NCBI GenBank assembly: GCA_022819805.1
Contig: JAJEGO010000007.1
Location: 1-43,658 of the forward strand
Origin: Candidatus Dadabacteria bacterium
GTDB lineage: Bacteria; Desulfobacterota_D; UBA1144; Nemesobacterales; Nemesobacteraceae
Direction of reading: 5' to 3'
Length of the DNA stretch: 43,658 nucleotides
Notes under the pieces: model-generated
Database searches by the model: none
Told to the model about the DNA's origin: nothing
What the model saw: the letters and a program-made list of their open reading frames with translations, nothing else
Translations under genes and position numbers: made by a program
Part shown: piece by piece, positions 1-43,658 of the stretch
Layout: every line of letters begins with the position of its first letter
Position numbering within the stretch: position 1 is the first letter of the stretch

Positions 1-83
1 TTAGTTCAATCTAAGCTGTGAATTTAATAGGCTGCAACGAAGGAGAGAATTGGTAATCGAAAATCGGATGATATTTTCAATTC

Positions 84-112
84 TTGACAACACCCATGCG
101 CACGTATATAAA
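84..112 (+). promoter_or_regulatory. Putative sigma70 promoter upstream of trpA (TTGACA-17-TATAAA)
   Basis: TTGACA at 84-89, TATAAA at 107-112, 17 bp spacer, about 95 bp upstream of the trpA start. Confidence 0.55.
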
Positions 113-206
113 GCTTCTGAAGGTTGGAGGTTCTTTTTTTACTCTGTTTGCTTGGGATTTCTGCGTTTCCGGCCTGCGCCGGACTCAAGGCGTCTTCTGA
201 AAGCAC

Positions 207-1007
207 ATGGGAAGGATAGAGCAAAAATTCCGCGAACTTGGGGAGCAGAACAAAGCGGCTTTAATCTGCTATGTTACCGCCGGCGACCCGGATATCGATT
301 TTACCGAGCAGCTCATTGACCGCATGGCGGCAAGCGGTGTCGACATGGTCGAAATCGGCATTCCCTTTTCTGATCCCATGGCGGACGGGCCTGTAATTCA
401 GGCGGCTTCGGAGCGGGCCCTTGCTAATTCGACATCCCTCTCCGACGTCCTCTCCCTCGTCAGAAGGATAAGGTCCCGTTCGGACATTCCCGTGATACTT
501 TTCGGTTACTACAACCCTTTTTTCTCGTACGGCACCGAGCGCTTCGCCCGTGACGCCCGCGAGGCGGGGGCGGACGGGGTTCTGGTCGTTGACCTTCCGC
601 CCGAGGAAGCCGGGGAGCTGAGCGTCCATGTCGAGCGGGAAGGGCTTGACCGCATTTTTCTTCTCGCCCCGACGAGTACCGAGGAAAGGATAGAAATGGT
701 GTCGGAAAACGCCTCTGGGTTTATTTACGTGGTCTCGGTCACCGGGGTCACGGGAGCGCGCCCAGACATGGACTACGATCTCGAGGATCTCGTGGGGAGA
801 ATCAAGCGTTGCTCGGAGCTTCCCGTCGGAGTGGGGTTCGGAGTGTCTTCGGCGCGCCAGGCAGCCGCGATAGCATCTTTTTCCGACGCGGTTATAGTCG
901 GAAGCGCCCTTGTGAGAATAATCGAGGGCGCCGGGGAGGAAAGACAGGGGGTGCTGGGGAAGGTTTCAAGCTTCACGGAGGAGCTTAGCGCGGCCTGCCG
1001 CAGATAG
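207..1007 (+). CDS. trpA: Tryptophan synthase alpha subunit
   Basis: ORF 266 aa; DMVEIGIPFSDPMADGPVIQ, GFGVSSARQ and IVGSALV motifs. Confidence 0.96.
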   Translation: MGRIEQKFRELGEQNKAALICYVTAGDPDIDFTEQLIDRMAASGVDMVEIGIPFSDPMADGPVIQAASERALANSTSLSDVLSLVRRIRSRSDIPVILFGYYNPFFSYGTERFARDAREAGADGVLVVDLPPEEAGELSVHVEREGLDRIFLLAPTSTEERIEMVSENASGFIYVVSVTGVTGARPDMDYDLEDLVGRIKRCSELPVGVGFGVSSARQAAAIASFSDAVIVGSALVRIIEGAGEERQGVLGKVSSFTEELSAACRR

Positions 1008-1028
1008 GCGCCCTGCGTTCAGCATACC

Positions 1029-2345
1029 ATGAGTACGAACGGGGAAAGAAGATATATGTTTATCGGAGAAGTCGATGTTCTCCTGATGAGCCTTTTCAAA
1101 AACAGGGGTCAGGTAATAGAGCTTGATTCTCCTGATGACGCGTTTAATCAGAAGGGAGTTTTTACGCTTATAGTAGTAAACAGCGAGCTCTCAAGCAAAG
1201 AATTTCTGAGATCTCTTGCTCGCAGTTATCCCACGAGCCCAATAGTCGTTTCCGCTGACGGCGAGCAACGCAAGGACGGCTATATAGCGAGATACGTGAG
1301 GTTCGATGAGGTTGCCGACAGCCAGATATCTTTTGAGGAAAAGCTCGCGAGATCAGATATCTCCGTGAGGCTTATAAGAGAGGTTCATCGCGACGCGAAA
1401 AAGGTTCTCATACTTGTTCACAACCAACCCGACCCGGACGCGATCGCAAGCGCCATGGCCCTCCGGACCCTTCTTAGAAGAAACAGAAAAACGGCGACCA
1501 TAGGTTATCTCGGGGAGAAGATTTCAAGACCCGAGAACGTGGCTATGGTGGAGCTTATGAACATTGACCTGCAGGTGATTTCCCACGAAGACATAAAGAA
1601 CTTCGATTCCATGGCGCTTGTCGATGTGCAGCCTTCTTATTTCCGGGGGGAGATTACAGATATTGATACGGTGATCGATCATCATCCGAGGACTCCCGAG
1701 TGCGACGCGAAATTCACCGAGATAAGTTCCGAGGAAGGCGCTACGGCGACGATCATGACCCGGTTTCTAAGAGCCGCCCAGATAGAAATTTCCGCTAAAC
1801 TCTCAACCGCGCTTCTCTACGGCATAAAAACCGACACCATGATTCTGAACAGGGGCGCCGACCTTGACGATCTGGAAGCGTTTACCTACCTCTACAATCG
1901 CGCCGATCTCGGTCTGCTAAGAAAAATAGAGTCCAAAACCCTGTATTCAGAAGAGATCAAGTGTTACGGCGATGCGCTTTCGAAACACTGGATAAGCGAC
2001 GGAATAATTTTCATGAACCTTGGAAGGATAGAAAAGGAGTACCTGATTTCCCAGCTGGCGGATATGGGGATGAAGGTGGGAGGGGTTGAATGGTCGGTAG
2101 CTTTCGGAATCATTTCCGGTTCCCATCTGGTCATGTCCGTCAGAAACAGCGGGTCTGTCAAAAGCGCCGGTCGTCTCCTTTTCGAGCTTTTCGACGAAAT
2201 CGGAAGCGCCGGGGGACACAGATCCTACTCTAGGGCCGTGATTCCCATGAGCGAGGTAAAGCAACTTATAGGAAAGACCTCGCGTAAAAACATAGAGCAG
2301 TGGATCGACAGAGTGTTCCGGACGGCGACCGCTCAGAACGCCTAA
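1029..2345 (+). CDS. DHH/DHHA1 family phosphoesterase with N-terminal extension
   Basis: HNQPDPDAIASA, IDHHP and C-terminal GGHRSYSRA motifs; about 120 aa precede the DHH core. Confidence 0.88.
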   Translation: MSTNGERRYMFIGEVDVLLMSLFKNRGQVIELDSPDDAFNQKGVFTLIVVNSELSSKEFLRSLARSYPTSPIVVSADGEQRKDGYIARYVRFDEVADSQISFEEKLARSDISVRLIREVHRDAKKVLILVHNQPDPDAIASAMALRTLLRRNRKTATIGYLGEKISRPENVAMVELMNIDLQVISHEDIKNFDSMALVDVQPSYFRGEITDIDTVIDHHPRTPECDAKFTEISSEEGATATIMTRFLRAAQIEISAKLSTALLYGIKTDTMILNRGADLDDLEAFTYLYNRADLGLLRKIESKTLYSEEIKCYGDALSKHWISDGIIFMNLGRIEKEYLISQLADMGMKVGGVEWSVAFGIISGSHLVMSVRNSGSVKSAGRLLFELFDEIGSAGGHRSYSRAVIPMSEVKQLIGKTSRKNIEQWIDRVFRTATAQNA

Positions 2346-2366
2346 ATACGAAAAACAATTCTCTTT

Positions 2367-2380
2367 CCCCCCCCCCCCCC
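2367..2380. repeat. Homopolymeric C14 tract
   Basis: 14 consecutive C in the dhh-argC intergenic region. Confidence 0.9.
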
Positions 2381-2463
2381 GGCCTCGGTTTTTTCCTATC
2401 CGCTTTTAAAGCTATATTAATCGAAGCGGTTTAATGCTATAGAGGCGGGTTTCCCAAGAGAAA

Positions 2464-3492
2464 ATGAAACTTAAAACGGCAATTCTGGGAGTTACGGGCT
2501 ACGTCGGCCAGCAACTTCTCTCTCTTCTTGTACGGCACCCGAATGTGGACCTTCGGCTGCTTACGTCTGAGAAATTCTCGGGTAAAAGGGCTGATGAAGC
2601 GTTTCCGCATCTCTCGGGTTACGCGGATCTCTCCCTTGTTTCCGTATCGAAAATTTCCTACTCCCAACCGCTTGATATTGTGTTTTCCTGCCTTCCCGGG
2701 GGAACTTCCTCTGTTTTCGTGCGGAAATTTCTTGAGGAAGGGGTGAGGGTAATCGACTTAAGCCCGGATTTAAGATTTTCTGACCCCGACGACTATTCCC
2801 GGGCTCACGGCGCGGCGCCGAGGTTCCCGGAGCTTCTCTCCCGCGCGGTCTACGGCCTGAGCGAACTTAACCGCGAGAAGATAAAAGACGCCTCTTTAGT
2901 CGCTAACGCGGGCTGCTACTCGACCTGCGTTTCACTCGGCATGGCGCCTTTCCTCAGGACTCATGATACGGAGGACGATGTCATAGTGGACATCAAGTCC
3001 TCTTATTCGACTTCGGGGCGGGCCCCAAAGCCCGAGAGCCACTACACAGAAGTAAAGGAGGATGTGTCCGCCCGGGGCGCGGGAGGAGATGACCAGAAAC
3101 ATGAAATCCTTCGGGTGCTATCGGATTTTTTTGGCGTGGAGAAAAATCTTCTTTTCTTTAATACCCGCGTTCCGGTCAAAAGAGGGATAATGGCCACCTC
3201 GTACCTCAAGCTTCGCTCGAAGGTCTCACCTGATGAGATAAAGGAACTATACACCAGGTTTTACGAAGAAGATGTTTTTGTCCGGGTCTGCGACGGGCCG
3301 CCCGGGATGGCGTCTGTTTCAGGCTCCAATTACATCTCTTTGGGGTTCTGCGAGCGTGAAGGGCACCTTGTCGTCGTATCGGTTCTTGACAATCTCATGA
3401 AAGGAGCGGCAGGCCAGGCGGTTCAGAACATGAACATCGTCTTCGGTTTTCCCGAGGATGAAGGACTCGGCCAAGTTCCCCTTTTCCCGTGA
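2464..3492 (+). CDS. argC: N-acetyl-gamma-glutamyl-phosphate reductase
   Basis: GVTGYVGQQLL Rossmann start; NAGCYSTC active-site Cys. Confidence 0.95.
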   Translation: MKLKTAILGVTGYVGQQLLSLLVRHPNVDLRLLTSEKFSGKRADEAFPHLSGYADLSLVSVSKISYSQPLDIVFSCLPGGTSSVFVRKFLEEGVRVIDLSPDLRFSDPDDYSRAHGAAPRFPELLSRAVYGLSELNREKIKDASLVANAGCYSTCVSLGMAPFLRTHDTEDDVIVDIKSSYSTSGRAPKPESHYTEVKEDVSARGAGGDDQKHEILRVLSDFFGVEKNLLFFNTRVPVKRGIMATSYLKLRSKVSPDEIKELYTRFYEEDVFVRVCDGPPGMASVSGSNYISLGFCEREGHLVVVSVLDNLMKGAAGQAVQNMNIVFGFPEDEGLGQVPLFP

Positions 3493-3499
3493 CGGGGCG

Positions 3500-4945
3500 A
3501 TGAGAAACTACAGCGAAATACTTTATTCGAACCTCGGGCGAAATTCCCAAAAAGCCGCCGTCTGGTACGAGGGAGAAACATACAGTTACGCGCAGTTCTG
3601 CGGCTTTGTTGACGGTTTTTCCTCCTTTCTCTTGAGACAGGGGGTATTGCCGGGAGAGAAGGTATGCGTTTTTCTGCCTAATTCGCTTTCGCTTGCGGTA
3701 TCCGTTTTCTCGGTCGCTAGACTCGGGGCCGCCTGCGTTCCGGTTGACAGTGCCTGCGGAACCGAGGAAATAAGACATTGCCTTGAGTTCTCAAAACCCG
3801 CCCTGATCGTTACGGACCAATCCCTAGCTAAAACCATAGCCGCGGTTTCAGGCGACATAAAAACCGTTTCCGTAACCCGGGATGATTTTGCGGGTGACGC
3901 CCCTGCGGATCCGCCCGGGAATTCTCCTTTTGACAAAGCCATCTATCTTTTCTCCACGGGTTCCACCGGAAAGCCGAAGTGCGTTGCTAGGAGCCACGGC
4001 AACATGATTGCCCTCGCCCGGAATCACACGGCCACCATAAATTGGGATAGCGGGGACAGGATTCTTTTCTCGATTCCGATATCGCATACCTACGGTCTTG
4101 GAAACTTCGTAAGCGCCGTAAGCGTCGGGGCGTGCTGTTATTTTCTTCCTGGGTTTACAAGAAAGGAGGTTCTCGGGGTGCTTGAGAAAGAGCAGATAAC
4201 CATCTTTCCCGCCGTCCCGTTCATGCTTGAGACCCTGGCGCGAAGCGCGAGGCGGGGAGACTACGATTTCCCGCGGCTAAAGCATGTTATCTCAGCCGGG
4301 GCTCCCTTGTCTGAGGAAACGTTTCTCTCCTTCCACCGTACCTTCGGCGTTTATCCCCGCCAGCTCTACGGTTCCTCAGAAACCGGGGTTATGACGATCA
4401 ATATCGCGGAGGACATAGTGGAGAAGTGTCTTTCTGTGGGAGTGCCGGTTGAAAACGTAGTTGTCAGGGTGGTCTCTGAAACCGGTAGAGAGCTTCCGGT
4501 CGGGCAGACCGGCGAGATCATAATAAAGAGTCCTTCCATGACGGATGGTTACGTCGATTTTCCGGAAGAAACCGAGAGGGTTTTCGTTGACGGTTTTTAC
4601 CATACCGGGGATCTCGGAATGTTCGATAGTGACGGGTATCTTTTCATTCGCGGAAGAAAGAAGCTTTTCATCAACATCTCGGGGAACAAGGTTGACCCGT
4701 TCGAGGTTGAGAACCTGCTTATGACTCATGAGGGAATAACGGAAGCCGCAGTGATAGGAGTCCCCGGTTCCGGGGGCAGGGAAGAGGTAAAGGCCTTTAT
4801 CGTCGCAGGTGAACTCACAAGAAAGGATGTCATTGATTTCTGCAGGGGGAAAATTTCTGACCACAAGATTCCCAAGAAGATCGAGTTTGTAGATACGCTT
4901 CCGAGAAGCCCCGCGGGCAAGGTGTTGAGGGAGAGACTCAAGTGA
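3500..4945 (+). CDS. AMP-dependent acyl-CoA synthetase/ligase (ANL superfamily)
   Basis: FSTGSTGKPKCVARSHGN, YGSSETG, YHTGDLG and PRSPAGKVLR motifs; ATG at 3500 preferred over ORF-track 3458, which overlaps argC. Confidence 0.92.
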   Translation: MRNYSEILYSNLGRNSQKAAVWYEGETYSYAQFCGFVDGFSSFLLRQGVLPGEKVCVFLPNSLSLAVSVFSVARLGAACVPVDSACGTEEIRHCLEFSKPALIVTDQSLAKTIAAVSGDIKTVSVTRDDFAGDAPADPPGNSPFDKAIYLFSTGSTGKPKCVARSHGNMIALARNHTATINWDSGDRILFSIPISHTYGLGNFVSAVSVGACCYFLPGFTRKEVLGVLEKEQITIFPAVPFMLETLARSARRGDYDFPRLKHVISAGAPLSEETFLSFHRTFGVYPRQLYGSSETGVMTINIAEDIVEKCLSVGVPVENVVVRVVSETGRELPVGQTGEIIIKSPSMTDGYVDFPEETERVFVDGFYHTGDLGMFDSDGYLFIRGRKKLFINISGNKVDPFEVENLLMTHEGITEAAVIGVPGSGGREEVKAFIVAGELTRKDVIDFCRGKISDHKIPKKIEFVDTLPRSPAGKVLRERLK

Positions 4946-5223
4946 CTGAGCGAAAAGAAGTTCTAGGGGAGAAAATAAGGCGGCTTGTTGTCGGCAAGTT
5001 CAATCTTGACATTGAGCCCCGCGATATATCAGCCGAGCAGTCGCTGATTGAGTTCGGAGTCGGCGTTGACTCCGTATCGACCCTCGAGTTCATTATGGAG
5101 CTTGAGGAGGAGTTTGGGGTCTCGATTGACGAGTCCGAAGTCGACCCCGGGGTTCTTGAAACTGTTGAGAGCCTTTCTGAATTTATAATATCAATCGGGC
5201 CTGTCGGTAAGGACAGAACTTAG
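4942..5223 (+). CDS. Acyl carrier protein-like phosphopantetheine-attachment protein
   Basis: 93 aa acidic helical protein with GVDSVSTLEF (DSx phosphopantetheine Ser); GTGA overlap with the ligase stop. Confidence 0.85.
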   Translation: MTERKEVLGEKIRRLVVGKFNLDIEPRDISAEQSLIEFGVGVDSVSTLEFIMELEEEFGVSIDESEVDPGVLETVESLSEFIISIGPVGKDRT

Positions 5224-5331
5224 AAAAGCGTCGGCGTCTTTGTGAGCGGAGGATCTATATAATTCCGCCATCCTCTTTGATCGTTACTAGGATCTTTACG
5301 TATTCACGCAACCTTGAGCTAGACCGGATCA

Positions 5332-5371
5332 ACCCGAATTTCACCTCCTCAAAAGCAGGTGAAGTTCGGGT
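5332..5371. repeat. 15-bp inverted repeat (stem-loop) between convergent genes
   Basis: ACCCGAATTTCACCT-cctcaaaagc-AGGTGAAGTTCGGGT, one non-Watson-Crick position. Confidence 0.85.
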
Positions 5372-5398
5372 CGAAGAAATGGCAACCCGGTTTTGCTT

Positions 5399-6649
5399 TT
5401 ATCCCAAAGCTGAGCGTCTTTTAAATGAAACTGCCAAAAACAGGACTGACATAACTAGAAACAGGTTGAATAAGCCGCCTTGAGTTGTATTTCGGGTTCC
5501 CGAGATCGCGCACCCTCCGTCATCTGTAGTCTCCATTTCTGTAGTCTCCATCTCCGGTGTTTCCGTTTCTGGTGTCTCCGATCCTAAGTAGAGTCCGGAA
5601 CCAAAGATGAAGGTTTGACTGGGGTTAAAGGGATTAGGAAAGGGTTCGACATAGCCCAACTTGGGCGAGGAACCGCCGGCGCCGCCGCCGGGGGCTTCGT
5701 CTCCCTCTATATTTGGATCGTCCCAATCATAATTGACAAAGCGCTCGTCTTCCTCTGTCTTCTTTGACGCTTCTATGAGCCTTTCAATGATGTCAACTAG
5801 GGTCGGGTTCTGGCCTCGCAGCAGATTTGTCTGCTCAATATTTCTGTTTCCTCCGTTAAAGATCACGTTGCCTTCGTCATCCATGATCCAGATGTAGGTC
5901 GATACGTGTCTCCAAGGTCCATCCTCGGCCCTGAAGAGCTTCCGTGTTTTTGCTAGATCGATTTGGGAGTTCGTCAAGGCGCTTTCGAAGAAATCAATAG
6001 CCCCTTTCACGAACATTTTCAGTTCCTCTCTGGTATCGACCTCTTCGGCTGTTATGGAGGGAGTTATTGTATCGGCGCCGGGCAATTGGTCATAGGGAAT
6101 ATCCACTACCTCGGGCTGCAGGTCGAAACCGCCGATCAGGATATAAGGCTGCATTGTGAAGGGATCGGTAAACGGGATCGCGTAGCTTCTCTTCTCCCCG
6201 TCGTTGTAATAGTCGACAAACCCTCCAATCGGGGCTTGCGCGCTTAGAAAACCCTGTCCAACTGGGTTTCCTTTACTGTCTTCAAGCATAGACCAGTCCT
6301 CATCCTCAAGTTCCCTGTTGACCGTGTGGGTTTGTACGCCGCCGCTGCCCGTAAGAAGAACAAGGTAGGTGGAACCGTCATTCCAGTCCCCCATCTGATT
6401 TCTGAACTCGTCAACGAGTTCGGTTGCTTCTGCAAAGGTCGTGACGCCCTGCAGGTGAGCTGCCGCGTGCCCTACAAAAGTTTGTAAGGTGAAATCATTG
6501 GTTACATCCGAGGCGGTTGTAGTTAGAGGTATAGGTGAAATATCTGTATGAGGATCACCTTGATGTGCAAAGGCCGGAAACGTGTAGGAAAAAACGCCGA
6601 GCAGCCCCATCACGGAACAGAAAAAAGCCATTAGCCTTAAATTTTTCAT
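5399..6649 (-). CDS. Secreted Cache-domain-like protein with Cys/TM/basic C-terminal sorting-like tail
   Basis: N-terminal signal peptide (MKNLRLMAFFCSVMGLLGVFSYTFPAFA), Cache-like YIWIMDDEGNVIFNGG, C-terminal TDDGGCAISG...LFLVMSVLFLAVSFKRR; start trimmed from 6700 to 6649 where AGGAG precedes ATG. Confidence 0.8.
   Translation of the reverse strand: MKNLRLMAFFCSVMGLLGVFSYTFPAFAHQGDPHTDISPIPLTTTASDVTNDFTLQTFVGHAAAHLQGVTTFAEATELVDEFRNQMGDWNDGSTYLVLLTGSGGVQTHTVNRELEDEDWSMLEDSKGNPVGQGFLSAQAPIGGFVDYYNDGEKRSYAIPFTDPFTMQPYILIGGFDLQPEVVDIPYDQLPGADTITPSITAEEVDTREELKMFVKGAIDFFESALTNSQIDLAKTRKLFRAEDGPWRHVSTYIWIMDDEGNVIFNGGNRNIEQTNLLRGQNPTLVDIIERLIEASKKTEEDERFVNYDWDDPNIEGDEAPGGGAGGSSPKLGYVEPFPNPFNPSQTFIFGSGLYLGSETPETETPEMETTEMETTDDGGCAISGTRNTTQGGLFNLFLVMSVLFLAVSFKRRSALG
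5524..5583. repeat. Four degenerate 15-bp tandem units encoding ETPE(T/M)/METT(E/D) linker
   Basis: ctgtagtctccattt / ctgtagtctccatct / ccggtgtttccgttt / ctggtgtctccgatc. Confidence 0.75.
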
Positions 6650-6724
6650 AATATTCTCCTTTTTGCGTAAATCAGGTGAATTTTGAATTCGCCTAAGCAT
6701 TTTTCCATATGGTAATTGCCCCTA

Positions 6725-6926
6725 TAACTAGCCACTTCCTCCATCATATTTATTAAGGAACCATTCTTTTCGGTTGACAGATTACCGACGTCAACCGAAC
6801 ATCGCAGGCTGTGGAAGCTCCATACGGTCTAGAAGGGATTTTATTCTCCCGCTTAACTGTTTGTCAAGGAAAAATTAGGTTATTTCAGGGTATTACGGAA
6901 CGTTTGGTCCTAACTAGCCACTTCCT
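6725..6926. repeat. 16-bp direct repeat pair TAACTAGCCACTTCCT (6725-6740 and 6911-6926)
   Basis: Exact 16-mer present twice, 186 bp apart, in the noncoding gap. Confidence 0.85.
6769..6799. promoter_or_regulatory. Perfect 10-bp inverted repeat, putative operator
   Basis: TTCGGTTGAC-agattaccgac-GTCAACCGAA. Confidence 0.6.
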
Positions 6927-7124
6927 GCTCCACTCGGGTGAATGGAATTCTCAAACCTTCCCCACATGAGTTCGGCTGATCAATTGCCTGCTTCCACGGG
7001 AAGAGATGTCACCGGGATAAGATGGCTCTGGAAATTTAAAGTACTATACTGCGGGTTTGAGGAAGCGATACAGGGTTTATTGAGCGTGGAGCTGAAAATA
7101 TTTCCGCTAGCCCGAGAGATAAAT

Positions 7125-8864
7125 CTACTTTTTGTATAGGTTGGTTATCGGAAAGCGGCGGTCTTTTCCGAAAGCAAGCGACGTTATCTTTACCCCAGGA
7201 GCGCTTTGCCTTCTTTTGTATTCGTTTGTGTTAACCATCCTGATTACTCTCCGCACGACGCTTTTCTTCTCCCCAAGCTTTACTATCTCGTCAATTCCGA
7301 GGCCGTCTTCCACGTAGGCCTTCAGTATCCTGTCGAGCGTGTCGTATTCGGGAAGCGAGTCTGTATCTTTCTGGTTGGGGCGAAGCTCGGCTGAAGGGGG
7401 CTTTTCAATTACCGATTTCGGTATCATCTGTTTTCCTCGCAGACGGTTGTAATAGTGGGAAAGTTCGTAAACCATGGCCTTGGGTACGTCCTTTATCACC
7501 GCGAACCCCCCGGACATGTCCCCGTAAAGCGTTGAGTAGCCCACCGCCAGTTCGCTTTTGTTCGAGGTGGCGAGCACCAGCCATCCGAACTTGTTTGAAA
7601 GCGCCATGAGAATATTTCCTCTTATTCTCGCTTGGATGTTTTCTTCCGTCACGTCGGCTTCCATTCCTGAGAAAAACTCAGCAAACATTCCCTCGTAGCA
7701 CCTGAAAACGTCTTCTATGGGAATGCTGAGGAGTTCCACTCCGAGGTTGCGCGCGAGTTTTTTCGCGTCGGTGACGCTTCCCTTGGAACTGTACATTGAA
7801 GGCATGGAAACTCCGACGACTTTTGAGGGTCCGACGGCTTCTGCGGCGATAGCGGCCGTAAGCGAGGAATCTATCCCGCCGCTTAAACCGAGCACCACCT
7901 TTTTAAAACCGTTTTTCCTTATGTAATCCCCGGTGCCAAGGACAAGCGCCGAGAAAGCGCCTTTTAGGGGATCTTCCGAGAGATCAACCTGTTTTCCCGG
8001 GATTTTTGCCTTCCGCTTCGTCTTCGGGGGCTTAAGAGTAAACGACTCCAGCTGGTTCTCTTCAAAGGAAAGCTCGTATCTTGTTTTCCTTATGGTCGGC
8101 GTGTTGAGTCTTGATTTGTACACCCTTTCCGTGTTCACGTCACAGACGAGCAGATCCTCCTCGAAGTTGGGCGCGGTGGCGACGATATCTCCCTTTTCGT
8201 CTATGAACATGCTGTTTCCGTCAAACACCAGCTCATCCTGCCCCCCGACCATGTTGCAGTAGGCTATTATGGAGTTATAGTCAACCGCCCTCGTGGCGAG
8301 CATTCTCTCCCTGGCCAGGGGTTTTCCCATGTAGTAGGGGGATGCGGAGAGATTGAATATGATTTGGGCGTTTCCTAGCAGGACCTGGCTTCTTATCGGT
8401 TCCCCGGGGTACCATACATCCTCGCAGATCGTGACCCCGAAAGTCATCTTATTCATTGAGTACACGGGAAACCGTCTTTCTGACTGGAAGTAGCGGTTCT
8501 CGTCGAACACTCCGTAGTTAGGGAGACGGAGTTTGTGATATACGTCAACTACTTCTCCTCTCTGAATTACGGCCGCAGAGTTGAATATGTCGTCTTTTTT
8601 GTCTACGAATCCCACTATGACGACCATGTTGTCCCGGCAGTGTTTCTTTATTTCGTCAAGTGCCCGGATGTTGTCGTCGATGAATTCGGTTTTGAGAAGA
8701 AGGTCTTCGGGGGGATAGCCCGTTACGACGAGTTCGGGGAAGCACAGAATATCTATATCGAGACCCCGCGCCGCCTCGATCGCTTCTGTTATTTTCTTTG
8801 TGTTTCCGGTTATGTCCCCCACGCTCGGGTTAAGCTGGGAGAGCCCGGCCCGCAACTGTTTCAT
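7125..8864 (-). CDS. nadE: NAD+ synthase (glutamine-hydrolysing), nitrilase plus synthetase domains
   Basis: N-terminal CN-hydrolase motifs (CFPELVVTGYPPEDLL, ICEDVW); GLSGGIDSSL. Confidence 0.95.
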   Translation of the reverse strand: MKQLRAGLSQLNPSVGDITGNTKKITEAIEAARGLDIDILCFPELVVTGYPPEDLLLKTEFIDDNIRALDEIKKHCRDNMVVIVGFVDKKDDIFNSAAVIQRGEVVDVYHKLRLPNYGVFDENRYFQSERRFPVYSMNKMTFGVTICEDVWYPGEPIRSQVLLGNAQIIFNLSASPYYMGKPLARERMLATRAVDYNSIIAYCNMVGGQDELVFDGNSMFIDEKGDIVATAPNFEEDLLVCDVNTERVYKSRLNTPTIRKTRYELSFEENQLESFTLKPPKTKRKAKIPGKQVDLSEDPLKGAFSALVLGTGDYIRKNGFKKVVLGLSGGIDSSLTAAIAAEAVGPSKVVGVSMPSMYSSKGSVTDAKKLARNLGVELLSIPIEDVFRCYEGMFAEFFSGMEADVTEENIQARIRGNILMALSNKFGWLVLATSNKSELAVGYSTLYGDMSGGFAVIKDVPKAMVYELSHYYNRLRGKQMIPKSVIEKPPSAELRPNQKDTDSLPEYDTLDRILKAYVEDGLGIDEIVKLGEKKSVVRRVIRMVNTNEYKRRQSAPGVKITSLAFGKDRRFPITNLYKK

Positions 8865-8958
8865 CTGAAAATTATACTTGCAACCGCGGGATATTTCGAG
8901 AACTCTGCGGTTTTCGGGTCGCGGCGCAGCGAGTTGTTAGCTGTGGAAAGGAGAAGTG

Positions 8959-10182
8959 TTAAAGGTAGCTGACGGGAATTGCGGTAATGTCTTCTGACAG
9001 CGCAACGTCCTGTTCAATGAAGCAGAAAACCGCTCCGTGCCCAACTTCTTTGCCCAGTTTTTCAAGCAGGCGGAAATGCTTGAAATCCCTAGGTGACGGC
9101 GTCGCCGTTTTTTTGAACTCCACGGGATGAAGACTGTCGCCTGTTTCAATCACAAGATCGATTTCCTTCTGGTCAAGGTCTCGATAGTAATAAAAATACG
9201 GTTTGACTCCGTTGTGGTAATAACTCTTTAGAATCTCGGAAAACAGGTATGTCTTGAGAATAGCGCCTGACATGGCCCCGGCCTCAAGAGAATCCGGCGT
9301 CGTCCACTTGGTGAGATAAGCGCACAGTCCGGTATCAAGAAAATACAGTTTCGGGGATTTCACAAGGCGTTTGGTCACGTTGCGATGATAGGGTTTTAAC
9401 AGGTACACAAGGCCCGATATTTCGAGAACCGAAAGCCACGATTTGGCCGTTTTGTTGTCAATTGCTGTGTCTCTTGCCAGATCCGCGTAATTAAGCAGTT
9501 GTCCAGTCCTTGCGGCGACCGCTCCCAAGAAACTGTAAAACAAGGTTTCATCCGAAATCGACAGAACATCCTTCACGTCTCGTCGAATATAGGTTTGAAT
9601 GTAGGATTGGTAAAAAAGGTTACGTACGGAGTCTGTCGCTTCAACGACTCTTGGGAACATCCCTTGCCAAATCCGCTTATACGTCTCGGTTAGGGTCTTG
9701 GGATTTTCAATTGCGCTTTTCGCGTCGCCAACCCAACCGGGTGACGGAAGAAAAGGCGTCAGCCTCTCCCAGTGCTCGTCAGTTTCCGCTTGGGACAACC
9801 CTAAAAGATCTATTGTAGCGACCCGGCCGGCCAGGCTTTCGGTAATATCTTTTATAAGGTGAAATTTCCGGGAACCGACAAGCCAGAACAATCCATTGGT
9901 TTTCTCCCTATCCACAATTATCTTGATATGGCTGAACAAGTTCGGTGCGTACTGCACTTCGTCAATGATCAGCGGCGGCTTGTGAGTTTGCACGAACAGC
10001 CCCGGATCGTTCTGGGCTAGTGTACGGGCTTCTAGATTGTCCAGAGTCACGTAGTTTCTGTCTCTCTCCGCGCACATTTCGAGAAGAGTCGTTTTACCTG
10101 CCTGTCGCGGCCCGGTCACCAGAAGGACCGGGAAATTGTCGTTAACCTCTTTTATAATGCTGGCCAGCGTGCGTTGATACAT
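8959..10182 (-). CDS. AAA-type ATPase with DUF4143-like C-terminal domain
   Basis: Walker A GPRQAGKTTLLE, LIIDEVQYAPNLF, KLYFLDTGLCAYL. Confidence 0.92.
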   Translation of the reverse strand: MYQRTLASIIKEVNDNFPVLLVTGPRQAGKTTLLEMCAERDRNYVTLDNLEARTLAQNDPGLFVQTHKPPLIIDEVQYAPNLFSHIKIIVDREKTNGLFWLVGSRKFHLIKDITESLAGRVATIDLLGLSQAETDEHWERLTPFLPSPGWVGDAKSAIENPKTLTETYKRIWQGMFPRVVEATDSVRNLFYQSYIQTYIRRDVKDVLSISDETLFYSFLGAVAARTGQLLNYADLARDTAIDNKTAKSWLSVLEISGLVYLLKPYHRNVTKRLVKSPKLYFLDTGLCAYLTKWTTPDSLEAGAMSGAILKTYLFSEILKSYYHNGVKPYFYYYRDLDQKEIDLVIETGDSLHPVEFKKTATPSPRDFKHFRLLEKLGKEVGHGAVFCFIEQDVALSEDITAIPVSYL

Positions 10183-10188
10183 GATTAA

Positions 10189-10284
10189 ATCTCATTAATT
10201 ACGGATTATTATTCCAATATAAACGAAAAAATGGGATATGACAATATTGATCTCATTAATTATGGATTTAGATTCCATAATTAA
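10189..10284. repeat. Two copies of atctcattaattaYggatt...attcca, 61 bp apart; the distal copy contains a perfect 11-bp palindrome
   Basis: Copies at 10189-10216 and 10250-10277; TTAATTATGGA-tttagat-TCCATAATTAA at 10256-10284. Confidence 0.8.
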
Positions 10285-10377
10285 CGGGATTAACTTAGCT
10301 TAAAGGCAACATAGGGTATTTTCTAAAGCTTTATTTGCAGAAGGTTTAATACGTTATCCCATCTGCGCTGATTCCTG

Positions 10378-10983
10378 CTAGGCAATTCTGAAAGACAGGT
10401 AAACGATGTTCGCGGCAAAGTGAAAGAAGACGCTTGACCATATGGTCCCGGTTCTCATGTAGAGGTATCCCATTAGCAGAGACGGAAAAAACGTAAGGGC
10501 GTTCTGTCCGCAGGCACCCCCGCCGGTAAACACGCAGATCACAAGAAGGTGAGCCACGGCGAAAAGGACGCTTGACGCGACAATCGCGCCCCACCCGCCG
10601 CCGAGCGTTCTCTGAAGATACCCTCTGAAGAAAAACTCCTCGGGAAACGCGATGGCCACAAGATGGGTGAACACGAAAAGTGCCGTCGGTTCGATGAACT
10701 TAACCGTTTTTCCCAGGTAGGTGGAGAAAAGATAGAGGCAGGCAAGGTACAAAAAAAGCACGGCAATAGAAATTGCCCCGCCCCGCAGCAGCCCCCGCGG
10801 ATCAAACCTCAAGACGTTTGACGAAGCACGGTCAAGCAGAAACGGAACCCAGAGCATGATTCCTGCCGAGAGCAGAAGGGCATACTCGCGGCTGATCGCG
10901 GTTTTTGAGATGATTATCGCCGCTATAACCGCCGCGTAGGCGGCAAGTGGTATCGCGAGATTTTTCGAAAGAATCTGTTTCAC
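10378..10983 (-). CDS. CPBP-family glutamic intramembrane endopeptidase
   Basis: PEEFFFRG (EExxxR), FAVAH (FxxxH), HFAAN (HxxxN) with multiple TM segments; GTG start. Confidence 0.88.
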   Translation of the reverse strand: MKQILSKNLAIPLAAYAAVIAAIIISKTAISREYALLLSAGIMLWVPFLLDRASSNVLRFDPRGLLRGGAISIAVLFLYLACLYLFSTYLGKTVKFIEPTALFVFTHLVAIAFPEEFFFRGYLQRTLGGGWGAIVASSVLFAVAHLLVICVFTGGGACGQNALTFFPSLLMGYLYMRTGTIWSSVFFHFAANIVYLSFRIA

Positions 10984-11057
10984 GGGGGATTTTTCTCTTG
11001 AGTCTCGGTTCCGACTATAATACTTGAATATCGCGGAAAAAGGGGCACTGCGTCTTT

Positions 11058-11843
11058 ATGGAAATCTCGGAAATAAAAAAACATCTCAGCGCAGAGATAG
11101 TCGGAGAGAAGCTTTTTGTCTATGACGAGGTGGGTTCCACAAACGATCTTCTCCGTGAACTCATGGGAGATGGTCTGGCCGCAGACGGGACGGTCGTGGT
11201 TTCCGATTCGCAGACTGCGGGCAGGGGGCGGCTCGGGCGAAAGTGGGTTTCTCCCGCAGGAAGAAATCTCTACCTCTCAGCCTTGTTTTGCCCGGAGATC
11301 TCCCCGCAGAGATCTTCCGTTTTCACCTTTCTTGCGTCCTGCGCCCTTGTCGAGGTTTTCTCGGGTTACGGAGTCGACGCCACGATAAAATGGCCGAACG
11401 ATATTCTCGTTGACGGAAAGAAAATCTCGGGAGTGCTTACGGAACTTGGCACGTCAGCCGGCTCGGTTGATTATCTCGTGATCGGAATCGGGGTCAACCT
11501 TAATTTGCCGGAGGAATTCATACACCGTGAGATGGATGATATTTCGGAGAAGACCACCTCTCTTTCGATACTCCTCGGAGAGAAAGTTAGCAGGGAGAGG
11601 TTCTGCGCTGAGCTTATCGGTGCCCTTGACCGGCTCTACGGGGAGTTTCGCCGCCGCGGGACGCAGGCAATTGTGGATATGTGGATAGAGAGGTGGGGAT
11701 TTTTGGGAAAGGAGATATCGGTTGACGTTTCGGGAGAGGTTATCAGCGGGTTGGTGGAGCGTGTTGACGGAAACGGATTTCTTTACCTGAGAACGGATAA
11801 AGGAGATCTTCGCAGGGTGGTTACGGGAGATACGGTTTTTTAG
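11058..11843 (+). CDS. birA: Biotin--[acetyl-CoA-carboxylase] ligase
   Basis: DEVGSTNDLL, QTAGRGRLGRKW, KWPNDILVDGKKISGVL. Confidence 0.94.
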   Translation: MEISEIKKHLSAEIVGEKLFVYDEVGSTNDLLRELMGDGLAADGTVVVSDSQTAGRGRLGRKWVSPAGRNLYLSALFCPEISPQRSSVFTFLASCALVEVFSGYGVDATIKWPNDILVDGKKISGVLTELGTSAGSVDYLVIGIGVNLNLPEEFIHREMDDISEKTTSLSILLGEKVSRERFCAELIGALDRLYGEFRRRGTQAIVDMWIERWGFLGKEISVDVSGEVISGLVERVDGNGFLYLRTDKGDLRRVVTGDTVF

Positions 11844-12178
11844 AGAACCCCGATTATCTCGCGGTGGAGTCTGCGCATCAAATCCATCCACTCGTTTACA
11901 GCCTTCTCGGTTTCGTCGCTCACGTCTTTTTTTATGACTATTCCGTAGACCCTAGGCTCCACGGCGCACTTTCCGTATCTCTCCGCGACCATGGAGCCGA
12001 ACCTGTAGAGTATCTCAAGGGCCTTTCTGTCCTTTCCCTCAAATCTGCTCACAAGGACCATTTCGGAGGAAAAACCCTCGAATATCCTGTTCCACAGAGT
12101 CGCGCTTGACTCCATGTGGAAAGAGAGGATTATGCTTTCCGGGTCTTTTTTCTCTTGGCTGTTATTGGCGGGGTCCAT
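11840..12178 (-). CDS. Uncharacterised 112-aa protein
   Basis: ORF fills the gap between convergent birA and upstream gltB; stop codons overlap with birA; no family recognised. Confidence 0.55.
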   Translation of the reverse strand: MDPANNSQEKKDPESIILSFHMESSATLWNRIFEGFSSEMVLVSRFEGKDRKALEILYRFGSMVAERYGKCAVEPRVYGIVIKKDVSDETEKAVNEWMDLMRRLHREIIGVL

Positions 12179-12234
12179 GATCTACGGTTGTTTATTATAA
12201 CCACGGGCCGTACGTATGCGGAGTTCGGGATTTA

Positions 12235-12243
12235 TGTTATAAT
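12235..12243 (+). promoter_or_regulatory. Extended -10 promoter element (TGTTATAAT) upstream of gltB
   Basis: TGnTATAAT, about 87 bp before the gltB start. Confidence 0.5.
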
Positions 12244-12329
12244 TACGGGACGGCGTCAGAAGAGGTTGCTTGCGCCGCATCAGTTCTCGCTTTGTTTTTT
12301 CATAACGACACAACAGGCGGACAGGTTAT

Positions 12330-15300
12330 ATGAGTTTTAGGAAATTTCCCGAAAAAAACGGGCTTTACGATCCTGCATTTGAGCACGATTCCTGTGGGAT
12401 AGGATTCGTCGTTAACGTGAAGGGCGTAAGGTCAAATTCCATAATCCGCGATGCCATAACCGTGCTCAAAAACCTCGAGCACCGCGGGGCCTGCGGATGC
12501 GAGCCGAACACGGGAGACGGGGCCGGGATATTGTTCCAAAAACCCCACGCGTTTTTCGTCGAGGCTTTGGGAGCCGAGGGAATCACTCTCCCGGCGGAGG
12601 AGGATTACGGAGTCGGAATGATATTTCTCTCCCCCGATCCGTCCGTCGAGAAGAAAACGAAAAAGAGATTTGAGAATATAGTTAGCGAGGAAGGGCAGAC
12701 CGTTTTAGGATGGCGGGATGTTCCGACCGACAACTCCTCTCTGGGTGCGACGGCGCTTGGGTGCGAGCCCGGGATAAGGCAGATATTCATCGGTCGCGGG
12801 GACAGAACCCCGGCCGGAGACGATTTCGAGAGAAGGCTCTACATAATAAGAAAGCGTGCGGAGGCGGAAATAAAAACTGCGGGACGCGACGAGCATTTCT
12901 ACGTCCCGAGCCTCTCATCGAGGACCATAGTTTACAAGGGAATGCTTGTCACCTGGCAGCTTGAGCCCTATTTTCTGGACCTTACGTCCGATTTAATGGA
13001 AAGCGCTATAGCACTTGTGCACTCCCGTTTCAGCACGAACACGTTCCCCAGCTGGGACAGGGCTCACCCCTACAGGTACGTGATACACAACGGGGAGATA
13101 AACACCCTTCGGGGGAACATAAACTGGATGCACTCAAGGCAGGCCGTCTTGGAATCGGAGTTCTACGGCGACGACATAGAAAAGATCTTCCCCGTGATAG
13201 CTCCCGAGGGGAGTGACTCCGCCTCCTTTGATAACGCCATGGAATTTCTGTGTCTCTCAGGTTATTCAATAGAGCACGCGGTGATGATGATGATTCCCGA
13301 GCCGTGGTCAAAGCACGAGAGCATGTCAGCTGAGAAAAAGGATTTCTACAGGTTCCACAGTTGTCTTATGGAACCCTGGGACGGTCCCGCTTCCATAGCG
13401 TTTACCGACGGTGAGAAAGTGGGAGCGGTGCTTGACAGAAACGGGCTTCGTCCCACGAGATACTACGTCACCAAGGATGACACCGTGATACTGGGCTCCG
13501 AAGTGGGAGTGCTTGACATACCGCCTGAGAGAGTGAGCTACAAGGGGCGCCTGCTTCCGGGAAGGATGCTTCTGATAGACACTCAAGAGGGCCGCATCGT
13601 CGGTGACACAGAACTTAAGAAAAGACTTTCGACGGAAAAGCCCTACGGAAAATGGCTCAAGGAGAACATGGAGAGTTTCTCCGGGATTATGCAAGGAGAG
13701 CCCGCCGAGACTCCGCCCGAGTACGATCCCGAAACGCTTCTTGCGAGGCAGAGGGTATTCGGCTACACGTTCGAGGACCTGCGCATTCTTCTGGGTCCGA
13801 TGTCGAAAAACGCGGTCGAGCCCGTGGGTGCTATGGGAATCGATACCCCGCTTGCGGCACTGTCTGACGAATCGAAGCTTCTTTATAACTATTTCAAGCA
13901 GATGTTCGCCCAGGTCACAAACCCCGCTATCGACGCCATAAGAGAGGAACTTATAACCGGAACCATGGTTACGCTGGGGACGACGGCCAACATACTGCGT
14001 CCCGAGGCGAGGAGTTGCGAAAAATTAGAACTTGAGACCCCGTTTCTCACAAACCCGGAGATAGAGAAGCTGAAAACCCTCCGCGGGGAGAAGTTCCGCT
14101 GCGAGGTGGTCCCCACCCTTTTTGATCCCGAAAAGGGGACCGAGGGACTTGAGGAGGCGCTCACGCGGATGTTTGCCCGCGCTGATGAACTCATAAAAAA
14201 AGGCGCCAACATACTGGTTCTCTCGGACAGGGGCTTTGATGCTGAAAACGCTCCCATTCCCGCCTTGCTCGCGGTCTCGGGGCTTCACCACCACCTGATA
14301 AGAAACGGAAACAGGATGCGCGCGGCGCTCGTAGTTGAATCGGGCGAGCCGAGAGAGACCCACCACATGGCGCTTCTTATAGGTTACGGAGCAAGCGCGG
14401 TCGCTCCCTACATGGCCTACGAGACCTTAAACGGCATGATTCACCAGAACATGCTTGTGGATATGTCTTACGAGGAAGCGGTCTCGGGGTACGTGAAAAG
14501 TCTTGTAAAGGGCATAGTGAAAATAATGTCCAAGATAGGCATCTCCACGGTGCAGAGCTACCACGGGGCCCAGATATTCGAAGCGCTCGGGCTTAACACC
14601 GAGTTTGTCGGGAAGTACTTCACCTGGACGGCCTCCAGGATACAGGGAGTGGGAATCGACGTCATAGCCGAGGAGTCGGTAAAACGCCACTCTAGGGCCT
14701 ACGCCGAAAGGGATGTTGAAACAGCGACGCTTGAAACCGGGGGGGTTTACAGATGGAGACCCGACGGAGAGCGCCATATGTACCATCCGCGCACCGTGCA
14801 CAAGCTGCAGGAAGCCTGCCAGACGGGAAGCTACGAGAAATTCAAGGAGTACACGAAGCTTGCAAACGACGAGGAAAAAGAGCATTTCACGCTTCGCGGC
14901 CTGATGGAGCTTAAGTACTCGGACAATCCGGTGCCGCTTGACGAGGTGGAATCGGTCGAGAGCATATGCAGAAGGTTTAAGACAGGGGCCATGTCCTATG
15001 GGGCGATAAGCAAGGAGGCCCACGAAAGCCTCGCGGTCGCGATGAACCGCATAGGCGGCAAGAGCAACACGGGCGAAGGGGGAGAAGATCCCGACAGGTA
15101 CACCCCCGATCCGGACGGGGACCTCAGGAGAAGTTCCATAAAACAGGTTGCCTCGGGCCGTTTCGGCGTAACGAGCGAATACTTGGTGAACTCGGACGAG
15201 ATACAGATAAAGATAGCCCAGGGGGCAAAGCCGGGGGAAGGGGGACAGCTTCCGGGAAGAAAGGTCTATCCGTGGATAGCCAAGGTGAGATTCTCGACTC

Positions 15301-16928
15301 CGGGAGTGGGGCTCATATCGCCGCCCCCGCACCACGACATCTACTCGATCGAGGATCTGGCGCAGCTTATCTACGATCTTAAAAACGCTAACAAGCACGC
15401 GAGGATAAACGTCAAGCTGGTTTCCGAGGTCGGTGTCGGCACCATAGCCGCGGGAGTGGCGAAGGGGCACGCGGACGTGATACTCATAAGCGGAACCTCG
15501 GGGGGGACGGGAGCGTCTCCGCAAAGCAGCATACACCATGCGGGACTTCCCTGGGAGCTGGGAATAGCAGAAACGCACCAGACGCTTGTTCTTAACAACC
15601 TGAGAAGCAGGGTGGTTCTCGAGACCGACGGTCAGATGAAAACCGGAAGGGATGTCGCCATCGCGGCCCTCTTGGGCGCCGAGGAATACGGTTTTTCAAC
15701 GGCTCCACTAATAGTTCTAGGATGCATAATGATGAGGGTCTGCCATCTTGATACCTGTCCCGTCGGAGTCGCCACGCAGAACCCCGAGCTTAGAAAGAAA
15801 TACACGGGAGACCCGGCGCACGTGGTCGATTTCATGCATTTTGTCGCCGCGGAGTTCCGCGAGATAATGGCGAAGATGGGTTTCCGGACCGTAAACGAGA
15901 TGATAGGCAGAACGGATTGCCTTGAGATGAGAAAGTCGCTTGATCACTGGAAGGCCAAGGGCATAGATCTGAGCAGTATCCTCTTCCGTCCCGAAGTTCC
16001 CGAGGATTGGGGAACCTACTGCCAGATAGAACAGGATCACGGTATACAGAACTCCCTTGACGAAACTGCCCTGATGGACATATGCCGCCCGACGATTGAG
16101 CGGGGCGAGCGGGTCACCGCCGCTGTTCCCATAAAAAACGTGAACAGGACCGTGGGAACCATAGTCGGAAGCGAGCTTACGAGAAGGTACGGCCTTGAGG
16201 GACTCGAGGAGGATACCATAAGGCTTCATTTCTCGGGTTCTGCGGGCCAGAGCTTCGGTGCCTTCGTTCCCAAGAGCATGACCCTTGTTCTTGAGGGTGA
16301 CTCAAACGACTATACGGGGAAAGGGCTTTCCGGGGGGAAAATGATCATCTATCCGCCGAAGGAGTCCACTTTTGTCGCCGAGGAGAATATCATAATCGGA
16401 AACGTCGCATTTTACGGCGCCACCGGAGGGGAGGCCTACGTGAGGGGCGTTGCCGGGGAGAGGTTCTGCGTGAGGAACAGCGGAGTCCGCGCCGTGGTGG
16501 AGGCGGTCGGGGATCACTGCTGTGAATACATGACCGGGGGCCGCGTTGCGGTGCTGGGTCCGACCGGGAGGAATTTCGCGGCCGGAATGTCAGGCGGCAT
16601 AGCGTACGTTTACGACCCCGAAGGGGATTTCCACGGAAGATGCAATACCGAATCCGTGTTCCTTGAATTCGCGGAGGAAGATGATGAAGCGGAGCTTTTG
16701 GGGATGATAAGAAACCACCTTGAGTACACGGGAAGCGAGGTAGCGCAGCAGATATTGGAGAACTGGTCCGGGAACCTCCCAAGATTCGTGAAAGTGATAC
16801 CGAAAGATTACAAGAGAATGCTTGAGCACATAAACCGCGCGCAACAGAGCGGTCTTTCGGGCGACGAAGCCCTTATGGCGGCTTTTGAAGAAAACAAAAG
16901 AGATCTGGCGCGCGTAAGCGGAAACTGA
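12330..16928 (+). CDS. gltB: Glutamate synthase large subunit
   Basis: 1532 aa; [15 protein letters not shown]-terminal Cys, [26 protein letters not shown]. Confidence 0.97.
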
Positions 16929-16960
16929 TACGGAAGCTTTAACGGAGGAGAAGGTATTCA

Positions 16961-18445
16961 ATGGGTGATCCCACAGGTTTTATGAATTACGGAAGAAAGC
17001 TTGGGCCTGACAGGGATCCTGCCCGGAGAATCGGCGACTGGGATGAGTTCCACGGTCATCTTCCGGTAGAAGAGCTTGCCACTCAGGGAGCAAGGTGCAT
17101 GGACTGCGGGGTTCCCTTCTGCCAGACGGGCCAGATAATCGGCGGGCTGACAGCAGGATGTCCCATAAACAACCTTATACCCGAGTGGAACGACCTGGTT
17201 TACTCAGGCCTGTGGAGAGAGGCTCTCGAGAGGCTTCACAAGACGAACAATTTTCCTGAATTCACGGGTCGGATATGTCCCGCCCCTTGTGAGGGTTCGT
17301 GCGTTCTGGGCATAAACGAACCCGCGGTTACCATAAAGAGCATAGAGTGCGCCATAGTTGACAGGGGTTTTGAGGAAGGATGGATAACTCCCGAGCCCCC
17401 CGAAGTCAGAACCGGGAGGAAGGTTGCCGTGATAGGTTCGGGACCCGCGGGACTTGCTTGCGCCGCGCAGCTTAACAAGGCGGGGCATCTGGTCACTGTG
17501 TTTGAAAGGGACGACCGCATCGGCGGGCTGCTCATGTACGGAATTCCAAACCCACACCTTGACAAGAAGATAGTGGACCGCCGCGTCAATATACTGGCGG
17601 AGGAGGGGGTTGAGTTCGTTACCAACACGGAAGTGGGAGTGGATATTGACGGAAACGAACTCAGAAAAAGTTTTGACGCGGTGGTGATATGCACCGGAGC
17701 GACGAAACCCAGGGATCTTCCGATTGAGGGGAGAGACCTTGAGGGAATACACTTCGCGATGCAGTTTCTCAAGGCAAACACAAAGAGCCTTCTTGACAGT
17801 GGCCTTGACGACGGCCGCTACATTTCCGCGGCGGGTAAAGATGTGATAATTCTCGGAGGCGGCGATACCGGAACCGACTGCGTAGCGACCTCCATGAGGC
17901 ATGAATGCAGGAGCCTTCTTCAGTTTGAAATACTTCCCAAGCCTCCCACCGAGAGAGCTACGGATAACCCGTGGCCGCAATGGCCCAGGGTGTACAGGCT
18001 TGATTACGGTCAGCAGGAGGCCATGGCGGTTTTCGGCGAAGACCCGAGAAGGTACCAGGTTCTGACCCAAAAATTCACAGGCGACGGCGAGGGCAGGGTA
18101 GCGGAACTTGAGACCGTGCGCATTGAGTGGTACAGGGGGGATGACGGAAGGATGTCGTTTAGGGAAGTGAAAGGTTCTGAGGAGAGGTGGCCGTGCGGAC
18201 TCGTGCTTCTGGCCCTCGGGTTCCTAGGACCTGAGCAAGAGCTCCTGCAGCAGATGAAAATCCGCACCGACGAGCGCTCAAACGCCATGGCGGAATATGG
18301 AAAGTACATGACGAACGTCGAGGGGGTTTTCGCCGCGGGGGACTCGCGCAGGGGACAAAGTCTTGTGGTGTGGGCGATAAACGAGGGAAGAGAAGCCGCT
18401 AGGGAGTGTGACAGATATCTAATGGGATCAACCGACCTTCCATGA
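16961..18445 (+). CDS. gltD: Glutamate synthase small subunit
   Basis: [41 protein letters not shown]. Confidence 0.96.
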
Positions 18446-18478
18446 ACACTCTCTGACGTTGCGAGGAGGACTTTCCAA

Positions 18479-19687
18479 GTGGCTTTTGCCGATCCTAAAG
18501 AGCAGTTAAAGGTAATAAAAAGGGGAACTGAGGCGATAATTCCCGAAGAGGAGCTTCTTTTAAAGCTTGAAGCCTCAGCAAAAAGCAATCGGCCTCTCAA
18601 GGTAAAGGCGGGGTTCGATCCCACCTCTGCAGACCTGCATCTGGGTCACGGGATAATTCTCAAGAAACTTCGCGATTTTCAGACCTTGGGTCACGAGGTT
18701 CTCTTCCTGATAGGGGATTTCACTGCCTATATAGGAGACCCCTCGGGCAGGAGCGAAACCCGCCCGCCAATCTCAAGAGAGGAAATAGTCAAGAACTCAA
18801 GGACTTACGAACGCCAGGTTTTTAAGGTTCTTGACAAAAAAAAGACCCAGATTCTTTCAAACTCCCGCTGGCTTGCTAACCTCGGTTCAGAGGAACTTCT
18901 CGGGCTTACTTCCCTGGTTAACGTCTCGCGTATACTTGACCGGGACGATTTCTCAAAGAGGTACAAGGAGGGAGTGTCGATTTCTCTTCGGGAGTTCATA
19001 TATCCCTTGGTGCAGGCATACGACTCCGTGCAGATGCGCTGCGATGTTGAACTTGGTGGCACGGATCAGACCTTCAATATCCTGCTCGGCCGCGATTTCC
19101 AGAGACATTACGGGCAGTCTCCGCAGGTGGGAGTTTTTCTTCCGATACTTGAGGGAACGGACGGGGTTAAGAAGATGTCGAAATCCCTCGGGAACTACAT
19201 AGGTCTTGACGAATCGCCCCGGGATATATACGGAAAGGTGATGTCGATTTCGGATGATCTTATGTGGAGGTACTATCTTCTTCTGAGCGCACAGGATGAA
19301 AAGGAGATACGGAAGCTAAAAGCCCGCCACCCCATGGAAGCGAAAAAAGCTCTCGCTTCGGAAATTGTCTCTTGGCTTCACGACTCCCAAAGTGCTCTTG
19401 AAGCTGCCAGGGATTTCGAAACCAAGTTTTCAAAGAGATCTTTCCCGGAAGACGCCGCGGAAAAGACTTACGTTTCCAGTTCCCGCAAGGTAGTCGATCT
19501 TGTTTTGGAAGTGTCCGACTCCGTTGGTACGAAAGGACAGGCAAAAAGACTTATATCCCAAGGTGGGCTTGAGATAAACGGGGAGAAGTATACCGATCCG
19601 AATTCGGAGTTTCCCGGCAGCGCTACTCTCGAACTCAAGATCGGGAAAAAAGAGTTTCTGAGAGTTGCAATTAAGGAAGCGAGTTAG
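18479..19687 (+). CDS. tyrS: Tyrosyl-tRNA synthetase
   Basis: HLGHG, VELGGTDQTFN, KMSKSLGN, C-terminal S4-like domain; GTG start. Confidence 0.95.
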   Translation: MAFADPKEQLKVIKRGTEAIIPEEELLLKLEASAKSNRPLKVKAGFDPTSADLHLGHGIILKKLRDFQTLGHEVLFLIGDFTAYIGDPSGRSETRPPISREEIVKNSRTYERQVFKVLDKKKTQILSNSRWLANLGSEELLGLTSLVNVSRILDRDDFSKRYKEGVSISLREFIYPLVQAYDSVQMRCDVELGGTDQTFNILLGRDFQRHYGQSPQVGVFLPILEGTDGVKKMSKSLGNYIGLDESPRDIYGKVMSISDDLMWRYYLLLSAQDEKEIRKLKARHPMEAKKALASEIVSWLHDSQSALEAARDFETKFSKRSFPEDAAEKTYVSSSRKVVDLVLEVSDSVGTKGQAKRLISQGGLEINGEKYTDPNSEFPGSATLELKIGKKEFLRVAIKEAS

Positions 19688-20043
19688 CCTGTAAGCCGAG
19701 TTCTGTCAAGCACGGCCATCCATCTGAGATACCTGTTACCAAGATACCTTAAGCGACTACCCGAAAACCAGGGCGGGCAACCCTGACCGGACCGTGATCC
19801 GGGCGTTTTCCTATTTGTCTTTCTTCGGGCGGGGTTTGCCTTGCCTCCTCCATCACTTTCGGAGCGGTGGTCTCTTACACCACCTTTTCACCCTTGCCGG
19901 AACGCCTGCGGCGCCCAGGCGGTATACTTTCTGTTGCACTTTCCGTTGTCTCGCGACACCTGGTAATTAACCAGCGCCCTGCCCTGCGAAGCTCGGACTT
20001 TCCTCCCGCGGACGAACCGCAGGCGACCGCGCGGCCAACTCGC
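19679..20043 (-). ncRNA. rnpB: RNase P RNA (bacterial type)
   Basis: Minus strand: GAGGAAAGTCCGAGCTTC near the 5' end, ACAGAACTCGGCTTA near the 3' end; 11-bp P1 pairing GCGAGTTGGCC/GGCTAACTCGC delimits the ends. Confidence 0.93.
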
Positions 20044-20459
20044 TAATCATTAAAATATCTATCTATCGCCTCATTCGCAAGAGCGTCGGCCTCGGCGTTA
20101 TTCTCTCTGGGGACATACTCTATTTCGAGTGTCGCTAGCAAAGAAGCGAGTTTTTTTGCTTCTGAGTGCAGGATTCTAAGCTTCGGGTCTTTTACTTTCC
20201 AGAGCCCGTTCATCTGGTTTGCGACGAGCTGAGAGTCTGTATTGACTTTTGCTTCTGAGATTTCTTCTGCAAGGAGATGACCGAGAGATGTAATGAGTGC
20301 CTTGTACTCAGCCTCGTTGTTCGTTCCCCTGCCGATGTACTCTCTTATCTCCTTTCTGCTTCCGTCTGGACGAACTATGAGAACCCCGATGCCGGATTCT
20401 CCCGGGTTTCCCCTCGATGCTCCGTCTACGTAGACTTCGGTTATTTTTCCGGGGGACAT
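20043..20459 (-). CDS. rnhA: Ribonuclease HI family protein
   Basis: VYVDGASRGNPGESGIGV, TNNEAEYKALI, NTDSQLVANQ, NAEADALANEA. Confidence 0.93.
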   Translation of the reverse strand: MSPGKITEVYVDGASRGNPGESGIGVLIVRPDGSRKEIREYIGRGTNNEAEYKALITSLGHLLAEEISEAKVNTDSQLVANQMNGLWKVKDPKLRILHSEAKKLASLLATLEIEYVPRENNAEADALANEAIDRYFND

Positions 20460-20487
20460 GTTCTTAAGTGGATAACCTTTTGGACGG

Positions 20488-21189
20488 TTACGGATTAGTG
20501 TAAAGAATCTTCTTGCAGCTCGGGCACTGAACCAGCTTTGTCCGCTTCAGTATTTCATTGTAAAGCTGAGGGGGGATGTTTATGTTGCAGCTTGTGCATT
20601 TCTCGTTTTCGGCAAGCGCAAGTGCTCTGCCGTTTCTCTCGAAGATTTTTTCGTAAAGCGGAAGTATTTTTGGATCTATCTTGGATAAGATTTCACTTTT
20701 TTCCTTCTCTGCCGGTTTGCGGGAGATCTCGAGCTCTTCAATCTTTTTTTCTTTTTCCGCGATCTGTTGCGCGTATTGTTCTTCTAGGGAGGAGTAGTTT
20801 TCCTTTTCCTCGGCAAGCGCCGCCTCGGTCTCTTCGATCTCCGCCATTACCGAGATCGTCCGGTCCTCTATTTCGAGGTTTTCCTTTCTGGTGTCGGTTA
20901 TTTCCTTTTGAAGAGCCTCGTATTCCTTGTGGGTTTTTATGGCAAAGAGCCTTTCTTCGGATTTTTTTATGGACTCCTGATTGGAGCTAAGCGAGGACTC
21001 AAGGCCGTCTCTTTGCGTTCTTAGTTCCGAAAGGCTCGTTTCCTTCAGATTTATTGATTCTTCTTTTTCCAGGAGGTCTTTTTTAAGGTCGTCGATTTCG
21101 TTTGGATATCTTGTGAGTCCTTCAGTTAACTCTCTTATTCTTAAGTCAACCGTCTGAAGCTTCTGCAGGCTTTCAATGTGTTCTTGCAT
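20488..21189 (-). CDS. Coiled-coil C4-type zinc ribbon domain protein
   Basis: Long coiled coil plus C-terminal CTSCNINIPPQLYNEI...VQCPSCKKILY. Confidence 0.88.
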   Translation of the reverse strand: MQEHIESLQKLQTVDLRIRELTEGLTRYPNEIDDLKKDLLEKEESINLKETSLSELRTQRDGLESSLSSNQESIKKSEERLFAIKTHKEYEALQKEITDTRKENLEIEDRTISVMAEIEETEAALAEEKENYSSLEEQYAQQIAEKEKKIEELEISRKPAEKEKSEILSKIDPKILPLYEKIFERNGRALALAENEKCTSCNINIPPQLYNEILKRTKLVQCPSCKKILYTNP

Positions 21190-21316
21190 GGTTTCTTACT
21201 TCGGACAAACCGGTCCTAACGTGTCTGTTAGGGGGAAAAGTAATTATTATTGCGCTTTTAAAGGGAGTTGCTTTGGCTTTCTCTGTATTGACCCACATAG
21301 CCTTTATTCTCAATTC

Positions 21317-21390
<74 letters not shown>

Positions 21391-21483
21391 TATAAAACTA
21401 GGCAACAGAATATAGTTAATCGAATTTTTTTGTCAAATTATCGGTCTGAAAAGTGCAAAAAACAAATTTTACGCCTTCTTCAT

Positions 21484-22257
21484 TCAGCGGAAGACAAGAA
21501 GATTTCCGCTTTGAGCATCCCACGACCCCCTTACCTTGAATACCGATGAAAGGAGTTTTTCGGAAAACACCCGCGACGGTTCTCCCAAGGCGAAAACTCT
21601 CCCGTCTTCAAGCACAAGAACCCTGTCGCAGAACCTGCTTGCAAGGTCGAGGTCATGGAGAACGGCCGCAATCCCTCTTCCTTTCCGCGCGAGCGATTTC
21701 AGCAGTTCCATGAGGGCGAACTTGTGGTGTATGTCGAGGTGGGAGGAGGGTTCGTCAAGGAAAATAAAATCTGTTTCCTGCACAAGCACCCTAGCGACCG
21801 ATACCCTCTGCTGTTCTCCTCCTGAGAGCGTCGTCACTTTCCTCTGGGAAAACCCTCCCATGTCCACAAGCGAGAGACAGTCCTCGGCACGCTTTATATC
21901 CTCTTTGCTTTCGCTCTCGAAAATCCCTAAGTACGGATACCTTCCCGTAAGCACCACCTCGAGTACGCTCAGGGGAAAATCGAAATACGAGGTCTGGGGG
22001 AGAAACGATATTTTCCTGTATAGCTCTTTTGCTTGGTATCGGGAGACGTCCTTTCCGTCAAGCAGAATATTTCCTCCGGAGGGGTGGATTATCCGGGTGA
22101 GAAGCCTCAGGAGCGTGGATTTCCCGGCGCCGTTGGGGCCCACTATGCCTAGAAGTTCGTTCGGTTTGATTTCAAAACTTGCGTCGGCGACTATGGTTTT
22201 CCCGTTTACGCTGTAACTCAGACCCGATACTTTTACGGATTGTTTTTCTTTCTGCAT
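21484..22257 (-). CDS. ABC transporter ATP-binding protein (BtuD/FecE type)
   Basis: GPNGAGKSTLL, LSGGEQQRVSVARVL, DFIFLDEPSSHLD. Confidence 0.94.
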   Translation of the reverse strand: MQKEKQSVKVSGLSYSVNGKTIVADASFEIKPNELLGIVGPNGAGKSTLLRLLTRIIHPSGGNILLDGKDVSRYQAKELYRKISFLPQTSYFDFPLSVLEVVLTGRYPYLGIFESESKEDIKRAEDCLSLVDMGGFSQRKVTTLSGGEQQRVSVARVLVQETDFIFLDEPSSHLDIHHKFALMELLKSLARKGRGIAAVLHDLDLASRFCDRVLVLEDGRVFALGEPSRVFSEKLLSSVFKVRGSWDAQSGNLLVFR

Positions 22258-22258
22258 T

Positions 22259-23296
22259 CTACGCGATTCCTCTCCCGCTGAAATTTCGCCTCAGCAGAAA
22301 CACAAAGAAAGGAACTCCAACAAGAGACGTAATTATTCCAAGGCGCAGTTCCTGGGGACCCATGACGGTTCTTGCTATGAGATCGGCTACGGGGAGAAAT
22401 ATAGCTCCCGCGATAAAACTTGCGGGCAAAAGCCGGCGATGGTCCACTCCGATCAGCAGTCTTACTGAGTGCGGAATTATAAGTCCGACGAATCCTACGA
22501 TACCGCTTACTGCCACGCTTGCTCCAACTATGAGGGAGGAGAGGATTATCAGGTGTTTTGTCGTTTTTTCGATATCAACGCCGATGGTCTTCGCCGTCTC
22601 GTAGCCGAGAAGCCTTGCGTTTAAGTTCTTGGCGTAGAAAAGCAATGTGACCGAGGCGGCCAGGACGGGCACTGCGGCCATTGCGAAATGTGTCCAGGTG
22701 CGCGAATCGACCCCACCCATTATCCAGAAAAGCATTTCCTTCATGGACCATGCGTTTGATACCGAGAGCACGAAAGTCGTGAGAGAGACAAAAAGCGTAC
22801 CAAGCGCCACTCCGCAGAGAAGAAGAGTTGTGTTCTCTACAAAACCTCTGTAGCGAGATATTCCGTAAACTGCATATGCCGTGAGCAGTGTGCCGGCAAA
22901 AGCGGCAAGAGGGAGCAACAGAAACCACTGCTGATAAATGCCGGTATAGATTGCTAAGACGGCGAAAAACGCTCCTCCGCTTGACCAGCCCAGTATTCCG
23001 GGCTCGGCGAGGGGATTTCTGAACATCGCCTGCATTACTGCTCCTACGATTGAGAGCCCTCCGCCTATGGTCGCGGCGAGCAGGACCCTCGGAAGCCGTA
23101 TGTCCCACACGATAAGCTCCTGTGATTTTTCTACACTCGCTCCGGCGTCTAACCAGAGCAGTTTGCCGGCTATTATGCTGAGTACTTTGTCAAATGGAAC
23201 GCTTACGGCTCCTAGGGATACGCATGCAAGGATGACTAACACAAGCAGGAAGGAGAGTATTATGTATACGGAAAGCGTTTTCTTACCGGTCGGCAT
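22259..23296 (-). CDS. BtuC/FecCD-type ABC transporter permease
   Basis: RLPRVLLAATIGGGLSIVGAVMQAMFRNPLAEPGILGWSSGG; GFVGLIIPHSVRLLIG. Confidence 0.94.
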   Translation of the reverse strand: MPTGKKTLSVYIILSFLLVLVILACVSLGAVSVPFDKVLSIIAGKLLWLDAGASVEKSQELIVWDIRLPRVLLAATIGGGLSIVGAVMQAMFRNPLAEPGILGWSSGGAFFAVLAIYTGIYQQWFLLLPLAAFAGTLLTAYAVYGISRYRGFVENTTLLLCGVALGTLFVSLTTFVLSVSNAWSMKEMLFWIMGGVDSRTWTHFAMAAVPVLAASVTLLFYAKNLNARLLGYETAKTIGVDIEKTTKHLIILSSLIVGASVAVSGIVGFVGLIIPHSVRLLIGVDHRRLLPASFIAGAIFLPVADLIARTVMGPQELRLGIITSLVGVPFFVFLLRRNFSGRGIA

Positions 23297-24137
23297 TGTT
23301 CTCCGCTCTGAAAATCAGATTCACCAGATCGATTACGGCCTGCGCCGCGTAATGAGACGCGGCGTCAAGATGCTTTCCGGCGACGACTATAATTTTTTTG
23401 TCCTTGAAAGCGGGATTTTCAAACATCTGGCCGACAAAATCCGGGTGAGAAGGATTATAACTACTTGTAAGCACCAGGTCAGGATTGCTCTGGATTACGT
23501 ATTCGGTCGATATGTTGCTGTATCCGCTTAGCCCGAGTCGGGCCGGAAGGTTAATGGCTCCGGAGCTTTCTATTATGTCGTTTACGGTCGTGCGTTTGCC
23601 GACCGTGAACCCCGGAGCTCCGTAGAAAAGAACCGTCGGAGGCTCTGCGCGGGGCGGGATCTTTGCTCTGGCCTCGGCGATCTGTCTTTCCATGCTCTCT
23701 ACGAGGGCTCTTGCCGCGGCATCCTCGCAGACTGCATCTCCCACCATTTTTATGTTCTTTTTTATGCTCTCAAGAGAGACGATTTCATGGAGCACAAGAG
23801 CCTTTATCTCTGCCGCCTCAAGATGCGCCCGTATGTTCGGGTTCGTGTGGCCGGCAAGTATAACGAGATCAGGGGATTTTGTTATTACCTGTTCTAGGTT
23901 TGCGCGGACTTGGGGAATTCCCCGCGCTTTTTCCACTACGTTTGAGATCAGCGGGTCCGTCGAGAAATAAGTAAGCGCGGCTATCTTTTTTCTGTTGCCG
24001 ACAATGTCAACGAGTATCTCGTCCGAGGCTAGAGTGAGCGAGATTATGTTCTTGGGGCAAGGTGTTTTTGCCAAGCACACCGCAGGTGCGACGGCCAGAA
24101 CAATAAGAACCGCCGCAAACAGATTTTTGATGCTCAC
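23283..24137 (-). CDS. Periplasmic binding protein of B12/iron-complex ABC transporter (BtuF-like)
   Basis: Signal peptide, KNIISLTLASDEILVDIVG, SPDLVILAG, NPDLVLTSSY; overlaps the permease start. Confidence 0.9.
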   Translation of the reverse strand: MSIKNLFAAVLIVLAVAPAVCLAKTPCPKNIISLTLASDEILVDIVGNRKKIAALTYFSTDPLISNVVEKARGIPQVRANLEQVITKSPDLVILAGHTNPNIRAHLEAAEIKALVLHEIVSLESIKKNIKMVGDAVCEDAAARALVESMERQIAEARAKIPPRAEPPTVLFYGAPGFTVGKRTTVNDIIESSGAINLPARLGLSGYSNISTEYVIQSNPDLVLTSSYNPSHPDFVGQMFENPAFKDKKIIVVAGKHLDAASHYAAQAVIDLVNLIFRAENNADR

Positions 24138-24157
24138 CTTGAACCCCCGGCTTTTCC

Positions 24158-25153
24158 TTAAGGGTTCAGAATGACTTTTCCGAACTGCTGGCGGTCTTCG
24201 AGAATTTTCTGCGCCGCCGCCGCTTCGCTCAGGTGAAACCTGCTGTGTATAGAAGGTTTAAGAGTTCCTTCACCGGCAAGCTGTGCGACTTTTTCGAAAT
24301 GTTCCGCCTGGGCGTTAAACACCGTTACTCCGAGTATCGAGAGATCTTTCATGATAAGAGGGCCAATGGCCGCTTCAGCGGCCCCGCCTCCCGCAACGCC
24401 GATTAGCAGAAGTTTTCCCTTGGGAGCCAGGTACTGCGTGTTCTCTTTCCACACAGAAGCTCCCACCGGATCGAAGATCATGTTTATTTTGTGTTCTTTA
24501 GTAACCTGCTTGAGTTCTTCTCCGAGATCCGAGGAGTTGTAATTTATTGTGACGTCAGCCCCGATATTTTTTGCCTTCTCAAGTTTTTCGTCACTTCCCG
24601 CGGTAGCTATCACAAAAGAATCAAAAAGCTTGGCTACCTGGATCGCTGCGCTTCCCGTTCCGCTTCCCGCAGCGTGCACAAGCACGGTTTCTCCCTTGCC
24701 GATATTTCCTCTATCGCAAAACGCGTACCATGCCGTAACGTAGCAGGTTGGAAGAGTTGCCGCGTCATCGAAGGAAAGTCCTTCTGGAATCGCTACAACG
24801 TTCGATGAAGGTATCTTTATATACTCGGCGAATCCTCCGTGGAGGTTAACCCCGACTATTTCAAGTCCTTTCTCCGAGCGCACTGCCGGCATGACTATGA
24901 CCCGCTGGCCTGTTTCCACGTCGGATACGTCGTCGCTTTTCTCACAGACAATGCCTGCCACGTCTACTCCTCCGATGTGCGGCAGGGGTACTGGACGGGG
25001 GGATTTCCCGCTTCTAAGCCTGAGATCGACGAAGTTTATTGAAGAGGATTTTATCTCTACCAGCACTTCTCCAGGTCCAAGTTCCGGGTTGTTTACTTCC
25101 TCGTACTTAAGGACGTCAGTTTCTCCGAATTCATGATAGATAATGGCTTTCAT
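24158..25153 (-). CDS. Zinc-independent quinone oxidoreductase/MDR-family alcohol dehydrogenase
   Basis: VLVHAAGSGTGSAAIQVAKL, IFDPVGASVW, MDR N-terminal GroES-like domain. Confidence 0.9.
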   Translation of the reverse strand: MKAIIYHEFGETDVLKYEEVNNPELGPGEVLVEIKSSSINFVDLRLRSGKSPRPVPLPHIGGVDVAGIVCEKSDDVSDVETGQRVIVMPAVRSEKGLEIVGVNLHGGFAEYIKIPSSNVVAIPEGLSFDDAATLPTCYVTAWYAFCDRGNIGKGETVLVHAAGSGTGSAAIQVAKLFDSFVIATAGSDEKLEKAKNIGADVTINYNSSDLGEELKQVTKEHKINMIFDPVGASVWKENTQYLAPKGKLLLIGVAGGGAAEAAIGPLIMKDLSILGVTVFNAQAEHFEKVAQLAGEGTLKPSIHSRFHLSEAAAAQKILEDRQQFGKVILNP

Positions 25154-25237
25154 TCTTGCGAACTCCTTTAGAATATTTGTCGGATTAAGGTACTTGGCTT
25201 TGAGGGTTTGGCAATATCTCTGGAGCGATCAGAATGC

Positions 25238-26518
25238 CTAAAGAACGGGGGCGGGGAATAAAAGGCCGCCGAAGAGAAGCCACGCCACGATCAGCGTCCA
25301 GATGACGTTCATTCCCTGCGCTATGAGAAACGCGTAGGCTGGGCGGCCCTCCTCCATGCCGACCAAAGTGGAAAGGCGGGTCTCAAGACCTATGCAAACA
25401 AAGGCGAGGGCGAACCACCAGCCGCGAAGCCCCTTCATGAGTCCCTTGGTCTGCGAGACAAGATCGTCTCCCACGACGAAGGAAAAAAGAAGCGATGCCG
25501 CCATGAAACCCAGAATGAACTTCGGAAAGCGATCCCAGATAACCCTGGCAGACGGCTTTACCCCTTCATCCGCGCCTTGGCGGAATGTCCACCAAAGAGA
25601 AAGGGCAAACGCTGCTAGACCCAGCATGGCGTTCTGCGAGAATTTCACCACCACGGCGGCGTTCATCGCCGATTCTCCCACCAGTTCTCCCGCGGCTACC
25701 ACGGCTCCGGTGGTGTCAATGGTTCCTCCGATCCACGCCCCTCCGATCACCGCGGGAATCTGGAAGTGCTCTACGGCCCAGGGCATGATCAGCATCATGG
25801 GGACGGCCACTATGAGGACGAGAGAAGTTACGTAGGAGAGTTTCTTTCTGTCTCCGCCTATAGCCCCGCAGGCGGCGATGGCGGCAGAGACTCCGCAGAT
25901 GGAAACGGCTGTGGAGAGCATGGCGGCAAACTCGGAATCAACGGCGAATTTCCTGCAGATCCAGTAGCATGCGTACCAGATGACGAGCACAACAAACAGG
26001 GCTTGGAGAATCCCCGCCGACCCCGCGGAGAGTATCTTGCCGAACAGGATGCCGGAACCCAGGATGATAAGCCCGATCTTGATGTAGTACTCGGTTCGGA
26101 TTGCCTCCCGGAAGCGGTTGGGGAAAACGTTGCCGACGAACATTCCGATTAAAAGGGCGAAGATGACGTAGCTTACTCCCCATTCCTTGGCCATTGCGTT
26201 TCCAGCGAGAAACTTGGATGCCCACGCAAGGGCGAAGACTATGGGGAAGCCCGCGATGTAGCGGGCGACCGACCCGCCCATCATACGGACGCCGAAGCTT
26301 GAGAAAAACAAAAAGACCACTCCCAGCGAGAGGGAAAGAGATATGTTCTCTGCGCTGAAGATCTTGCCCACGGAATCCGGGGTCCACGAAAACCTGGGAA
26401 GAGAGAGATAGGGAAAAAGAAGCCCGAGAGCGATAAGAATGAAAGCCGGTCCGAAAACCACCCAATCTTCTGAAAGTCCGTGACTTTCCTCGGGAAAATC
26501 TGCGGTTTCGTTTTCCAT
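25238..26518 (-). CDS. YeiH-family putative sulfate exporter-like membrane protein
   Basis: Multi-TM; GLIILGSGILFGKILSAG, CGVSAAIAACGAI, GGTIDTTGAVVAAGELVG; start trimmed to MENETAD. Confidence 0.85.
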   Translation of the reverse strand: MENETADFPEESHGLSEDWVVFGPAFILIALGLLFPYLSLPRFSWTPDSVGKIFSAENISLSLSLGVVFLFFSSFGVRMMGGSVARYIAGFPIVFALAWASKFLAGNAMAKEWGVSYVIFALLIGMFVGNVFPNRFREAIRTEYYIKIGLIILGSGILFGKILSAGSAGILQALFVVLVIWYACYWICRKFAVDSEFAAMLSTAVSICGVSAAIAACGAIGGDRKKLSYVTSLVLIVAVPMMLIMPWAVEHFQIPAVIGGAWIGGTIDTTGAVVAAGELVGESAMNAAVVVKFSQNAMLGLAAFALSLWWTFRQGADEGVKPSARVIWDRFPKFILGFMAASLLFSFVVGDDLVSQTKGLMKGLRGWWFALAFVCIGLETRLSTLVGMEEGRPAYAFLIAQGMNVIWTLIVAWLLFGGLLFPAPVL

Positions 26519-26568
26519 GCAGCTAAGCTTGACACAAACCCCCGGTTTTTCAACACTTTGCTGCCAAC

Positions 26569-27153
26569 TCACCGACTGGACGGCTGGGAAGTGGTCGTGA
26601 GCCGTTCTCCCCTTCGCCAGTTCCAGGGCGCGATGAATTTCCCGGCCCACAGGCCGCGGCCGTTTTCGCGGGCCTCCCGCTCTGCGGAGGCGTACCGGCG
26701 CGAGTAGCGCGTGTAGGCGAGAGCGTAACCGTTTCGGACCAGCCAGCTGTTTAAGTCAAGCTCGTTTAGGTAACAGGTTCCGAGAAAGCGTCCGTAACGG
26801 TCACGCGTTGCGCCCTCGCACGTAATGGAGTTGTCACCTATTTTTGTTCTAAGAGCCGCGGTTGAAACAAGGCCGCAGTCGTAGCCTTTCCCAGAGGCGT
26901 CTTTGCACCGCTGGTTTGTCTCCGGCGCGTCAATTCCTTCGAGTCTGATTCGTTCTCCTGAAATTTTGACCGTGTCGCCGTCCGTTACGTAAGGTTTCCC
27001 TGTCAGGGTTTCGGCTCCCGCCGTCGCGGGCCAAAGCAGCAAAAGAAGGCTTAAGCAACATAGTTGTCGAAGCAATCCGCAACCTCGAAACGCAAATCTG
27101 CTTGCTGTGCTTCGCGTTTCTTGAGCGTGTCTTGAATCAGGAGCTTTTCTCAT
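26569..27153 (-). CDS. Secreted thermonuclease (SNase-like) family protein
   Basis: Signal/TM segment; VTDGDTVKISGERIRLEGIDAPET, RDRYGRFLGTC, NGYALAY. Confidence 0.93.
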   Translation of the reverse strand: MRKAPDSRHAQETRSTASRFAFRGCGLLRQLCCLSLLLLLWPATAGAETLTGKPYVTDGDTVKISGERIRLEGIDAPETNQRCKDASGKGYDCGLVSTAALRTKIGDNSITCEGATRDRYGRFLGTCYLNELDLNSWLVRNGYALAYTRYSRRYASAEREARENGRGLWAGKFIAPWNWRRGERLTTTSQPSSR

Positions 27154-27176
27154 TACGTAATCGGCAGTTTCGGGCC

Positions 27177-27560
27177 TTATTCCTGAGTGCTTCCGCTGTC
27201 TTCGGCGGCGAGCTTTTTCGCCGTTTTTCTTTTTCTTCTCTTCTTCTGTTTGATTATTTTTCGCGCTTTTTTTCTTTCAGCGGAGTCTTCTCCGTAAAGC
27301 AGCGTCGCGATTTTCTCGGCGAGACTTCTCCTTGCGAGAAACCTGTTTAGCGCTTGGGAGCGCTCCCTCATGACCTTCACGGTAATACCGCTTGGGCGGT
27401 GTTGCAGGCGCACGCAGGTGGCCACCTTGTTTGTATTCTGTCCGCCAGGTCCCGAGGATCTTATAAAGGTTTCCTCGATATCCTCTTCCTTTATGCCCAG
27501 GCGATTCATTTCCCGTGCAAGAGCCGTCTGTTTTTCCTTTGATACGCCGAAGCTTTTCAT
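27177..27560 (-). CDS. Peptide chain release factor-like GGQ-domain protein (putative ribosome rescue factor)
   Basis: SSGPGGQNTNKVATCVRLQHRPSGI plus strongly basic C-terminal tail; lacks codon-recognition domains. Confidence 0.88.
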   Translation of the reverse strand: MKSFGVSKEKQTALAREMNRLGIKEEDIEETFIRSSGPGGQNTNKVATCVRLQHRPSGITVKVMRERSQALNRFLARRSLAEKIATLLYGEDSAERKKARKIIKQKKRRKRKTAKKLAAEDSGSTQE

Positions 27561-27580
27561 GGTGGCGTGGCGGGGATGGA

Positions 27581-28024
27581 TTATCTTACGATCAATTTCA
27601 GAAAATCGGATACCGAGACAAGCCCCACGGGTTTTTCCTCTTCGACCACGACAACGCTGTGGACGCCGGTTCCGGCTAACTCCTCGAACACATCTTTTAC
27701 CGATGCGTCCGGGCCGATGGATATGGCTGGGCTGCTCATTACTTCCTTCACTGTGATACGCCCGGCCTCCTCGTATATTTTTTCAATTTTTCCCTGGTTA
27801 AACCACTGTCCGAAGAGTTCGAGGATTTCGGTTCTCGAGAAGGAAACGGTGGTTTTCTTGGCGACGAAGTCGCTTGCGGATATGAATCCCGTGAGCGCCC
27901 CGTCGTTGTTAACCACGGGAAGCTGGTCGATCCTGAGCTCAAGCATCCTGCGCGCGCCCTGCTCAAGCGAGTCGTTCTCGTTAACTGTGACCGCGGGGCT
28001 GCTCATTATCTCTTTTACTTTCAT
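27581..28024 (-). CDS. CBS-domain pair protein
   Basis: Two CBS units (VKEIMSSPAVTV..., VKEVMSSPAISI...). Confidence 0.93.
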   Translation of the reverse strand: MKVKEIMSSPAVTVNENDSLEQGARRMLELRIDQLPVVNNDGALTGFISASDFVAKKTTVSFSRTEILELFGQWFNQGKIEKIYEEAGRITVKEVMSSPAISIGPDASVKDVFEELAGTGVHSVVVVEEEKPVGLVSVSDFLKLIVR

Positions 28025-28109
28025 TTGTGCTTGAAACCTCTTTTTGGGGATATATTAAAGATAAAACAGCCGGGGATTTTTACAAGACGGTCCGACCTTA
28101 GCCCCTTTC

Positions 28110-28138
28110 TTGGAAACGTACTGATATGCGTATATAAT
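28110..28138 (+). promoter_or_regulatory. Putative sigma70 promoter of bolA-grxD (TTGGAA-17-TATAAT)
   Basis: Hexamers at 28110-28115 and 28133-28138, ending 8 bp before GTG/11 bp before ATG. Confidence 0.65.
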
Positions 28139-28146
28139 TCCCCGCT

Positions 28147-28389
28147 GTGATGGAAACGCAACGGATTCGCGAGATGATTGAGCAGGGCATTCAGGCGTCG
28201 TTTGTCGAGGTTGAGGGGGACGGAACGCATTTTCAGGCAGTCGTCGTGTCCGAACAGTTCAGGGGCAAGCCGCCTATTGAGCGTCACAAGCTTGTTTACG
28301 CGGCGCTTGGAGACGCTATGGAATCCGAAATTCACGCCATCTCTATAAAAACCTACACGGACGATCAATGGGAGAAACTTAAAAAGTAA
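28147..28389 (+). CDS. BolA family protein
   Basis: VEGDGTHFQAVVVSEQFRGKPPIERHKLVYAAL; GTG 28147 or ATG 28150 start. Confidence 0.92.
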   Translation: MMETQRIREMIEQGIQASFVEVEGDGTHFQAVVVSEQFRGKPPIERHKLVYAALGDAMESEIHAISIKTYTDDQWEKLKK

Positions 28390-28400
28390 GGAGCGGGACA

Positions 28401-28721
28401 ATGTCGGATATACAGAAGAAAATAGGGCGTCAGATCGAAGAGAGTCCTATTATCCTCTACATGAAGGGATCGAAGGAGGCGCCGCAGTGCGGTTTCTCAG
28501 CGCAGGTGGTTAACATTCTTAACTTCTACAGGGTGGATTACGAAACCGTCGATGTTCTTTTGGACCCGGAGGTCCGCCAGGGAATAAAGGATTACTCGCA
28601 GTGGCCGACGCTTCCGCAGCTCTACGTTAACGGCAATTTCATAGGTGGATGCGATATATGCACTGATATGCACGTAAACGGGGAACTCGGGGAAATTCTT
28701 ACGGGAGACGCGGAGAGCTGA
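28401..28721 (+). CDS. grxD: Monothiol glutaredoxin, CGFS type
   Basis: MKGSKEAPQCGFSAQVV, WPTLPQLYVNGNFIGGCDI. Confidence 0.95.
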   Translation: MSDIQKKIGRQIEESPIILYMKGSKEAPQCGFSAQVVNILNFYRVDYETVDVLLDPEVRQGIKDYSQWPTLPQLYVNGNFIGGCDICTDMHVNGELGEILTGDAES

Positions 28722-28827
28722 GAGGCTTGGGTGGCAGTTTATTCTGCGGTCGGGGCTATTAACATTTTTCGGGGATTCGGTATAATTCGGTTCCCTGATA
28801 ATTTTTTCACCATAGTTTGGAGGTTCC

Positions 28828-29322
28828 ATGAAACCAAGGCACACCATATCCATAACGGTAGACAATGAAGCCGGAGTACTCTCAAGAATCGCCGGGCTTT
28901 TCAGCGCGAGGGATTTTAACATTGAGAGTCTTAACGTCGCGGAAACCCAGGAACCGGGGACGTCCAGAATAACCCTGGTCACAACCGGCGACGAGGCCAT
29001 AATCCAGCAGATAATCAAAAGGTTTAACAACATGGTCAACGTGATCAAGGTTGTCGACATGACCGAACTTGACCGCGTCGAGAGAGAGATGGTTCTCATC
29101 AAGGTTGACGCGAAGGCCGATTCCAAGCCGGAAATCCTGCGGATCGCCGACATATTCCGGGCCAAGGTCGTCGACGTGTCTCCGAGATCCTACACGTTCG
29201 AGGTCACAGGGGATGAGCAGAAGATTCAGGCCTTTGTTGAACTTCAAAGACCTTTCGGGATAAAGGAAATCGCGAGAACGGGAACCGTCGCCATGTCCCG
29301 GGCGAGCAAGAAGAGCAAGTAA
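28828..29322 (+). CDS. ilvN: Acetolactate synthase small subunit
   Basis: ACT domain HTISITVDNEAGVLSRIAGLFSARDFNIESLNV. Confidence 0.95.
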   Translation: MKPRHTISITVDNEAGVLSRIAGLFSARDFNIESLNVAETQEPGTSRITLVTTGDEAIIQQIIKRFNNMVNVIKVVDMTELDRVEREMVLIKVDAKADSKPEILRIADIFRAKVVDVSPRSYTFEVTGDEQKIQAFVELQRPFGIKEIARTGTVAMSRASKKSK

Positions 29323-29337
29323 AGGAGGATATAACCG

Positions 29338-30354
29338 GTGAAAGTTTACTACGATGAGGATATTGACCCGTCTAAGCTTAAGAAAAAGAAGATTGCGATC
29401 ATAGGCTACGGAAGCCAGGGCCACGCTCATGCCCAGAACCTAAGAGACAGCGGAGTCTCGGTCACGGTCGCGGATATTAAGGACAGTGCCAACTGGAAAA
29501 AGGCCAAGGAAGCTGGCTTTAACGTGAAGTCGGTTTCCGCCGCTTCCAAATCCGCGGACATAGTGGTTCTGCTGGCTCCGGACACTTACCAGCCGGCTAT
29601 ATACCATGAGCATGTCGAAAAGAACCTGGTCGCCGGAAACGCGCTTATGTTCAGCCATGGTTTCAACATTCACTACGGACAGATCAAACCGCCCGCGGGC
29701 GTGGACGTGTTCATGGTCGCTCCCAAGGCTCCCGGGCACACGGTGAGAGACCAGTACGTCGGAGGCGCCGGGGTGCCGGGACTCGTGGCCGTTCACCAGG
29801 ACCCGACGGGCAACGCGAAGGATCTTGCTCTTGCTTACGCTCGCGCCATCGGATGCTCTAGGGCGGGCGTGATAGAGACCACTTTCAAGGACGAGACGGA
29901 GACCGACCTTTTCGGGGAGCAGTCTGTTCTCTGCGGAGGACTCACGGCCCTCATACTGGCCGGTTATGAGACCCTTGTCGAGGCCGGTTATCCGCCCGAG
30001 ATGGCTTATTTCGAGTGTTGCCACGAAGTTAAGCTGATAGTTGACCTCATATACGAGGGCGGAATAGCGAACATGCGCTACTCGGTAAGCGATACGGCCA
30101 AATTCGGAGATATAACCAGGGGACCGAGGCTCATAAACGACTCCGTAAAACAGGAGATGAAAAAGATAATCGGGGAGATCCAGTCCGGGGAGTTCGCCAC
30201 GGAATGGATACTTGAAAATCAGGCCGGAAGGCCTACCTACAACGCGCTTTTGAGGCAGGGCGAAGAGCACCCGATTGAGAGCGTCGGGGCCGAGCTCAGG
30301 GGAATGATGAGTTCCCTTTTCCAGAAAAGGCTGGTCGATAAAGACAAGAACTGA
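29338..30354 (+). CDS. ilvC: Ketol-acid reductoisomerase
   Basis: [49 protein letters not shown]. Confidence 0.97.
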
Positions 30355-31001
30355 TGGATTTTCGGTTTGTGAGGGTCGAAAGCGAAGGACTCGGCATAAT
30401 TTCGGTCTCCGCTGCACTTTGTGTTCTCTTCTTGCTTCTGGGTTTTTTCTTTTTATTTGTTGTCTTTGTTCTGCTTGCCACCTTTTTCGTCTTTTTTTTC
30501 AGGGACCCCGAAAGAGAACTTCCTCCGCTTGATCCCGGTTCCGTGATTTGTCCTGCGGACGGAAAAGTAATAGATATCTCCGAGGTCTCAGAAGACGACT
30601 ACCTTAAGCGAAACGCGAGGAGGATAAGTATTTTCCTCTCGATCTTCGACTGCCATATAAACAGGTTTCCCGTTTCCGGCAAAGTTGTCGGGACTACCTA
30701 TTACCCCGGGAAATTCGGAATGGCTTTTGAGAAAAATTCTTCCGATGCCAATGAGCGGCTCGTGACCCTGATCGAATGCGAGAACGGCGTCAGGGTGGTT
30801 ATCGTTCAGGTGGCCGGTTTTCTTGCGAGGAGGATCGTATCGCGCGCGAAATTCGGCGACGTGTTGGAAATCGGCGAAAAATTCGGGATGATAAAGTTTG
30901 GTTCGAGGGTGGATGTGTACCTGCCCACCGACGTTAAGGTGGGAGTCGAGGTGGGGCAGAAGGTTGTTGCCGGCAGGACGGTTATAGCATGGTTAACGTG
31001 A
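30354..31001 (+). CDS. psd: Phosphatidylserine decarboxylase
   Basis: VICPADGKVIDIS, IFLSIFDCHINRFPVSG, KFGSRVDVYLP (proenzyme cleavage GS). Confidence 0.93.
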   Translation: MDFRFVRVESEGLGIISVSAALCVLFLLLGFFFLFVVFVLLATFFVFFFRDPERELPPLDPGSVICPADGKVIDISEVSEDDYLKRNARRISIFLSIFDCHINRFPVSGKVVGTTYYPGKFGMAFEKNSSDANERLVTLIECENGVRVVIVQVAGFLARRIVSRAKFGDVLEIGEKFGMIKFGSRVDVYLPTDVKVGVEVGQKVVAGRTVIAWLT

Positions 31002-31822
31002 AGAAAAAGAAAAGGAGGAGGTCACCCCGCCCGGGGAGGCTTATTCCGATACTTCCGAGCCTGCTCACGACTCTGGGCCTTACGCTTGGGCTTGCGTCCA
31101 TCGCGACTTCGATTTCCATTTATGGGGACTACGGCTCCGGCGGTGTTTCCGAGCAGTGGCTTTTCAATCGGTTCTGGTGGGCTGCGGCCTTTATAGGCAT
31201 GTCGGTACTTGTCGACATGCTCGACGGCAGGATAGCGAGAGCTCTTAACTCAGAAAGCCGCTTCGGCGCGTCCTATGACTCTCTCTGCGACCTTGTATCG
31301 TTCGGAGTGGCTCCGGCGGTGCTTCTTTACGTATGGGGACTTTCAGATTACGGAAACCCGGGACTGATGGCGATGCTTTTTTACGTGGTCTGCGCGGCAC
31401 TTAGGCTTGCGCGTTTCAATGTGCAGTTCACGACAAAGGAAAAGCGTATGTTTACGGGTCTTCCAAGCCCGATGGCCGCGGGGCTTATCCTTTCCCCGAT
31501 ACTGCTTTTCTCCGAGTTTCAGATCACGACCACGCCGCTTATGGAATCTTTTTATCTTTTCTTCGTTCCCATTGTGGGGCTTGTAATGGTGAGCGAGGTT
31601 CCCCACAGAAAATTCCCGCGGCTTGCCAGATTCGGACCTTTCAGCACTCTTGTCGCGGGTTCCATAATCATTACGGCGCTTATCACCAACCCCGGAGTGG
31701 TCGCAGTCGCTATAACTTACTGCTATTTTCTCCTCGAGCTCGGACATTGCGCCTGGAAGCTCGCCGCGAAGGCAAGATCGCGGGGCAAAGAATCGGAAGC
31801 CTTGGCGGGTGATGAATCCTAA
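30989..31822 (+). CDS. pssA: CDP-diacylglycerol--serine O-phosphatidyltransferase
   Basis: CDP-alcohol transferase signature DMLDGRIARALNSESRFGASYDSLCD; overlaps psd by 13 bp. Confidence 0.94.
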   Translation: MVNVKKKKRRRSPRPGRLIPILPSLLTTLGLTLGLASIATSISIYGDYGSGGVSEQWLFNRFWWAAAFIGMSVLVDMLDGRIARALNSESRFGASYDSLCDLVSFGVAPAVLLYVWGLSDYGNPGLMAMLFYVVCAALRLARFNVQFTTKEKRMFTGLPSPMAAGLILSPILLFSEFQITTTPLMESFYLFFVPIVGLVMVSEVPHRKFPRLARFGPFSTLVAGSIIITALITNPGVVAVAITYCYFLLELGHCAWKLAAKARSRGKESEALAGDES

Positions 31823-31849
31823 GAGTTTTTCTTCAGGCGGCCGGAGCTG

Positions 31850-34519
31850 ATGAACGGGGTTTTCAAATTACTTTTCTTATTCATTTTGATTGCGGGAGTA
31901 AGCCTTATGAGCTTGAATGCGCAGACCTTGGAGGGTGTTGACGGGGTAACGAAATACAGTCTTCCCAACGGCATGACCGTGCTTCTTGAGAGAAACGACT
32001 CCTCTCCGGTTGTCGCCGTGAACGTGTGGGTGAAGACCGGAAGCGCGTGCGAGGGGGAGGGAGAGTACGGCCTCGCGCACGTGCACGAACACATGCTTTT
32101 CAAGGGGACGGAGAGAAGACGCGTCGGAGAAATAGCCGGCATGGTCGAGGCGGGCGGCGGAGACATAAACGCGTTCACATCCTTTGACCAGACGGTTTAC
32201 TACATCGTAAGCGCCCGGCGCTTTCTGCCCATGGCTCTTGACGTTCTCTCAGACGTTATGGAGAACTCGGCTTTTGATCCCATGGAGCTTGAAAAGGAGC
32301 TTGAGGTCGTCCAGGAAGAGATAAGAAGGGGAGAGGATTCCCCCACAAGGGTGCTCAGCCAGAAGCTTTTCTCCACGGCCTTCAGCGTTCATCCCTACGG
32401 GCGGCCGATAATAGGAACCAAGCAGAGCGTTGCGAGCTTCACAAGGGACGGGATTCTGGATTTCTACAGAAAGTGGTACTCCCCGGACAACATGATTCTA
32501 GTTGTGGTCGGGGATTTTGATCCTGAGGGAATAAAAGACGCGGTGGCCCGGACTTTTGGAAAAATAAAGAAAAGAGAGACTCCTGCGTGTGAACTTCCTT
32601 CCGAACCCGAGCAGAAACGCACGAGAACTTTCGTTCTTGGCCGTGACGTAAGCACGGGTTACTTCAGTTTCGCTTTTCACACCCCTTCGGCAAGCCATGT
32701 GGACACGCCGACTCTTGACGTGATAAGCGGCATACTCGGCACCGGGGACAGCTCAAGGCTCTACAGAAAGCTAAAAGAGCGCAATGCCACCGTAAACGAT
32801 ATATACGCCTATGCTTACAGCCTCAAGGAAAGCGGCCTCTTTATCGTGGGGGGAGTGCTCGATCCGGGCAAGGTCAAAAAAGCCCCGGGGGAGATAATAG
32901 CCGAGATAGAGCTTATAAAAAACGAGCCTGTCGGAGCCGAGGAGCTTGCCCGCGCCAAAACGAACATAGAAAGGGACTTTATCCGCGCAAAGGAGACAAT
33001 GCAGGGACAGGCGAGAAAGCTCGGGTACTTTGAAATTGAAACGGGAGATCACGGCTACGAGCGTCTCTACCTTGAGAGGGTAAGGAGCGTGACCCCCGAG
33101 GACATAATGCGCGTGGCGAAAAAATACTTGGTGGCGAAAAATCTCACCGCGGGAGTGCTGCTTCCAAAAGACAAGACCAAGGGGGTAGGGCGGGATTTAA
33201 AAAAGGCCCTTGTTTTTCCCAAGGGAACTTCCAAGAAGGAAGAGAAAAAGGTTTCCCAAGCGCAGGGGGAGCTTAAGAAATACGAGCTTTCAAACGGGAT
33301 CCGGGTTCTTCTGAAGCGGAATCCCGCGGTTCCGCTTTTCTCCGTCCACGCGGCGTTTCTGGGCGGTCTCAGGTATGAGGACGAAAGCACAAACGGAATC
33401 TCAAACTTCGTGGCCCAGATGTTCACCCGGGGCACATCAAGCCGCTCTGCTGAAGATATAGCAGTAGAGATAGAGGGGCTTGGGGGATCTGTTGACGGCT
33501 TTTCGGGAAAAAACAGCATTGGAGTGACTCTCTCAGCCTTAAGCGAGAACTTCGAAGGGGCCATGGACATTTTCTCGGACGTGATACTTAACCCTTCTTT
33601 TTCCGATGAGGAGATGGAGAGGGGGAGAAGGGAAATCCTGGCCGCCTTGGAAAAACAGGAGGACAGTCTTACTGGAAAGACGGTGAGAAATTTTCTAAGC
33701 ACTCTCTTTTTAAAGCACCCTTACAGGTTCAACGTTCTGGGAACCGAGGAAAACGTAAGCCGGTTTACCTCGGCCGATGTCAGGAAATTCTACCGAAAAG
33801 TCATAAGGCCCGAGAACATGGTTATCTCCGTTGCGGGCGATATTGATGCGGAGAAAACACTCGGCGTGCTTGAAGGGCTGTTCGGCGGCATGAAAAAAGG
33901 TGGTTTTAAAAAGATCAGACCTCCTCGCGAATCCGTGCTTTCTGCGGCGAGAGAAAACGTCGAGTTTGAAAAGGAAAAAGCCCAGACCCACATTATCGCG
34001 GGCTATCACGCTCCGGGTTTTAGGAGCCGGGATCGCTACGCGTTTGAGGTGCTGAACACTGTGCTTTCCGGTCAGGGAGGAAGACTTTTCATTGAGCTTA
34101 GGGACAAAAAAAGTCTCGCATACGCGGTAACCTCGTTTTACGTTCCGGGGATGGAAGGCGGCTATTTCGGGGTCTATATAGGGACCGCTCCGCAGAAGGA
34201 AAAAGAGGCGCTCGGGGCAATAAAGGAACAGTTGGAACTCGTTTTAGAGGGTGTAGAGGCGCAGGAGCTTCAGAGGGCGAAAAATTACATAGTCGGAAGT
34301 TTCGAGATAGGACTTCAGAGAAATTCCGCCCAGGCGTCCACAGTCGGATTTGACGAGCTTTACGGGATAGGCACTTACGAATACAGGAAATTCCCGGAGA
34401 AAATCCTTGCCGTTACGGTGGATGACGTGGCGAGGGTAGCCAAGAAGTACATAAATCCCGATGCGGCCGCGGTTTCCATTCTTAAACCCGAGGAAGATTC
34501 TTCAGAAAACAAGCAGTAG
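31850..34519 (+). CDS. M16 family zinc metallopeptidase, tandem domains
   Basis: HVHEHMLFKGT (HxxEH) in the first half; second M16 half without HxxEH (GISNFVAQMFTRGT); signal peptide. Confidence 0.95.
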   Translation: MNGVFKLLFLFILIAGVSLMSLNAQTLEGVDGVTKYSLPNGMTVLLERNDSSPVVAVNVWVKTGSACEGEGEYGLAHVHEHMLFKGTERRRVGEIAGMVEAGGGDINAFTSFDQTVYYIVSARRFLPMALDVLSDVMENSAFDPMELEKELEVVQEEIRRGEDSPTRVLSQKLFSTAFSVHPYGRPIIGTKQSVASFTRDGILDFYRKWYSPDNMILVVVGDFDPEGIKDAVARTFGKIKKRETPACELPSEPEQKRTRTFVLGRDVSTGYFSFAFHTPSASHVDTPTLDVISGILGTGDSSRLYRKLKERNATVNDIYAYAYSLKESGLFIVGGVLDPGKVKKAPGEIIAEIELIKNEPVGAEELARAKTNIERDFIRAKETMQGQARKLGYFEIETGDHGYERLYLERVRSVTPEDIMRVAKKYLVAKNLTAGVLLPKDKTKGVGRDLKKALVFPKGTSKKEEKKVSQAQGELKKYELSNGIRVLLKRNPAVPLFSVHAAFLGGLRYEDESTNGISNFVAQMFTRGTSSRSAEDIAVEIEGLGGSVDGFSGKNSIGVTLSALSENFEGAMDIFSDVILNPSFSDEEMERGRREILAALEKQEDSLTGKTVRNFLSTLFLKHPYRFNVLGTEENVSRFTSADVRKFYRKVIRPENMVISVAGDIDAEKTLGVLEGLFGGMKKGGFKKIRPPRESVLSAARENVEFEKEKAQTHIIAGYHAPGFRSRDRYAFEVLNTVLSGQGGRLFIELRDKKSLAYAVTSFYVPGMEGGYFGVYIGTAPQKEKEALGAIKEQLELVLEGVEAQELQRAKNYIVGSFEIGLQRNSAQASTVGFDELYGIGTYEYRKFPEKILAVTVDDVARVAKKYINPDAAAVSILKPEEDSSENKQ

Positions 34520-34540
34520 GGAACCCGTTTCGCCGCCGGT

Positions 34541-35497
34541 TCAGGGGGTGGGCTCCGTTTTTTCAGGATTCACGGGGCTGTGAGAATAAAAACGCGTCGT
34601 CGGGTAGGCGAGGTCAATGTCGGGATGCTTTTCAAACTCGGCAAGTACGGCCTCCCAGATAGTCTGCTCCGAACCTCTTCTTTTTCTCGGGTTTATTGTG
34701 TACCTGATCGAGAAAAGCACTCCGCTGTCCCTTGTCGACATGTAAACAGCAGGGGTGAGGTTCGGTAAATGTATCATGTACTTTTTAGCAACCGCGCGTA
34801 GTTGTTCCTCAGCCCGTTCCGGAGAGAATTTGATTTTTTCCCTCACTATTTTTTCCAAAATCTCTCGGGTTTTTCTCCAGTTGCTCTCAAACGTTATGAG
34901 AACCTGTATCTCGTTCCATATGTAGTTGAATCCGCCGTGATAATTTGCGGTTTTTTCCCTGAGCACATGGCTGTTGGGAACGTGTATTATCCTGCCCGTG
35001 CTCTGCTCCGCTTCAACCCAGTTCTCGATCTCGATCAGACTGAACTGAAACAGCCTCATGTCCACTACGTCGCCCTTGGTTTCACCTATCTGTATGCGGT
35101 CCCCTATCACGAAGGGCTTTCTCCAGAGTATGAATAACCAGCCCGCGATATTGGCTAAGGTTTCATGAAGCGCTATGGCCAGACCGGCGCTTGCTATACC
35201 CAGATAGGCTCCTATATGACCCAAGCCGCTTATCCACACGCTCCCGACCAGCACTACGGCGAGAAAAACATATACGTATCCGATAATGCGTTTTGAGTAA
35301 TAGACTGTCTTGGGATCTTTTGTGCTGTTGGTTATGAGAGAGATGAGGATCTTTCTCAGGAGGAACAGGACAGCCACTATAAGAATCGACAGCAGCAGGT
35401 TCTCTCCATGTGTTTGATATGCGTTATGATATCCCTTGAAGTAATTGATCACGTTTTCCACAACTTCAAAAATAAACGATCTTGATGAAGAGTTCAA
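34541..35497 (-). CDS. MscS-family mechanosensitive ion channel
   Basis: IGIASAGLAIALHETLANIAGWLFILWRKPFVIGDRIQIGETKGDVVDM; TTG start, exact start uncertain. Confidence 0.9.
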   Translation of the reverse strand: MNSSSRSFIFEVVENVINYFKGYHNAYQTHGENLLLSILIVAVLFLLRKILISLITNSTKDPKTVYYSKRIIGYVYVFLAVVLVGSVWISGLGHIGAYLGIASAGLAIALHETLANIAGWLFILWRKPFVIGDRIQIGETKGDVVDMRLFQFSLIEIENWVEAEQSTGRIIHVPNSHVLREKTANYHGGFNYIWNEIQVLITFESNWRKTREILEKIVREKIKFSPERAEEQLRAVAKKYMIHLPNLTPAVYMSTRDSGVLFSIRYTINPRKRRGSEQTIWEAVLAEFEKHPDIDLAYPTTRFYSHSPVNPEKTEPTP

Positions 35498-35579
35498 AGA
35501 GACAGGAAATTTTAGCCGCCTAGGGTGACGGGATTCCGGTTTTCATTTATTTTATTTTCTTTTCTGTTATTCTGTTTGC

Positions 35580-35653
35580 GGGCTGCTAGCTCAGCCTGGT
35601 AGAGCAGCTGACTCTTAATCAGTCGGTCGTGGGTTCGAATCCCTCGCAGCCCA
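35580..35653 (+). tRNA. tRNA-Lys(CTT)
   Basis: GGGCTGC acceptor pairing with GCAGCCC, loop CTCTTAA, 74 nt. Confidence 0.96.
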
Positions 35654-35724
35654 ATTCATTTTGCATCTTACGGTGCTGTCCGGAAGTGCGATTCCGGACA
35701 CTTGCCGATCTTTGGCTTTAAGGG

Positions 35725-35806
35725 GCGAGAGTGGCGGAACAGGCAGACGCGCTAGATTTAGGATCTAGTACCTTAGGGTGTGAGGGTTCGACTCCCTCCT
35801 CTCGCA
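35725..35806 (+). tRNA. tRNA-Leu(TAG)
   Basis: GCGAGAG/CTCTCGC acceptor, anticodon loop TTTAGGA, long variable arm, 82 nt. Confidence 0.95.
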
Positions 35807-35834
35807 GAAACACAGTTTACGTAATTGTGAAGAC

Positions 35835-36815
35835 ATGCGCCTGCTAGCGCTTTGTTTAGTCCTGCTTTTCTGTTCCTGCTCCCATGGCGCGGAGAATCTC
35901 TACGAGAGATCCTTTCATTCAATGGGTTCAACCGTAGAGCTCAAATTCTATTCCCCGAGCGAAGAGCTTTTCCACCGGGTTGTTGATGCCTGCGTGGAGA
36001 GGACCAAGGAAATAGACCGGCTTTTCAGCAACTACAGGGATGACAGCGTCCTTGCGGAGGTAAATGTAAACGCAGGGGTCCGTCCCGTTTCCGTTCCCGG
36101 GGAGTTTCTGCGTCTCGTGCGAACCTCGATTCGATACTCCGAACTTACCGACGGAGCTTTTGACATAACTGTCGGCAGCCTCTTTGAACTCTGGCGGGGA
36201 GAGACCGCTTCGGGGCGGCTTCCAGAGGAATCCCGTATCCGTGATGCGCTTGGGTGTACGGGTTTTCGGAAAATAAAGATAGACGAGGCCAAATCCCAGA
36301 TATTCCTTGAGGGAAGCTGCGTCAGGCTCGATTTCGGCGCTATAGGGAAGGGCTACGCGGTTGACGAGATGGTAAGGATCGCTAGGAAAAACGGGATCAC
36401 GAGAGGACTTGTGAATTTCGGGGGAAACATATACGCGATGGATCCTCCCGCAGGCAAAAAATTCTGGGACGTGGGAGTGAGAAAACCCGGAATCGGCAGT
36501 GAAATCATCTCGAAGATTGATCTTGTGAACAAGGGTATCGCGACTTCTGGGGATTATGAGCGTTACTTTGAGTACTCGGGGAAAAGATACTCCCATATAA
36601 TAGATCCCAGAACGGGTTGGTCTGCTGAGGATGTGACCTCCGTTGTAGCCGTTTCGAGAAACGCTACTGAAGCGGACGTTTTCTCGACCGCCGTCTCGGT
36701 TCTTGGTCCGCGAGGCGCGCGGATGTTCGCCCAGAGAGATAAGTCCCTGGGTTTTCTGGTCATTGAGAAAAACGGGGAGAAGAAATCCTGCTTCGGGTCT
36801 TATGCGTGCCGCTAG
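35835..36815 (+). CDS. apbE: FAD:protein FMN transferase (lipoprotein)
   Basis: Lipobox-like LLFCSCS; MGSTVELKFYS, LDFGAIGKGYAVDEMV, VNFGGNIYAM, HIIDPRTGW. Confidence 0.95.
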   Translation: MRLLALCLVLLFCSCSHGAENLYERSFHSMGSTVELKFYSPSEELFHRVVDACVERTKEIDRLFSNYRDDSVLAEVNVNAGVRPVSVPGEFLRLVRTSIRYSELTDGAFDITVGSLFELWRGETASGRLPEESRIRDALGCTGFRKIKIDEAKSQIFLEGSCVRLDFGAIGKGYAVDEMVRIARKNGITRGLVNFGGNIYAMDPPAGKKFWDVGVRKPGIGSEIISKIDLVNKGIATSGDYERYFEYSGKRYSHIIDPRTGWSAEDVTSVVAVSRNATEADVFSTAVSVLGPRGARMFAQRDKSLGFLVIEKNGEKKSCFGSYACR

Positions 36816-36817
36816 TG

Positions 36818-37315
36818 TTATTGAGGCGGCTTCGGGTACTCGGGCTTTTTCCTGTAGAGGTAATAGGTTACGAAGATGATCAGGTAAAGAAGAGATACCT
36901 GAAGGACGACGAAGGAACCGATTTTGACATAGGCGAATTCGGCGCTTACGTATCTTACGAGCCAGCCGCCGGCTATATCGAGAAAAGCGGAGCCGTACGA
37001 CGCTACTATCACAAGGAGTTTCTCGGTGGAGCTCCTGTTCGTGAAAAGAAAAAGATGGTTAAGGGTTACAAGTAGAACGGCCATTGAGAAAAAGTGGAAA
37101 TGAGCTTCCTCGAGCAGCCCAAAATAGCTTCTCGGAGGCCTGAAACTTTCCTCGGACCCCCTGTAATACTCAACCACGCTATCAAAGCTGAACCCTATCT
37201 TCAGAAAAAACAGCAGGTTGGTTAACCATAAAAAGAGAAAGAAAATCGTCGTGAGCAAGACGATGAGTTTCAACAGGTCGTTTTTTCTTATGTCTCCTGA
37301 GATGAAGAATTTCAT
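36818..37315 (-). CDS. Uncharacterised four-TM membrane protein with intramembrane His
   Basis: Multi-TM ORF; HFHFFSMAVLLVTLNHLFLF. Confidence 0.78.
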   Translation of the reverse strand: MKFFISGDIRKNDLLKLIVLLTTIFFLFLWLTNLLFFLKIGFSFDSVVEYYRGSEESFRPPRSYFGLLEEAHFHFFSMAVLLVTLNHLFLFTNRSSTEKLLVIVASYGSAFLDIAGGWLVRYVSAEFAYVKIGSFVVLQVSLLYLIIFVTYYLYRKKPEYPKPPQ

Positions 37316-37335
37316 TTTTTCTCCCGGATGGATAA

Positions 37336-37887
37336 TTAGGAATCAGTCGGAATGCCAAACATGACTCTGTAGACGGCGAGAATCCTTCTCGTAGCTTGCG
37401 AAAAAGATACCGCACTTATCGTGGCTCCGGTAATGTTGGGAACTCCTTTTCCTACTTTCATTCTGTCCATCCTAGTTTTTTCCAGAAACAAGTTTATCCA
37501 TTTTCCGCTCGGCATGTAATCCGTGGGTTCGAAAAATGCGAGAGTCTCGGCGTGGCGAAGTGTCCCGTCAGGATTTATTACGAACAGTACGGTTTCGGTA
37601 AGGGTTCTAAGAGTGTGGGTATCGATAACCGCGTAGCCCGTCTCTTTTCCGCCGGACTTTGCTATGTAGAAGGTGTAGAGTCTTGAATCTACCTCGGCCC
37701 TGGCCATTTTGCCTACGTTCTCGGCCTGGAGCTCAGTGAGAAAAACGTGTCTTTTTTCTATTTCTTCCGCTTCGGGGAAAACAAGCCCAAGCGCTTTGCC
37801 CTTGGTAAGAAAGACCTTAGCGGATACATCTCCGGCACCATGCAGAAAAAACACAAGCGTTATTAGAAAAAGGATTCTCATAGTCAT
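37336..37887 (-). CDS. Secreted FMN-binding domain protein
   Basis: Signal peptide; GKGVPNITGATISAVSFSQATRRI matches the (S/T)GATx(S/T) covalent flavinylation motif class. Confidence 0.88.
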   Translation of the reverse strand: MTMRILFLITLVFFLHGAGDVSAKVFLTKGKALGLVFPEAEEIEKRHVFLTELQAENVGKMARAEVDSRLYTFYIAKSGGKETGYAVIDTHTLRTLTETVLFVINPDGTLRHAETLAFFEPTDYMPSGKWINLFLEKTRMDRMKVGKGVPNITGATISAVSFSQATRRILAVYRVMFGIPTDS

Positions 37888-37893
37888 GATGGA

Positions 37894-37929
37894 ACAAGGG
37901 CAACATTCTATCTTGAATATTGCCCTTGT
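37894..37929. repeat. Perfect 10-bp stem-loop immediately upstream of FMN-binding gene start
   Basis: ACAAGGGCAA - 16 nt - TTGCCCTTGT; ends 6 nt before the minus-strand ATG. Confidence 0.85.
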
Positions 37930-37947
37930 GAAGAGAGAGAAAAGAGA

Positions 37948-37982
37948 GAGAAAAAAAGAAACATAAACCCGCGCCCGTTTAT
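37948..37982 (-). terminator. Possible intrinsic terminator after porin gene
   Basis: Minus strand ATAAAC-gggcgcgg-GTTTAT followed by GTTTCTTTTTTTC. Confidence 0.45.
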
Positions 37983-38003
37983 CGCGGATTTAAGTCCTAT
38001 ATC

Positions 38004-39317
38004 CTAAAACACATATCCCAATCCAAAGTTAAACTGATTCTTCGCCTCACTCGCTTCGTTATCAAGATTCTGATATTCGGCTTTTATGACCACGTTTGGA
38101 ATCGGCTTGTAATTTACCCCGATAGTGTACTGGGTCCTTTCATTTGCTAGGTTTCTTTCATACCCGGCGGGAACCTTTTCTTGGGTATCAAATTTTTCAT
38201 ACCGGAAAAAAGGCGCTAGGTACTCCATGTACTTGCTTCCGGAGTTAAGCGCGGAGAAGATGTTGTATGCTCCGAGAACATACCAGCCGGACTGCTCTTC
38301 TCCAATGGATGCGTTGCCTTCAAGCTCGTTGAGCTGGTTTATAAGCGCGGCGTCATCAAGGCTTGTCCACACAGACAATGCCCTTAAGTCAAGTCCCGCG
38401 TACTGAAACTGCGCGTCCACTTCGTACATCTGGAAGAGCCCGTCTATCGTCTGGCCGTTAACTTCCTCGTCCTGTCCCGTGTTGCCGTAGAACATGGACC
38501 CTCCGATTTTAATCCCCGGAATCGGATCGTACTCAAGCCTTCCGACAAAGGCTATGTCGTCGAATCTTGCCCTGTTTCCCTTGATCCGAAGACTCCTGTT
38601 GTCCGATGCCTTGAATCCCCGAGCATCGGCGCTCGACATTGCGTAGGCTCTGTAAGAAAGCTCACCGGCACCACCCAGATCAAACGTTCCGTGCGCCCCG
38701 GCTCCGGACTCTCTCCATGTACTCGGAATTATCCGCCTCTCCACCTCGGGTCGCCCCACTCCGTAGAACGTCGTCGGCTCGTGAATCTCGTTTACGATTC
38801 CGAAAGGAGTCAGGAGAAGACCGCCCCTAAGATTGAACTGATCGCTTATAAGAAAATCGATCAGCGCGAACTCAACCGATGCCGAGCCCGCACTCCCGTC
38901 CTTGTTTTTTCCCGTCGTGCCGTGCTCGAACTCTATTTCCGAGTTGAAAACTATGTGGTCGTTGTACTTGTAGCCGTTATAGAGAACCAGTCTCAGGGTA
39001 TCCGCTATGTCGTGCGAATCCTCTTTTATGTTGCCTACAAGCAATTCACCATATCCTCCGAATGATACTCCCTGGTCAACCCTGTAGACCTTTGAAGCCG
39101 CCGGGGCCACACCGAATTCCGCCTCATAGACCGGAGGTTCCGTTACCGAAGCGGATTTAATGGCTTCTATCTCGTCCGCGAGAACCTTTATCTGTTCCTC
39201 AAGCTTTTTTATCCTTTCCTCGGAAGCTGTACGCGCGAGTGAAGTCTGCGTGCCAGCGAGTGAAAAAACCAAGAAAGAAATGAAAAGCATTTTCCACCGC
39301 CTTGTATAACTAACCAT
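38004..39317 (-). CDS. Outer-membrane porin-like beta-barrel protein with N-terminal coiled coil
   Basis: Signal peptide; SEERIKKLEEQIKVLADEIEAIK coiled coil; alternating beta strands, C-terminal NQFNFGLGYVF. Confidence 0.82.
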   Translation of the reverse strand: MVSYTRRWKMLFISFLVFSLAGTQTSLARTASEERIKKLEEQIKVLADEIEAIKSASVTEPPVYEAEFGVAPAASKVYRVDQGVSFGGYGELLVGNIKEDSHDIADTLRLVLYNGYKYNDHIVFNSEIEFEHGTTGKNKDGSAGSASVEFALIDFLISDQFNLRGGLLLTPFGIVNEIHEPTTFYGVGRPEVERRIIPSTWRESGAGAHGTFDLGGAGELSYRAYAMSSADARGFKASDNRSLRIKGNRARFDDIAFVGRLEYDPIPGIKIGGSMFYGNTGQDEEVNGQTIDGLFQMYEVDAQFQYAGLDLRALSVWTSLDDAALINQLNELEGNASIGEEQSGWYVLGAYNIFSALNSGSKYMEYLAPFFRYEKFDTQEKVPAGYERNLANERTQYTIGVNYKPIPNVVIKAEYQNLDNEASEAKNQFNFGLGYVF

Positions 39318-39361
39318 CCATTAACATCCTCCTTTTGGATTTATTAGGCTTGCATAAGTAA

Positions 39362-39450
39362 TAGATATTATGGATATTTAATATCTACGACGCAGATAAA
39401 TAACATTCTGGAGTGATGATGTCAAGAATTTTTTAAAAAAAATATCTGCG
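39362..39450. promoter_or_regulatory. Cluster of palindromic sites in divergent porin/Ftr1 regulatory region
   Basis: TAGATATTA-8-TAATATCTA (39362-39387); TATCTaCGaCGcAGATA (39382-39398); TATCTGCG (39443-39450). Confidence 0.55.
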
Positions 39451-39601
39451 AAGAAAAAAACAAGCTGGATTACCTATCTGATTCTCCCTCTGCTACCGAA
39501 GATAAAGCGGAAGATAACGGCGATGAGGATTATTGACAATAAAGGTCTAGAATGGTAGAAAGTACGCTCCCGATTCCCATATGCGGAAATAGTCATAAAC
39601 C

Positions 39602-41536
39602 ATGCTGAAAAAAAGTCTTTTTCGTATAACCGTTCTCGTACTCTTTCTTTTTCCGGGGCTTTCCTACGCTGGGGAGATAGACAGAATCCTTTCTCTTGTC
39701 GACTACATAGGAGGGGATTACTCAAATGCCGTAAAAGATGGGGAGATAATAAACGAATTTGAGTATCAGGAAATGCTGGATTTTTCTTCCGTAGCGGTTG
39801 ACCTGTGGGAAAAAACGGCTGAGAAGAGGGAAGGAACGGCTGATTTTTCCGAAAAATTCGCACATCTGCGCTCAATCATAGTATCCAAAGGCCCTGTCTC
39901 AGAAGTGGAAAGTCTTGCCGGTGAGCTGAAGGGGCGGATCATTTCGGCCTATAACATAGAGCCCTACCCGGCTAAGATTCCGGATTACGAAAGCGGAAAA
40001 GAGCTTTACGCAGAGAACTGTTCCTCCTGTCACGGGCTCTCCGGAAGGCCGGACGATGCTTTCTCCAAGACCCTCAATCCTCCTCCCACGGATTTCACAG
40101 ATCCTGACATAAACCTCGGGCTCTCACCTTTTAAAGTTTACAACACCACTACTTTCGGGATCGAAGGTACCGCCATGACCTCGTTTGAGGAGGTGCTTGA
40201 CGAAAAACAGAAGTGGGATGTGGCGTTTTACGTTCTCTCGCTTGGGTATCCGGATATTCCAACAGGCGGGAGCGGCTCAGGACTTTCCTCCCAGAACATC
40301 TCGGATGACACGAGAGAACTTGAGAATCTCGCTCTGTTGAGCAATGCGGAGATTCTGCTGGATTTGGGAGTCGGGGGTCGTGGCGAGGACGTTCTTTTTT
40401 CCCTGAGAACTGCTTACCTTAGGGACGGAATTGCCGGGGATGCTTCGGAAGCTATAGCCTATACGAGGAGGAAACTAGAAGAAGCCATTGTTCTTTACGA
40501 GGACGGGAGAAAAGATGAAGCATTCAGGGAGGCTCTTGACGGGTACTTGGGAGGATTTCAGAAAATTGAACCCGCTTTGGTCTCGAAAAAAAGATCGCTT
40601 GTTCTTGAGGTTGAGAAGAAAATGGGATTTTTCAGGTCATTGGTGATGTCTGACCGGGACTCCTCCGAGCTTTATGATCTGAAAGCGAGCATAGAGGAGA
40701 ATCTTCGCGAGTCAGAACGCATCCTAAAAGGCGGCTCATCGCTCGGCAAATACCTGAGTTTCGTTAATTCTTTTGCCATAATACTCAGAGAAGCGCTTGA
40801 GGCCCTGCTTATAATCGCGGCCATTATCGCCGCTTTGGCGCATTCAGGTAACCGCGGGATGATAAGATACGTTCACTACGGGTGGGTGCTTGCCATCTTT
40901 GCGGGACTGGCGACGTGGGTTGCTGCGAGAACCATAATAGATATCTCGGGGGCCAGGAGGGAGATTGTGGAAGGAGCGACTTCTCTTCTGGCTGCCGCGA
41001 TTCTTTTTTACATAAGTTACTGGCTTGTCTCAAAGGCGGACGTAAAAAAATGGAAGGAATACGTCCGCTCGAAGACTCAGGGCGCGCTTACCCGCAGAAG
41101 CGGCCTCACTCTTGCTTTCGTTTCGTTTCTTGCCGTCTACAGGGAAGCTTTCGAGACGACGCTTTTTTATCAGGCGCTTTTCTATCAGACTGGTTCATCC
41201 ACGCCACACGTGATCTATGGACTTGTCGCGGGAGTGGCGGTTGTGTTCGTAATAGCTTTTCTTATGTACAGGTTTACCCTCAGGATTCCTCTTAAGTACT
41301 TTTTCTCCTTCACGAGCGTTTTCCTCTACCTGCTCTGTTTCATACTTCTCGGCAAGGGAATACTTGAACTCCAGGAGGCGGGAATTATTTCTTCAACTAC
41401 GGCGCATTTCATTCCTTACATGGATACTCTGGGGATTTATCCCTCTTATGAGACTGCTATCCCCCAAGCTGTCCTCCTTCTCCTTGCCTTTTCGTTGTTT
41501 GCACGAAATTACGTCTACCGGGAGAAACATTCATAA
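39602..41536 (+). CDS. Ftr1-type iron permease with N-terminal cytochrome c domain
   Basis: CSSCHG heme motif; Ftr1 REALEALLII and REAFETTLFY (REXXE-type) in a multi-TM C-terminal half. Confidence 0.92.
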   Translation: MLKKSLFRITVLVLFLFPGLSYAGEIDRILSLVDYIGGDYSNAVKDGEIINEFEYQEMLDFSSVAVDLWEKTAEKREGTADFSEKFAHLRSIIVSKGPVSEVESLAGELKGRIISAYNIEPYPAKIPDYESGKELYAENCSSCHGLSGRPDDAFSKTLNPPPTDFTDPDINLGLSPFKVYNTTTFGIEGTAMTSFEEVLDEKQKWDVAFYVLSLGYPDIPTGGSGSGLSSQNISDDTRELENLALLSNAEILLDLGVGGRGEDVLFSLRTAYLRDGIAGDASEAIAYTRRKLEEAIVLYEDGRKDEAFREALDGYLGGFQKIEPALVSKKRSLVLEVEKKMGFFRSLVMSDRDSSELYDLKASIEENLRESERILKGGSSLGKYLSFVNSFAIILREALEALLIIAAIIAALAHSGNRGMIRYVHYGWVLAIFAGLATWVAARTIIDISGARREIVEGATSLLAAAILFYISYWLVSKADVKKWKEYVRSKTQGALTRRSGLTLAFVSFLAVYREAFETTLFYQALFYQTGSSTPHVIYGLVAGVAVVFVIAFLMYRFTLRIPLKYFFSFTSVFLYLLCFILLGKGILELQEAGIISSTTAHFIPYMDTLGIYPSYETAIPQAVLLLLAFSLFARNYVYREKHS

Positions 41537-41601
41537 GCTGCGAACGGTACTCAAACCATGCAGCGGGTTCTATATCCAGCAAATATAAATGTGCGCTAAT
41601 C

Positions 41602-41841
41602 ATGAGTCCTACGGTGTTCAAAGAAAAAGGGTATCGATTCTTCTTTTTCTCAAGGGAAGAGCAACGAATGCATATCCATGTAGTATCAAGTGACGGTGAG
41701 GCGAAGTTTTGGCTTGAGCCCGAAATTGAGTTAGCAAAGAATTATCGTTATTCTATACATCAACTCAAGGAGATTGAATTACTCGTGGAGGTTCATTACG
41801 ATGAGCTTATCGCAGCATGGAAGCAGTATTTCGGCAGTTGA
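41602..41841 (+). CDS. DUF4160-like protein
   Basis: MSPTVFKEKGYRFFFFSREEQRMHIHVVSSDGEAKFWLEPEIELA. Confidence 0.85.
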   Translation: MSPTVFKEKGYRFFFFSREEQRMHIHVVSSDGEAKFWLEPEIELAKNYRYSIHQLKEIELLVEVHYDELIAAWKQYFGS

Positions 41842-42067
41842 GGTAACAAATATCTCTGCTCATGGAGTATGGCTTCTGGCTCACGGAAAAGAGCTGTTTA
41901 TGTCTTATGATGATTTTCCTTGGTTCAGGGATCAGTCCGTAAAATCAATCATCAATGTTGAAGAACCGTCACCGGGTCATTTCTATTGGCCCGATATTGA
42001 TGTTGACGTTACGGAAGAAATAATTGAAAATCCTGAAAAATTTCCCCTAAAAGCAAAGAGCAAGTAA
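41801..42067 (+). CDS. DUF2442-like protein
   Basis: AVEVTNISAHGVWLLAHGKELFMSYDDFPWFRDQSVKSIINVEEPSPGHFYWPDIDVDVTEEII; ATG 41801 has upstream GGAGG. Confidence 0.85.
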   Translation: MSLSQHGSSISAVEVTNISAHGVWLLAHGKELFMSYDDFPWFRDQSVKSIINVEEPSPGHFYWPDIDVDVTEEIIENPEKFPLKAKSK

Positions 42068-42138
42068 AAAAATATATCAACATCCTGGAGAGAAGATCGT
42101 TTCCTCTGGGAATTATTTACCGAGAGGTTTTAAACCAA

Positions 42139-43446
42139 ATGAAAATAAACATTGAAGACATTGACAGCACCAGAAAGAAAATCAGGGTTTCCCTTTCTTC
42201 AGACCAGGTTGAGGAGAAAAGAAAATCCGTGTTCCGCGACGTGATGGGGGGAGTCAGCGTCAAGGGATTTCGAAAAGGGAAGGTTCCCCGCCACGTGGTG
42301 GAGTCGATGTACGGAAAGGAAGTTGATCAGGAAACCGCGTCAAACCTTGTTTCGGAAACCTTGTCAGAAGCCCTTGCGGAGCGCTCGCTTCTGCCGGTGA
42401 CGCGCCCCGACATTACGGAGATGGATGAGGTCAAAGTCGGTGAGGAGTTTACCTATTCGGCTGAATTCGAGGTGATTCCCGATTTTGAGCTCTCTGATTA
42501 CAGCTCAATTCCCGTGAAGAAAGTCGTTCGCCAAGTAATGGAGAAAGATATAGACGCCGAGATAGAGAAACTCAGGGAGAGGGCAGCGCAGTCGAGACTT
42601 ATCGAGGAGGACCGTCCGGCCAAAGACGGCGATTACGTCTTTGTTGACTACAGCGGCACATTTGAAGATGGAGAAACCATAGACGATCTTAACAGGCAGG
42701 ATGTCAAATTCCTGCTGGGCGAAGAGCAGATTTCCCCCGAATTCGAAGAGAACCTGCTTGGGAAGAAGGCAGGCGAGGAGGTGGAATTCTCAGTTTCCTA
42801 CCCGGAGGATTTTCTGATACAGGAAGCTGCGGGAAAAACTGTCAGTTTCACCGTAAAGGTAAAAGAGATTCACGACAGGGTGCTTCCCGAGGTAAACGAT
42901 GATTTCGCCAAGGATTTCGATGTCGAGAGTGTCTCTGAACTGCAGGATGCCATAAAGGAACAGCTTGAGCGTATGCACGAAAACGAGCAGCTTTCCTCCA
43001 TGAGGGAGCAGATAGTCGACAGTCTTCTCTCGGGCAACCAGTTTGACGTTCCGCCGTCAATGCTTGAGAAGGAAGAAGAGAGTCTAAAGGCGAGATTTGT
43101 CTCTGACATGCAGAGGGGCGGAGTTCCGGAACCTGAGATCGGAGAAGATGTAATGCCGAAGTTTACCGAGAAGGCTGCCGAGAGCGTCAGGACCTCGATA
43201 ATTCTTGCCCGCATCGCGCAGAAGGAGAACGTAAGGGTAACCCGCAAGCAGCTAAACGAACACATAGACCGCCTCGCTGCTTCATACAATCTTCCCCCGG
43301 ATCAGGTGCACAAGGCTTACGAGCAGCCGGGGACCATGGAGCATCTTGAATCCCAGATTAAAACGCAAGGTGTTTTAGACCTTCTCCTCGAGCAGGCCCA
43401 AGTTGAGGAAGTTGAGCCCGAGTCCGAGCAGATTGACAAGGAATAA
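42139..43446 (+). CDS. tig: Trigger factor
   Basis: VKGFRKGKVPRHVVE N-terminal signature; PPIase-like domain VFVDYSGTFEDGE. Confidence 0.95.
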   Translation: MKINIEDIDSTRKKIRVSLSSDQVEEKRKSVFRDVMGGVSVKGFRKGKVPRHVVESMYGKEVDQETASNLVSETLSEALAERSLLPVTRPDITEMDEVKVGEEFTYSAEFEVIPDFELSDYSSIPVKKVVRQVMEKDIDAEIEKLRERAAQSRLIEEDRPAKDGDYVFVDYSGTFEDGETIDDLNRQDVKFLLGEEQISPEFEENLLGKKAGEEVEFSVSYPEDFLIQEAAGKTVSFTVKVKEIHDRVLPEVNDDFAKDFDVESVSELQDAIKEQLERMHENEQLSSMREQIVDSLLSGNQFDVPPSMLEKEEESLKARFVSDMQRGGVPEPEIGEDVMPKFTEKAAESVRTSIILARIAQKENVRVTRKQLNEHIDRLAASYNLPPDQVHKAYEQPGTMEHLESQIKTQGVLDLLLEQAQVEEVEPESEQIDKE

Positions 43447-43461
43447 CCCGCTTAGTATAAT
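43433..43461 (+). promoter_or_regulatory. Perfect consensus sigma70 promoter of clpP (TTGACA-17-TATAAT)
   Basis: TTGACA 43433-43438 inside the last tig codons, TATAAT 43456-43461. Confidence 0.75.
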
Positions 43462-43470
43462 CGGTTTTTG

Positions 43471-43658
43471 ATGATAACCGATTTCATACCTTACGTTATT
43501 GAGCGTACGAGCAGAGGCGATCAGGGCTACGATATTTTCTCAAGGCTCCTTAAGGACAGGATCGTCTTCATAGGTTCCGATATAAACGACGCTGTTGCCA
43601 ACGTTGTTATCGCCCAGCTTCTTTTCCTTGAATCCGAGAATCCCGAAACGCCTATTTA
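43471..43658 (+). CDS. clpP: ATP-dependent Clp protease proteolytic subunit (5' part, truncated by window end)
   Basis: [62 protein letters not shown]; directly after tig. Confidence 0.95.

Follow-up and report, generated by a model that had tools for sequence, protein, structure and literature searches.

The window analysed here is the whole stretch of 43,658 nucleotides from an uncultured Dadabacteria-like bacterium, and it contains a five-gene locus encoding ApbE, a small membrane protein (which we label TM4), an FMN-binding protein, a porin and a cytochrome c-Ftr1 fusion, all of them found at the positions given by the original prediction. The genes for the porin, the FMN protein and TM4 form a single minus-strand run, with the porin first; apbE is convergent with this run and the cytochrome c-Ftr1 gene is divergent from it. 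The neighbours of Ftr1 in the window are MscS, the ApbE module and trigger factor.

ApbE (35,835-36,815, plus strand) is a FAD:protein FMN transferase and a probable lipoprotein, matching Pfam PF02424 with an E-value of 8e-80 and a score of 268.6 bits (cut-off 25.6); a genome search gave one ApbE match, so this is the sole ApbE of the genome. The FMN protein (37,336-37,887, minus strand) is a secreted, RnfG/NqrC-like FMN-binding protein: the profile of its family aligns with RnfG at an E-value of 2.8e-6, the TGATI block included, and the top matches of a fold search are RnfG and NqrC. The score of Pfam FMN_bind (PF04205) on this protein, 16.1 bits, lies below the cut-off of 22. Its TGATIS motif (residues 153-158; 37,414-37,431, minus strand) fits the flavinylation pattern [S/T]GA[S/T] with a threonine or serine acceptor, and T156, the predicted FMN attachment residue, is unchanged in 19 of 19 aligned relatives. 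In some of the phylum's FMN proteins the motif is altered (SGSTIS, SNSTIS and TAATIS), and these variants count against the interpretation that we favour below. The protein shares the fold and the FMN-threonine motif of the RnfG/NqrC subunits, from which it differs in being a lone secreted protein, no Rnf or Nqr complex being evident from the neighbourhood.

TM4 (36,818-37,315, minus strand) is a 165-residue, four-helix membrane protein, for which an AlphaFold2 model (mean pLDDT 80) gives long helices at residues 13-40, 64-90, 96-122 and 125-154. Searches of Pfam, NCBIfam and the PDB found no relative, and TM4 served as the founding query of a family that has no public model. The three histidines of the protein, an H72-x-H74 pair and H87, are conserved to different degrees among the 36 family members: H72 in all 36, H74 in 35 and H87 in 23. 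A two-heme path through H72 and H87 is therefore ruled out as a general feature of the family, since the other 13 members lack H87. A fold search of the PDB with TM4 returned nothing useful (best E 1.6), a bare helix bundle being uninformative, and profile searches of the PDB with narrow and wide TM4 alignments gave no usable match. Pfam matches of distant members to Acyl_transf_3, DUF1294 and LPG_synthase_TM were dismissed as isolated and mutually inconsistent. Kinship with DUF4405 or PepSY_TM was likewise rejected on sequence grounds (no Pfam match in the 36 members; hhalign probability below 2%), and the Pfam domains of MsrQ, NapH, DsbD and Rnf/Nqr are not among the matches of these members up to an E-value of 1.

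The first gene of the minus-strand run (38,004-39,317) encodes an outer-membrane porin, with no more than weak porin matches, to Porin_4 and BBP2. The cytochrome c-Ftr1 iron permease fusion (39,602-41,536, plus strand) matches the Pfam families FTR1 (E 1e-28) and Cytochrom_C (E 6e-10); it carries a single CSSCH motif (40,019-40,033, plus strand) and the two REXXE motifs of an Ftr1 permease, REALE at residues 396-400 (40,787-40,801, plus strand) and REAFE at residues 514-518 (41,141-41,155, plus strand). The identification as an Ftr1 iron permease is based on these two motifs and on a PF03239 score of 100.7 bits (cut-off 25.3); the protein misses the NCBIfam cut-off for EfeU (119.6 of 255 bits). 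The Ftr1/EfeU domain with both REXXE motifs is common to EfeUOB and to cytochrome c-Ftr1 permeases, whereas in the window Ftr1 has no EfeO or EfeB beside it and is accompanied instead by a flavin carrier and a membrane protein.

The original prediction had named a lack of conserved co-occurrence in related genomes as an outcome that would speak against it; neighbourhood comparison shows that the genes do co-occur, both within the phylum and beyond it. Among the phylum genomes with TM4, 41 of 42 also have the FMN protein (P 2e-13), ApbE co-occurs with TM4 (P 2e-8) and the order porin-FMN-TM4 is conserved. The TM4 family was also found in 28 genomes outside the phylum, spread across 25 sampled families, and in none of the plasmid records searched. 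In about 20 of these 28 genomes the FMN gene adjoins TM4, and in about half of the 28 a porin and ApbE lie near TM4 (or the FMN and ApbE domains are fused, as in L093, L094 and L096, where a single open frame holds both). The core unit is the porin, the FMN protein and the membrane protein, plus ApbE. That the five genes are unrelated and adjoin by chance might be suggested by the opposite strand of ApbE and cytochrome c-Ftr1 relative to the porin run, and by the location of Ftr1 elsewhere in some sister families; because the grouping is conserved in other genomes, within and beyond the phylum, and includes domain fusions, this reading is contradicted and we regard it as highly improbable.

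The link of the module to iron, which had been predicted from the Ftr1 gene, finds support in Fur boxes and in the FeoB, Ftr1 and P19-type genes that lie nearby, although Ftr1 is not the obligatory partner that had been supposed: some lineages have no Ftr1 that we could find and others have FeoB beside the module. In 7 of the 28 outside genomes a gene for FeoB or Ftr1 is found no more than 10 kb from the module; this corresponds to 5 of 25 families, against 0.17 expected (about 30 times the expectation, P about 1e-6). Two of these loci (L081 and L087) have a P19-type operon (Ftr1-FtrD, FtsX and ATPase) directly adjoining the module, while fur-feoB stands beside it in L103 and DtxR-FeoB in L094. 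Within the phylum, Ftr1 adjoins the module in two separate branches, but its mere presence in a genome is only weakly associated with it (P 0.07), and we dropped the obligatory link. Ftr1 was not found in six phylum genomes that have the module, so an iron transporter is not always near, which counts against the favoured interpretation. In the remaining 21 of the 28 outside loci, neither FeoB nor Ftr1 was found within 10 kb, and this also counts against it. These loci, and the part of the phylum with the module and no Ftr1, speak for a general periplasmic redox module for respiration or stress, iron-regulated only as its flavin spares cytochrome iron, whose porin would import another substrate. 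Such replacement of iron by flavin under iron limitation has been discussed (PMC8238504); nevertheless, the excess of permeases near the module and its P19-type, FeoB-Fur and FeoB-DtxR neighbours make this alternative unlikely.

Regulatory sites upstream of the porin are also informative. Perfect Fur boxes stand at this place in related genera (9 perfect matches in 918 kb, against 0 in the control). The window has no canonical Fur box, and thus no membership of a Fur regulon on that basis; in its genus the place is taken by a conserved palindrome, TGGATATTnAATATCyA (39,371-39,387, from a six-genome alignment), a candidate metalloregulator operator which is kept in 12 of 12 module-bearing genomes of the genus and which also precedes cytochrome-Rrf2-SufBCD and imelysin operons. 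Two blocks conserved in six genomes resemble promoters, TTGACA-17-TATTTA for the porin run (39,397-39,425, minus strand) and TTGACA-17-TAGAAA for cytochrome c-Ftr1 (39,533-39,561, plus strand); as a strict promoter scan called neither of them, we consider both putative.

The genes present, their conserved grouping, the iron transporters linked to them and the Fur-type sites lead us to think it likely that the module is an iron-regulated, flavinylated periplasmic electron-transfer system for iron acquisition. In the proposed mechanism, ApbE would attach FMN to T156 of the RnfG/NqrC-like protein, as its family and motif suggest; TM4 would draw electrons from the membrane, with quinol as the most likely donor and heme b as the probable route, and hand them to the FMN protein, which may then reduce ferric iron or its complexes entered through the porin. 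The iron would subsequently cross the inner membrane via a permease, here the cytochrome c-Ftr1 fusion and in other lineages either FeoB or an Ftr1 that stands alone or belongs to a P19-type system. FeoB carries Fe(II), and therefore the reducing direction is favoured: the module is probably ferric-reducing. The cytochrome fused to Ftr1 in the window and the multicopper oxidase gene that overlaps TM4 in L082 could, on the other hand, point to oxidation, and a cytochrome c gene lies beside the porin-FMN-TM4 trio in L015 and L061. Electrons would then flow inwards, with the cytochrome c taking an electron from Ftr1-coupled iron oxidation and the FMN protein and TM4 returning it to the quinone pool, so that the module acts as an electron sink. 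Fet3-Ftr1 and EfeUOB are known examples of Ftr1 transport coupled to ferroxidation. FeoB neighbours require no oxidation, however, and a deep branch of the phylum pairs Ftr1 with the module in an operon without a cytochrome, and we consider inward flow unlikely.

Flavinylation combined with Ftr1 iron uptake is of an already known kind. In the P19-type system (C. jejuni 1649-1656, of the FetMP/FtrABCD kind; PMC6083913) Ftr1 is likewise joined to an extracytoplasmic redox protein, in several phyla an FMN-binding protein replaces thioredoxin, and a Fur box is shared. The defining set of such systems (FtrD, PF10080, fused to or beside Ftr1, with FtsX permeases and an ABC ATPase) is present beside the module in L081 and L087, whereas the Ftr1 of the window has no P19, FtrD, FtsX permeases or ATPase beside it, and its module adds a porin, ApbE and the H-x-H membrane protein. 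Membrane carriers associated with flavinylation include NapH-, MsrQ-, PepSY-, DsbD- and Rnf/Nqr-like proteins (PMC8238504) and DUF4405/FezC (PMC11334425). TM4 resembles them as a small, histidine-bearing and iron-linked membrane protein beside apbE and an FMN-binding protein, and differs in the lack of any Pfam match to them in its 36 members; the hhalign comparison covered DUF4405 and PepSY_TM sequences. Because earlier surveys found flavinylation clusters via Pfam domains, a membrane partner without a Pfam model would be missed. A literature search of main texts for the gene combination gave no further paper, and neither the H-x-H family nor the porin-FMN-TM4-ApbE unit appears to have been described in the literature searched. 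We propose, tentatively and at somewhat less than even confidence, that TM4 represents one more kind of membrane carrier, not yet described, that brings electrons to flavinylated proteins: as a minimal b-type cytochrome or a quinol oxidase, it would form with the FMN protein, ApbE and the porin a widespread ferric reductase serving Ftr1, P19-type systems or FeoB. If so, the module would account for the membrane step in iron systems that have no known source of electrons in the periplasm, the porin would suggest an outer-membrane route lacking in P19-type operons, and the link of ApbE to iron uptake by FeoB or Ftr1 would become directly testable. Since many unrelated bacteria carry this gene set next to iron transporters and iron-control DNA sites, it is probably a widespread and undescribed way of delivering electrons to iron outside the cytoplasm.

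All five genes of the original prediction, which read this region as an extracytosolic flavin and cytochrome module for iron uptake, were identified in the window: ApbE (35835-36815, plus strand), a four-helix membrane protein of 165 residues (TM4; 36818-37315, minus strand), a secreted FMN protein with a TGATIS motif (37336-37887, minus strand), a porin (38004-39317, minus strand) and a cytochrome c-Ftr1 fusion (39602-41536, plus strand). Porin, FMN gene and TM4 form a single minus-strand run, and the porin and the cytochrome c-Ftr1 gene point away from each other across 284 intergenic bases. The host genome is a 1.57-Mb draft in 71 contigs, and most of its relatives that bear a name are Candidatus Dadabacteria. 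The ApbE assignment is clear; ApbE and this family of FMN proteins are each represented once in the genome. The Ftr1 permease carries two REXXE motifs and a single CSSCH heme site. The FMN protein has a weak Pfam match, under the cut-off; a profile of 19 members matches RnfG in two Rnf complexes of solved structure, its TGATI block lining up with TGSTI/TGATI in RnfG, and the best PDB matches of its moderate AlphaFold2 model (pLDDT 71) are RnfG and NqrC (E 0.002-0.1). Thr156, the predicted attachment residue, is unchanged in 19/19 relatives. The window further encodes an ABC permease of the FecCD type, for uptake of siderophores, heme or B12 (22259-23296, E 4e-90).

Scanning species genomes for TM4 gave 20 loci in the phylum, at which porin, FMN gene and TM4 stand together in constant order and strand wherever the contig extends far enough. 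Of 58 phylum genomes, 42 have TM4, 41 of which also have the FMN protein, and the other 16 yielded neither (co-occurrence P 2e-13); strong ApbE matches are present in 40/42 genomes with TM4 versus 3/16 without it (P 2e-8), bearing in mind that most genomes compared are drafts, so that absences may be gaps. Two genomes of the window's genus (G018 and G027) jointly lack TM4, FMN protein and ApbE. Ftr1, also predicted as a module member, is found at a distance of 0.5-4 kb from TM4 in two separate branches of the phylum, 15 genomes in all, and in three loci of a deep-branching family with genomes of ~1 Mb (L058, L053 and L054) ApbE, porin, FMN gene, TM4, a 116-residue secreted protein and a stand-alone Ftr1 all share one strand. 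Other families encode Ftr1 at a different place in the genome, and it was not found in six module-bearing genomes (G044-G047, G050 and G051); its membership therefore holds for part of the phylum, and the core of the module is porin, FMN protein, TM4 and ApbE, with Ftr1 as a frequent, replaceable partner. In the deep-branching family the module is accompanied by a small secreted helical protein with no Pfam match, between TM4 and Ftr1 or ahead of ApbE (L058 8536-8886, L053 7723-8073, L054 7845-8195, L051 10647-11039 and L052 10830-11201).

Comparison of gene neighbourhoods showed that the predicted linkage recurs beyond the phylum as well. In a 387-genome sample, TM4 was found in 28 outside genomes from 25 families; by our own approximate count of loci, roughly 20 of these place the FMN gene clearly next to TM4, ApbE stands close by or is part of a fusion in roughly 15, and roughly 15 have a porin in the vicinity. 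At three loci (L093, L094 and L096) one open frame holds both FMN and ApbE domains, which supports the view that ApbE would act on the FMN protein. Flavinylation in combination with Ftr1 iron uptake (PMC8238504; PMC6083913) and His-bearing membrane cytochromes beside apbE (PMC11334425) are already known; among the papers searched, we found none describing the porin-FMN-TM4-ApbE unit or the TM4 family.

TM4 of the window matched nothing in Pfam, NCBIfam or PDB, and none of 36 family members (0/36) matched the described flavinylation-associated membrane domains. At the level of sequence, kinship with DUF4405 or PepSY_TM was rejected, as profile comparison with those sequences gave <2% probability. 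By the positive-inside rule, helix 2 would carry H72 and H74 at its periplasmic end, with H87 lying 15 residues further in. In the 36-member alignment H72 is conserved in 36/36, H74 in 35/36 and H87 in 23/36, the site around H72 and H74 being the sole near-universal feature; TM4 thus defines a family that has H-x-H as its signature and lacks a public model, and there is a fair chance that this is a carrier of a new class. That H87 has been lost in part of the family speaks against a uniform two-heme path. One locus (L085, 4016-4960) holds a tandem pair of TM4 copies, the first retaining H72 alone and the second without the H-x-H pair, perhaps a split of function.

Iron genes recur around the outside loci. 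Genes for an Ftr1-FtrD fusion, for FtsX-type permeases and for an ABC ATPase adjoin the module at L081 and L087, an arrangement that matches the C. jejuni P19-type system; in several phyla, systems of this type have an FMN-binding protein in place of thioredoxin (PMC6083913). Nearby genes elsewhere include fur and feoB (L103), a DtxR-type regulator and feoB (L094), imelysin and di-heme oxidoreductases (L079), a multicopper oxidase and an ABC permease (L082) and a TonB receptor (L102); the L093 and L106 genomes likewise have feoB next to TM4. The gene row of L096 comprises Ftr1, a barrel protein, a CxxCH protein, the FMN-ApbE fusion and TM4. Its product at 6039-7460, between Ftr1, porin and the fusion, carries a CxxCH in its N-terminal part, is barrel-like in the rest, and presumably resembles Cyc2-type fusions of cytochrome and porin. 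Of the outside genomes, 7/28 (5/25 families) have FeoB or Ftr1 no more than 10 kb from TM4, where 0.17-0.2 would be expected if placement were random (P about 1e-6, counted by family); Ftr1, near TM4 in 3 of these genomes, had been guessed beforehand, and FeoB was included after the loci had been inspected.

In the mechanism we propose, electrons would enter from quinol at TM4, which may bind heme or quinone, pass to FMN on the putatively flavinylated secreted protein, and reduce Fe(III) presumably admitted through the porin, the resulting Fe(II) being handed to the permease. We favour this reducing direction on account of the FeoB neighbours, and leave room for electrons flowing the opposite way, with which the cytochrome fused to Ftr1 in the window and the multicopper oxidase of one relative would agree.

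Perfect matches to the Fur box (TGANAATNATTNTCA) lie 5' of the porin at L006, L007, L010, L012, L017 and L060; 9 such putative sites occur in 918 kb of loci versus 0 for the reversed pattern (L012 and L062 being one and the same place), and candidate boxes with one mismatch precede module genes at L081, L090 and L096. No canonical Fur box was found in the scanned loci of the window's genus. There, a TGGATATTnAATATCyA palindrome (window 39371-39387), directly downstream of a conserved promoter-like block, is retained in 12/12 genomes with the module; a cytochrome c-Rrf2-SufBCD operon, whose cytochrome shares 60% identity with that adjoining porin, FMN gene and TM4 in L061, bears it at its promoter too, and it precedes an imelysin-DHOR-porin operon in the module-less G018 (palindrome loci beyond the window: L158, L159, L160, L164, L165 and L161). 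Read from sequence, these operons form a candidate iron-related regulon of the genus, with a Fur-type or Rrf2 protein as putative regulator; the window's genome encodes three Fur-family proteins. The operon of G018 is perhaps an alternative iron system.
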